A stretch of 43,541 nt of DNA from Kiritimatiellota bacterium (GCA_014381785.1 JACNKZ010000053.1:1-43541); one strand, 5' to 3'; positions 1 to 43,541 are shown, numbered from the stretch's first letter. Notes: generated by a model from the letters alone, not told the origin. Translations and numbers: made by a program.

Positions 1-64
1 CCGACTGCCTCGCTCGCAGAGCGGGGAGTGAGCACAGCGAACGTCAATCCCCCCCTCTCCGCCA
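1..64 (+). repeat. tRNA-Ser-tail repeat, copy A (cut by window edge)
   Basis: Right-hand part of a ~100-bp repeat also present at 121-224 (same strand) and 4044-4143 (opposite strand). It ends in TCAATCCCCCCCTCTCCGCCA-like sequence (last bases at 44-64), which resembles the T-arm, acceptor and CCA end of a tRNA-Ser, but no tRNA can be folded from the rest. Its 5' part lies outside the window. Confidence 0.75.
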
Positions 65-70
65 AACTTT

Positions 71-106
71 ATACCTGTCAGATCGTAAGGTATGGCAGGT
101 TTTTTT
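71..106 (+). terminator. Rho-independent terminator after repeat copy A
   Basis: Stem ACCTGTCA (73-80) pairs with TGGCAGGT (93-100) with one mismatch and is followed by seven T (100-106). It would end a transcript entering from the left, perhaps a tRNA-Ser just outside the window (inference). Confidence 0.65.
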
Positions 107-120
107 GGTGATGAGGTGGT

Positions 121-224
121 GGATGAGAACCGCCGGAGGGGGTTTGAGAGGCGAAGCCGACTGCCTCGCTCGCAGAGCGGGGAGTGAGCACAGCGAACGT
201 CAATCCCCCCCCCCCTCTCCGCCA
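121..224 (+). repeat. tRNA-Ser-tail repeat, copy B (full length)
   Basis: Starts GGATGAGAACC, carries the self-complementary core GGCGAAGCC and the shared block GACTGCCTCGCTC, and ends CTCTCCGCCA. It lies 160 bp downstream of copy A in direct orientation and has the same order of blocks as copy C (4044-4143, minus). It includes a run of twelve C (205-216), longer than in copy A. Confidence 0.75.
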
Positions 225-298
225 TACAGTAGAGTTCGGATACGAACACGCTGTATGACTGGCCGTGAAGCGAGCTGCGCTCTGCTTCACGGAGTCAT
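225..298 (+). other. Two consecutive hairpins upstream of the 42-residue ORF
   Basis: Hairpin 1 (225-255): TACAG pairs with CTGTA and, inside it, GTTCG pairs with CGAAC around a GATA loop. Hairpin 2 (255-298): ATGACT pairs with AGTCAT, then CCGTGAAGC pairs with GCTTCACGG around a 12-nt loop. The two share one base and lie 40 nt before the small gene at 339. No T-run follows, so they are not ordinary terminators. They could be a structured leader or the remains of a mobile hairpin. I recognise no RNA family. Confidence 0.5.
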
Positions 299-338
299 TC
301 CTCTTGTCGAACTCAAAACCTTGTGGAAACATCCATCA

Positions 339-467
339 ATGGGTATCTACGACAGAGATTACATGAAAGCGCCCTCGGCGCGGCCCCCGGTAAAAAAAGC
401 GTCCCTGTGGCAGCGTTTCCGTTTCTGGCTCTGGACGGTCTTTAAACAGAAAAAATCCCGCCGTTAA
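339..467 (+). CDS. Small basic protein, MGIYDRDY-type N-terminus
   Basis: 42 residues. The N-terminus MGIYDRDYMK resembles the short leader that precedes rhomboid-like membrane proteins in Planctomycetes and Verrucomicrobia. A basic/proline linker follows, then a short aromatic segment (FRFWLWTVF, about residues 28-36) and the basic tail KQKKSRR. There is only this one hydrophobic stretch, too short for a full enzyme, so it may be a remnant or a small membrane-associated peptide. The ATG at 339 is chosen because the MGIYDRDY motif begins there; upstream reading in the same frame runs through repeat copy B and looks non-coding. There is no clear Shine-Dalgarno. A strong terminator follows directly at 450-486, supporting a real short transcript. 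Function unknown. Confidence 0.5.
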   Translation: MGIYDRDYMKAPSARPPVKKASLWQRFRFWLWTVFKQKKSRR

Positions 468-486
468 TATTCGGGCGGGATTTTTT
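450..486 (+). terminator. Strong Rho-independent terminator
   Basis: AAAAAATCCCGCC (450-462) pairs perfectly with GGCGGGATTTTTT (474-486), overlapping the last codons of the 42-residue ORF. The A and T flanks make it bidirectional, so it could also stop transcripts arriving from the minus-strand ATPase gene. Confidence 0.85.
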
Positions 487-564
487 AGTTGGCGGAAGAG
501 GAGGGAGGTTGTCATTGCCCTTATTTTATAGGTGTTTCCTGAAATTGGTTCGCTTTTTAGTCAC

Positions 565-627
565 TGCTACGTCTCGCGTCACTCTGAGCGGGCGGAGCAA
601 GCGATAGAGTGCAAGCGGTGGTTAGCT
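565..627 (-). repeat. attC-like recombination site after the AAA ATPase gene
   Basis: Read on the minus strand the site begins AGCTAACCACCGC (R''-like) straight after the ATPase stop codon, contains CACTCTATC...GCTCCGCC...CAGAGTGA, and closes with GCGAGACGTAGC (R'-like, one T short of CGTTAGC). The ends pair imperfectly, as in integron attC sites. The centre closely matches that of the site at 1928-1990, so the two are related. No integron integrase is in the window. Confidence 0.5.
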
Positions 628-628
628 G

Positions 629-1894
629 TTATCCCCTTACTTCACCAAATACTGCATCATTCACCAAAACGCTTCCATCCCCCAGTTTGAGTGCCGCATG
701 TATGACGATCTTTAATTTGGGTGAAACAAATCGGTACGCTGAGTTGAGTTGGTTTTGGCGAATTACAGGGTGGTCACTATTTGCAAGATCCGAAAGGATC
801 TGCGGAACATTTAGCCTCACACCACGAGTTGCTTCCGGGAAAAGTTTCCGAAGAACATTCTCCACTTCCTTAGGGGTGAAGCTAAATTTCCTAATATTAG
901 CAAGCGTGTATAACACCTGATCTCGTCGACGTATTTTGGTGGAGCGCTGATTTAAATTGATTTTTACCGTCGCTAATTCACTGAGGAGATTGCTGCGCAC
1001 CCACTGCAATTTTCCTTCTACAAAACGTGTTTCATCAATGATATTCTCAGCATCCTCGACACAAAGAGCAATCTCAAGACACAATTCATGAAGGTGCTGA
1101 GGAACGCAATCGCAAGAGGTTCTTACTTCTTCTATAAATTGTTCCTGAGAGAAATTTTCGCTCTCCTGCAATCTGTATTTAAGCAGTTTGAAAAAACCTT
1201 TTTCGATGAAATGTTTCACTCCGATCTCGCTCAAAACTGTAACTTCAGGTAGTTCAACTATACGGTTCTTCACAGTATTAGAATTGTCACATCTAGCAAT
1301 AAGTTCGATAAGATCACTCGGAGTACCTACCATTAGAACCCCTAGATGACTTCGAGCATACTCCTCATCATCAGCCAAAAGTATCAGACTACAAAGTTGT
1401 CTTAGGTGCTCCTGATTGTGAACTACGGCCTCGATATTCTCAAAAACTACAACTCCCAGTTTCCTTGAACCGATTTTCCATCGGAAAGCATTCAGTAATC
1501 GGAGATAATTGTCCTGAATAGGAACTACATAGTCCTTTACATGTGATAAGCCCGCATTAACAAAACCAGCATTGACTTTAGCATCTTTGCCTTCTTTGTA
1601 CGATACTGCTCTTGGGCCTGTGAGACTGTCAGCTACCGAGCTGATGACCGCATCGATTGATCCTCGGGATGCTACTTTTGCCATATTGACAGTTATGTAC
1701 GCAATCGACTGGTCCGCAAACACCTTTTTGTACAGCCAACTCTTCCCCGTTCCTGATTCGCCATGCAAAATAATCTGCTTTGAACCAAGCACAGCGCTCT
1801 TAAACCGCTTCTCGAGCTCAGGTCGTGTGATATACATTTCTTTGTTCACCTCATGGGAACGGGGGGTGAAAATTTCTTGTGGTTGGTATGCCAT
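629..1894 (-). CDS. AAA/STAND-like ATPase with C-terminal winged-helix region
   Basis: 421 residues. Walker A GESGTGKS at 45-52; Walker B-like VVVFEN at about 148-153, with Glu in the catalytic position; a sensor-like GVLMVGT at about 185-191. The second half is helical and charged and ends in what looks like a winged-helix fold (about 320-410). The layout is that of ORC/Cdc6-like or STAND ATPases that act as a switch through ATP-driven assembly; the partner is unknown. The ATG at 1894 has AGGAAG about 9 nt upstream. The stop codon touches one attC-like site and the start lies 34 bp from another, so the gene sits like an integron cassette. It is more AT-rich than the core genes, suggesting transfer. 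Many orphan ATPases of this kind are defence genes, but nothing here proves that. Confidence 0.75.
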   Translation of the reverse strand: MAYQPQEIFTPRSHEVNKEMYITRPELEKRFKSAVLGSKQIILHGESGTGKSWLYKKVFADQSIAYITVNMAKVASRGSIDAVISSVADSLTGPRAVSYKEGKDAKVNAGFVNAGLSHVKDYVVPIQDNYLRLLNAFRWKIGSRKLGVVVFENIEAVVHNQEHLRQLCSLILLADDEEYARSHLGVLMVGTPSDLIELIARCDNSNTVKNRIVELPEVTVLSEIGVKHFIEKGFFKLLKYRLQESENFSQEQFIEEVRTSCDCVPQHLHELCLEIALCVEDAENIIDETRFVEGKLQWVRSNLLSELATVKINLNQRSTKIRRRDQVLYTLANIRKFSFTPKEVENVLRKLFPEATRGVRLNVPQILSDLANSDHPVIRQNQLNSAYRFVSPKLKIVIHAALKLGDGSVLVNDAVFGEVRG

Positions 1895-1927
1895 GTGTTT
1901 GCTTCCTAGTATTTCGTGTTAATCACC

Positions 1928-1990
1928 AGCTAACGACCAGCATCACCCTGAACCGGCGGAGCCGGTGATAGAGTGTGTGCTTTGGTTGGC
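1928..1990 (-). repeat. attC-like recombination site between two cassette genes
   Basis: Minus strand: GCCAACCAAAGCA at one end pairs imperfectly with TGCTGGTCGTTAGC at the other, around CACTCTATCACCGGC-TCC-GCCGGTTCAGGGTG. Boxes: GGTTGGC at 1984-1990 and AGCTAAC at 1928-1934 on plus. The 63-bp length and the fold with a core box at each end fit integron attC sites. The ATPase start codon follows 34 bp after the R' box. Confidence 0.55.
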
Positions 1991-1997
1991 TTCCTTT

Positions 1998-2396
1998 TTA
2001 ATGGGCACTCTCTTCTCCAGTGAGCCCGATCTTGATCAGTCGGGATATAATTATACAAACAGAAATCACAGCCAGTTGAAAAAACAACGGGTGGATTGTT
2101 TCAGAAATGTGCGCAAAAAACACCAGTATAAATCCGAACAGAAGGAAGAATACCACTCTCTTCAGATACGATATGTTGCGCTTAAATAGGGGCTTTAAAC
2201 CGAATTGATAGAAACTCCATCCAAAGAATAAGATTGCGGCTATAGCTGCTGCTTTTGCCTGTCCGCCCTCAACAACAAACCCACCTTTTGTGATGAACTG
2301 TGGCGAAAGAAGTATCCGTGTTGATAGAAGTACAATGTAGCAACTCAGACTATTCGGAACCATGTAGATAGAACTCTCCATTGCTATTTTTTCCAC
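1998..2396 (-). CDS. Hypothetical membrane protein, cassette-borne
   Basis: 132 residues, GTG start at 2396 with GGTGAAG about 8 nt upstream; an ATG at residue 6 (2381) is an alternative. At least three hydrophobic segments are visible: about 16-31, 49-66 and a long one at about 81-116. A basic stretch (LFKRNISYLKRVV) lies between the second and third, and the C-terminus is acidic (TGEESAH). No enzymatic motif is visible. It is strongly AT-rich compared with the core genome and is followed by an attC-like site at 1928-1990, so it is probably an integron-type gene cassette. Function unknown; small cassette proteins of this kind are rarely characterised. Confidence 0.6.
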   Translation of the reverse strand: MEKIAMESSIYMVPNSLSCYIVLLSTRILLSPQFITKGGFVVEGGQAKAAAIAAILFFGWSFYQFGLKPLFKRNISYLKRVVFFLLFGFILVFFAHISETIHPLFFQLAVISVCIIISRLIKIGLTGEESAH

Positions 2397-2467
2397 AAAA
2401 GTTCTTCACCAAGTTTAATTGTTTTTTTCATATCAGCAGCCAACAGTTTGTTGTACGGAATTATTCC

Positions 2468-2484
2468 GCCTAACAGAATTAGGC
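2468..2484 (-). other. Short hairpin with an attC core box (GTTAGGC)
   Basis: GCCTAA-cagaa-TTAGGC. On the minus strand it includes GTTAGGC, the canonical integron R' core, 72 bp before the membrane-protein start. It is too short for a complete attC, so it may be a decayed cassette junction. Nothing else is seen between 2397 and 2494. Confidence 0.3.
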
Positions 2485-2494
2485 CGAGTGGAAA

Positions 2495-2671
2495 TTATTC
2501 ACTTAAAGTCAGTTTGGCTCCAGAGTCGAGCCACTGCTGCAGGATGACTTTGCAGTAGTTGCTTTTGCTGATGTGCATGGATAGCGCCCGACGTTCGAGC
2601 TCATCCGCCATTTTCTTGCTCATGTTGATTCCGATGGTTTTGGTTTCTTTTCCGATTGGGTTTGTTGCCAT
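2495..2671 (-). CDS. Ribbon-helix-helix (CopG/Arc-like) small protein
   Basis: 58 residues, ATG at 2671, preceded by a strong AAAGGAAG Shine-Dalgarno. The sequence begins MATNPIGKETKTIGINMSKK: a short basic/polar strand (KTIGINMSKKMADEL) followed by two helices (MADELERRALSM and SKSNYCKVILQQWLDSG), which is the ribbon-helix-helix pattern. Such proteins dimerise and insert the beta-strand pair into the DNA major groove; they are usually antitoxins, plasmid copy-control proteins or small repressors. No toxin gene is adjacent: the gene just upstream on the same strand is a truncated GIY-YIG reading frame 42 bp away. The DNA target is unknown. Confidence 0.65.
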   Translation of the reverse strand: MATNPIGKETKTIGINMSKKMADELERRALSMHISKSNYCKVILQQWLDSGAKLTLSE

Positions 2672-2713
2672 GATTTATCTTCCTTTTTTTAGTTCTTTGG
2701 CATGTATGCAACG

Positions 2714-2848
2714 TCAGGGTGTGGCGGGTGATTCACCGTTAAAATGAGCGGTCAGGCGCTGTTTAAGATTTTCTGTATAGCCGATGTAAAGTTTCCCATC
2801 GGCGTGACTGAAAAGCACGTAAACACAGTATTTTAATTTCACGGGCAC
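2714..2848 (-). pseudogene. GIY-YIG nuclease-like protein, truncated
   Basis: 44 codons from GTG 2848. The text YCVYVLFSHADGKLYIGYTE matches the first strand and helix of single-domain GIY-YIG proteins (UvrC N-terminal/YhbQ type): YVYVL in the GIY position, LYIGYT in the YIG position, then the conserved NLKQRLTAHFNGE. Usual members run to about 80-95 residues and continue with an R-R-P-rich strand and a catalytic Glu region. Here a TGA follows NGESPATP, so the C-terminal half and its catalytic Glu are gone. It is either a decayed gene or a fragment. Translational coupling to the ribbon-helix-helix gene 42 bp downstream is possible. Confidence 0.6.
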
Positions 2849-2945
2849 AAAATGAGTATGCCGCAGGTGATTGCGAAGAATCAATAGAAGATTGGCGCTG
2901 TGAACTCTACTGCATCAAGGAAAAGAAACAATAAAGGACTGGCGC

Positions 2946-3126
2946 GAATGGCACTAAGTTAAGCGCATTTTAACCGCGTTTCAGTAATGTGGGACAGGCT
3001 TCCAGCCTGTCTGCACCTGCTTTGCCGAGCTACAGCAGACAGGCTGGAAGCCTGTCCCACTTTGAAAACACATAGAGTCAGATTCATAGGCATTCGCTTT
3101 AAAAACTCCTTAACTTAGTGCCATTC
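2946..3126. mobile_element. MITE-like element with 18-bp perfect terminal inverted repeats
   Basis: GAATGGCACTAAGTTAAG (2946-2963) is repeated perfectly inverted at 3109-3126. The 181-bp interior has no coding capacity. It holds a second, perfect 26-bp inverted repeat (2989-3014 and 3035-3060) that begins GTGGGACAGGCTTCC, itself internally symmetrical. There is no clear target duplication (flanks GGCGC and GGGTC). The termini look like IS ends, possibly IS4-like (inference), suggesting a non-autonomous element or two nested elements. Confidence 0.65.
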
Positions 3127-3265
3127 GGGTCAGTCCGCCTAATTCGTTGTTTTTGAATTGAGCTTCATGTTTACCTCTGATCTACTGCGACTTATTTAAA
3201 GGGAACATAAATTTAGTTTGAGTAGAAACCGATTCAAGATAAAGAAATCCAGGAGATGAGCACAA

Positions 3266-3359
3266 GATAACGAACTGGGCGAACCGGCCCCTTTCCCGAA
3301 CAAGCGAATTTAGCTCATCGGTCGCTCCACTCCCGAATACCGATTCCGAGACGTTAGGC
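3266..3359 (+). repeat. Probable attC-like site before the plus-strand cassette gene
   Basis: The right end CCGAGACGTTAGGC (3346-3359) carries the canonical GTTRRRY core GTTAGGC (3353-3359). The left end GATAACGAACTGGG (3266-3279) is a weak complement. The next gene's ATG begins 2 bp after the core, typical of integron cassettes. The left boundary is uncertain. Confidence 0.4.
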
Positions 3360-3361
3360 GT

Positions 3362-4006
3362 ATGAACCCCGAAGCGTATAGGCACATTCTTGTAGCGAGC
3401 ACTGCTGGAGGGTTGGCTGGCGCCCTTGTGATATGGAACCGCAGGCGCTCGCATACCGCTGGAAAGAACAAGCTGCGGCGTCTAGTCGTTTTGACCTTGG
3501 GAACCGCTGCGTTTGCCTGTGCGTTAATTGCCTTCAACAAAGCATTCGATACCCAGTCGCACATTTATGCCGCGATGGTCATGATTATTATTACTGGTTG
3601 GTCGGCGGTGTTGAATTCAGTGGCACCACTTCCGGTTCCCCAATTTGTTCTGAGGGTGCGAGCCGGCGAATTTGCAATTCTGCGAGCTCCCTGGACTGGA
3701 GTCCGATTATTCGGAGCATTGTTACGGAGCACGCCCCTTCGCCATTTAGGAGGGCGAGTTTACTTATCGGAGGCGGGTCGGAATCCTTTGGCGGTCCTTG
3801 ATGGCATACACGACGCCCAAAGAGTCCATACTTGGGCGCTACTATTCTGCTGTCCATGGCTGGTGTTTTGGGGCCTGAAGGGGGAGTGGATCTCGATCGG
3901 TTGGGGTTTTGCCGTCCATGTACCACTCAATATCTATCCAGTCTTGCACCTGCGCTATGTCACTTGGAGACTCGAAAAATGTGTGACAAGAATGCCAACC
4001 CCGTAA
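3362..4006 (+). CDS. Membrane protein, resembles CrtO-type glycosyl-carotenoid acyltransferase family
   Basis: 214 residues, ATG 2 bp after a GTTAGGC core box. Hydrophobic segments: about 9-25, 40-58, 69-87 and 155-185. The last third (GRVYLSEAGRNPLAVLD, then two closely spaced hydrophobic stretches, then FAVHVPLNIYPVLHLRY) matches the pattern I associate with the glycosyl-4,4'-diaponeurosporenoate acyltransferase family, whose C-terminus carries a PINLY...QRY motif. The activity is not established: members are often annotated by similarity only, and there are no carotenoid genes nearby. The position straight after an attC-like core suggests a cassette. It ends 38 bp before repeat copy C, so any downstream attC has been lost. 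Confidence 0.55.
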   Translation: MNPEAYRHILVASTAGGLAGALVIWNRRRSHTAGKNKLRRLVVLTLGTAAFACALIAFNKAFDTQSHIYAAMVMIIITGWSAVLNSVAPLPVPQFVLRVRAGEFAILRAPWTGVRLFGALLRSTPLRHLGGRVYLSEAGRNPLAVLDGIHDAQRVHTWALLFCCPWLVFWGLKGEWISIGWGFAVHVPLNIYPVLHLRYVTWRLEKCVTRMPTP

Positions 4007-4043
4007 GGAATTGGCACTCATCATTCGGAAATCCGAAGTAAAC

Positions 4044-4143
4044 TGGCGGAGGAGGAGGGATTGACGGGCTTAGTGAGCCCTCCCCGCTCTGTGAGCGAGG
4101 CAGTCGGCTTCGCCTCGCGACCCCCTGCGGGGTTTCTTCATCC
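4044..4143 (-). repeat. tRNA-Ser-tail repeat, copy C (inverted)
   Basis: On the minus strand it starts GGATGAAGAAACC, contains GGCGAAGCCGACTGCCTCGC as in copies A and B, and ends TCAATCCCTCCTCCTCCGCCA-like at 4064-4044. This closely matches the 3' end of the real tRNA-Ser at 4188-4277, only one base short in the TTCGAATCCC arm. It lies 44 bp downstream of that tRNA in the same orientation. Confidence 0.75.
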
Positions 4144-4152
4144 CTCTCATAC

Positions 4153-4184
4153 GAAAAAACGCCGACCCGTTAAGATCGACGTTT
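4153..4184 (-). terminator. Terminator of tRNA-Ser
   Basis: Minus strand: AAACGTCGA (4184-4176) pairs with TCGGCGTTT with a single mismatch, then a T-run at 4158-4153. It starts 3 nt after the CCA end of the tRNA. Confidence 0.75.
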
Positions 4185-4187
4185 AAT

Positions 4188-4277
4188 TGGCGGAGGAGGA
4201 GGGATTCGAACCCCCGGTGCCCTTGCGAGCACAACGGTTTTCGAGACCGCCACCTTCAACCACTCAGCCACTCCTCC
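4188..4277 (-). tRNA. tRNA-Ser (anticodon CGA)
   Basis: 90 nt with encoded CCA (4190-4188). Acceptor stem GGAGGAG/CTCCTCC, discriminator G. The anticodon stem GCGGT/ACCGT encloses the loop CTCGAAA, so the anticodon is CGA (TCG at 4241-4243 on plus), reading UCG. A long variable arm (TTGTGCTCGCAAGGGCAC) and the T-arm GGGGGTTCGAATCCC confirm a class II serine tRNA. The accessory region lies entirely downstream of its 3' end, the usual side for islands that use a tRNA as attachment site. Confidence 0.95.
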
Positions 4278-4452
4278 GCATAGGATTGAAAAGGGTCTGG
4301 CAAGGTAACACCTCCCCTTTGAAAAATCAACGGCCTGCGGTTCATTTATTTTGCGTTACCGCCCGATAAATCATTGCTGGCCTGCCCGCAGATGCTTATG
4401 CTCCGAAAATCGGAAAAGACAGTCTGTGTCTATCAAATGGAGATAATTCATA

Positions 4453-6612
4453 ATGAAGATAAAAAACACCACTCTCGCACTTGCACTCATTCTTCCGCTG
4501 GCTCTGTTTGCGCAGGATGATGTCTCTACGATCTTTGACGACCTGGCGGAACTGGATCCGGCCTCGGTGGCTCCAGTGACTCCCGCACCGGCTGTCCTCC
4601 CCGAAACACCAACCATCGCCATGCCGAAACCTGCGGAAACACCCGCCCCGTCCCCGCTCACCATTCAAATGCCGCCTCAACAAGCACCCCTGCTCTACAG
4701 CGCGACGGAAAGCGGCGGCGAAACGTTCACCCCGGCGGCGAAACTTGAACCGGAGGAAAGCATCCCGGTGGATATCGAAAGAACTCTCGCCCGCGGTAAA
4801 GAAGCCTACGGCGATGACGACTGGGATAGCGCCCAGCAACTGTTCGAAGCGGTGCTCTACACCGACGCCTACAACAAAACAGCCATCAAATGGCTCGGCC
4901 GCATCGCGGACAAAAAAGCCGGTCGCGAGCTGAAAAGCTACGGCACCACCCGCACCCGCATGCTCGAAGAGGTGCAAGCCGCCTGGAACACCCCCAAGGC
5001 CGAAGGCGAACAGACGGACCCATCCGCCGCTGAGCGCGAGCCGACCGCCGACGAGCTCCGCGCGCAGGCTCTGCGCGAAAAACTCGAGTCCATCAACATT
5101 CCCGCGATCACCTTTCAGGATGCCGACATTCAGCAGGTGGTCCTGGAGCTCTCCGCGCTCTGCCGCAAACTCGACGGCAAGGGCAAGGGCGTCAATCTAG
5201 TGGTGTTCGGCACCTCCGAAACCCTGCTGCCGCCGGTCACCTTCTCCGGAACGGATCTTTCCGCGCTTGAAACACTCGACATCATCACCCAGATGTCCGG
5301 CATGAAATATGAAATCGGTCCCGGCATGGTAAGCCTCACCCCGGTTGATTACGAACCGCCGCAGCAGATGGTCTCCTCCGAGTTCGACCTGATGCCCTCT
5401 GTGGGAAACAAGTTGATGCTGCGCTCCGACAGTGAAACCGCCACTGGACTGATCGATGCACGCGGCTTTTTCGGATCCATCCCCTTCCCGCCCGGCTCCA
5501 GCGCGCAGTTCAACCCCGAGTTCAATCTTCTACTGGTACGCAACTCTCCGAAGCATATCGACAAGATCGAAGCCCTGCTCAGCCACTACAACGAAAAGGC
5601 GCTCGACGAGCGCTCCCGTCAGGTGGAGATCGAAACCAAATTTATTGAAGTCGCCGAAGGCGCCCTCGACGAGCTCGGCTTTGAATGGACCATCGGAGAC
5701 GCCGGCACCTATCTTAACAGCGATACGATTTCCATTCCCGGCGGCCAGAAATTGTTCACCGACACCCTGCGCACCGGGGCCGAGGCGTTTGACTCCGCCG
5801 TCGGCGCGGCAGGGCGGGCCAGCTCGTTTAACAGCTACGGCGGATCGGTAACGGACTCCACCGGCAGCGGCCTGGTCGATACCGCCGGCGAACTGCTGAT
5901 CCAGAAAGTGACGGGAACACCGGTTGATCTGCTGATCCGCGCGCTCGAGCGACAGGCAGGATCCGACCTGCTCTCCGCACCCAGAGTACTCACCAAAAGC
6001 GGCGAAACCGCCTCCATCCACGTCGGCGAAACCCGCTCCTTCCCGACCGCCTACGATGTCATCATCGAACGCTACGCCCAGCCCAGTCTCGTTCCGCTCG
6101 ACTACGAACAGGTTAAAACCGGCGTCATGCTCGAAGTCACCCCCGAGCTCGACCCAGAAAACGGCACCATTGAGCTGAAGCTTGCCCCTGAAATCACCGA
6201 ACTGGCCGGCTACGACGAACAGCATGTCGGCACCATCTGGCCCGAATTCGGAGACGAAGCCCTCGACATGAACAGCGACACCCCGGCGAACAACAACCTG
6301 ATCGACTTTTTGACCGCCCGCGAAGAAAACCGCACCTACAATGCCGACCGTCTGATCGCCCGCCAGCCGATATTCAAAACCCGCAAAGTGGAAACCACCG
6401 TCACCATCGAAGACGGCAGCACCATCGCCATGGGCGGACTGATTAAAGAAAAGCTGGAAACCTTCAAGGACAGTGTTCCGTTCCTTGGAAAAATCCCGCT
6501 GATCGGCCGCCTCTTCCGTTCCGAAGGCGAAAAAACAGTAAAGCGCAACCTGCTGATTTTTGTGACCGCCAATCAGGTCGATGCCGCCGGGTACAAAAAA
6601 GCGGCCGAGTAA
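4453..6612 (+). CDS. Secretin-family outer-membrane pore (Amuc_1098-like / GspD-PilQ type)
   Basis: 719 residues. The signal peptide MKIKNTTLALALILPLALFAQ is followed by a proline-rich linker (about 35-100), a TPR-like helical pair (about 107-150), a secretin N0/STN-type domain (about 215-300, INIPAITFQDADIQQVV) and a secretin C-domain (about 385-705). The C-domain ends with the signature VPFLGKIPLIGRLFR and the final strand RNLLIFVTA. Secretins assemble as 12-15-mers in the outer membrane and pass type II secretion substrates or type IV pili; TPR-plus-secretin proteins of this length are typical of Verrucomicrobia (Amuc_1098 family). The ATG at 4453 has GGAG about 10 nt upstream. It stands alone, with no pilus or inner-membrane T2SS genes in the window. 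The next gene encodes a large exported protein, a possible but unproven client. Confidence 0.88.
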   Translation: MKIKNTTLALALILPLALFAQDDVSTIFDDLAELDPASVAPVTPAPAVLPETPTIAMPKPAETPAPSPLTIQMPPQQAPLLYSATESGGETFTPAAKLEPEESIPVDIERTLARGKEAYGDDDWDSAQQLFEAVLYTDAYNKTAIKWLGRIADKKAGRELKSYGTTRTRMLEEVQAAWNTPKAEGEQTDPSAAEREPTADELRAQALREKLESINIPAITFQDADIQQVVLELSALCRKLDGKGKGVNLVVFGTSETLLPPVTFSGTDLSALETLDIITQMSGMKYEIGPGMVSLTPVDYEPPQQMVSSEFDLMPSVGNKLMLRSDSETATGLIDARGFFGSIPFPPGSSAQFNPEFNLLLVRNSPKHIDKIEALLSHYNEKALDERSRQVEIETKFIEVAEGALDELGFEWTIGDAGTYLNSDTISIPGGQKLFTDTLRTGAEAFDSAVGAAGRASSFNSYGGSVTDSTGSGLVDTAGELLIQKVTGTPVDLLIRALERQAGSDLLSAPRVLTKSGETASIHVGETRSFPTAYDVIIERYAQPSLVPLDYEQVKTGVMLEVTPELDPENGTIELKLAPEITELAGYDEQHVGTIWPEFGDEALDMNSDTPANNNLIDFLTAREENRTYNADRLIARQPIFKTRKVETTVTIEDGSTIAMGGLIKEKLETFKDSVPFLGKIPLIGRLFRSEGEKTVKRNLLIFVTANQVDAAGYKKAAE

Positions 6613-6617
6613 CCGCC

Positions 6618-6680
6618 TTTTCCCAACCCTTGGAAGCGAAAAAGAAGCCGCCATGCTATGGCTTCCAAGGGTTGGAAAAA
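6618..6680. repeat. Inverted pair of the 15-bp palindrome (hairpin after secretin gene)
   Basis: TCCCAACCCTTGGAA (6621-6635, one mismatch to consensus) and TTCCAAGGGTTGGAA (6663-6677, exact) sit in opposite orientations and extend into each other: TTTTCCCAACCCTTGGAAGC (6618-6637) is almost the reverse complement of 6661-6680. The resulting ~20-bp stem has a 23-nt loop. It starts 6 bp after the secretin stop and may act as a terminator or mRNA end, although no T-run follows. Confidence 0.85.
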
Positions 6681-6693
6681 TGGAGCTGAAAAG

Positions 6694-6708
6694 TTCCAAC
6701 CATTGGAA
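6694..6708 (+). repeat. 15-bp palindrome copy 2 bp before a start codon
   Basis: TTCCAACCATTGGAA, exact consensus, NCM orientation on plus, ending 2 bp before the ATG of the large secreted protein. Its GGAA is the only Shine-Dalgarno-like sequence there, so the element would overlap the ribosome-binding region. Confidence 0.9.
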
Positions 6709-6710
6709 AC

Positions 6711-9700
6711 ATGAACAAATTTCTGACAGCCTGCCTGATCGCCTGCGCCCTCTGCGGTGCGGCATCCGCTACGACCATTCTTTCAGAAGGATTTGAAACC
6801 TTTCTATTATCTGGGTGGATAAATACCTCTGTAGATCAATATGCTTCATATTCACACACTGGTAGCTACAGTGCTCGATTCAACGCCGTAGACGACTCAC
6901 TGGTCACCCCCCCGCTGACCAATGCCCAAACACTGACATTCTGGACCTATACAACATCTGACTCGCCAACATTCAATGTTGAGACCTCTGCCAGCGCATC
7001 CGGACCATGGACTACTGCAACTGGCAGCCCGTTCTCAAATACCAGCGGTCTGTGGACCGAACGAAGCATTAACCTCGCTTCTTCCGGAACCCTTTACATC
7101 CGATTCTCAAAAAGCGGTTCCGGTTATGTGTATATCGATGACGTTTTGGTTGAAGATGGCGGAACCCCCGCCAACAGCGCACCGGTTCTGGCGGCAATCG
7201 GCAATCAGTCGATACCTGTCGGCAACGCACTCAACTTCACGGTCAGCGCTGCCGATACGGATAATGACGACATCATTCTTTCCGTCAGCAACCTGCCGCC
7301 CGGGGCGGTCTTCAACACCGTCACCAATGCCGGAACCGTTTCCAATACCTTCAGCTGGGCCAGCGCCTCGCCGATCGGTGTGTACACCTCCACCTTCTAT
7401 GCCGCCGACAACAACACCAACGATTCTGAAACCATCACGATCACGGTTACCAACCTGCCATCATCGCCGCCGCTGACCAGCACCCCATGGAACGTATTCT
7501 ATAACCTTCCCTACCAATCCAACTCCGGCAGTGACTATCCCGGCCAATTTGTGATTCGCGATGTGCTGACGGACCGGATTGATGCGCTACAAAACGGCGA
7601 CTCCGCCATTCTGTCCACCTTCACCTTTTCGGCCGAGTACGGTGCCGGAACCATTATGAACGCCATGAGCGATGCGCTTGATCGCGGCGCGCTGATTAGC
7701 TTTGTCGCCGATGGCGATATCAGCCTCGGAACCGTTTACGGCGGAACGAACTCGCTGCTCGACCTGTCGACCCGCACCGTCAATCCGCTGATGCTTTCGG
7801 TCGACGGATCGACCAGCGGCATCATGCACGACAAACTCGGACTGTTCGATTACGGCGGAAGCAACCAGTGGGTGTTCATCGCTTCGTGGAACTTTACACT
7901 GGCAGCCAGTGCCGACCAGTGGAACATCGCCCTGGAAGCGCGCAGCCCGTCGCTCTACAGTATCTACATAAGTGAGGCCGCCGAGCTGCTCGCCGGCCGC
8001 TTCCACGATGATCCGGCCAAGTCGCACGCCCACGACGGTTCGACGTTCTCGCTCGACGGATCATGGGGAACCAACTTCGTTCGTTTCGCCCCCTACCCGG
8101 ACGACACGCCGGGCGGTAACAATGCCGAAACCGACATCATCAACCTGATTGATCAGGCGCAAAGCAACATCGTCTTCGCGCTCAATAAATTCAACCGCCC
8201 GCTCATCCGTGACGCGCTGATTTCCGCCGCCAACCGCGGAGCCGACATCAAGGGGGTTATGCCGCGCAGCGACACCGATCCCGGCGGCGTCTCCGACGAT
8301 GTGTATAACGCGCTGACCAACTACGTTGAATTTCTACCCGCCTACGCAGAGGCGGATTATTCCGTCCTCGACGGCGGCGAATCCGACTTGATCCATGCCA
8401 AATATATGGTGATCGATCCGCAGAGCACCAACGCCGTCGTCATTCATGGCTCGGCCAACTGGACCGCTGAAGCTCTCGTGAACGACAACGACAATGACGA
8501 AAACACCGTCATCCTCCGTCACAACGGGATCGCCGAAGCATTCTACGACCACTTCCAGCGCATCACCGGAACCGGCGCCTACAGTGAAGGCAACTCCACA
8601 ATCGTCTCGTGGGACTTTGCGGACGGAGATCAGATTGCCGACGGCGGCATCGCCGCCAATGCCGCACAAACGGTCATACGCGTTCCGGCTCCGTCCAGCT
8701 ACACCTACACAGCGGACGCGCTCTCCTGCAACGGATGGAGCAGCGGCAGCGGAACCACATACTGGGAAACATCCTTCAATACAACCAACCACATCGACAT
8801 CAAAGTCTCCTCCAGGCAGCTGGCCAGCTCCACCGGCCCGGCCGACTTCAAGCTGCAGTATAAAATCGGTGCCGACGGAACTTATGCTGACGTGCCGTAC
8901 AGCGACGTGCACGTGCCTGACGGCGGCAACGGGTTGCTGACCCGTGTTCTGCTGCCAGAGGGATGTGAGAACCAACCCGCTGTTTTCCTGCACTGGATCA
9001 TGACCTCCGATATCGCAGCCAACGGCGGCAGCATCGGCTCCAGCGGCGCGGGCCGCATTGATGACATCATCATTACCGGAACCGCCTACAATCAGCCGCC
9101 GGCGCTCGATCCAATTGGCAACCGAACCGTCTTTGTGGGAGAAGCCCTGCAGTTCACCGTCACCGCCGCCGACCCGGTCGATGGCGATCTGTTCATCTTG
9201 AGCGCAACCAACCTGCCGACCGGAGCGGTATTCACCAACGACACCTTCACCTGGGACATCGCCGCGCCGATTGGCGTGTATGATGTCACCTTTACAGCAA
9301 CCGATACGAACGGGTCGGACAGCGCAACAATCGCAATAACCGTATTACAAAAACCACGACTGCTTATTTCAGAAATTGCTGACCCGTCCGAAAGTGCGGA
9401 CTTCCGATTTGTTGAGCTCTATAATGCCGGCACCAACACCGTGGATCTGGCGGACGGCAACTGGTATCTGAGCCGTCAGAACAACGGCGGCGAAAGCTGG
9501 TATGAAGTCGCGCTGACCGGGATCGTGGCCGCTGCGGAAACGTATGTAATCGCCAAGGGTCAGGACGAGTTTCTGGCCGCCTACGGATTCGCCCCCCAAC
9601 AGGAAGGCTCTGCAGCTGACGGAAACGGCAATGATGCGGTTTACATCTTTTACGGCGGCAACCACACAAACGGCATTCTGATCGATATCTACGGCGAACC

Positions 9701-11537
9701 TGACACCGACGGTATTGATACCGCATGGGATTACGAAGACAGCCGTGCCGTGCGCAATAACAACATTCAGCAGCCCAACACGACATGGACCGCTTCGGAA
9801 TGGGCCATCACCACCGGCGCGACAACCAACGATATGTCGCCCGGCGTTCACGGACCGACCCCCGAATTCCAAGGGTTGGAAAATCAATTTGTATTCCTCG
9901 GCGACAACCTCAGCCTGATCGTGACCGCCGTCAATACCGTGCGCACCGACGTGATCACCCTCTCCGCCACCGCCCTGCCCGCCGGCGCAACGTTCCCGCC
10001 CGCCACCGGCACCAACACCGCTTCGAGCACACTGAACTGGGCGATTCCGGCCGCAGGGGTCTACACCGCAACCTTCGCGGCGGAAGGAGAGGTCGACGCC
10101 ACGGTCGAATCGATCACTATCACCGTTTCCAGCACTGCAGAAATCGATGGTAAATTCTACGGGTGGAAAAGCGGCACGATTGTGAAACTGGATAACGGCC
10201 AGTTCTGGCGCAACACCGGCGGAGCCAGCTCCATCATCGACCCGCCACTGCGCAACCCGCAAGTGACCGTCACCAACGTGCTGACAACCCGCCGCATGTT
10301 CGTTGAAAACGTGGCGAGCTACACAACCGTCGAACGGATCGCCGTTACAGAGAGTTTTGTGACCAACGCCTTCAGCGGCCTGCACAACGGCAACATCTAT
10401 GAACTGGGCGACGGCACCGTCTGGGAGCAAACGACCTTCGAAAACATCAGCTCTTCTGCAGATTCGGTGACCACCTGGCGCTGGACCGAAAACTCAAAAA
10501 CGTATATGCGCTTTCTGGACCGCGACGACGTCGTCATCGGAACCTGCCAGGTTGTCGCCTCTGAGCTGCCGGACAGCGGAGCCGTCATCAGCGAAATCGA
10601 CGGGTATTTCCGTGGCTGGAAAAACGACCGGGTTTTCGCGCTGGCTAACGGGGAGTTCTGGCAACAAACCGTCTCCGACAGTTCGTCCGACACGCTCTAC
10701 CGCCCGGAGGTGACCCTAACCAACTATCTTGAAACCGGCACCTGGCGGATGTACGTCGATAGGGCAAGCGCCCCCGGCTATGTGGAAGTACAGCAGCTAA
10801 CCAATGTTACCCGTACAAAGATCGACGGCACCTTCTACGGCTTCGGCATCAGGGAATTTTTCCACCTGCAGAACGGAGAGTGGTGGCGGCAGACCTCATT
10901 CGAAACATCGGCCTCGACCCGCTCCAGCCCGGAAGTTTTGATCTGGGAAGAAAGCGGCAACTTCCAGTTCGAAATGCCGGACGAGGGCCGGACAGTCACG
11001 GCACAAAAACTAACGGTGACGGCAGAAAGCTCCGTCACCAATACGTTCAACGGCCTGCACTATGGCAACACCTACCAGCTCGCCAACGGAGAGGACTGGT
11101 TGCAGGTCAGTTTCGAAAACATCAGCTCCAATGCGGTCAATCCGGATGCAATGCTCTGGGTCGACGGCAACGACACCAACCTGCTTCTGCGCGGATCCGG
11201 TGATCAAGAAATCGGCAATTGCACTGTGGCGGATCCCACCGCCGACGGCGACGGCGACCGGATTGCCAATGCCGCGGAAATCATCGCCGGAACCGATCTG
11301 GCGGACCGTGATTCCTTCTTCCAGATCACCGAAGCTGTCATCGACGGCAGCAGACATTGCGTGCTGAGCTGGGATGCTGTTGAGGGCCGCCGCTACACCA
11401 TTCTATGGGCCGCATCGCTCGATCAGGCATTCCATCCGCAGGCAACCGTCGATGCGCCGACCAACAGCTGGACCGACACAGAGCACACAACCGACACGGA
11501 AGGCTTCTATGAAATTGAAGTCAGCCTGATCCCGTAA
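6711..11537 (+). CDS. Giant secreted protein: PLD-like nuclease/phosphodiesterase domain, Ig-like, lamin-tail and repeat modules
   Basis: 1608 residues with a signal peptide (MNKFLTACLIACALCGAASA). In order: an N-terminal jelly-roll-like domain (about 25-150); an Ig/cadherin-like module (about 155-245, IGNQSIPVGNALNFTV); a phospholipase D-like region with two HKD motifs, HDKLGLFD (H373, K375) followed by ASWN, and HAKYMVID (H562, K564) followed by GSANW; a second jelly-roll-like domain (about 630-790); a second Ig-like module (about 795-880); a lamin-tail domain (about 884-1010, LLISEIADPSESADFRFVELYN); a third Ig-like module; five ~50-residue repeats (about 1144-1500, F-Y/S-G-W/L...LxNGxxW); and a C-terminal calcium-loop-like DGDGDRIANAAEIIAGTD with a terminal beta domain. 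Two HKD motifs normally build one PLD active site. The target is unknown; extracellular nucleic acid or lipid is possible. Confidence 0.85.
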   Translation: MNKFLTACLIACALCGAASATTILSEGFETFLLSGWINTSVDQYASYSHTGSYSARFNAVDDSLVTPPLTNAQTLTFWTYTTSDSPTFNVETSASASGPWTTATGSPFSNTSGLWTERSINLASSGTLYIRFSKSGSGYVYIDDVLVEDGGTPANSAPVLAAIGNQSIPVGNALNFTVSAADTDNDDIILSVSNLPPGAVFNTVTNAGTVSNTFSWASASPIGVYTSTFYAADNNTNDSETITITVTNLPSSPPLTSTPWNVFYNLPYQSNSGSDYPGQFVIRDVLTDRIDALQNGDSAILSTFTFSAEYGAGTIMNAMSDALDRGALISFVADGDISLGTVYGGTNSLLDLSTRTVNPLMLSVDGSTSGIMHDKLGLFDYGGSNQWVFIASWNFTLAASADQWNIALEARSPSLYSIYISEAAELLAGRFHDDPAKSHAHDGSTFSLDGSWGTNFVRFAPYPDDTPGGNNAETDIINLIDQAQSNIVFALNKFNRPLIRDALISAANRGADIKGVMPRSDTDPGGVSDDVYNALTNYVEFLPAYAEADYSVLDGGESDLIHAKYMVIDPQSTNAVVIHGSANWTAEALVNDNDNDENTVILRHNGIAEAFYDHFQRITGTGAYSEGNSTIVSWDFADGDQIADGGIAANAAQTVIRVPAPSSYTYTADALSCNGWSSGSGTTYWETSFNTTNHIDIKVSSRQLASSTGPADFKLQYKIGADGTYADVPYSDVHVPDGGNGLLTRVLLPEGCENQPAVFLHWIMTSDIAANGGSIGSSGAGRIDDIIITGTAYNQPPALDPIGNRTVFVGEALQFTVTAADPVDGDLFILSATNLPTGAVFTNDTFTWDIAAPIGVYDVTFTATDTNGSDSATIAITVLQKPRLLISEIADPSESADFRFVELYNAGTNTVDLADGNWYLSRQNNGGESWYEVALTGIVAAAETYVIAKGQDEFLAAYGFAPQQEGSAADGNGNDAVYIFYGGNHTNGILIDIYGEPDTDGIDTAWDYEDSRAVRNNNIQQPNTTWTASEWAITTGATTNDMSPGVHGPTPEFQGLENQFVFLGDNLSLIVTAVNTVRTDVITLSATALPAGATFPPATGTNTASSTLNWAIPAAGVYTATFAAEGEVDATVESITITVSSTAEIDGKFYGWKSGTIVKLDNGQFWRNTGGASSIIDPPLRNPQVTVTNVLTTRRMFVENVASYTTVERIAVTESFVTNAFSGLHNGNIYELGDGTVWEQTTFENISSSADSVTTWRWTENSKTYMRFLDRDDVVIGTCQVVASELPDSGAVISEIDGYFRGWKNDRVFALANGEFWQQTVSDSSSDTLYRPEVTLTNYLETGTWRMYVDRASAPGYVEVQQLTNVTRTKIDGTFYGFGIREFFHLQNGEWWRQTSFETSASTRSSPEVLIWEESGNFQFEMPDEGRTVTAQKLTVTAESSVTNTFNGLHYGNTYQLANGEDWLQVSFENISSNAVNPDAMLWVDGNDTNLLLRGSGDQEIGNCTVADPTADGDGDRIANAAEIIAGTDLADRDSFFQITEAVIDGSRHCVLSWDAVEGRRYTILWAASLDQAFHPQATVDAPTNSWTDTEHTTDTEGFYEIEVSLIP
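9867..9881 (-). repeat. 15-bp palindrome inside the PLD-like gene
   Basis: TTCCAAGGGTTGGAA read as TTC CAA GGG TTG GAA (FQGLE), between the lamin-tail domain and the third Ig-like module. It is in the KGN orientation relative to coding, like all other coding copies. Confidence 0.9.
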
Positions 11538-11832
11538 GCAACCATTTTCCAAACCTTGGAAGGTTTCCACACTCACGCTCATATATCCTATACCTATATA
11601 GGTTCGGGAATTCCTATTTTATAAATCATTAACAGAAAGGTGTTAATGCTGATTTTAGGCCATATTTTTATGCCATTACACATGCGGGGTATTACATTGC
11701 ATTATATGTTTACAGACAACAGGTTGCGCCTTTTTAAACCCATTTTTTAAAACCTAAAAAATTTGCAATCAGGCGCTTGTGATCTACGAACTCCGGGATG
11801 CCGCACCTCGACCATACGACATTCCCCTCTCC
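11538..11832. other. Convergent spacer, AT-rich, one palindrome copy
   Basis: 295 bp between the PLD-like gene and yraN. An exact TTCCAAACCTTGGAA copy lies at 11547-11561, 10 bp after the stop codon. A small palindrome CCTATACCTATATAGG follows at 11588-11603. The rest (11610-11780) is notably AT-rich with runs of A and T; I see no gene, tRNA or convincing terminator. Confidence 0.6.
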
Positions 11833-12246
11833 TCACCACCAGATGCGGTAACCACCTTCAATCTGAAAGGCGTTTTCGATGTGGCGAATTTCCGGCGGCT
11901 CTTCAATAACTTCGATGATGTCGAACCGGATGTAGGGCGGACGCAGGTTGCGCTTCTGAAGAAAGGTCACCGCCGCTCGGGAAAGTTTGCGACGCTTATC
12001 CCGGTTCACCGCCGCGGCCGGCCGGCCCATCACTTCATTTTTGCGGGTCTTGACCTCCACAAAAACCATCGTGTCATTGCCGTGACGGGCAATCAGGTCG
12101 ATCTCATCGTGTTTGCCGCAGCGCACACGGCGACCGAGAATTTTATAGCCCGCTTTTTTCAAAAACTGTTCCGCCTGCTTTTCGCCCCGCCGCCCCGTCT
12201 TTAGATGAGGCGCTTCCTTGCTGAACCACTGGAGCAGACGTTTCAC
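11833..12246 (-). CDS. yraN: YraN/UPF0102 family putative endonuclease
   Basis: 137 residues with the family pattern in order: GRRGEKQAEQFLKKAGYKIL (19-38), RVRCGKHDEIDLIARHG (40-56), then MVFVEVKTR (60-68). D and E of DEIDLI and the E-V-K of VEVKTR form the PD-(D/E)XK nuclease-type core. The usual Gly before EID is replaced by D (KHDEID). The cellular role is unclear in the literature. It is last in the rplS-rnhB-yraN group, and its ATG overlaps the rnhB stop by 4 nt (12243-12246), so it is probably translationally coupled. This gene order is common in bacteria and supports the call. Confidence 0.9.
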   Translation of the reverse strand: MKRLLQWFSKEAPHLKTGRRGEKQAEQFLKKAGYKILGRRVRCGKHDEIDLIARHGNDTMVFVEVKTRKNEVMGRPAAAVNRDKRRKLSRAAVTFLQKRNLRPPYIRFDIIEVIEEPPEIRHIENAFQIEGGYRIWW

Positions 12247-12887
12247 AGGTTGAGCTCTCCCTGATTGAGTTCAGAGATCGGACGGAAGGTTTTGCGGTGA
12301 CAGTCCAGCGGGCCGTGCTTGTGGATGGCCTCAACATGGGCTTTGGTGCCGTAGCCTTTGTGACGGGCAAAGCCGTACTCGGGATGTTTAGCATCGAGTT
12401 CGAGCATCATGCGGTCGCGAGTGACTTTAGCGATAATCGATGCGGCGGCGATCGATAGGCTTTTGGCGTCGCCTTTGACAATATTCTGCGAGTTGCACGG
12501 CAGGCCGCGCACAGGGTTGCCGTCGACCAGCGCGAGGTCGGGCATTCGGTCGAGACCGGACAAGGCTTGGCCCATCGCTTTCCAGGTGGCCTGCAGAATA
12601 TTGATGGAGTCGATCTCTTCGGGGTCGATCACCGCGAAGGCGGTGTGAGCGAAGGGACAAGTGGTGAGCTGTTCAAAAAACGCGTCACGCTTTTTTTCGC
12701 TCAGTGCTTTGGAGTCGGTGAGCTCGGCGAATTCTTTGGCGCCCCCGTTTTCGAGCGGCTCGCGCTCGAAGGCGACGGCGGCAGCCACAACGGGTCCGGC
12801 CAGCGGACCGCGCCCGGCCTCATCCACACCGGCAATAAAAAAGAGGCCTGATTGCCAGGCCTCTTTTTCAAATGCGAGCATGTCCAT
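12243..12887 (-). CDS. rnhB: Ribonuclease HII
   Basis: 214 residues; removes ribonucleotides and RNA from RNA-DNA hybrids in the cytoplasm. Signature GVDEAGRGPLAGPVVAAAV with the first catalytic acids D22 and E23; LTDSKALSEKKR; ALVDGNP carrying the next acid; SIAAASIIAKVTRDRMM; and the C-terminal HPEYGFARHKGYGTKAH block with HRKTFRPI. The length is normal for the family. It starts 9 bp after the rplS stop; a second in-frame ATG lies 6 bp downstream (12881). It lies between rplS and yraN, the usual order. Confidence 0.95.
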   Translation of the reverse strand: MDMLAFEKEAWQSGLFFIAGVDEAGRGPLAGPVVAAAVAFEREPLENGGAKEFAELTDSKALSEKKRDAFFEQLTTCPFAHTAFAVIDPEEIDSINILQATWKAMGQALSGLDRMPDLALVDGNPVRGLPCNSQNIVKGDAKSLSIAAASIIAKVTRDRMMLELDAKHPEYGFARHKGYGTKAHVEAIHKHGPLDCHRKTFRPISELNQGELNL

Positions 12888-12896
12888 GGGACAACT

Positions 12897-13244
12897 TTAT
12901 ACGCGGCGCTCTTTGATGCGAGCTTTCTTACCGGTGAGATCACGCAGGTAGTAGAGTTTCGCGCGGCGGACTTTACCGTGGCGAACCACTTCGATCTTCT
13001 CAATGTTCGGGCTCTGCAGCGGGAACACACGCTCAACACCTTCGCCAAACGCCACGCGGCGCACAGTAATGGTTTCGGCCACGCCGTAACCGTTGCGGGC
13101 GATAACCACGCCGGTGTAATTCTGAATACGCTCTTTAGCGCCTTCTTTAATCTTCACGTGCACGCAGAGGGTGTCGCCGATCCGGAATTCCGGAACTTCT
13201 TTGGTGCACTGTTCAGCGCCGATTTTCAATACGGTAGAATTCAT
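12897..13244 (-). CDS. rplS: 50S ribosomal protein L19
   Basis: 115 residues, normal length. L19 lies at the interface of the ribosomal subunits. Recognisable blocks: [74 protein letters not shown]. The Shine-Dalgarno AAGAGAAG stands 8-9 nt before ATG 13244. It has its own good promoter at 13285-13312, separated from trmD by about 200 bp. It is co-oriented and close-packed with rnhB and yraN. Confidence 0.97.
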
Positions 13245-13284
13245 AATTCTTCTCTTTCTTCAAATTCTCAAAAGCGAGCAGTGG

Positions 13285-13312
13285 ATAGTACCTAAATGCG
13301 CCCACCGGTCAA
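13285..13312 (-). promoter_or_regulatory. Sigma-70-type promoter for rplS-rnhB-yraN
   Basis: Minus strand -35 TTGACC (13312-13307), 16-bp spacer, -10 TACTAT (13290-13285). Transcription would start about 35 bp before rplS. The remaining spacer to trmD (13313-13440) holds a half copy of the palindrome (TTTTCCAAGG at 13378-13387) and a small CCGGCAATGCCGG hairpin at about 13334-13346. Confidence 0.65.
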
Positions 13313-13440
13313 GCGATGTTTCTCGCTTTTCCACCGGCAATGCCGGAGATCAGCGCTTCGCGACGCAAGAGCTCTGTTTTCCAAGGTTAAAATATACCCT
13401 CCGTTTTTCCGGGATTGGTCACCCGCAAGCCCTGACGCAG

Positions 13441-14109
13441 TCAGTCCAGCAGATCCGGGCGGCGGGCGGCGGTGCGCTTTTCAGCCTGCTTCCTCCGCCA
13501 TTTGGCAATCAAGCCGTGATCGCCGGAAAGAAGCTCTTCGGGCACGTTCATGCCGCGAAATTCGGCGGGGCGGGTGTATTGCGGCCCCTCCAGCAGGGGC
13601 TCAGAGAACGATTCCGACTCCGTGGCGCCCTCGCCGCCCAGCACGTCAGGGATGAGCCGGACGATGGCGTCAATCACCACGGCGGCGGAAAGCACACCGT
13701 TGGTGAGCACATAATCGCCAATAGAAATCTCTTCGTCGACCAGCTGTTCACGAATCCGCTCGTCGATTCCCTCGTAGTGCCCGCAGATGAAAATCAGATG
13801 CTCTGCAGTGGAAAGCTCCTGCGCGCGGGCCTGTTTAAAGGGTGCACCCTGTGGGCACATCAGAATGACCCGGCTTTTTTCGGTGCGGATGGACTCAACC
13901 GCTTTAAACATCGGCTCGGGCTTCATCACCATGCCGGGGCCGCCGCCGAAGGGGCGATCATCGGTTTTGTTGTGCTTATCCTCAGTGAAGTCGCGCAGGT
14001 TGATGAGATTAAACTCCACATGCCCCGCCTCGGCGGCGCGCTTCATCATGCTCTGGCCGAGAAAGCCTTCGAGCATTTCGGGAAAAATTGTGATGACGTC
14101 AATCTTCAT
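13441..14109 (-). CDS. trmD: tRNA (guanine37-N1)-methyltransferase
   Basis: 222 residues, slightly short (usual ~230-255). TrmD uses SAM to methylate G37 of tRNAs and prevents frameshifting. N-terminus [45 protein letters not shown]; the knot region [24 protein letters not shown]; the linker [10 protein letters not shown]; and [16 protein letters not shown]. Differences from well-known TrmDs: the knot has TNGVL where TGGEL is usual, the Asp of the DSF motif (general base in E. coli TrmD) is Glu here (SESF), and the C-terminal domain stops soon after RRPDLLD. I judge it functional but divergent. rimM, normally just upstream, is absent; a 300-bp repeat-filled spacer lies there instead. Confidence 0.92.
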
Positions 14110-14196
14110 GGCGGAAGAATGGAATATTGGAGTTTTGGAGTACAGGAGTATTGGAAAGAGAAATCAGCACTCCATCAAACAATAAAATAAAGTCTC

Positions 14197-14273
14197 CCTC
14201 GCAGAGGCGCAGAGTTCGCGGAGGACGTCATCCTAACCCACACATTCTCTGCGCGCTCTGCGCCTCCGCGAGG
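14197..14273. repeat. Imperfect inverted repeat CTCTGCGCCTC type
   Basis: CCTCGCAGAGGCGCAGAG (14197-14214) pairs with CTCTGCGCCTCCGCGAGG (14256-14273) with one mismatch and a 41-nt loop. The motif resembles dispersed intergenic repeats found in many bacteria; no function is known to me. Confidence 0.7.
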
Positions 14274-14309
14274 AATCTCCGCTCCTGAGCGTTGCGAAAA
14301 TAAGGTGCC

Positions 14310-14342
14310 AAATAAAAAAGCGCCCCGCAGAACGAGACGCTT
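14310..14342 (-). terminator. Terminator after rpsP-khpA
   Basis: Minus strand: AAGCGTCTCG (14342-14333), loop of 5, CGGGGCGCTT (14327-14318), two G-U pairs, then a T-run. It separates the rpsP-khpA transcript from trmD. Confidence 0.8.
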
Positions 14343-14409
14343 ATCTGAATTGTGAATGAATAGAGAAAATTAGTACTCCACTAATCCCTCACTCCATTAC
14401 TCCACTCTT

Positions 14410-14640
14410 CTACTCAACAACTTCGAGCATGGCACGGCGACCTTCGCGTGCGGCAATGGCTCCGAGGAGCGTGCGCATGGCACCAACGGTTTTACCGCTG
14501 CGGCCAATCACTTTGCCGACATCTTTGGCGTGGCAACGCAGTTCGTAAACAACGCTTTTTTCACCTTTGATTTCGGTAACCTTAACGTGGCGGGGATGGT
14601 CAACCAAGGCGGTGACCATCTGCTTAACGAGTTTTTTCAT
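14410..14640 (-). CDS. khpA: KhpA, KH-domain RNA-binding protein
   Basis: 76 residues, the normal size for the single KH-domain partner of KhpB/EloR. The KH GxxG loop is visible in GKVIGRSGKTVGAMRTLLGAIAA (about 42-64), preceded by the strand VVYELRCHAKD. It binds RNA and affects cell division and sRNA function in Gram-positives; its role in this phylum is unknown. It starts 2 bp after the rpsP stop, the near-universal rpsP-khpA arrangement. Confidence 0.93.
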   Translation of the reverse strand: MKKLVKQMVTALVDHPRHVKVTEIKGEKSVVYELRCHAKDVGKVIGRSGKTVGAMRTLLGAIAAREGRRAMLEVVE

Positions 14641-14642
14641 GA

Positions 14643-15161
14643 TTAGGACTCCTGTTTTTCAGGAGCTTCTTCTTCCGCAACCTCTTCAGCCTTCGCTTCA
14701 TCAGCTTCGGCGGACACGTCGGTGGCGGCTTCAGGAGCGTCCTCAGCAGGAACCTCTTCAGCAGCAGGAGCTTTTTCAGCAGCGGCTTCTTCAACCGGAG
14801 CCTCTTCAGCCGCAACCACTTCTTCAACAACGGGTTCTTCAACCTGTTCCGGAACGGCATCCATCAGAGCCTGTGTGTCGACCTTTTTGGTCTCCGGGGC
14901 AGCACCAGGTGGTACACCTTCGCCGGCGCGGGCTTTTTTGATCAGGCTTTTTGCGGTGGCGGACATCTGTGCGCCCACTCCAAGCCAGTAATCCACGCGA
15001 TCAGTTTTTACGCTGAAATTTTTCTCAGCTTTCTTCGGGTCGTACCAGCCCAGCACCTCGAGGTAGCGGCCGGTGGTTGCAAAACGCGAGTCAGCGACAA
15101 CCAGACGATAGAAAGGGTTGTTGCGGGCGCCCATGCGACGTAAACGTATTTTTGTAGCCAT
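14643..15161 (-). CDS. rpsP: 30S ribosomal protein S16 with long acidic C-terminal extension
   Basis: 172 residues. The first ~80 are standard S16: MATKIRLRRMGARNNPFYRL, VVADSRFATTGRYLEVLGWYDP, VDYWLGVGAQMSATAKSLIKKA. Family members are usually 75-100 residues; here about 80 further residues form a low-complexity tail rich in Ala, Glu, Pro and Val (from about 100 onwards, VPEQVEEPVVEEVVAAEEAP and on). The ATG at 15161 is chosen because it begins the conserved MATKIRLRR and has GGAGA 9 nt upstream; an in-frame upstream ATG (15182) lies before the Shine-Dalgarno. First gene of the cluster, with its own promoter. Confidence 0.95.
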   Translation of the reverse strand: MATKIRLRRMGARNNPFYRLVVADSRFATTGRYLEVLGWYDPKKAEKNFSVKTDRVDYWLGVGAQMSATAKSLIKKARAGEGVPPGAAPETKKVDTQALMDAVPEQVEEPVVEEVVAAEEAPVEEAAAEKAPAAEEVPAEDAPEAATDVSAEADEAKAEEVAEEEAPEKQES

Positions 15162-15186
15162 AGTAATGTATCTCCAGTCCAATATT

Positions 15187-15244
15187 GCGGGTTCTCCCGC
15201 GGAAAAAGAGCGTACTATCTATCCCATTTACCCCCCTGCATCAA
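15187..15244 (-). promoter_or_regulatory. Promoter and leader hairpin of rpsP
   Basis: Minus strand -35 TTGATG (15244-15239), 17-bp spacer, -10 TAGATA (15221-15216). Just downstream in the leader is a 5-bp hairpin GCGGG-agaa-CCCGC (15200-15187), about 25 nt before the start codon; it might contribute to translational control of S16 (inference). Confidence 0.5.
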
Positions 15245-15320
15245 CCCTTTTTCTGCCTTTTTCCGGCATCCGAAGGATCTGGCGGCGGGGACAATTTTCC
15301 GCGGGAGGTCTAAATCAGGT

Positions 15321-17093
15321 CTAAACCCGTTCTTTCTCGGTGTATTTTGTATGTAGCAATTCATGCGAAAGGTGGCCGAGCGGCGCGCCGAGGAAATCCT
15401 CATAGAGCTTAGCAACCGCCTCGTTCTCATGCGACTTGCGCAACGTCTTGCCCTCGTCCTCCGCATAAATAGCCGCAATGCGCTTCTTGCGAACTTCATC
15501 GGTAGTGATACGCGGCTGTCCGCCGCCACCGATGCAACCGCCGGGGCAGGTCATCACCTCGACGAAGTGATAACTCGCCTCGCCGGCGCGGATTCGCTCA
15601 ATCAGCTTGCGGGCATTGCCCAGCGTGTGCACGACCGCAATCTTGGCAGTAACGCCTTCGAGGAAGCTCCATGCGGGCACCGTGCCTTCGATGGTGATCT
15701 CGGCCTCTTTGATGCCGTCGAGTCCGGCAACCGGTGTCACATGCAGGTTGTCGAACGGCAGTTCGCGGCCAGTGACCAGCTCGTAGGCGGTGCGCAGCGC
15801 GGCTTCCATCACTCCGCCGGTGTTGGCGAAGATATCGGCGGCGCCGGAACCGAGTCCGAGCGGTGCATCCATTTCGGAATCTTCCAATGCCTGGAAGTCG
15901 ATCCCGGCCTGGGTGATCATCTTGCCCAACTCGCGGGTGGTGAGCACAACATCGACATCCTGCACGCCGCTGGAATTCATTTCGGCGCGCGCAGCTTCAA
16001 ACTTTTTGGCCGTGCAGGGCATTACGGAAACCATGAACATCTCTTCCGGCTTTTTGCCGAGCTTCTGGGCATAATAGGTTTTCACCATGGCGCCCATCAT
16101 CTGCTGCGGCGATTTGCAGGTGGAGAGGTTCGGAAGCATATCTGGATAGAAATATTCCATGAACTGAATCCAACCGGGCGAGCAGCTGGTAAACATCGGC
16201 AGCGCGACGTCTTCTTTGTCGACCAACGCCTTCTTCAAGCGCGTCAGCAATTCCGTCCCCTCTTCCATAATGGTGAGGTCGGCCGAAAAATTGGTGTCGA
16301 ACACGGCGTCGAATCCCATGCGGCGTAGCGCGGTGGTCATCTTGCCGGTGACGAGCGTGCCGGGCTCCATACCGAAGCATTCGCCGAGGGCGGCGCGAAT
16401 GGCGGGCGCGGTCTGTACGACAACGGTTTTCGTTGGATCGTCGAGCGCCGCCCAGACCTCGTCGGTCTGGTCACGCTCGGAGATGGCTCCGACGGGACAG
16501 ACGGCCGCACACTGACCACACTGTACGCAGGTCACCGTGTCTAGGTTTTGCGCGAAGGCGGGGCCGATGGTGGTCTTAAAACCGCGGCTTTGCGGGAAGA
16601 GCGCAGATACGCTCTGTATTGCGGTACAGACCGTTACGCAACGGCGGCAGGAAATGCACTTAGCGCTGTCTCGGACGAGTCCGACCATGCTGTTATCCTT
16701 ACAGCGCAGCGCTTTTTCGCCTTCGTAACGAAGCTCCTTGATGCCAAGGTCGTGGGCGAGATTTTGCAATTCACAGTCTTCGTTGCGGTCGCAGGTCTGG
16801 CAATCACCATCGTGCTCGGAGAGCAGCAGCTCAACAACAACCTTGCGGGCTTCGCGCACGCGGCGGTTGTTGGTGGATACTTTCATACCCTCGGAAACAG
16901 GCATAACGCAGGAGGCCACCAGATCGTGCACCCCTTCGATCTCGACCAGACAGACGCGGCATGCGCCGATGGCCTGGATCTTTTCGAGGTAGCACAGCGT
17001 GGGAATTTTGATGCCTGCCTGCTTGCAGGCCTCCAGCACGGAGAGTCCTTCAGCAACCTCAATCGGACTATTATCAATTGTTAGATTAATCAT
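15321..17093 (-). CDS. hydA: [FeFe] hydrogenase catalytic subunit, HydABC (group A3-like)
   Basis: 590 residues. N-terminal NuoG-like [2Fe-2S] domain (IPTLCYL...GACRVC), His-ligated [4Fe-4S] domain (HDGDCQTC...C), two [4Fe-4S] ferredoxin motifs (CISCRRCVTVC, CVQCGQCAAVC), then the H-cluster domain. L1 is TSCSPGW (T302-W308), L2 MPCTAKKFE (C360), L3 MTCPGGCIGGGGQP (C516, C520); a short small-subunit-like helical tail ends the protein. L1 has Ser where the textbook motif TSCCPxW has a second Cys, a form I recall from multimeric hydrogenases. It makes or oxidises H2, normally bifurcating electrons between NAD(P)H and ferredoxin with HydB and HydC. It starts 28 bp after hydB with AAGGAA as ribosome site. 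The HydE/F/G maturases are not in the window. Confidence 0.95.
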   Translation of the reverse strand: MINLTIDNSPIEVAEGLSVLEACKQAGIKIPTLCYLEKIQAIGACRVCLVEIEGVHDLVASCVMPVSEGMKVSTNNRRVREARKVVVELLLSEHDGDCQTCDRNEDCELQNLAHDLGIKELRYEGEKALRCKDNSMVGLVRDSAKCISCRRCVTVCTAIQSVSALFPQSRGFKTTIGPAFAQNLDTVTCVQCGQCAAVCPVGAISERDQTDEVWAALDDPTKTVVVQTAPAIRAALGECFGMEPGTLVTGKMTTALRRMGFDAVFDTNFSADLTIMEEGTELLTRLKKALVDKEDVALPMFTSCSPGWIQFMEYFYPDMLPNLSTCKSPQQMMGAMVKTYYAQKLGKKPEEMFMVSVMPCTAKKFEAARAEMNSSGVQDVDVVLTTRELGKMITQAGIDFQALEDSEMDAPLGLGSGAADIFANTGGVMEAALRTAYELVTGRELPFDNLHVTPVAGLDGIKEAEITIEGTVPAWSFLEGVTAKIAVVHTLGNARKLIERIRAGEASYHFVEVMTCPGGCIGGGGQPRITTDEVRKKRIAAIYAEDEGKTLRKSHENEAVAKLYEDFLGAPLGHLSHELLHTKYTEKERV

Positions 17094-17121
17094 TTTTCGA
17101 ATTCCTTTTTTAAAGTTCCCA

Positions 17122-20100
17122 TTACCATGTGTGGACTTCTTCGCGGTGGTCGCAACGCAGACAGCGCTTTGCCTGGCGGATGGCCGTGGCTTCGTCCCAC
17201 GGCTGCTCGACCTCGTCGAAGTTACAGCGCCGGCGTTCCACGGGGATGAGCGGCTGCTTCTCGCGTTCGCACATCAACGGTTCCGCATCGGGATCAAAGG
17301 ATGTGTTGTTTTTCTTTTCAGCGCGCCAAAAGGCATTGTTTTTACCGGTCAGCATCAGATCGATTCCCGCCGCAGCCTTTTCACCATCGGCAACCGCTTC
17401 GATCACCGAGGACGGGCCGGTGGCGACATCGCCACCCGCAAAGATCCAGTCTACGGAAGTCTGTTTGGTCAGCGCCTCGGTGGCCACATACCCATTGCGC
17501 TGAACGCTGAGCGTGGTTTCGCCGGTGATTCCGGGCAGATCGACACGCTGGCCGATCGCGGCGATCACCTGATCGCACGGAACAACAAAGTCCTCGTCTT
17601 TGCCGGCCACGGGGCGGCGGCGACCGGAGCGATCGAACGCGCCAAGCTCCATGGGCTTGCAACGAACACCGACAACCTTGCCGTTTTCGATGACGAGCTC
17701 TTCGGGCGAGGTCAGCAGCTTCAGCACGACGCCTTCGGCTTCGGCCTCTTCGATCTCTTCTTCGTAGGCGGGCATCTGGTCACGCGTACGGCGATAGAGC
17801 ACCGTGACGCTTTCAGCATCGAGACGAGCCGCCGTACGGGCCGCATCAATCGCGGCGTTACCGCCGCCGATGATGACGACGTTTTTACCAACCGGCACCG
17901 AACCGCGAATGTTGTATTCGCGCAGGAAGCTGATTGCCTCACAGACGCCTTCGGCATCCTCGCCGGGCAACCCGAGCGTGAGCCCTTCCGGAGCACCAAC
18001 CGCGAGAAAGACGGCATCGCAGCCCTCTTCCTTCAGGCTCTCGAGAGTAAAATCCTTGCCCAGGGTTTTATTGCACTGAATGTCGACGCCGAGGCGTTCG
18101 ATCATGCGAACCTCACGAGCGAGAATTTCGCGCGGCAGACGATAAGACGGAATGGTCTGCGCCATCATACCGCCGGGGCGCGGCGCGGTTTCGTAGAGAG
18201 TCGGCTTATAACCGAGGCGCGCGAGGAAGTAAGCACAGGAAAGCCCCGCCGGGCCGGCGCCGATGATGGCGATCTTTTTGGCGGCGTTCTTTTTGTTCTC
18301 CTTGCACTCCGGCACCTGAATGATCATTTCCTGCTCAACCATGTAGCGCTTGACGCCGCGGATGGAGAGCGGGCTATCGAGCGTGGAGCGGCGGCAGTGA
18401 TCTTCGCAGGCGTGGAAGCAGATGCGCGCGCAAGCGGCGGCGAACGGATTGCGTTCGCGGTGCAACTTGAGGGCCTCGGCATAGCGTTTTTCGCCAACGA
18501 GCGACACAAAGCCTGGAATGTCGACCGACGCCGGGCAGGCGCTCTGGCACGGTGCACGCACCAAACCGGCGCAGACACCGGCGCGGCACTTCTTCTCGCG
18601 GATATGCTCTTCGTATTCTTCGCGGAAGTGGCGGATCGTCGAAAGAACCGGGTTGGCGGCGGTTTTACCTAACCCGCACAGCGCGGTTTCCTTAATCTGG
18701 CTGCCGAGGCTGATTAGTTTCTCGATGTCGCCTTCCTCCCCGTCCCCGGCGCAAATGCGTTCGAGGATTTCAAGCAGCCGCTTGGTGCCGACGCGGCACG
18801 GCGTGCATTTTCCGCAGGATTCTTCCTGAACAAATTCGAGGAAGAAACGGGCAACGTCAACCATACAGCTGTCTTCGTCCATGACAATCAATCCACCGGA
18901 ACCCATGATGGCTCCCAGTTCGTTAAGCGATTCATAGTCAAGCGCAACATTGAGGTGCTCCTTCGGGATACAACCGCCGGAGGGGCCCCCGAGTTGCGCG
19001 GCCTTGAAGGGCTTGCCGTCCGTAATGCCGCCGCCGATATCGTAGATGAGCTCGCCAAGCGGAACACCGATCGGCACTTCGACGAGGCCGGTATTGTTCA
19101 CTGCGCCGGCGAGGGCGAACACCTTGGTGCCCTTGCTCTTTTCAGTTCCCATCTTGGCATACCAATCAGCTCCCTTGAGGGTGATGACCGGAATATTGGC
19201 AAAGGTTTCGACATTGTTGAGCAGCGTCGGTTTGCCCCACAGGCCTTTGATGGCAGGGAACGGCGGGCGCGGGCGGGGTTCGCCGCGATTGCCTTCGATG
19301 GAGGTCATGAGCGCGGTTTCTTCGCCGCAGACGAACGCGCCGGAACCCATGCGGATTTCGAGGTCGAAGCTGAACCCGGAACCGAGGATATTTTCGCCGA
19401 GCAGGCCGAAGTCGCGCGCCTGGTCGATAGCCTTTTGAAGGCGTTCGATGGCAACGGGATATTCGGCGCGGCAGTAGACATAGCCACGGCTTGCGCCAAC
19501 GGCGTAGCCCGCGATGGCCATTCCTTCGATGACGCTGTGGGGGTCGCCTTCTAAGAGACTGCGATCCATAAACGCGCCGGGGTCGCCTTCGTCGGCATTG
19601 CAGACCACGCTCTTGGGCGTGGCGGGAGCCTCACGGGTAAATTTCCATTTGAGGCCGGTCGGAAAGCCTCCTCCGCCCCGCCCGCGCATGCCGGACTTGA
19701 GGACGTTATCGACAACGGCTTCGTCGGTCATTTCGGAAAGGGCTTTGGCGAGGCCTTGGTATCCCTTGACTGCGATGTATTCCTTGATTGCGAGCGGATC
19801 AATGTTGCCGCAATTGCGCAGGGCAACCTTGTTTTGTTTCTTGAAGTAGTCGATCAGGTCGATGTCGGCGACTGGCTTGCCGCTTGCGGCATCCTTATAG
19901 AGGAGCTGGTAGACGATCTCGCCCTTGCCAACATGCTGCTCGATGATGGTCTTGGCGTCCTCGGCGGTGATGCCCTGGTAGAATACGTTGTCGGGCATGA
20001 CCTTGGCGACGGGGCCGGCGGCGCAGGGACCCATGCAGCCGGTTTCAATCACTTCCACCTTGTGGGAAAGGTTGTTGGCTTCGATTGCCTCGCGCAATGC

Positions 20101-20271
20101 CGCGCAAATTTCGAGCGCACCGGAGGCCAGACAGCCGCCGCCAACGCAAACGAGAATCTGGCGAACAGAGTCGCCGCTATGAGATTTATAGTCGAACCGC
20201 AGCCCGAGCTTCAGGATTTCTGCTTCCTGCAACTTCTTCAGGTCGGAAAGGGATGTAAGTTTTTTAGACAT
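17122..20271 (-). CDS. hydB: HydB diaphorase (NuoF-like) fused to GltD/NfnB-like NAD(P)H flavoprotein
   Basis: 1049 residues in one uninterrupted frame. Part 1 (1 to about 575) is HydB: thioredoxin-like [2Fe-2S] domain (CVGGGC...CMGPCAAG), NADH site GRGGGGFPTG (about 195-204), FMN-region CNADEGDPGAF, and [4Fe-4S] motif SCGKCTPCR (about 483-491). Usual HydB then ends in a two-cluster ferredoxin domain; here that is replaced by part 2 (about 590-1049), a complete GltD-type module: Cys-rich N-terminus (CQSACPASVDIPGF, ACARICFHACEDHC), FAD fold IIGAGPAGLSCAYF (about 667), nucleotide fold IIGGGNAAIDAART (about 795) with LYRRT suggesting NADPH, and the C-terminal IFAGGDVATGPSSV. It may couple H2, NAD, NADP and ferredoxin in one complex (inference). 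Starts 2 bp after hydC with GGAGGA. Confidence 0.93.
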   Translation of the reverse strand: MSKKLTSLSDLKKLQEAEILKLGLRFDYKSHSGDSVRQILVCVGGGCLASGALEICAALREAIEANNLSHKVEVIETGCMGPCAAGPVAKVMPDNVFYQGITAEDAKTIIEQHVGKGEIVYQLLYKDAASGKPVADIDLIDYFKKQNKVALRNCGNIDPLAIKEYIAVKGYQGLAKALSEMTDEAVVDNVLKSGMRGRGGGGFPTGLKWKFTREAPATPKSVVCNADEGDPGAFMDRSLLEGDPHSVIEGMAIAGYAVGASRGYVYCRAEYPVAIERLQKAIDQARDFGLLGENILGSGFSFDLEIRMGSGAFVCGEETALMTSIEGNRGEPRPRPPFPAIKGLWGKPTLLNNVETFANIPVITLKGADWYAKMGTEKSKGTKVFALAGAVNNTGLVEVPIGVPLGELIYDIGGGITDGKPFKAAQLGGPSGGCIPKEHLNVALDYESLNELGAIMGSGGLIVMDEDSCMVDVARFFLEFVQEESCGKCTPCRVGTKRLLEILERICAGDGEEGDIEKLISLGSQIKETALCGLGKTAANPVLSTIRHFREEYEEHIREKKCRAGVCAGLVRAPCQSACPASVDIPGFVSLVGEKRYAEALKLHRERNPFAAACARICFHACEDHCRRSTLDSPLSIRGVKRYMVEQEMIIQVPECKENKKNAAKKIAIIGAGPAGLSCAYFLARLGYKPTLYETAPRPGGMMAQTIPSYRLPREILAREVRMIERLGVDIQCNKTLGKDFTLESLKEEGCDAVFLAVGAPEGLTLGLPGEDAEGVCEAISFLREYNIRGSVPVGKNVVIIGGGNAAIDAARTAARLDAESVTVLYRRTRDQMPAYEEEIEEAEAEGVVLKLLTSPEELVIENGKVVGVRCKPMELGAFDRSGRRRPVAGKDEDFVVPCDQVIAAIGQRVDLPGITGETTLSVQRNGYVATEALTKQTSVDWIFAGGDVATGPSSVIEAVADGEKAAAGIDLMLTGKNNAFWRAEKKNNTSFDPDAEPLMCEREKQPLIPVERRRCNFDEVEQPWDEATAIRQAKRCLRCDHREEVHTW

Positions 20272-20273
20272 GG

Positions 20274-20795
20274 CTACGCGTCCTCCTTTTCATAATACGG
20301 GGCGAGAACCTGCTTGATGCGGGCAGGTTTTACACGCTGATGAACATCGTCGTTAATCATGATCGCCGGAGCTAAACCACAGGCACCGAAGCAGCGAGCC
20401 ACTTCAAGTGAAAAATTTTTGTCCGCCGTCGTTTCGCCGACATCAATCCCGAGCTCTTTTTTAAGTGAATCGAGAACCTGTTTTCCGCCCCGCACATAGC
20501 AGGCGGTTCCCAAACAGACGCGGACTACGTTTTTGCCACGCGGTTGGGTCGAGAAAAAGGAATAAAAACCGACCACGCCGGCCACTTCGCTATAGGGTTT
20601 ATTCAGTCCCGTGGCAATGTGCCGCAGAACGTTCTCCGGAAGGTACCCGAACAATCCCTGCGCAATCTGCAGAACGGGAATCAGCCCGCCCGAGTTGTCT
20701 TTGTACTCCTCCAGCACCTCATCCAGCCGGGTCATCAGCTCCTGTTCGTCCACATCTGAACAGCCGGCACAAGTCGTTTTCAAACCATCACTCAT
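20274..20795 (-). CDS. hydC: HydC / NuoE-like [2Fe-2S] subunit
   Basis: 173 residues from ATG 20795, chosen because GAGGGG precedes it by about 8 nt; an in-frame ATG farther upstream (20888) would place the promoter inside the gene. The helical N-terminal part (LIPVLQIAQGLFGYLPENVL) and thioredoxin-like [2Fe-2S] domain are those of NuoE. The ligand pairs are CLGTAC (C-x4-C) and CFGAC (C-x3-C). The family passes electrons between the diaphorase and the other subunits. First gene of the hydC-hydB-hydA operon. The extra N-terminal Cys pair TTCAGCSD is not part of the normal fold. Confidence 0.93.
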   Translation of the reverse strand: MSDGLKTTCAGCSDVDEQELMTRLDEVLEEYKDNSGGLIPVLQIAQGLFGYLPENVLRHIATGLNKPYSEVAGVVGFYSFFSTQPRGKNVVRVCLGTACYVRGGKQVLDSLKKELGIDVGETTADKNFSLEVARCFGACGLAPAIMINDDVHQRVKPARIKQVLAPYYEKEDA

Positions 20796-20860
20796 CCTGA
20801 AATCCCCTCGTTTTTGCACTCCCGTGTCAGCACGGCATAGGCCACGCATATAAGCGGTTA

Positions 20861-20888
20861 AGTGTAACAGAAAATCCGGAAGTCTCAA
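20861..20888 (-). promoter_or_regulatory. Sigma-70-type promoter for hydCBA
   Basis: Minus strand -35 TTGAGA (20888-20883), 16-bp spacer, -10 TACACT (20866-20861), about 65 bp before the hydC ATG. Confidence 0.55.
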
Positions 20889-21411
20889 GCCAACACCTTG
20901 CTAAAAGTTCGGATTTAGACGAAATCGCGCTAAACCCCGTGCTTTTCCAATCCTTGGAAAAATACCAGACGGAATTCCAGGCATTGGAAAAGCCAGCGGT
21001 TTTAACCCCACTTGGTTTCCAATGTGTGGAAAAGAAATATCAGTTGCTTCCACCCAAGACGTAATCGAGAGATGCCGCACGGATGTGCGGCAAGGAGCGC
21101 AGCGACTGGTTTAACGAAGTGCCGTGGCAATGCTTGGAAAAATTTAGCCGCGCCCCCATGCTAGGGGTCCACCCGAGACGAAGGTGAGAGAGGCTGACAC
21201 ACTCGACCAACGGGAGAGAGGCCACGCGGATGTGTGGCAAGGGGCGCAGCGACTGGCAATTGTGACGCCAACGCGTTGGAGCAAAGCGGAAACATAATTT
21301 ACCACCGGTAAATAATGAGCGCAGCGAATGGTTCAACGAAGTGTTTTGGAATGAAGTGGAAAAATAATTTTCCATCGGCGAATAATGACCAGAGGGAACG
21401 GTTCAGTGGCA
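20889..21411. other. Divergent hydC-dinB spacer with several repeats
   Basis: 523 bp with no gene. It contains palindrome copies at 20945-20959 (exact), 20975-20989 and 21017-21031 (one mismatch each) and a partial one near 21127. A separate repeat has hairpins TGCCGCAC-GGAT-GTGCGGCA (21073-21092) and GCCACGC-GGAT-GTGTGGC (21221-21238), each followed by CAAGG(A/G)GCGCAGCGACTGG. A third GAGCGCAGCGAATGG copy lies at 21315-21329, and an ACGAAGTG block follows two of the three. No promoter for dinB is obvious. Confidence 0.65.
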
Positions 21412-22596
21412 ATGTCTGAAAAAACCATACTACATGTCGATATGGACGCGTTTTTCGCGGCGGTTGAGCAGCACGACAACCCCGAATTGCGCGGCAAACC
21501 GGTTGTGATCGGATCGCCGCGCGATAAACGCGGGGTGGTTTCCACCTGTTCCTACGAAGCACGGCAATACGGCATCCATTCCTGCATGCCGTCGCGCACC
21601 GCCGCGCAGCGTTGCCCGCGGGCGATCTTCCTGCCGGTACGGATGGCGCGCTACCACAAAGCCTCCTCACAAATTATGGAAATCTTCGAGCGCTTCACCC
21701 CGCACGTTCAGCCGCTCTCGTGCGACGAAGCGTTTCTGGATGTAACCGGGTCGATACACCTGTTCGGCGACGGCCCGACGATTGCCCGCAAAATCAAGGC
21801 CGCCATTCTGGCCGAAACCGGACTCACCTGCTCGGTCGGTGTGGCTCCAAACCTGTTTCTGGCTAAAATCGCCAGCGATATGAACAAACCGGACGGCCTG
21901 ACCCTCGTCCCTTTTTCCGAAAAACTAATTCCGGCCTTTCTGGCCCCGCTGCCCATCAAGCGCATGTGGGGTGCGGGCGGAAAAATGCAGGCCGTTCTCA
22001 AAACGCACAACATCCACACCATCGGTGATCTGCAAAACGCAGACCCCGGGCTGTTGTCCAAATGGATAGGCGAAAATGCGGCGGCCTCCTTCCGTCGCCG
22101 GGCGTTTGGACTCGATGAGCGGAACGTCGAAACCGGCACAGAAGAAAAAAGCATCTCCAACGAAATCACCTTCGGGAAGGATGAGAGCGATCCGGAACAA
22201 GTCGAGCAGCGGCTAATGGGTCTGGCCGACAAAGTGGGCAGTCGCCTGCGCAAGGCCGGCTTCTATGCCGCCACCGCACAGATCAAAGTGCGCTGGAGCG
22301 ACTTTTCGACCATCACCCGCCAGCGGCGGCTCGACCCCGTCTGCTGCGATGACATCACCCTGCGCGAAACCGCACTGGAGCTGCTGCGTAAAGAGGGCCT
22401 GCATTCCCCCGTCCGCCTGATCGGCTTCGGTGTGAGCGGCCTGCGCGAAACCGCCGAGTCCCCGCAGATGGATCTTTTTGCCTCAGAAAAAACACAGCTA
22501 TCGACCAAGCGCGAAGCCCTCAGCCGCGCCGTTGACGCTATCCGCGAAAAGTTTGGACGAATGAGCATTCGAAGAGGATCATCGCTCAATGACTAA
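21412..22596 (+). CDS. dinB: DNA polymerase IV (Y-family, translesion)
   Basis: 394 residues from ATG 21412, where the conserved N-terminus (SEKTILHVDMDAFFAAVEQ) begins; an ATG 27 bp upstream is an alternative. Catalytic acids: D10 and D12 in HVDMDAFF, D105 and E106 in SCDEAFLD. Also YEARQYGI, TCSVGVAPNLFLAKIASD and the thumb helix-hairpin-helix around KRMWGAGGKMQ. The little-finger domain follows, and the C-terminal QMDLF is a typical beta-clamp-binding motif. It copies damaged DNA with low fidelity. Its end overlaps rlmA by 8 nt, so the two are co-transcribed and probably coupled. Confidence 0.95.
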   Translation: MSEKTILHVDMDAFFAAVEQHDNPELRGKPVVIGSPRDKRGVVSTCSYEARQYGIHSCMPSRTAAQRCPRAIFLPVRMARYHKASSQIMEIFERFTPHVQPLSCDEAFLDVTGSIHLFGDGPTIARKIKAAILAETGLTCSVGVAPNLFLAKIASDMNKPDGLTLVPFSEKLIPAFLAPLPIKRMWGAGGKMQAVLKTHNIHTIGDLQNADPGLLSKWIGENAAASFRRRAFGLDERNVETGTEEKSISNEITFGKDESDPEQVEQRLMGLADKVGSRLRKAGFYAATAQIKVRWSDFSTITRQRRLDPVCCDDITLRETALELLRKEGLHSPVRLIGFGVSGLRETAESPQMDLFASEKTQLSTKREALSRAVDAIREKFGRMSIRRGSSLND

Positions 22597-23506
22597 CAGC
22601 CCCCTCCTTTGCCCAGTCTGCCGCGACGCCCTCTGTCTGGAAGCGCGAACGTATCACTGCGCAAACAGTCACTCGTTTGATTTGGCCAAAGAAGGTTATG
22701 TGAACCTGCTGCTGAGCCATCAGCGTAAATCCAAAAACCCCGGCGACGACAAGGCGATGATTCAGGCGCGGCGGCGCTTTTTTGATTCCGGAGCGTTCGA
22801 TCCCGTCACAAAAGCCATCCACCATTCGACAGCCCACATTCCACATCCCACCATTCTCGACTGTGGTTGCGGCGAAGGTCATTTTCTCGGGGCGCTGAGT
22901 GCCTCCCTTCGATCCGGCTCCGTCGGAGACGTCGCCCCACCTTCAGATTCCGAACTCGCAGGTAGGGCGAGCCTCTCCGAGCGAGCCGAGCAGTTGTTTG
23001 GGATAGATATTTCCAAAGAGGCGATCCGCTGCGCGGCGAAGCGCTATAAGGACGTCACGTGGATTGTCGCCAACGGCATGCGCAAGCTGCCGCTTGCGGA
23101 CCATTCGATGGACTGCATTCTGAGCGTGCTGGCTCCGCGTAACACGGAGGAGTTTGCCCGCGTCCTCAAGCCGGAGGGACAACTCATTCTCGGCGTGCCC
23201 GGCCCCAACCATTTGATTGAACTGCGCACCCTGCTCAACGCCAGCGCCAGTGACTTTGAGGAAAAGGCCGATGAGGCCGCCATAAAATGCGCTCCACTGT
23301 TTGCTGAAACGGCGCGTGAGGCTGTGTCGTATGAAGTCGCGCTCAACAAAGAGCAAATCACGGATCTGATTCAAATGACCCCGATTTTCTGGAACTCCGC
23401 TCCGGACGCTAAAGAAAAGGCACAACGGCTCAACGAACTGAACATCACCATCAGCTTTGCGCTTTTGAGCCTGCAACCATCCGGTCGAGTCCGGCGTAAT
23501 CCTTGA
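22589..23506 (+). CDS. rlmA: RlmA-type 23S rRNA (guanine-N1)-methyltransferase with inserted segment
   Basis: 305 residues. The N-terminal zinc site uses C8, C11, C24 and H28 (CPVC...HCANSH), then SFDLAKEGYVNLL and the SAM-binding motif ILDCGCGEGHFLGAL (about 89-103), GIDISKEAIRCAAKRY and ILSVLAPRNTEEFARVLKPEG. This is the RlmA(I)/(II) layout, which methylates G745 or G748 of 23S rRNA. Between the SAM glycine loop and GIDIS lie about 25 extra residues (about 104-135, rich in Ser, Ala and Arg) that family members lack; they coincide with a DNA hairpin repeat (22923-22980). The function is probably retained because the insert falls in a loop. The 3' end overlaps the opposing prmC by 56 bp. Confidence 0.88.
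   Translation: MTNSPLLCPVCRDALCLEARTYHCANSHSFDLAKEGYVNLLLSHQRKSKNPGDDKAMIQARRRFFDSGAFDPVTKAIHHSTAHIPHPTILDCGCGEGHFLGALSASLRSGSVGDVAPPSDSELAGRASLSERAEQLFGIDISKEAIRCAAKRYKDVTWIVANGMRKLPLADHSMDCILSVLAPRNTEEFARVLKPEGQLILGVPGPNHLIELRTLLNASASDFEEKADEAAIKCAPLFAETAREAVSYEVALNKEQITDLIQMTPIFWNSAPDAKEKAQRLNELNITISFALLSLQPSGRVRRNP
22923..22980. repeat. Hairpin repeat inserted in frame in rlmA
   Basis: Arms TCGGAGACGTCGCCCCACC (22923-22941) and GGTAGGGCGAGCCTCTCCGA (22961-22980) are nearly reverse complements. The right arm matches the reverse complement of 43201-43228 (GGTAGGGCGGGCCTCGCCGA on minus), an intergenic copy. It codes for about 20 residues within the extra loop of RlmA. Confidence 0.7.
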
Positions 23507-24293
23507 TGATCCGAACGTTCTGGAATCCGACTGCTTCCAAGCATTGGAAAACGACTTCGCCTTGATCGTAACCGATTTCGAGGAAGAGGCCGCCGCCGGG
23601 CTTAAGAACCCGCGCGGCCTGTTCGGCCAGCGGAACAATCAGATCCATCCCCCGCTCACCACCGTCGAGCGCGAGCTGCGGCTCGTGGTCGCGCACGCAG
23701 GGTTCGAGGTTTTTCCAAACCTTGGAAAAAATGTACGGCGGATTGGAAACGACCACGTCGAAACTATTTTCCTCGATTCCTTCGAGCAGATTATTTTCCA
23801 AACATTGGAACTTTTCAGAGAGATCTAGCCGATCGGCATTTTCCTGTGCCAGCGCCAGCGCTTCCGGCGAAATATCGATGGCGGTCACCTGCGCGTTCGG
23901 CAGTTCGTGCGCCAGCGCCAGACCGATGCAGCCCGTTCCAGTGCAAACGTCGACAATGGCAAGTGGCGAGTGGCTGGTGTCGAATGTCGAAAGAACCTCC
24001 TCCACAAGCAACTCGGTTTCGGGGCGGGGAATAAGTGCGCGCGAGTCACAAGCGATTTCCAGGCCTCGGAAATCGACGCGGCCAATGATGTATTGGATCG
24101 GCTCGCCCTGTTCCGCGCGAGCGATCAGTTTTTCCAGCTCGGCCTCCTGCTCAACCGTCAGCTCGCGAAAATAGATTTCGAGTGGCTTGCAGCCGAGTAC
24201 ATGCGCGGCCAGCTCTTCGACCGAGCGTTTCGGGTTGCCGTTCCCTGCTGCCTCAAGCCGCGCTTCGAACTTTTGGAATTTCTGCATGCTCAT
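23451..24293 (-). CDS. prmC: Release factor glutamine methyltransferase
   Basis: 280 residues; methylates the Gln of the GGQ motif in RF1 and RF2 using SAM. N-terminal helical domain with YFRELTVEQEAELEKLI; PIQYIIGRVDFRGLEI; RPETELLVEEVL; SAM motif VDVCTGTGCIGLALA; AIDISPEALALAQEN; catalytic NPPY in VVSNPPYIF; ALDGGERGMDL. Three copies of the 15-bp palindrome lie within the gene, read as FQCLE, SKVWK and FQCLE at positions where homologues have other residues of the same number. The ATG at 24293 overlaps the tilS stop by 4 nt. The last 56 bp overlap the convergent rlmA. Confidence 0.95.
   Translation of the reverse strand: MSMQKFQKFEARLEAAGNGNPKRSVEELAAHVLGCKPLEIYFRELTVEQEAELEKLIARAEQGEPIQYIIGRVDFRGLEIACDSRALIPRPETELLVEEVLSTFDTSHSPLAIVDVCTGTGCIGLALAHELPNAQVTAIDISPEALALAQENADRLDLSEKFQCLENNLLEGIEENSFDVVVSNPPYIFSKVWKNLEPCVRDHEPQLALDGGERGMDLIVPLAEQAARVLKPGGGLFLEIGYDQGEVVFQCLEAVGFQNVRIIKDYAGLDRMVAGSKAQS
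23535..23810 (+). repeat. Three exact 15-bp palindromes inside prmC
   Basis: Copies at 23535-23549 (centre GCA), 23713-23727 (ACC) and 23796-23810 (ACA). All are NCM on plus, so KGN in the coding direction. Encoded peptides: FQCLE (phase 1), SKVWK (phase 3) and FQCLE (phase 1). The middle copy sits three residues after the catalytic NPPY. Confidence 0.95.
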
Positions 24294-25516
24294 TTCTTCA
24301 GTTCACAAAAGAGGTGCAGCGCTGGCTCGTCATCTGACGAGAGATCCCATCCACGGGCGATGCGGTATCCGGGCAGCCAGACGATTTCGCCGCCGCACTC
24401 AGCCACCGGCCACTCCGCGCGCTGCGCCTGTGGAATTTTAAGATCGGTGAAAATGTCCTGCAATTTCTTCGAGCCGTCCATTCCATAGGGATTCATGCGG
24501 TCGCCGGGACGCGCCGGGCGGATGATCACTTCGCGGCCGTCAACTTTGGCGAGCGAAATAGAGGCCTGCCATTTTCCGCGCAGGATGCCGCTACTCTCTT
24601 CGATTCTGATTTTTCCAATCCTTGGAAAACTTTCAGAATCAGCACGCAGTGTTCCGTACTCGTTGATCATGCGCAGGCCTTCGAGGTCGAGAACCGTTGT
24701 ACCGGCGGTACGGGCGGAAAATTCGATGAACTGCTCGACCGCGTCGAAGGTCGGAGCGGAGCCGTGTTCGATCAGCCAGTCGCGCGCTTCGCGGCGGCGG
24801 GCGGATTTTTCGGGATGGTCTTCCTCGTCGCGCAGAATGTCCATGGTGCGCAGAATATTTTCAGCGGCGCGCTCATTAATTTCATTAAGCACCGGTAGAA
24901 TCTGATGCCGCACCCGGTTGCGCGGGATGGTTTCGTCGGCGTTGCTCGCATCCTCGCGCCACTCGAGGCCCTCTGTTTCCAACCATTGGAAAATTTCGCT
25001 CCGCCGGATTCCAAGCATTGGACGAAGCAATTGCATTGCGGCCAGCTTTTGGGAACTCCTCATGCCGCCTAATCCGGCGGGGCCAGCTCCGCGGGCGGCG
25101 CGTAGAAAAAAGGTTTCGAGCTGATCGTCCGCGTGATGGGCAAGGCAGATGACAGAGGTCAGGAGACAGGAGTCAGAGATCAGGGAGCGGAAAAACGCAT
25201 GGCGGGCTTCGCGGGCGGCCATTTCGAGGGAAAGGCCTTTTTCTTTGGCGAGCGCGGGAATGTCAGCTTTAGCCGTGATGCACTCCACGCCAAGTTGTGC
25301 ACAGAGATCTTTGACGAACTGCTCGTCGGCATCGGCCTGCGCGCCGCGGATCGAATGATTTAGATGCGCGGCGGTCACCTTGTATCCGAGCCGGTGCAAA
25401 ATGCGCAGCAACGCGACGGAATCGACCCCGCCGGAAACCCCGACGATCACTTCAGCTCCATCGGGAATCAGATGTTCCCGTTTAATGGCCGCTTTGACTT
25501 TTTCGATCAGATTCAT
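24290..25516 (-). CDS. tilS: tRNA(Ile)-lysidine synthase
   Basis: 408 residues from ATG 25516 (a TTG 9 bp upstream is possible). TilS uses ATP and lysine to convert C34 of tRNA-Ile(CAU) to lysidine. The PP-loop motif VIVGVSGGVDSVALLRIL (about 23-40) and HLNHSIRGAQADADEQFV are diagnostic; then CLAHHADDQLETFFLRAARGAGPAGLGGM, LLRPMLGIRRSEI and WREDASNAD. The C-terminal domain (WLPGYRIARGWDLS) is present. Two exact palindromes (24613-24627 read as FPRIGK; 24977-24991 read as FQWLE) and one near copy (25009-25023 in the conserved RPMLGIR) lie in the gene. It is followed by prmC with a 4-nt overlap. Confidence 0.95.
   Translation of the reverse strand: MNLIEKVKAAIKREHLIPDGAEVIVGVSGGVDSVALLRILHRLGYKVTAAHLNHSIRGAQADADEQFVKDLCAQLGVECITAKADIPALAKEKGLSLEMAAREARHAFFRSLISDSCLLTSVICLAHHADDQLETFFLRAARGAGPAGLGGMRSSQKLAAMQLLRPMLGIRRSEIFQWLETEGLEWREDASNADETIPRNRVRHQILPVLNEINERAAENILRTMDILRDEEDHPEKSARRREARDWLIEHGSAPTFDAVEQFIEFSARTAGTTVLDLEGLRMINEYGTLRADSESFPRIGKIRIEESSGILRGKWQASISLAKVDGREVIIRPARPGDRMNPYGMDGSKKLQDIFTDLKIPQAQRAEWPVAECGGEIVWLPGYRIARGWDLSSDDEPALHLFCELKK
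24613..25023 (+). repeat. Palindrome copies inside tilS
   Basis: 24613-24627 TTCCAATCCTTGGAA (exact), 24977-24991 TTCCAACCATTGGAA (exact) and 25009-25023 TTCCAAGCATTGGAC (one mismatch). All are NCM on plus, hence KGN in the coding direction. They use two reading phases. Confidence 0.9.
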
Positions 25517-25592
25517 TGCCCGCAAATTAACGTGAAACGGCCCCTATGACCATCCAAATTAGAATGGTCCACAAAACGTCAATGACGATCAG

Positions 25593-26798
25593 CTAGTCTT
25601 GAATAAGAATCTGGCCGGTGCCGAGGAGGTAGTCGGCGCGGGCTGCGTTGACATCGCGCCGAACGTCGAGCAGGCGGCGATCAGCTTGAACGATCCGTTC
25701 CTGAAGCTTCATCCACTCGTCGGGGGCCCCGGCGGCGTATTCTTGCAGCATCTCAATCTCTTGTTGCGCCTCCGCGGCCAGCGCATCCATCTCCTGCCGA
25801 TGCATCTGCCACTCTTCGATTGCGTTATTGAGGTTGAAAGCCGCCTGCCTTACCTGCAATGCAATCGCATCCTGCGAGGCATCAACTGAAACTCGCCGCA
25901 ACGCCTGCTCGGCCAACGCCTGGCGCTTCTTTGAGCCGCTGAGTGAAAAGATGGGCAAGCTGACGGCGGCCTGAATGCGCCACTCTTCTGCGCTGTCGGC
26001 ATACCCCGCTTGCACATAGCTAAACCAGGGAATCCGCTCGGCGTCCGCTTGCTGCACACGGGACTGAGCCTGCTGAAGCTGGGCATGCAATAATTGAAGA
26101 TCAGGGCGCAATTCGAGGGCGAGCTGATCCACCGTCTCGCTGTCTATGAGGACGGCCGGCTCGACCTCCGGCAACGGCTCGAGCCGCAGCGACTCGACCG
26201 GCCGGGCAATTCGCTCAGCAAGCTGGCCCTGGATTCGATCCATATCGCATCGCAGCGTACGCGCCTCTCGCTGGGCGTCGCGAAGCTCCCAGCGGAACAA
26301 CAGCGCATCGGTCGAAGTTTTCATCGCCGCATCAACCTGCTGACAAATCACGTCGGCCCGCTGTTGTTTGATCTCAATCAAACGGGTCACCAGGGCGAGT
26401 TCCTTTTCCAAACATTGGAACTCCCGATAGAGCTGAAAAATCTCTGTGGCAACTTGAATGCGCCCCATTTGCATCTGAGCGGTTGATGCCGCAGTTTGAG
26501 ACGCACGCTCCAGCCCGTCGGCATGAACCCGCCACGGGTGCGGAAGATAAAAGCGAATCGCGGAGTCTATGTAGTCTTCATCCGCATCCACACTAGGCTC
26601 CAAACGGAGTTCAGGATCCCTCCAAACGGCGGCCGATTCCTGCCGCAGTTGTGCAATGCTTAAATCCGCCCTGCCCGAAAGCAACCGAATGTCGTTTTCG
26701 AGTGCCAGTTCGATGGCTGAACTCAGCGAAACCGGAGGTTCCGCCCAGGCCGTCCAAACGAAAAGAGCACAAATCAAGAACAACACGAAACGGATCAT
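25593..26798 (-). CDS. TolC-like outer-membrane efflux protein
   Basis: 401 residues with a signal peptide (MIRFVLFLICALFVWTAWA). Long alpha-helical, Gln/Ala/Leu-rich text in two similar halves is typical of the outer-membrane efflux protein family (TolC/NodT); the half-repeat starts are SLSSAIELALENDIRLL and DQLALELRPDLQLLHAQLQQ. TolC trimers form a channel across the outer membrane and periplasm. At 401 residues it is slightly short. One exact palindrome copy lies within it (26406-26420, FQCLE). Its ATG overlaps the HlyD-like gene's stop by 4 nt; last gene of the VTC operon. No inner-membrane ABC or RND pump is in the operon. Confidence 0.85.
   Translation of the reverse strand: MIRFVLFLICALFVWTAWAEPPVSLSSAIELALENDIRLLSGRADLSIAQLRQESAAVWRDPELRLEPSVDADEDYIDSAIRFYLPHPWRVHADGLERASQTAASTAQMQMGRIQVATEIFQLYREFQCLEKELALVTRLIEIKQQRADVICQQVDAAMKTSTDALLFRWELRDAQREARTLRCDMDRIQGQLAERIARPVESLRLEPLPEVEPAVLIDSETVDQLALELRPDLQLLHAQLQQAQSRVQQADAERIPWFSYVQAGYADSAEEWRIQAAVSLPIFSLSGSKKRQALAEQALRRVSVDASQDAIALQVRQAAFNLNNAIEEWQMHRQEMDALAAEAQQEIEMLQEYAAGAPDEWMKLQERIVQADRRLLDVRRDVNAARADYLLGTGQILIQD
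26406..26420 (+). repeat. Exact palindrome inside the TolC-like gene
   Basis: TTCCAAACATTGGAA on plus, read on the coding strand as TTC CAA TGT TTG GAA (FQCLE). Confidence 0.9.
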
Positions 26799-27700
26799 TT
26801 TGTATCTTTCGGCTGAGACCGAAGCGTCCAGGGACTTCGGAAATGAATCTGCACCTCTTCGCCGGGCAGCAGTGCAGCACCCGGTTCGGGTTTCATGATG
26901 ACTCGCCGACCGCGATAGGTTTGGGTCGGAATCGGATTCACCCGACCGGGTAGTGCAAACACATCCGGCGTAAGGGAAACAACGGTGGCGGGAATCACAC
27001 CGCCAACACCGGAGCTCGGAACGAGAAAAACGTCCATCCCCACGGCGACATCGCGCGAGTTATACTCCGACAAAAAACCGACCACGGTCGGTTCCTGCTC
27101 AATCACCGAGGAAAGAACGGGTGCGCCGGATTGGACGATATCCCCGGGCGAGTTGTAAACGCGGGAAACCATTCCGTCAGCATTGGCGCACAAGGTGCAG
27201 TTCTGAATCCGCATATCGAGCAGATGAATTTTTTTTCCGATTTCCGAGGCGGCAATTTGAGCTTCCAGCGATCGTTCCTTAATGCGCAGCGAAAGGATGT
27301 CCTGCTCGCTGGCGAGGCGGCGGGCCATCAGCTCTTCCAGCCTCCGGGTTTCAGCGGTCACGGCAGCGAGCTCGCCATCCAGCGCTGCCGCCTCCGCCTC
27401 AAATACCGCTTTTTGAGCGATCAATAACGAGGCATCCATCTGCGCAAGCGGATCGCCTTTTTTCACCGTGTCGCCGACATCAACGAACAGCTCTAACAAA
27501 CGGCCCGCTTCGAGCGGGGCCGCATTGTCGAATGTCGTCATCACCGTTCCCGTCATTCCGCCGAATTGCCCGCCATGATAAAACAGATAAACCGCGAAGA
27601 CGGCGACAGCGAGCCAGATAAAAAATGGAACACGGGTTTTCAAACGACTGATCAACACGCGGGGATGTAATGGCTTTGTGCGATAGTTCTTTGGCATCAT
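26795..27700 (-). CDS. HlyD-family membrane fusion (adaptor) protein
   Basis: 301 residues. A basic N-terminus, one membrane anchor (about 25-44, VPFFIWLAVAVFAVYLFYHG), a lipoyl-like half (EAGRLLELFVDVGDTVKKGDPLAQMD), a coiled coil (about 88-150, with two heptad-rich helices) and the second lipoyl/barrel half (GMVSRVYNSPGDIVQSGAPVLS). This is the periplasmic adaptor plan that links an inner-membrane component with a TolC channel. The stop overlaps the TolC gene by 4 nt and its start overlaps the DUF4956 stop by 1 nt. Unusually, the only inner-membrane partner in the operon is the DUF4956 protein. Confidence 0.85.
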   Translation of the reverse strand: MMPKNYRTKPLHPRVLISRLKTRVPFFIWLAVAVFAVYLFYHGGQFGGMTGTVMTTFDNAAPLEAGRLLELFVDVGDTVKKGDPLAQMDASLLIAQKAVFEAEAAALDGELAAVTAETRRLEELMARRLASEQDILSLRIKERSLEAQIAASEIGKKIHLLDMRIQNCTLCANADGMVSRVYNSPGDIVQSGAPVLSSVIEQEPTVVGFLSEYNSRDVAVGMDVFLVPSSGVGGVIPATVVSLTPDVFALPGRVNPIPTQTYRGRRVIMKPEPGAALLPGEEVQIHFRSPWTLRSQPKDTK

Positions 27701-28386
27701 TAAATCTCCACCGTGGCTCGATGCATTAACAAATGGGCATCACTGACGTGCTTTGTTTGGATCACCTCGTTCAACAGCTCGACCTGATAAGTGGGATCGA
27801 TCAGACGAACTTGATAGGAGTACTCAAGGCATTCGCCCTGCGTGGCTTCTCGCATCGCAACGAGAACGATGGAGGAGCAATATTTCTTCATCACATCGAG
27901 CATCTTCTCCTGACCGTTCTCGACGGTGGCGGGCAACGTAAAGTGCAACAGGCCTTCGTACACCCTCAATGATGCAAAGGGCGACCAATGGAGAAAAAGC
28001 GCAACCCCGCAAAAAAACAGCGCGCCAAGAATCGCCACATGAAACACGCTGGCCCCGCAGGCAATCCCGATTGCCAAACAGGCAAACAGGAAAATGATAT
28101 CGCGCGGGTCGCGAATGGGCGTACGGAAACGCACAATGGCGAGTGTTCCGAGAATTCCCAGCCCGCGGGCCAGATTGTTGCCGATGGCAATAATCAAAAT
28201 CGTGGTCACGATCGCGGCCAAAATCAACGTGTGCACAAAGGATCGAGAATACGAGAGGCCTTGATAGGTCCAGCGATAAATATATGCAATGGCCGCCGAG
28301 AGCACAAAGCTGGCCAGTAGAGCACAGGCAATCTGCTCCAGCCCGAGCACGCGGGTTGACCCGAAGGCCTGAAGTACTTCATTCAT
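27700..28386 (-). CDS. DUF4956 family integral membrane protein
   Basis: 228 residues with four predicted membrane segments: about 20-38, 52-72, 95-112 and 114-132, then a soluble C-terminal domain (about 140-228) with ferredoxin-like strand pattern (SSIVLVAMREATQG...YQVELLNEVIQTKHVSDAHL). The loop with IVRFRTPIRDPRDIIFLF is the conserved signature I associate with DUF4956, a family commonly encoded next to VTC-domain genes. The biochemical role is unknown. The start overlaps the VTC gene's stop by 4 nt. Confidence in the family is good from context and motif; function is open. Confidence 0.82.
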   Translation of the reverse strand: MNEVLQAFGSTRVLGLEQIACALLASFVLSAAIAYIYRWTYQGLSYSRSFVHTLILAAIVTTILIIAIGNNLARGLGILGTLAIVRFRTPIRDPRDIIFLFACLAIGIACGASVFHVAILGALFFCGVALFLHWSPFASLRVYEGLLHFTLPATVENGQEKMLDVMKKYCSSIVLVAMREATQGECLEYSYQVRLIDPTYQVELLNEVIQTKHVSDAHLLMHRATVEI

Positions 28387-29228
28387 AATTGTATCCTTGC
28401 GGGGTTCAGCAGGCTCTCATCTTCATAAAGTGGTTGCGGATACGGTTCGCCATAAAAACGTGCTTCCTGATCCATTGCAGTTGAATACTTACAAAACCCG
28501 CTGCGCACCAGATTAAAACGCTCCGTAAGCTCGCTCATCCACAGCGGAACATCGCGGAACGTCTTCAGCTCCAGAATAACGCCGGGATACTTCCGATTCA
28601 ATGCGACAGTCGAGTCCATGGCGCGCCAGCGATCGCCATCGGACGGAAACGCCCAATCACGCGTTCGACGATAACAAAGTTTGCGGTCAAAGGTGACGCG
28701 TGCATAGTGATAATTTTTTCCGACGTACGATTCGCGATGATAACGAACAAAAACAACGGGCCGCATATTCATTTGCTCACGAAGTCGAAGGAAGTCGAAA
28801 AAAGCGAGCGCCTCCTTTTTGGAGCGGAACTCCGGTTGCGGCCCCCCGCAGAACAGTTCTTTGTTGTAGAACTCACGCGGAATCATCACGCGGCTTTTCG
28901 AGATCGAACCGCGAAGTTTGCGTTTAATTTCGAGAAAAACAGGAACCTTCTCATCGCTTCCATAGGTGCGGATACGCATTTTAAACCGGTTGATCGCCTC
29001 CTCCGATTTGGCCCGATGGAGGTGCAGCCCCTCGGAATCGAGTTGCAGTGTCGTGATCATATATTCGGGCGGATCGCCCTCTGCGTGCGGGTCTTTTTCG
29101 CAAAAAGGCGCAATGAAATCCCGAATCTGCGGAACAAGCGAGGGCGGAATAATATATTTTGCTTCATAACGATTAAATTCGCTCTGGAGCGCAAGTTGTT
29201 TCCGCAAACTGGATCGATCTGAAACCAT
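28383..29228 (-). CDS. VTC-domain polyphosphate polymerase-like protein
   Basis: 281 residues. VTC domain (triphosphate tunnel fold) motifs: FNRYEAKYIIPP (basic/acidic strand near the N-terminus), RFKMRIRTYG, VFLEIKRKLRGSISKSRVMI, VRYHRESYV, RVTFDR, GVILELKTF and the C-terminal SGFCKYSTAM. Alternating Lys/Arg and Glu on the strands line the tunnel that binds nucleotide and metal. In yeast Vtc4 this domain polymerises ATP gamma-phosphate into polyphosphate; bacterial members are assumed to act likewise or on other triphosphates. It is cytosolic, with no signal or membrane segment. First gene of the four-gene operon; AAAGG lies close before the ATG. Confidence 0.88.
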   Translation of the reverse strand: MVSDRSSLRKQLALQSEFNRYEAKYIIPPSLVPQIRDFIAPFCEKDPHAEGDPPEYMITTLQLDSEGLHLHRAKSEEAINRFKMRIRTYGSDEKVPVFLEIKRKLRGSISKSRVMIPREFYNKELFCGGPQPEFRSKKEALAFFDFLRLREQMNMRPVVFVRYHRESYVGKNYHYARVTFDRKLCYRRTRDWAFPSDGDRWRAMDSTVALNRKYPGVILELKTFRDVPLWMSELTERFNLVRSGFCKYSTAMDQEARFYGEPYPQPLYEDESLLNPARIQL

Positions 29229-29584
29229 AACCTTTCAGTGTAGAGAATTGCTTCTTGCTTCGCAAAAACAATCTGATTGATAGAACTTCATTCATTCGTA
29301 CCCACCCAGTGGAAACGAAGCACCCGATCACTAGCCTTGGTAGCCAATAGAACTTCCAAACCTTGGGAAATTATCTAGCGCAATTTCCAAGGTTTGGAAG
29401 TTTCACCGGAGGTATAGGCAACCCCTTCGGCTCCCGCAAAATAACCGCTCATCCCATGCCTCTACAGATATGGGATAATTTAACTGTCAAAATGCTTATC
29501 ATAAGTGTGTTACTAGATTTTAACTCTAATAATTGATCGGGAGGAAGAAACCCCATTCCGACCCGCTGGGTTTCATTCAATCAA
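29229..29584. other. Spacer upstream of the VTC operon with hairpins
   Basis: 356 bp without a gene. An inverted palindrome pair, CTTCCAAACCTTGGGAAAT (29353-29371, one extra G) and ATTTCCAAGGTTTGGAAG (29383-29400), forms a ~18-bp stem with a short loop. A second hairpin ATCCCAT/ATGGGAT lies at about 29451-29475. A third, GAAACCC-N14-GGGTTTC (29547-29574), lies 10 bp after the serS stop and is its likely terminator. No promoter is clear. Confidence 0.65.
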
Positions 29585-30856
29585 CTATCCCATCTTCTCT
29601 AGGCCGCCCATGTAGGGGCGGAGCACTTCGGGGATAGTGACGGTGCCGTCAGCGTTCTGGTAGTTCTCGATGATGGCGACCACCAGACGCGGCAGGGCGA
29701 CGCCCGAGCCGTTGAGGGTATGAAGAAGCTGTGCTTTGCCGTTTTCGTCGCGGCAGCGGATGCGCGCGCGGCGGGCCTGGTAGTCGCCGAAGTTGCTGAC
29801 GGAGGAGACTTCGAGCCAGCGTTCGACGCCGGGGGCCCAGAGTTCGATGTCGTAGCATTTGGCGGCGGAGAAGCCGAGGTCAGCGGTGCAGAGTTCGATC
29901 ACGCGATAGTGCAGGCCGAGCAGCTGCAGAACTTTTTCGGCTTCGCCAACGAGGATTTCGTGCTGCGCGGCGGATTGCTCCGGTTTAACGAAGTTGACCA
30001 TTTCGACTTTGTCGAATTGGTGCAGGCGGAGCAGGCCACGATTATCGCGGCCGGCGGCGCCGGCCTCGCGGCGGAAGCAGGGTGTGTAGGCGGCCAGCTT
30101 GACCGGCTCGTCCGCGTCGATGATTTCGTCGCCATACAAATTGGTCAGCGGCACTTCAGCGGTGGGGATGGGATAAAGCTCGTCGGTGTCGATGTAGTAC
30201 ATGTCTTCCGAAAACTTGGGCAGCTGTCCGGTACCGGTCATGGCGGAGGCGTTGCAGACAAAGGGCGGCTCCACTTCGGTATAGCCGTGTTCGGTGGTGT
30301 GCAGGTCGAGCATGTAAGAGATCAGCGCGCGCTGCAGCCGGGCGCCCTGCCCGGTGTAGACGGGGAAGCCGGAGCCGGTGATTTTGGCACCGCGCTCAAA
30401 GTCGACCAATTTCAACTCTTCGGTGATGTCCCAGTGCGGTTTGACTTCAAAATCGAATTCTTTCTTTTCGCCGAAAGAACGCAGGACGGGGTTGTCCTCT
30501 TCGGACGCGCCGACCGGAACGGTTTCGGCGGGCAGATTGGGAATGTAGAGAATGATGTGGCTGATTTTTTCGTCGAGCTCACGGACCTGATCGTCGAGCG
30601 CGGCAATGCGGTCGCCGATTAACCGAACCTCTTCTTTGGCGGCTTCGGCTTCGTCCTTTTTGCCCTCTTTCATCAGGCCGCCGATAGTTTTGGATGCGGT
30701 GTTGCGCTCGGTTTTGAGGCCTTCGCTTTCGGTGATGGCGGCGCGGCGCAGGCGGTCGAGCTCAAGCAGGCCGTCCACATCGGCCTCGGCATTGCGGTTT
30801 TTGAGCGCGTTTTTTACAATCGCTGGGTTTTCACGAATGAATTTTATGTCGAGCAT
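29585..30856 (-). CDS. serS: Seryl-tRNA synthetase
   Basis: 423 residues, normal length. Charges tRNA-Ser with serine. The N-terminal coiled-coil arm ([21 protein letters not shown] through about 105) reaches the long variable arm of tRNA-Ser. Class II motifs: motif 2 [45 protein letters not shown], and motif 3 [18 protein letters not shown]. It ends [11 protein letters not shown]. It stands 64 bp downstream of the hexokinase gene on the same strand. The tRNA-Ser of this window (4188-4277) is a substrate. Confidence 0.96.
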
Positions 30857-30920
30857 CAGGCTCTCCTCTCAACTGTTCAGCAGAGTATCAGGATGACATG
30901 AATTGTGAACCTTGAAATGC

Positions 30921-32132
30921 TCAAAGGCTGAGCGCCGCGATGGCGGTGCCAACCACCGGGGCGTCGTTGAGGTGCACGCAGAAATAGTCAACGCCCGCCT
31001 GGTCGAGAATTTCTTTCAGCTCGATTTCGGTCTGCTCACGCAGGCGGTAGGTTTTAAAGAATGTGGATCCATCGAGATTGATGCAGACAGGCGAAACACC
31101 GTTGCGGATGGTGGCAGCAGCAAGATTTACTGCGCTCAAGCGAACGGCGCGTTTGACAACCGCCATGAAGACCGCGCGGATCCATTGCTCATCTTCCGCT
31201 GTAAAGCGGGGATCATTCAGCGGGCCGATATCGCGTCCGTTTTCTGCCGTGAAGTTGTCGATGTGGATCAAGCTCAGGTCGTCCAGCGCGGCGAGCGCCT
31301 TCGCACCGCCTTCTGAAAGCGGGGCCTTTTTAAGGGCGACGAGCGCCAGCGAGCCGAGATAGGTTCCCGAAATCATCTTTTCAAACGTCTGTTTGCCGGG
31401 ATTATTGGTGGTGGCATCGAGCTCGCGGTCGATCTCAGTTATCGGCAATTTATCGAACCCGCCGGACTCCACATTGATGACCCTTCCAGATTCCAGATAA
31501 GCCGTATTGGTTCCGGTGCCGAGAATGAAGCCGACGTATCCTTTAGCGCCGCGCGCGGCCCCTTCCGAGACACCCGCAATCATCGTGGCCACGGCGTCGT
31601 TGAGAAGCACAATTTTTTTGCGCGCGATCCCGCGCGCTTCAAAGACCCGGTTGAGCTCTTCGCCGAGGAAACAGCCGACCACTTCCGGCGCGTCGATGCC
31701 TTTGGTCCACTGAAGCAGTTTACCGTCATGGTTCGGCTGAGCTTGGCAGGGGTAGGAGAAACAGAACCCGATGGAGTCCGATTCATTAATGACCGGTGTA
31801 ACGCGGTCCGCAAGCTTTTCAAAAAATTCTTGTTTGGAAATCTGTTTGCCGACGCCGAGCATTCCGCTCCTCTGGAAATGTTCGATCTTCAACGTGCCCG
31901 CATCGTCAAACCGCGCCGTCCCGATGCGCAGATTGGTTCCGCCAGCATCGATCACGATGACCTTGCGGTTTTTCTCGACGTCTTGGCCGACATTCATGTA
32001 GGCCCGAAGCATCGCCAGCGAACTTTCTTCCCCGGCCAGACCCTTTTTCATTTCGGAAAAAAAGGACGTCATCAGGGACTCGGTATCGTACCGCTCCTCG
32101 CTCAACCCCAAACTTTCAATAAAATTATTCAA
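30921..32132 (-). CDS. Hexokinase, eukaryote-like family
   Basis: 403 residues. ATP-dependent phosphorylation of glucose or other hexoses. Both hexokinase family blocks are present: phosphate-1 VIDAGGTNLRIG, IGFCFSYPCQ, KGIDAPEVVG, catalytic-loop LLNDAVATMIAG with the Asp base, phosphate-2 GFILGTGTNTAYLE, INVESGGFD, GKQTFEKMISGTYLG, and adenosine-region NLDGSTFFKT. This is the eukaryotic-type fold family (~400-450 residues), also found in some Bacteroidetes, spirochaetes and PVC bacteria, distinct from bacterial glucokinase (ROK). The start is TTG at 32132, supported by AAGGGG about 6 nt upstream; the next ATG (residue 22) would delete part of the N-terminal helix. No sugar operon adjoins it. 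Confidence 0.88.
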   Translation of the reverse strand: MNNFIESLGLSEERYDTESLMTSFFSEMKKGLAGEESSLAMLRAYMNVGQDVEKNRKVIVIDAGGTNLRIGTARFDDAGTLKIEHFQRSGMLGVGKQISKQEFFEKLADRVTPVINESDSIGFCFSYPCQAQPNHDGKLLQWTKGIDAPEVVGCFLGEELNRVFEARGIARKKIVLLNDAVATMIAGVSEGAARGAKGYVGFILGTGTNTAYLESGRVINVESGGFDKLPITEIDRELDATTNNPGKQTFEKMISGTYLGSLALVALKKAPLSEGGAKALAALDDLSLIHIDNFTAENGRDIGPLNDPRFTAEDEQWIRAVFMAVVKRAVRLSAVNLAAATIRNGVSPVCINLDGSTFFKTYRLREQTEIELKEILDQAGVDYFCVHLNDAPVVGTAIAALSL

Positions 32133-32254
32133 CCCTGACCCCTTCGCCGATACAAAAATCGATTTGCCCTGCTTGTTTTACAGAGAGATCGTGCAATATA
32201 CGCAGACCACTCCCCAATGTCCGGAAAAAAATGGCATTTTTTTGCCTTGAGGCC

Positions 32255-33151
32255 TCATCCCCCCGTCAATACTAACAAAATGACAGTCACTGCGTTAAAA
32301 CAGGCGTGCATGCCGATCGGCACCAGCAGCGAGCGGGTACGGGCGTAAGCCACACAAAACATAGCCGACAGCAGAAACAGTGGCAAAAAAGACGGCAGAT
32401 GTAAATGCATCGCGGCGAAGAAGGTAGAGACGATCGCAATTCCCGGCCAAAGCCCCGTGCGACGAACCATCCAGGGCAGTAGCACCCCGCGGAACAAAAA
32501 CTCCTCGAAAACCGGTGCGAGAACGATGGCCACAAAATACATCGCTATCCGCTCCGGCACCGCGGCGGGCGCAAGGAAGGCCTCGGCCACCTCCTGCAGG
32601 TAGAAGTTGAAGCCGAACTGATAGAGAAAAACCTGATAGAGCAAGCTGTAGAACCAGAGGATCGGAATCGCGGCCAGATAGAGCAACCCGGACAGCCCCA
32701 GCATCATTGGCGCGCGGCGCCAGGAAATGCCGAGCTGTTCGCGACCGGAGGCGCGACGATGAATAAAGACCCCGCAAAGGATCGTCAAAGCCGGCAGATG
32801 GAAAAAGAGCGCCTGAAACAGGAGCGTATGTGGCTCAAGCTCATACGCATACGGGAACAGACTTCCATACACTAGCGAACAAGCCACATAGACCGCCACA
32901 AGGGTCAGCATCAGGATCAAGACCAACTTGCCGGGCAGGGCGCGCGCCACCAGATCTTCATACCACACGCCGGGACGGGGCGGCCGTTTCATAAAATAAA
33001 GCGCTAGCCCCACATCCAGCACAACTCCGGCGCACAGAATCAACAGAAAGAAAAGCCCCGCCAGCGCCACACCGCTCGGCGGCTGGCTGTAATCTAAGAA
33101 CACCTCGCTTTGCGGAATGATCTCGGCTAGAATAAAAGGAATCTTGAACAT
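32255..33151 (-). CDS. CPBP-family intramembrane metalloprotease (Abi/CAAX-like)
   Basis: 298 residues from ATG 33151 (GTG 33160 possible). Seven or eight hydrophobic segments. Three conserved motifs lie in the last third: FEEFLFRG (EExxxR, the two Glu and Arg), FFAAMHLHLPS (FxxxH) and GMHACFNAVT (HxxxN/B). These build the glutamate/histidine active site within the membrane, as in Rce1. Bacterial members act in bacteriocin self-immunity or have unknown substrates. It is a single gene, separated by 122 bp from hexokinase. There is no CAAX substrate nearby. Confidence 0.85.
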   Translation of the reverse strand: MFKIPFILAEIIPQSEVFLDYSQPPSGVALAGLFFLLILCAGVVLDVGLALYFMKRPPRPGVWYEDLVARALPGKLVLILMLTLVAVYVACSLVYGSLFPYAYELEPHTLLFQALFFHLPALTILCGVFIHRRASGREQLGISWRRAPMMLGLSGLLYLAAIPILWFYSLLYQVFLYQFGFNFYLQEVAEAFLAPAAVPERIAMYFVAIVLAPVFEEFLFRGVLLPWMVRRTGLWPGIAIVSTFFAAMHLHLPSFLPLFLLSAMFCVAYARTRSLLVPIGMHACFNAVTVILLVLTGG

Positions 33152-33160
33152 TCCGGACAC

Positions 33161-33359
33161 AATAGCGGCTTGTTTTTCATTTTTAAATCAAATACCGTCC
33201 ACGTCTTTTCCACAGACTCCGTCTGTAGAAAAGGAAAAAAGAATGATGGAATAAAGGAATATTGGATTATTGAGGAATAGAAATCCCAATCATCCATCAA
33301 TCTAGGATCCCACTATTCCAAAACCGTTGAATTTTATATTTACCATTGGGGGTTGTAAC
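33161..33359. other. Divergent CPBP-asd spacer with a hairpin
   Basis: 199 bp. The hairpin CTTTTC-c-ACAGAC-tcc-GTCTGT-a-GAAAAG lies at 33205-33233. It is followed by low-complexity text of the type GGAATATTGG (33241-33285) that resembles 14119-14156. A possible -10 (TATATT near 33334) lies just before asd. Nothing else is seen. Confidence 0.5.
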
Positions 33360-34463
33360 ATGAAAGTTGGTTTAGTTGGATGGCGCGGCATGGTGGGTTC
33401 CGTTCTGATGGAACGCATGCGCGCGGAAAATGATTTTGAAAACATCGCTCCGGTGTTCTTCACCACCTCGCAGGCCGGACAAGCCGCGCCGAACGTCGGC
33501 AAAGGCGATTCCGTGCTGCTCGACGCATTCGACATCGGTGCCCTGAGCGCGATGGATGTGGTTCTGACCTGCCAGGGCGGCGACTACACCACGGCCGTGC
33601 ACGGAAAACTGCGCGCCACGGGCTGGAACGGCTACTGGATTGATGCGGCCTCCACCCTGCGTATGGCCGAACAGGCGGTCATTGTGCTCGACCCGGTCAA
33701 CAGTCCGGTGATCGACCAAGCACTGGCTGACGGCAAAAAAGATTTCATCGGCGGCAACTGTACCGTCAGTCTGATGCTGATGGCCATCGGCGGCCTCTTT
33801 AAAGCGGGACTCGTCGAGTGGGTCTCTTCGATGACCTATCAGGCGGCCTCCGGCGCGGGCGCGCAAAATATGCGCGAACTGCTCTGCCAGATGGGCTCGC
33901 TCAACGGCTGCGTGGCCGATGAGCTGGCCACGCCGTCGTCCGCGATTCTCGATATCGACCGCAAAGTGACCGCGTGCCTCAACGGCGATAGCATCCCGAT
34001 CGAGCGCTTCGGCGCGCCGCTGGCCGGCTCGCTGATTCCGTGGATCGACAAAGCGGTCGACGACGGCCAGACCAAAGAGGAGTGGAAGGGTTTTGTGGAA
34101 ACCAATAAAATTCTGCAGAACGATCCGCTGATTCCGATCGACGGCATTTGCGTCCGCATTGGCGCAATGCGCTCGCACTCGCAGGCGCTGACCATCAAGC
34201 TGACCCAAGACGTGCCCGTCGAGGAGATCATGGAGATCCTGCGCAACGACAACGAGTGGGTGGATGTAGTCGACAACAACAAAGAAGATTCGCTCGCCCG
34301 TCTGACGCCCGCCGCCATTTCCGGAACGCTGACCGTACCGGTCGGACGCATCCGCAAAATGAAAATGGGGCCGGAGTACCTGAGCGCCTTCACGGTGGGT
34401 GACCAGCTGCTGTGGGGCGCGGCCGAGCCGCTGCGCCGGATGCTGCGCATCCTGCAAAAATAG
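33360..34463 (+). CDS. asd: Aspartate-semialdehyde dehydrogenase
   Basis: 367 residues from ATG 33360, chosen because GGGGGT lies 7 nt upstream and the NADP-binding motif [20 protein letters not shown] begins there; an upstream ATG (33327) would add 11 residues. Converts aspartyl phosphate to aspartate semialdehyde, toward lysine/diaminopimelate, threonine and methionine. Catalytic Cys in [26 protein letters not shown]; substrate/His region [16 protein letters not shown]. The length and the motifs match the longer Gram-negative-type Asd (about 365-370). Monocistronic, with a double terminator after it. Confidence 0.95.
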
Positions 34464-34511
34464 GAAACGGTTCGTTTCCAAAAAAGCCTCCGGGAAACCG
34501 GGGGCTTTTTT
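34464..34511 (+). terminator. Double hairpin terminator after asd
   Basis: The first hairpin GGAAACG-gtt-CGTTTCC (34464-34480) follows the stop codon at once. The second, AAAAAAGCC(T)CCGG-gaaa-CCGG(G)GGCTTTTTT (34481-34511), is a classic terminator with T-run and would also work on the minus strand for the lipoprotein gene. Confidence 0.85.
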
Positions 34512-34514
34512 CTT

Positions 34515-34682
34515 TTACTCGTATCCGCTCATGCCGGGAATGCCGATGGACCCTTCCCACGTGGCGGGAGTGCCCCACGGCATATCGGAATATTCGCGCG
34601 GCGTGCCGTCCTCATAGGTTGGGGCGGCGCAACCGGCAATGGCGGCGATGAGCAGGAGTAGTGCTGTAATTTTTCCAAACAT
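34515..34682 (-). CDS. Small lipoprotein of unknown function
   Basis: 55 residues from ATG 34682. MFGKITALLLLIAAIAGCAAP has the form of a type II signal peptide with lipobox AIAGC (cleavage before C18). The mature part is only ~38 residues, acidic and Gly/Pro-rich (YEDGTPREYSDMPWGTPATW). The start codon lies inside a degenerate palindrome copy (34673-34687). An alternative TTG start at 34709 would add nine residues and lies in another copy. Its stop is a few bases from the shared terminator at 34481-34511. Such short lipoproteins are common and uncharacterised. Confidence 0.65.
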   Translation of the reverse strand: MFGKITALLLLIAAIAGCAAPTYEDGTPREYSDMPWGTPATWEGSIGIPGMSGYE

Positions 34683-34759
34683 TGAAAAACATATGCTCTT
34701 TTTTTCCAATGGTTGGAAGCCAATTGCATGGGCACGCGCAGTTTTTCCAATGGTTGGAA
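34673..34759. repeat. Three palindrome copies in the metF-lipoprotein gap
   Basis: 34673-34687 TTCCAAACATTGAAA (one mismatch, containing the lipoprotein ATG in the coding phase), 34704-34718 TTCCAATGGTTGGAA (exact) and 34745-34759 TTCCAATGGTTGGAA (exact, identical centre). The two exact copies are 41 bp apart, same orientation, both preceded by TTTT. Confidence 0.9.
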
Positions 34760-34786
34760 CCCTGTTCCGCCAACGGCGGCAAGCCT

Positions 34787-35674
34787 CTATTCCCCGCGAA
34801 CGCGCGCGAGGCAGGCGGACAGCTCGGGATAGAATATGGTCTGGGCGCGGTTGAGCAAATAGAGGTGAATGCCCGGCGCACCACCTTCGACCAGTTCAGA
34901 AATCTGTTCGACGGTCCAGTACAGCCCGACGCGTTCCGCTTTTTCCGGGTTGTCCTGCGCGGCTTCGAGGTCTTGCAGCAGGCGGCTCGGCACCTGGAAA
35001 TCGCAGAAGGTGCGCATCCGCTTGATCTGCTCCAGCGAGAGGATGGGCAGCAGGCCCGGAAGAATCGGCGCCGTGATGCCCTCCGAACGGCAGCGGTCGA
35101 CAAATTCGAAATAGGCGCCGTTATTCAGAAAGAGCTGGGTGGTGATGAAGTCTGCCCCGGCATCTACTTTTTCTTTGAGATGCCGGATATCCTCATCCAC
35201 GTTGAGCGCCTCGGGATGTTTTTCGGGATAGCCGGCCACACCAATGCAAAGCGCCGGCTGCCGTTCGCGCAGAGCGGCGACCATTTCGGCGGCGTAGCGG
35301 AAGCCGTCCGGCGCAGGTTTAAAGTAGCGCTCGCCCTTCGGCGGGTCGCCGCGCAGAGCCATTATATTGTTGAATCCGGCGGCAACAAATTCATCCACCG
35401 AGTCGAGCACTTCGTCGCGCGAGCGGTCGACGCAGGTGCAGTGCGGCATCACCGAGCGATAGCCCTGGGTACTTAACTGCGTGGAAATTTCCAGCGTCGG
35501 TCCGGCGGCGGTGCCGCCCGCCCCGCAGGTGACAGAAACAAAGTCGGGCTTAAGCTGCAACAGCTCCACCGCGGTTTGGTCGAAGGTTGCGCGTCCGGCT
35601 TCTGTCTTCGGCGGAAAGAATTCCACGGACAGCAACGGTCGTCCAGCGGTTTGAAGTTGTTGAGTAATCGTCAT
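34787..35674 (-). CDS. metF: 5,10-methylenetetrahydrofolate reductase
   Basis: 295 residues from ATG 35674 (ATG 35680 possible), normal for bacterial MetF. FAD enzyme that reduces methylene-THF to methyl-THF for methionine synthesis or acetogenic C1 metabolism. LLSVEFFPPKTEAG carries the catalytic Glu; DFVSVTCGAGGT; NIMALRGDPP; DFITTQLFLNN; GLLPILSLEQ. Upstream in-frame sequence is not conserved-looking and runs into the HU terminator, so it is excluded. A 16-bp palindrome lies just before the start (35683-35698). Its stop is 100 bp before the lipoprotein gene. Confidence 0.95.
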   Translation of the reverse strand: MTITQQLQTAGRPLLSVEFFPPKTEAGRATFDQTAVELLQLKPDFVSVTCGAGGTAAGPTLEISTQLSTQGYRSVMPHCTCVDRSRDEVLDSVDEFVAAGFNNIMALRGDPPKGERYFKPAPDGFRYAAEMVAALRERQPALCIGVAGYPEKHPEALNVDEDIRHLKEKVDAGADFITTQLFLNNGAYFEFVDRCRSEGITAPILPGLLPILSLEQIKRMRTFCDFQVPSRLLQDLEAAQDNPEKAERVGLYWTVEQISELVEGGAPGIHLYLLNRAQTIFYPELSACLARVRGE

Positions 35675-35682
35675 AAACATCT

Positions 35683-35698
35683 GTTTATCCGGATAAAC
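35683..35698. promoter_or_regulatory. Perfect 16-bp palindrome before metF
   Basis: GTTTATCCGGATAAAC, 8 bp upstream of the metF ATG. It could be an operator for a dimeric repressor or a small mRNA hairpin hiding the ribosome site. No further copy is seen in the window. Confidence 0.4.
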
Positions 35699-35711
35699 GA
35701 AACTATGCAAG

Positions 35712-35749
35712 CGCAAAAAAAACAGCCGCCTCATACGAAACGGCTGTTT
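35712..35749 (-). terminator. Terminator of the HU-like gene
   Basis: Minus strand: AAACAGCCG (35749-35741), 12-nt loop, CGGCTGTTT (35728-35720), T-run continuing to 35714. It starts 13 bp after the HU stop codon. Confidence 0.9.
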
Positions 35750-35762
35750 ATCGCAAGTGCGA

Positions 35763-36044
35763 TTAACCAAGAACAGCGTCTTTAGCTGCTTTAGCAATAC
35801 GGAATTTAAGAACCGTTTTTGCAGCGATCTGAATGGTTTCGCCGGTAGCAGGGTTGCGGCCCTGACGAGCTTTGCGCTCTACTTTAACCAGCTTGCCAAG
35901 ACCCGGAACGGTGAAGCCGTCTGCAGCACCTGCATACGCCTGATTAACGAGTGATTCGATAGCGGCTTTTGCCTGTACTTTGCTGATATCAGCGTCTTCA
36001 GCGACTTTAGCGATGATCTGTGATTTGGTTGCTGCTTTTGCCAT
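35763..36044 (-). CDS. HU/IHF-family DNA-binding protein
   Basis: 93 residues, normal HU length. A helical N-terminal dimer part (KSQIIAKVAEDADISKVQAKAAIESLVNQAY) is followed by FTVPGLGKLVKVERKARQGRNPATGETIQIAA, with the beta-arm R-N-P tip (GRNPATGE) whose Pro intercalates between base pairs, and the C-terminal KTVLKFRIAKAAKDAV. Such proteins bend and compact DNA. AGGAG precedes the ATG by 9 nt; it has its own promoter and terminator, a highly expressed single-gene layout. It is one candidate binder for the abundant palindromes, with no direct evidence. Confidence 0.95.
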   Translation of the reverse strand: MAKAATKSQIIAKVAEDADISKVQAKAAIESLVNQAYAGAADGFTVPGLGKLVKVERKARQGRNPATGETIQIAAKTVLKFRIAKAAKDAVLG

Positions 36045-36113
36045 TTTGAATTCTCCTGTTGCAGTTATTACTATTCACTGGCCTCTTGTTAGTGGCCCCA
36101 ATTGATTGGGCGA

Positions 36114-36142
36114 TTGTTACTCCAAAATAAAACGGGGCGCAA
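36114..36142 (-). promoter_or_regulatory. Promoter of the HU-like gene
   Basis: Minus strand -35 TTGCGC (36142-36137), 17-bp spacer, -10 TAACAA (36119-36114). A quasi-palindrome CCCAATTGATTGGG lies at 36097-36110, just downstream of the -10, and could be an operator. Confidence 0.5.
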
Positions 36143-36272
36143 GGTGAAACACGATAATAATGAAGTATAGATAGCGATTCGTGAAATTCCGCCTCCTACT
36201 TTTGTCGGGTTTTTCATTGACCCGACTCCTTAGAAGACCAAAATGCCTGATTCTGTGTTGCATGGAGAGGTT

Positions 36273-36719
36273 ATGAATCTTAAAAAAATGCTTTCAAAAA
36301 ATTCAATTTTGCCGAACTTGCTGGCGGAAACCAAAGAGGCCGCAATCGAAGAGCTGATCGATTTTCTGGCGGAAAATAATTCGATTTCTGACCGGGATGC
36401 CGCCCTGCAGGCCGCGCTCAACCGCGAAGCCAAAATGTCCACCGGCATGCAGAATGGAATTGCCATACCGCACGGGAAAACCGATGCCGTCAGTGAACTG
36501 CTCGTTGCCATTGCCATTAAACCGGGCGGCATAGACTTCGACGCCATGGACGGCCAGCCCTGCACGATCTTTATTATGACCCTCTCGCCGGAGCACCGCG
36601 TCGGACCGCACATTCAGTTTCTGGCCGAGATCAGCAAACTGCTCGGCAACAAAGAGTTGCGCGAAAAACTGGTCGCCGCCGGATCTGCCGAGGAAATCCT
36701 TCACCTGCTGACTGACTAA
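36273..36719 (+). CDS. PTS EIIA domain protein (fructose/Ntr type)
   Basis: 148 residues from ATG 36273 (GGAGAGG just upstream). Single EIIA domain: LPNLLAETKEAAIEELIDFL, the phosphorylatable His in GIAIPHGKT (H67), AIAIKPGGIDFDAMDGQPC, IFIMTLSPEHRVGPHIQFLAEISKLL. The length and the absence of EIIB/EIIC point to a regulatory IIA-Ntr-like role rather than sugar uptake. No EI or HPr gene is nearby. It sits 14 bp upstream of a cation/proton antiporter gene, so it may sense nitrogen or carbon state and regulate the antiporter (inference). Confidence 0.9.
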   Translation: MNLKKMLSKNSILPNLLAETKEAAIEELIDFLAENNSISDRDAALQAALNREAKMSTGMQNGIAIPHGKTDAVSELLVAIAIKPGGIDFDAMDGQPCTIFIMTLSPEHRVGPHIQFLAEISKLLGNKELREKLVAAGSAEEILHLLTD

Positions 36720-36733
36720 CCCGGAGAGAACTC

Positions 36734-38401
36734 ATGACCACCAATGTCGTCGCCCACACCGCCCAGCATGTCGCGGAGGCCGCCGGCTCCGGGCAGAACA
36801 TCACCCACATGATGATGCTTCTGGTGATTCAGCTGGCCGTCATCATCATCGTTGCAAAAGTGGGCGGCTATCTGGCAACCCGCTTTCTGAAAATGCCCTC
36901 CGTCCTCGGCGAGCTTATTTCCGGCATGATCATCGGCCCCTACGCGCTCGGCTCGAAAATCATCCTTCCCGACTTCGGGCCGCTGTTTATCGAACACGCC
37001 GGCTTCGCCGCCTCCGCCGAACTCTACGGCATCGCCACCCTCGCCTCCATCATCCTGCTGTTTCTTGCCGGTCTCGAAACCGACCTCGCCGCCTTCCTGC
37101 GCTACTCCGTTGTCGGCTCCGTCGTCGGTCTCGGCGGACTGCTCACCGCCTTTTTTGTCGGCGATCTCACCGCCGTGCTCTGGCCCAGCAACGGCATTCA
37201 CAACGTTATGGATCCGGCCGCGCTCTTCCTCGGTGTCATTTCCGTCGCTACCTCCGTCGGCATCACCGCGCGCATCCTCGCCGAAAAACGCAAAATGGCC
37301 TCGCCCGAAGGGGTCACCATTCTGGCCGGTGCGGTGTTCGACGACGTCTTCGGCATCGTTGCGCTCGCCATCGTCATGGGGATGGCCAAAGTCAGCATGG
37401 ACGGCGGCGCCGTTGACTGGGGAGGAATCGGCATCATCGCCGCCAAAGCCATCGGCTTCTTTGTGGTCGTCACCGCGCTCGGGCTAACCTATGCGCGCAA
37501 AATCACCAGCGCCATCAAACAGTTTAAATCCAAAGAAATCATGGTCGCCATCTGCTTCGGGCTGGCGATGCTCCTCGCGGGTCTCGCCGAAATGGCCGGG
37601 CTGGCCATGATCATCGGTGCCTATATCATGGGCCTGGCGCTCTCGCGCACCGACCTCGCGCACGAGATCGAGGAAAACCTCGAAGGCGTCTACAACATTC
37701 TCGTTCCCATCTTCTTCTGCGTCATGGGCATGATGGTCGACTTCTCCGCCATGAAACCGGTGCTGCTGTTCGGCGCGGTCTACTCGCTGCTCGCCGTCTT
37801 TTCCAAAGTGCTCGGTTGCGGCCTGCCCGCCTGGGCGATGCGCTTCAACGCGCGCGGCGCCCTGCGCATCGGCCTCGGCATGCTGCCGCGCGGCGAAGTC
37901 GCCCTCATCGTCGCCGGTATCGGACTGGCCGCCGGCATCATCGACCAGGGGATTTTCGGCGTCGCCATCATGATGACCGTCATCACCACCATGCTCGCTC
38001 CGCCGCTGCTGATGAAATCCTTCAACGGCAAATCCGGCCTGCGCAAGGAGCTGGCCGGCAGCTCGGAAGAGGTTGACTCCATCGACCTCGAATTCCCGTC
38101 TCATGACATCACCGAATTTCTGCTCGGCCGCTTTGTGCGCGCCCTGCGCCACGAGGAATTCTACGTCAACCGCCTGCACACCGAACAGCTCATCTATCAG
38201 GTCCGCAAAGACGACATCATGTTTGTGCTGATCGAAGACGGAACCACGCTGCGCATCAACGCCGCGGTGGAGCATCAGCCCCTCGTCCGCCTGATGCTTA
38301 CTGAAGAACTGCTCTCGCTCTCCGACCTGCTCGAAGCCACCCAGAAAATGGAAGACCTCCAATCCATGGGCTCCGGCCTGCTCGCCGGGATGTTTTGCTA
38401 G
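36734..38401 (+). CDS. Cation/proton antiporter, CPA2 (Kef/NapA-like)
   Basis: 555 residues. About 12-13 membrane segments between 26 and 430, including LPDFGPLFIEHAG, the family Asp region FLAGLETDL, VATSVGITARILAEK and the dipole-forming AVFDDVFGIVALAIVM with D-D motif. A soluble C-terminal domain (about 435-555) follows without TrkA-N/NAD-binding glycine motif, so it is not classic KefC. It exchanges Na+ or K+ for H+ across the inner membrane. GGAGAG precedes the ATG by 7 nt, and it lies 14 bp after the PTS IIA gene in one operon. Which ion is moved cannot be told from sequence. Confidence 0.88.
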   Translation: MTTNVVAHTAQHVAEAAGSGQNITHMMMLLVIQLAVIIIVAKVGGYLATRFLKMPSVLGELISGMIIGPYALGSKIILPDFGPLFIEHAGFAASAELYGIATLASIILLFLAGLETDLAAFLRYSVVGSVVGLGGLLTAFFVGDLTAVLWPSNGIHNVMDPAALFLGVISVATSVGITARILAEKRKMASPEGVTILAGAVFDDVFGIVALAIVMGMAKVSMDGGAVDWGGIGIIAAKAIGFFVVVTALGLTYARKITSAIKQFKSKEIMVAICFGLAMLLAGLAEMAGLAMIIGAYIMGLALSRTDLAHEIEENLEGVYNILVPIFFCVMGMMVDFSAMKPVLLFGAVYSLLAVFSKVLGCGLPAWAMRFNARGALRIGLGMLPRGEVALIVAGIGLAAGIIDQGIFGVAIMMTVITTMLAPPLLMKSFNGKSGLRKELAGSSEEVDSIDLEFPSHDITEFLLGRFVRALRHEEFYVNRLHTEQLIYQVRKDDIMFVLIEDGTTLRINAAVEHQPLVRLMLTEELLSLSDLLEATQKMEDLQSMGSGLLAGMFC

Positions 38402-38475
38402 AAAGTCAAAGGTCATAAAATCGAAGATCAAAAGTTCCTGACATTCGACCTTCAGACCTTTGACCTTCGCCCCGG
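38402..38475. repeat. GTCAAAGGTC-type spacer repeat, copy 1
   Basis: AAAGTCAAAGGTC at 38402-38414 faces inverted GACCTTTGACCTTCG at 38455-38469. The right half (CATTC..CCTTCAGACCTTTGACCTTCG) recurs at 39244-39270, so each side of the ZIP gene carries a copy. Confidence 0.65.
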
Positions 38476-38495
38476 GAGCCGTTAGGCTTCCCGGC

Positions 38496-39206
38496 ATGAA
38501 CCAGATCGTCACCCTCATTTTGTTTTCCTGGATCGCCGGGTTCACCGCCTTTATCGGCGCGAGCCTTGCCGCGCTCGAACGCTTCCGGGAAAGTCTGCTC
38601 AAAAAGGAAATCATTCGCGGCATCGTCGCTTTCGGCGGCGGCATCCTCATCGCCGCAGTCGCCTTCGCGCTGGTGCCGCATGGACTCGAAACCCTTACCG
38701 CGCCAACCCTCGGACTGCTGTTCGCGGCCGGCGGACTCACCTTCTGCCTGCTGGATATTGAGCTGAACCGCTCCGGCGGGTCGAAAGCGCAGTTCACCGC
38801 CATGCTCAGCGACTTTATCCCCGAAGCCATCGCGCTCGGCGCCGTCTTCGCCCACGATCATCGGCTCGGCCTACTGTTGGCCCTGTTTATCGGTGCGCAG
38901 AATCTTCCGGAAGGCTTCAACGCCTTCCGCGAACTGCGCGAAAACACAGGCCGCAGCGCGCTGATTCTCTGGCAGATGTTCTTCGTCAGTTTCCTCGGCC
39001 CGGCCGCCGCGCTCTCGGGGTTTTTCTTCCTGCAGAATTTCCCGGCTGTCACCGCTGGCATCATGGTCTTCGCCGGCGGCGGGATTCTCTACCTCGTCTT
39101 TCAGGACATCGCCCCTCAAGCGAAACTCAAGCACCATTGGCTTCCGGCCTTCGGCGCCGTCCTCGGCTTCATCGTCGGCCTGCTCGGTAAAAAACTGCTC
39201 GGCTGA
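38496..39206 (+). CDS. ZIP-family divalent metal transporter
   Basis: 236 residues from ATG 38496 (upstream in-frame ATG 38460 lies in the repeat and is rejected). About eight membrane segments. TM4 and TM5 motifs with metal ligands: SDFIPEAIALGAVFAHDH and IGAQNLPEGFNAFRE (N-x-P-E-G), matching the H/S-x-x-P-E and N-L-P-E-G signatures of ZIP proteins (ZupT-like). Moves Zn2+ or other divalent cations into the cytoplasm. It is ~95 bp after the antiporter gene, co-directional. No metal-binding His-rich loop or regulator is visible. Confidence 0.85.
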   Translation: MNQIVTLILFSWIAGFTAFIGASLAALERFRESLLKKEIIRGIVAFGGGILIAAVAFALVPHGLETLTAPTLGLLFAAGGLTFCLLDIELNRSGGSKAQFTAMLSDFIPEAIALGAVFAHDHRLGLLLALFIGAQNLPEGFNAFRELRENTGRSALILWQMFFVSFLGPAAALSGFFFLQNFPAVTAGIMVFAGGGILYLVFQDIAPQAKLKHHWLPAFGAVLGFIVGLLGKKLLG

Positions 39207-39275
39207 AGTCAAAAGTCAAAACGTCAAAGGCCCAAAGTCCTTACATTCAATCTTCAGACCTTTGACCTTCGACAG
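39207..39275. repeat. GTCAAAGGTC-type spacer repeat, copy 2
   Basis: AAGTCAAAAGTCAAAACGTCAAAGG followed by CTTCAGACCTTTGACCTTCG, parallel to copy 1 at 38402-38475. The inverted blocks CAAAGG / CCTTTG can pair. Confidence 0.65.
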
Positions 39276-39289
39276 CGAGTTTGCGGCTT

Positions 39290-39304
39290 TTCCAAACATT
39301 GGAA
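39290..39304 (+). repeat. Exact palindrome before polA
   Basis: TTCCAAACATTGGAA, 20 bp before the polA ATG. It is NCM in the direction of transcription, the opposite of coding copies, which supports its being outside the gene. Confidence 0.9.
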
Positions 39305-39324
39305 AAACCGCTACACTCGCCCGC

Positions 39325-42120
39325 ATGAGCAAAAAACTTTTCTTACTCGATGGCATGGCGATGGTCTATCGCTCCTACTTTGCCTTCATCCGCAACCCGA
39401 TGATCAACTCGAAGGGTCGCAACGTCTCGGCGGTGTTCGGCTTTCTCAATGCCCTGCTGGAAATCATCGACAAACAGGAGCCGACGCATATCGCCGTCGC
39501 CTTCGATGTCTCCGGGCCCACCTTCCGCCACGACGAATTTCCCGAGTACAAAGCGCAGCGCGAAGACACCCCCGAAGAGATCCGCGCCGCCGTCCCCGCT
39601 ATTATGGAATTTTTGGAAGCGTTCAAAATTCCCGTACTCACCAAGCAGGGCTTTGAGGCCGACGACATCATCGGAACTCTCGCCCGCAAAGCGGAGCAGG
39701 AAGGCTTCGACACCTACATGGTCACACCCGACAAGGACTTCGCCCAGCTGGTCGACAAACACACCTTTATGATGAAGCCCGCAAAAAAAGGGGCGGATGC
39801 CGAGGTGCTCGGCGTCAAAGAAGTGCTCGAACAATGGGGCATCGAAAAAATCGAGCAGGTCGTCGATATTCTCGGCATGGCGGGTGACGCTGCCGACAAC
39901 ATTCCCGGCATTCCCGGCATCGGCCCCAAGACGGCGCAGAAGCTGATCGCGCAGTACGGCTCGCTCGAAAACCTGCTCGAACACACCAACGAGCTGAAAG
40001 GCAAGCAGAAGGAAAATATCGAGGCCAACGTCGAGCGCGCGCACCTCTGCAAACGGCTCGTCACCATCCACACCGACGTACCGCTCGACTTCGACCCCGC
40101 CGGACTCATCCGCGGCAAGCTCGACGAGGACAAGCTCGGTGCCCTTTTCTCCGAATTCGAATTCACCTCCTTTTCCAAACGGCTGTTCGGCAAAGCGCCC
40201 GCGCCAGCCGCCCACTTCGCGCCGCCCCCGCCCACCGACGGACAGGGCGACCTCTTCGCCTTTGCTTCTCAACAGGCCCCCGCTGCTCCGGCGGTCGAAG
40301 AGGTCCCGTCGTATAAAACCATCGACGACGTGAAGCACAAATACACCCTCGTCCAGACCGCAGAGGATCGCCAACGGCTTGCGCAAAAATTATTGGGTGC
40401 AGGCTCAGCCTGCTGTTTTGATGTGGAGACCACGGGGCTGGATCCGCGCAAAGACAAACTGATCGGCATCGCCTTTGCGCTAAAGCCGCACGAAGCGTGG
40501 TACGTAACGCTTCCACCTGATACGGAAGAATTACAAAAGGCTTTGGAGCCGTTCGCACCGATCTTTGCGGATCAGAACATTCAAAAAACCGGGCACAATT
40601 TAAAATTCGATGTCGCCATGATGCAGGCGGCGGGCGTTGAGGTGAAGGGCAAGCTGTTCGACACGATGATCGCCCACTACCTGCTCGATCCCGACCAACG
40701 CCACGGCCTCGATCGATTGGCCGGAACACATCTGGGCTATCAGCCGATCCCGATCAGTGCGCTGATCGGTGAAAAGAAAAGCGAGCAGATCAATATGAAC
40801 GATGTGCCGCTCGACAAGCTGTGTGACTACGCCTGCGAAGACGCCGATGTGACGGTACAGCTGCGCGAAATTCTGGAGCCGCAGCTGGAGGAACGAAAAC
40901 TCAAGGAGGTCTTCGAGACCATTGAATGCCCGTTGATTCCGGTGCTGATTGAAATGGAAGCCAACGGCGTCGCGCTCGACACATCTGCGCTCAAAGAAAT
41001 TTCCGGTCGGCTGGCCGCCGAAATTGAGGGCTACGAAAAACACGTTTACGAGCTGGCCGGACACGAATTCAACCTCAACTCCCCCAAGCAGCTCGGCGAA
41101 GTTTTGTTCGACGAAATGCATCTGGTCGACAATCCGAAGAAAACCAAAACGGGACAGTACAAAACCAATGAGGAAGAGTTGCAGAAGCTGGCGGGTGATC
41201 ACGAGATTATCGGAACCATTCTCGACTACCGCAGCGCCACCAAACTGAAAAGCACCTACGTCGACGCCCTGCCCGAATGCATCGCCGAAAATACCGGACG
41301 CATCCACACCTCCTTTAACCAGGCGGTGACGACGACCGGACGGCTGGCGTCAAGCAACCCCAACATCCAGAACATTCCGATCCGCACCGAACAGGGACAG
41401 GAAATCCGCCGCGCCTTTGTCGCCGGCGGCAAAGAGTTCACCCTGCTGGCCGCCGACTACTCGCAGATCGAGCTGCGCATCATGGCGCACCTCAGCGGCG
41501 ACGAAGGAATGAAACAGGCCTTCATCGATGGCGAGGACATCCACACCGCCACCGCCGCGCGCGTCTTTGGCGTGCCGCTCGCCGATGTCACCTCCGACAT
41601 GCGCCGCAAAGCCAAAATGGTTAACTTCGGCATCATCTACGGCATCTCCGCCTTCGGCCTCTCGCAGCGGCTGCGCATCCCGCGCAAAGAGGCCGCCGAA
41701 ATTATCGAAAGCTATTTCGCACAGTACCCCGCCGTGAAAACCTTCATGGACGGCGTCATCGAAACCGCCAAAGAAAAGGGCTACGTCGAAACCATCTCCG
41801 GACGCCGACGCCACATCCGCGACATCAACTCGGCGAATGGAACCGTCCGCGCCGCCGCCGAACGCTACGCCATCAACGCCCCCATCCAGGGTTCCGCCGC
41901 CGACATGATCAAAATCGCCATGATCCGTATCGAAAAACTCCTGCGCGGCAAAAAAACGAAGTTACTTCTCCAGGTGCACGACGAACTCGTCTTCGACCTT
42001 CATAACGACGAACAACACCTCATCCCCGAAATCCAGAAACTCATGCAGGACGCTCTTCCTTTAAGTGTCCCCCTCATCGTCGACTGCGGCGTCGGGGAAA
42101 ATTGGTTGCAAGCTCACTAA
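39325..42120 (+). CDS. polA: DNA polymerase I with both exonuclease domains
   Basis: 931 residues from ATG 39325, chosen because KKLFLLDGMAMVYRSYFAF is the conserved start; an upstream ATG (39262) would put the palindrome inside the protein. 5'-3' exonuclease (about 1-290): IAVAFDVSGPTFRHDEFPEYKA, PDKDFAQLV, GIPGIGPKTAQKL. 3'-5' proofreading (about 345-550) with intact CFDVETTGLD, GHNLKFDV and YACEDAD acids. Polymerase motif A LLAADYSQIELRIMAHLSGD, motif B RRKAKMVNFGIIYGIS and motif C QVHDELVFD. It fills gaps in repair and removes Okazaki primers. Downstream of the ZIP gene by ~120 bp of repeats. Confidence 0.97.
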   Translation: MSKKLFLLDGMAMVYRSYFAFIRNPMINSKGRNVSAVFGFLNALLEIIDKQEPTHIAVAFDVSGPTFRHDEFPEYKAQREDTPEEIRAAVPAIMEFLEAFKIPVLTKQGFEADDIIGTLARKAEQEGFDTYMVTPDKDFAQLVDKHTFMMKPAKKGADAEVLGVKEVLEQWGIEKIEQVVDILGMAGDAADNIPGIPGIGPKTAQKLIAQYGSLENLLEHTNELKGKQKENIEANVERAHLCKRLVTIHTDVPLDFDPAGLIRGKLDEDKLGALFSEFEFTSFSKRLFGKAPAPAAHFAPPPPTDGQGDLFAFASQQAPAAPAVEEVPSYKTIDDVKHKYTLVQTAEDRQRLAQKLLGAGSACCFDVETTGLDPRKDKLIGIAFALKPHEAWYVTLPPDTEELQKALEPFAPIFADQNIQKTGHNLKFDVAMMQAAGVEVKGKLFDTMIAHYLLDPDQRHGLDRLAGTHLGYQPIPISALIGEKKSEQINMNDVPLDKLCDYACEDADVTVQLREILEPQLEERKLKEVFETIECPLIPVLIEMEANGVALDTSALKEISGRLAAEIEGYEKHVYELAGHEFNLNSPKQLGEVLFDEMHLVDNPKKTKTGQYKTNEEELQKLAGDHEIIGTILDYRSATKLKSTYVDALPECIAENTGRIHTSFNQAVTTTGRLASSNPNIQNIPIRTEQGQEIRRAFVAGGKEFTLLAADYSQIELRIMAHLSGDEGMKQAFIDGEDIHTATAARVFGVPLADVTSDMRRKAKMVNFGIIYGISAFGLSQRLRIPRKEAAEIIESYFAQYPAVKTFMDGVIETAKEKGYVETISGRRRHIRDINSANGTVRAAAERYAINAPIQGSAADMIKIAMIRIEKLLRGKKTKLLLQVHDELVFDLHNDEQHLIPEIQKLMQDALPLSVPLIVDCGVGENWLQAH

Positions 42121-42361
42121 GATTTTTTAACCACTAATTCACACTAATGGACACTAATGGGACCAACGCGAGCATAAGACTCCCTTTTGGCCTAAGGGAC
42201 GAAGTTCTTTTTCATATTTCTGAGGTTGAATCCGGCCTCAAATGCAATTGTATTTGCCCAGACTGCAAAGCCCCGTTATTGCAGAGGTAAAAGGGCATAA
42301 ATTGCTCCACCCACAGGAAACGCTGCGTTCTCTACGCTCTTTTGCGGTGATTATTTTTTTC

Positions 42362-42443
42362 CTCTCCCAATCATTTTGCCCATCAATGATTTTGCCGGTT
42401 TCTCCACTCAGTCCGGTGCGGATCATATTTTGGCAAAATCATG
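42362..42443. repeat. TGATTNTGCC inverted-repeat element, copy 1
   Basis: CTCTCCCAATCATTTTGCC...ATGATTTTGCC (42386-42396)...TCCGGTGCGG...TGGCAAAATCATG (42431-42443). The same blocks in the same order occur at 43257-43366, with TTTTGCC replaced by TTCTGCC on both arms, i.e. compensatory changes. Confidence 0.7.
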
Positions 42444-42467
42444 TTTCGGAACTTTTGCGGCTCATTT

Positions 42468-42525
42468 TTCCAGACATTGGAAGCGCAATGCGGGCGCCGC
42501 GGCTCGCGGCTTCCAATGCCTGGAA
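42468..42525. repeat. Inverted palindrome pair before the YchJ-like gene
   Basis: TTCCAGACATTGGAA (42468-42482) and TTCCAATGCCTGGAA (42511-42525), opposite orientation, each with one mismatch at the same symmetrical position (A to G, position 6 in NCM direction). They can pair to a long hairpin around a GC-rich loop. Confidence 0.85.
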
Positions 42526-42568
42526 CTTTTCAATCGTGCGGCGGGGGCGACTGAATTAACGTTGGGTC

Positions 42569-42961
42569 ATGAAAACAATGGACTGCCCGTGCGGAAGCGG
42601 GGAAATATTACAGGCGTGCTGCGGCAAGTGGATTGCCGGTCGCAAGGGTGCGCCGACGGCGGAGGCGCTAATGCGGTCGCGCTACACGGCGTATGTTTTG
42701 GCAGACGTCGACTATCTGGTGGAAACCACCCTGCCCGCATCGCGCACGCCCGATCTGGCCGCATCAATCCGTCAATGGATCAAACAGGTCGAATGGCAAC
42801 GGTTGCATGTACTGTCTGTGGAAGCGGGCGGTCGGTCGGATACGGAGGGAACGGTTGAGTTCGTGGCGGAGTTTGTCGGCCCGGACGGCGCGGACCGCCA
42901 TCACGAGTGTTCGGAGTTTCAGAAGGTTCGCGGCACCTGGGCGAAGGGGTCGGTCCCGTAA
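42569..42961 (+). CDS. YchJ-family SEC-C motif protein
   Basis: 130 residues; ATG 42569 (or MDCPCG at 42578). The N-terminal SEC-C-like zinc motif CPCGSGEILQACCGKW binds Zn through three or four Cys. Next comes PTAEALMRSRYTAYVLADVDYLVETT, the hallmark of the UPF0225/YchJ family, then a NTF2-like domain (WIKQVEWQRLHVLSVEAG...GTVEFVAEFVG...HHECSEF). The function is unknown; SEC-C motifs often mediate contacts with chaperones or the translocase. The length is slightly short but complete (E. coli YchJ ~150). It is an isolated gene between repeat-rich spacers. Confidence 0.88.
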   Translation: MKTMDCPCGSGEILQACCGKWIAGRKGAPTAEALMRSRYTAYVLADVDYLVETTLPASRTPDLAASIRQWIKQVEWQRLHVLSVEAGGRSDTEGTVEFVAEFVGPDGADRHHECSEFQKVRGTWAKGSVP

Positions 42962-43200
42962 TCTCGTAATTTTCCAAGCATTGGAACCGCAACGAGGCAT
43001 CGCGTCTACGTTTTCCAATGTCTGGAATTTTGAACCGTGCCTTCGGCACTATTTCCTTCGGAAATTATTTATCGCTTCGCTTTCAGGCGCTTTCTGCGCG
43101 TTTTTGCGGCTGAATATTTTCCAATGTCTGGAACTTTTCGTGTGGTTCGTGTTTTTCGTGGTGGAAATTCTTCCAATGTTTGGAAACCGGTGCGGAGCGC

Positions 43201-43228
43201 GGCGGCCTCGGCGAGGCCCGCCCTACCT
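43201..43228. repeat. GC-rich hairpin repeat related to the rlmA insert
   Basis: GGCGGCCTCGGCGAGGCCCGCC is self-complementary, followed by CTACC. Its reverse complement GGTAGGGCGGGCCTCGCCGA differs in two places from 22961-22980 in rlmA. Confidence 0.65.
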
Positions 43229-43256
43229 GACTTTTCCAAGGTCTGGAACGTTTTCC

Positions 43257-43366
43257 TCTCCCAATCGTTCTGCCTATAAATGATTCTGCCTATCTCCTTC
43301 TCCCAGCCCGGTGCGGTTCACCGTGAGTGGTTCACCATGAACGGATCAGATTTTGGCAGAATCATG
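43257..43366. repeat. TGATTNTGCC inverted-repeat element, copy 2
   Basis: CTCCCAATCGTTCTGCC...TGATTCTGCC (43281-43290)...CCCGGTGCGG...GGCAGAATCA (43355-43364)TGAACG. It parallels 42362-42443 with an extra GGTTCACCGTGAGTGGTTCACC block (itself a tandem TTCACC) in the middle. Confidence 0.7.
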
Positions 43367-43372
43367 AACGAA

Positions 43373-43541
43373 TCACTCAGCGGTTTTAAGGCGTCGCAGC
43401 CGGCTGTAAATTTGCAGGAAGTCCCGGTGGGCGGGCGAAACCTCTTCCCAGCTGGCGGCGACGTGCAGGCCGTGGAAGCTGAGATTTCCCGCGGCGATTT
43501 CGGCGGCATCGTGCCGGTCGGCAGCGTCGAAGAAGAGGGGG
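43373..43541 (-). CDS. 3' end of an unrecognised gene (runs off the window)
   Basis: On the minus strand an open frame enters from the right edge and ends at TGA 43375-43373 after 55 codons; it starts PLFFDAADRHDAAEIAAGNL and ends DFLQIYSRLRRLKTAE. Its codon use (GC-rich third positions) matches the core genes and it has helical, charged text with no low complexity, so I judge it a real C-terminus. I recognise no family. It ends 7 bp before the inverted-repeat element at 43257-43366, which might serve as its transcript end. Confidence 0.55.
   Translation of the reverse strand, partial: PLFFDAADRHDAAEIAAGNLSFHGLHVAASWEEVSPAHRDFLQIYSRLRRLKTAE

Follow-up and report, generated by a model that had tools for sequence, protein, structure and literature searches.

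The window analysed here, a stretch of 43,541 nucleotides from a Kiritimatiellota bacterium, contains numerous copies of a 15-bp palindrome, which in many Kiritimatiellia-type bacteria is likely to mark the sites of a cooperative, probably DNA-wrapping, binding protein acting over the whole chromosome. The palindrome is abundant, restricted to one class, conserved at the level of DNA and placed in phase with the double helix, and it shows preference for neither strand nor promoter nor gene family. To our knowledge, the presence of hundreds of exact palindromes per genome, the recoding inside conserved genes and a strict 10.5-bp phasing are combined in no known system, and neither this three-way combination nor the motif itself was found in the literature searched, whose coverage was incomplete.

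Form and abundance of the palindrome

In the genome to which the window belongs (G000; 2,219,109 bases), TTCCAA-N3-TTGGAA occurs in 595 exact copies, as compared to 0.08 copies expected from base composition and a single copy of the reversed-pattern control. The window contains 17 exact copies and about a dozen with one mismatch, and all other spacer lengths from 0 to 8 gave zero exact copies over the whole window. The middle base is G or C in 134 of 136 exact G000 sites, drawn from a sample of about one quarter of the genome with genes called by a simple hexamer caller. A middle G is usually preceded by T or G, and the flanks of the site continue as runs of T and A; the consensus is TTTTCCAA-NSN-TTGGAAAA, with S denoting the middle G or C. 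Among one-mismatch sites of this sample, oriented by the central G, 23 of about 80 have C in place of T at the first base of the 3' half-site. This is the commonest change, and its mirror image in the 5' half-site is rare; in G009, a relative with a closed chromosome, both half-sites show it. Recognition of the site may be slightly asymmetric.

Nine coding copies had been listed in an earlier reading made from the sequence alone, and all of them exist, in three reading phases that specify FQ.LE, SKVWK and FPRIGK. That sequence-only reading had missed a degenerate copy at the start of prmC (24264), which is perfect in three relatives, as well as the phasing of all closely neighbouring sites at 10.5 bp, which is visible within the window itself. 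The genes and sites concerned are as follows.

6621-6708: intergenic array of sites at 6621, 6663 and 6694 (spacings 42 and 31 bp)
6711-11537, + strand: PLD/LTD-domain gene, holding the site at 9867
9867-9881, + strand: exact site in the PLD/LTD-domain gene (FQGLE)
11547-11561: exact site directly 3' of the PLD gene
15321-17093, - strand: [FeFe]-hydrogenase gene, holding the near copy at 15882
15882-15896, + strand: near site in the [FeFe]-hydrogenase gene, in the orientation opposite to the gene
20945-21031: intergenic array of sites at 20945, 20975 and 21017 (spacings 30 and 42 bp)
23451-24293, - strand: prmC gene, holding the sites at 23535, 23713 and 23796
23535-23549, - strand: exact prmC site, coding strand TTCCAATGCTTGGAA (FQCLE), exact there in five other genomes of the genus
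23713-23727, - strand: exact prmC site, coding strand TTCCAAGGTTTGGAA (SKVWK), 178 bp (17 turns) from 23535
23796-23810, - strand: exact prmC site, coding strand TTCCAATGTTTGGAA (FQCLE), 83 bp (8 turns) from 23713
24264-24278, - strand: degenerate site (one mismatch) at the prmC start, exact in G010, G004 and G013
24290-25525, - strand: tilS gene, holding the sites at 24613 and 24977 and the near copy at 25009
24613-24627, - strand: exact tilS site (FPRIGK), in a variable-length loop
24977-24991, - strand: exact tilS site (FQWLE)
25009-25023, - strand: near tilS site (RPMLGI), 32 bp from 24977, in the identical one-mismatch form in seven relatives
25593-26798, - strand: TolC-like (OEP) gene, holding the site at 26406
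26406-26420, - strand: exact site in the TolC-like (OEP) gene (FQCLE)
29354-29399: intergenic pair of sites at 29354 and 29385 (spacing 31 bp)
34673-34759: array of sites at 34673 (a near copy, at the start of a small ORF), 34704 and 34745 (spacings 31 and 41 bp)
39290-39304: exact site immediately upstream of the likely polA start
42468-42525: pair of near sites at 42468 and 42511 (spacing 43 bp)
42972-43248: array of sites at 42972, 43013, 43119, 43171 and 43234 (spacings 41, 106, 52 and 63 bp)

Distribution among genomes and along the chromosome

Among 241 genomes across the phylum, those outside the class contain 0-4 copies, which is the chance level, and those within it contain 0 to 1339 copies per genome, the motif having been gained or lost even within single families and genera. 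In family f20, genus g26 has 411-459 copies while its sister genus g27 has none, and counts in genus g1 range from 62 to 793. The class name is taken from the titles of matched records, the named matches being Kiritimatiellae, Kiritimatiellales, 'Lentisphaerae' and 'Verrucomicrobia' MAGs. In motif-free relatives, no substitute palindrome (dialect) was found. The motif is also present in a real phage, IMGVR_UViG_3300035698_006241 (L210, L211), which has a terminase, a portal and a major head protein. Nine copies, each exact or with one mismatch, form three arrays in which neighbours are 31, 32 or 41 bp apart, and two of these arrays overlap predicted ORFs.

On the closed G009 chromosome (3.9 Mb), only one of the 24 stretches of 20 kb that were sampled is without sites, and a macrodomain site of the MatP/matS type was rejected on the basis of this spread. 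Exact sites of G000 are about 4.5-fold denser between genes than within genes and are sparser only in the first 30 bp upstream of start codons. These features bear on a quite unlikely alternative, namely that the palindromes serve as operators for a global regulator of transcription whose regulon would be very large. Regulators of, for example, the Lrp type typically have cooperative pairs of palindromes separated by three turns (PMC2995911), and many arrays are located 30-150 bp upstream of start codons. However, site density in convergent regions, which have no promoters, equals or exceeds that in divergent regions, sites are common deep within genes, and no recurrent gene families were found beside arrays that could serve as targets. 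Lrp/AsnC, considered as the putative binder, is represented as a rule by a single orthologue in motif-rich and motif-free genomes alike, and alignment of these orthologues revealed a similar helix-turn-helix with no difference between the two groups. Among the other families considered, the Y1 transposase does not follow the presence of the motif, and ComEC, found in nearly all genomes whether motif-rich or not, shows no evident correspondence with it.

Arrays in genomes that are otherwise poor in sites bring in a self mark or recombination site, according to which arrays tag the organism's own DNA or serve as entry points of islands. In G054, with five copies, site pairs bracket a type III restriction-modification island (L254:1332-12228, G054:C28), with GTCGCGAAGGTTCCAA common to both ends. 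The sole two exact copies in the 3.5 Mb of G050 form one 31-bp pair adjoining a type IIG restriction gene (L291:4000-4045, G050:C392), and in G056 a triplet with 32-bp spacing (L255:7392-7470, G056:C30) overlaps or adjoins two ORFs, one for a truncated cyclase (CBASS-like) and one RhuM-like; the carriage of arrays by phages would also fit. However, this pattern is seen in three genomes only, arrays in G102, G211 and G118 adjoin ordinary genes, and an empty-site comparison for the G054 island yielded no informative homologue. Hitch-hiking on DNA of a motif-rich donor accounts for these observations as well, and a self mark or recombination site is considered very unlikely.

Coding copies arise by substitution

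Comparison of homologous genes indicates that the sites arise by substitution and are selected at the DNA level. This had been proposed in the sequence-only reading, and it is borne out by the gap-free alignment of prmC, the recurrence of the same codon positions and the conservation of synonymous codons. In an alignment of PrmC homologues from 30 genomes, four site positions are found in the genus, none of which is gapped inside except in G009, where the start is missing. Sites in prmC occupy identical codon positions across species with the 178- and 83-bp spacings preserved, and in genomes of a second family the identical prmC codons likewise hold sites, exact or near. Most site positions in an alignment of tilS homologues behave in the same way, such that replacement of residues without gaps, as claimed earlier, holds for prmC and most of tilS and fails at tilS 24613, located in the variable-length loop. 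Where residues are identical between species, the codon is also identical in 79% of cases inside prmC sites vs 51% outside, and in 62% inside tilS sites vs 43% outside. The FQ.LE phase requires CAA and TTG, which in the sample represent 25% of Gln and 10% of Leu codons, respectively. The tilS gene of G009 (L310/L322) contains an insertion of 14 residues (42 bp, four turns), which is a tandem repeat of the FQWLE site.

The mode of origin also bears on mobile palindromes of the REP kind, propagated by a Y1 (RAYT) transposase, with which short palindromes, intergenic arrays and the dispersed related copies that constitute the G057 arrays are in agreement. However, both motif-rich and motif-free genomes contain matches to the Y1 transposase, G000 spacers are unique, coding copies replace residues gap-free in prmC homologues, and spread of this kind leaves the phasing unexplained, making such elements hardly credible as the source.

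Neighbouring sites are in phase with the DNA helix

Distances between neighbouring sites cluster around multiples of 10.5 bp (31/32, 41/42, 52, 63, 83, 105 and 178 bp), both intragenic and intergenic and in several families. Spacings in the window (42, 31, 30, 42, 178, 83, 32, 31, 31, 41, 43, 41, 106, 52 and 63 bp) give R = 0.92 with p ~4e-6, although pairs related by descent are counted separately and such p-values are optimistic. The same phasing is observed in four genomes sampled without selection (G000, G048, G057 and G010), in G009 and in the named relatives, from which 114 stretches were used. Pooling of all data sets gives distances between adjacent sites of 31 bp (147 times), 32 bp (148 times), 41-43 bp (13), 21-22 bp (11), 62-64 bp (9) and 83 bp (4); since the named-relative stretches were fetched by a 31/32-bp pattern, their 31/32 counts are selected, while the other spacings and the even split between 31 and 32 are not. 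When the 31/32 class is omitted, the best period for the remaining 60 adjacent pairs of G000 and G009 (35-200 bp) is 10.5 bp and R is 0.72, a value equalled by 0 of 2000 random sets at any period from 6 to 16. Intragenic pairs are phased in G000 (R = 0.85, n = 24) and in G009 (R = 0.87, n = 19), and so are intergenic pairs. In one G057 array, the spacings alternate as 31, 32, 31, 32, 31, 32, with a mean of 31.5 bp corresponding to three turns. Spacers in G000 are unrelated in sequence, only 13 of 136 sites being within any repeat. The arrays of G057 (L046-L049) contain as many as seven sites and have spacers in common; they represent dispersed copies related to one another, and some are located at contig ends.

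From this phasing we infer that proteins are bound on one face of the helix. Phasing by turns of B-form DNA is a requirement of cooperative binding on one face, and it is unexpected for an uptake signal or for RNA. An uptake signal, a palindrome read by a competence receptor as are DUS and USS and spread by biased uptake and recombination, nevertheless constitutes the main rival, because uptake sequences share everything except palindromy and phasing. The density of sites, their coding and non-coding spread, random orientation, origin by substitution and conserved positions resemble those of uptake sequences (PMC1939737). Furthermore, ComEC is encoded in nearly all genomes examined, and in site-poor genomes site-bearing pieces are found next to laterally acquired defence genes. 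However, neither 10.5-bp phasing nor three-turn arrays are predicted by uptake, DUS and USS are not palindromes (PMC1939737), ComEC is also present in site-free genomes, and arrays occur in a phage. The likeness to uptake sequences drawn in the sequence-only reading extends to abundance and coding placement and stops at the phasing, and an uptake signal appears unlikely.

Orientation is fixed by neither transcription nor replication

Coding copies had earlier been described as always one way round. The hydrogenase near copy at 15882-15896 reads in the opposite direction, and the bias disappears genome-wide: outside the window, exact coding copies from the pooled data sets divide into 103 with the gene and 103 against it. 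The corresponding numbers are 44 with and 33 against in the sampled G000 stretches (37 and 32 with the window excluded), 23 and 26 in G009, and 43 and 45 in the named relatives, and of 112 neighbouring pairs 56 have both sites in one orientation, the number that chance would give. In prmC and tilS comparisons, orientation flips at orthologous positions between species; one position in tilS has ACC, CCC, TCC, TGT or TGC as its centre depending on the species, the orientation changing while the site is kept. The suggestion that the site is read relative to transcription or acts in RNA is unsupported, because the strand bias on which it was based is absent in all three data sets.

An RNA hairpin or terminator with post-transcriptional action could fold with a 3-nt loop, and arrays often closely follow stop codons. 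However, a strand preference is absent, coding-strand variants that break the fold (A.C, 22) and those that keep it (G.U, 18) are about equally frequent, the hairpin is followed by A with no T run on either strand, and helical phasing of DNA is left unexplained, such that action as RNA is scarcely conceivable. A replication-polar site of the KOPS or Chi type was also rejected, since both orientations occur on both arms of G009 and orientation in G000 is independent of skew; similarly, sequence stretches gave both orientations where TGT-centred sites were considered to run in one direction per arm. TGT remains mildly overrepresented on the G-rich strand, with TGT 3-mers themselves being in 1.49-fold excess.

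A proposed cooperative chromosome-wide protein

Selection on DNA, binding on one face as suggested by the phasing, chromosome-wide spread and independence from genes would all be explained by a cooperative chromosome-wide protein. Protein binding, oligomerisation and an architectural (nucleoid-associated) role rather than uptake or regulation are what these features point to. In the mechanism proposed, one sequence-specific protein would recognise TTTTCCAA-NSN-TTGGAAAA in double-stranded DNA, with single sites occupied by dimers and adjacent dimers binding jointly to sites on one helix face, most commonly at a pitch of three turns (31.5 bp), and the DNA along arrays would probably be bent or wrapped. 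Point substitutions would create and maintain sites wherever the sequence permits, freely between genes and at tolerant codons within them. What counts against this mechanism is that spacings from two turns to many are all in use, such that no fixed geometry follows for a single complex. A broader reading, in which helix-phased palindromes, read by a wrapping protein over the whole chromosome, constitute a chromatin-like code for which genes are recoded and which phages copy, as a self mark or a nucleoid scaffold, is possible but doubtful.

The phasing provides a concrete biochemical prediction, namely a cooperative protein with a three-turn pitch. Since the motif is abruptly present or absent among close relatives, such a protein should be findable by comparison of proteomes, which would open up chromosome organisation in a little-studied phylum.

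Comparison with known systems

Palindromes bound by one chromosome-shaping protein are represented by matS/MatP and parS/ParB, which are few and confined to one region. The proposed role of the motif resembles theirs in that one protein would shape the chromosome through palindromes, but the motif is spread chromosome-wide in phased arrays. NrdR boxes are tandem palindromes about three turns apart, few per genome and located upstream of nrd genes; the tandem arrangement and its pitch are shared with the motif, whereas copy number, confinement to the vicinity of nrd genes and sequence differ. As with REP/BIME elements, the palindromes are abundant and form intergenic arrays, but they are without conserved outer sequence and without insertion, have a large coding fraction and are phased. 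Neisseriaceae DUS and Pasteurellaceae USS likewise occur in hundreds of genic and intergenic copies, arise by substitution and are unbiased in orientation, and differ from the motif in that the latter is palindromic over 15 bp, forms arrays with a 10.5-bp phase and is present in a phage. Lrp/AsnC-type regulators (Ss-LrpB, FL11 and Ptr2) bind arrays of palindromes, each of 13-15 bp, that face the same side of the DNA at intervals of two or three turns (PMC2995911), and these arrays share this arrangement with the motif. However, they serve few promoters, as compared to 600-1300 copies of the motif per rich genome, also in coding DNA, and although the single Lrp orthologue is much alike in motif-rich and motif-free genomes, Lrp-type regulators represent the closest geometric model for the motif.
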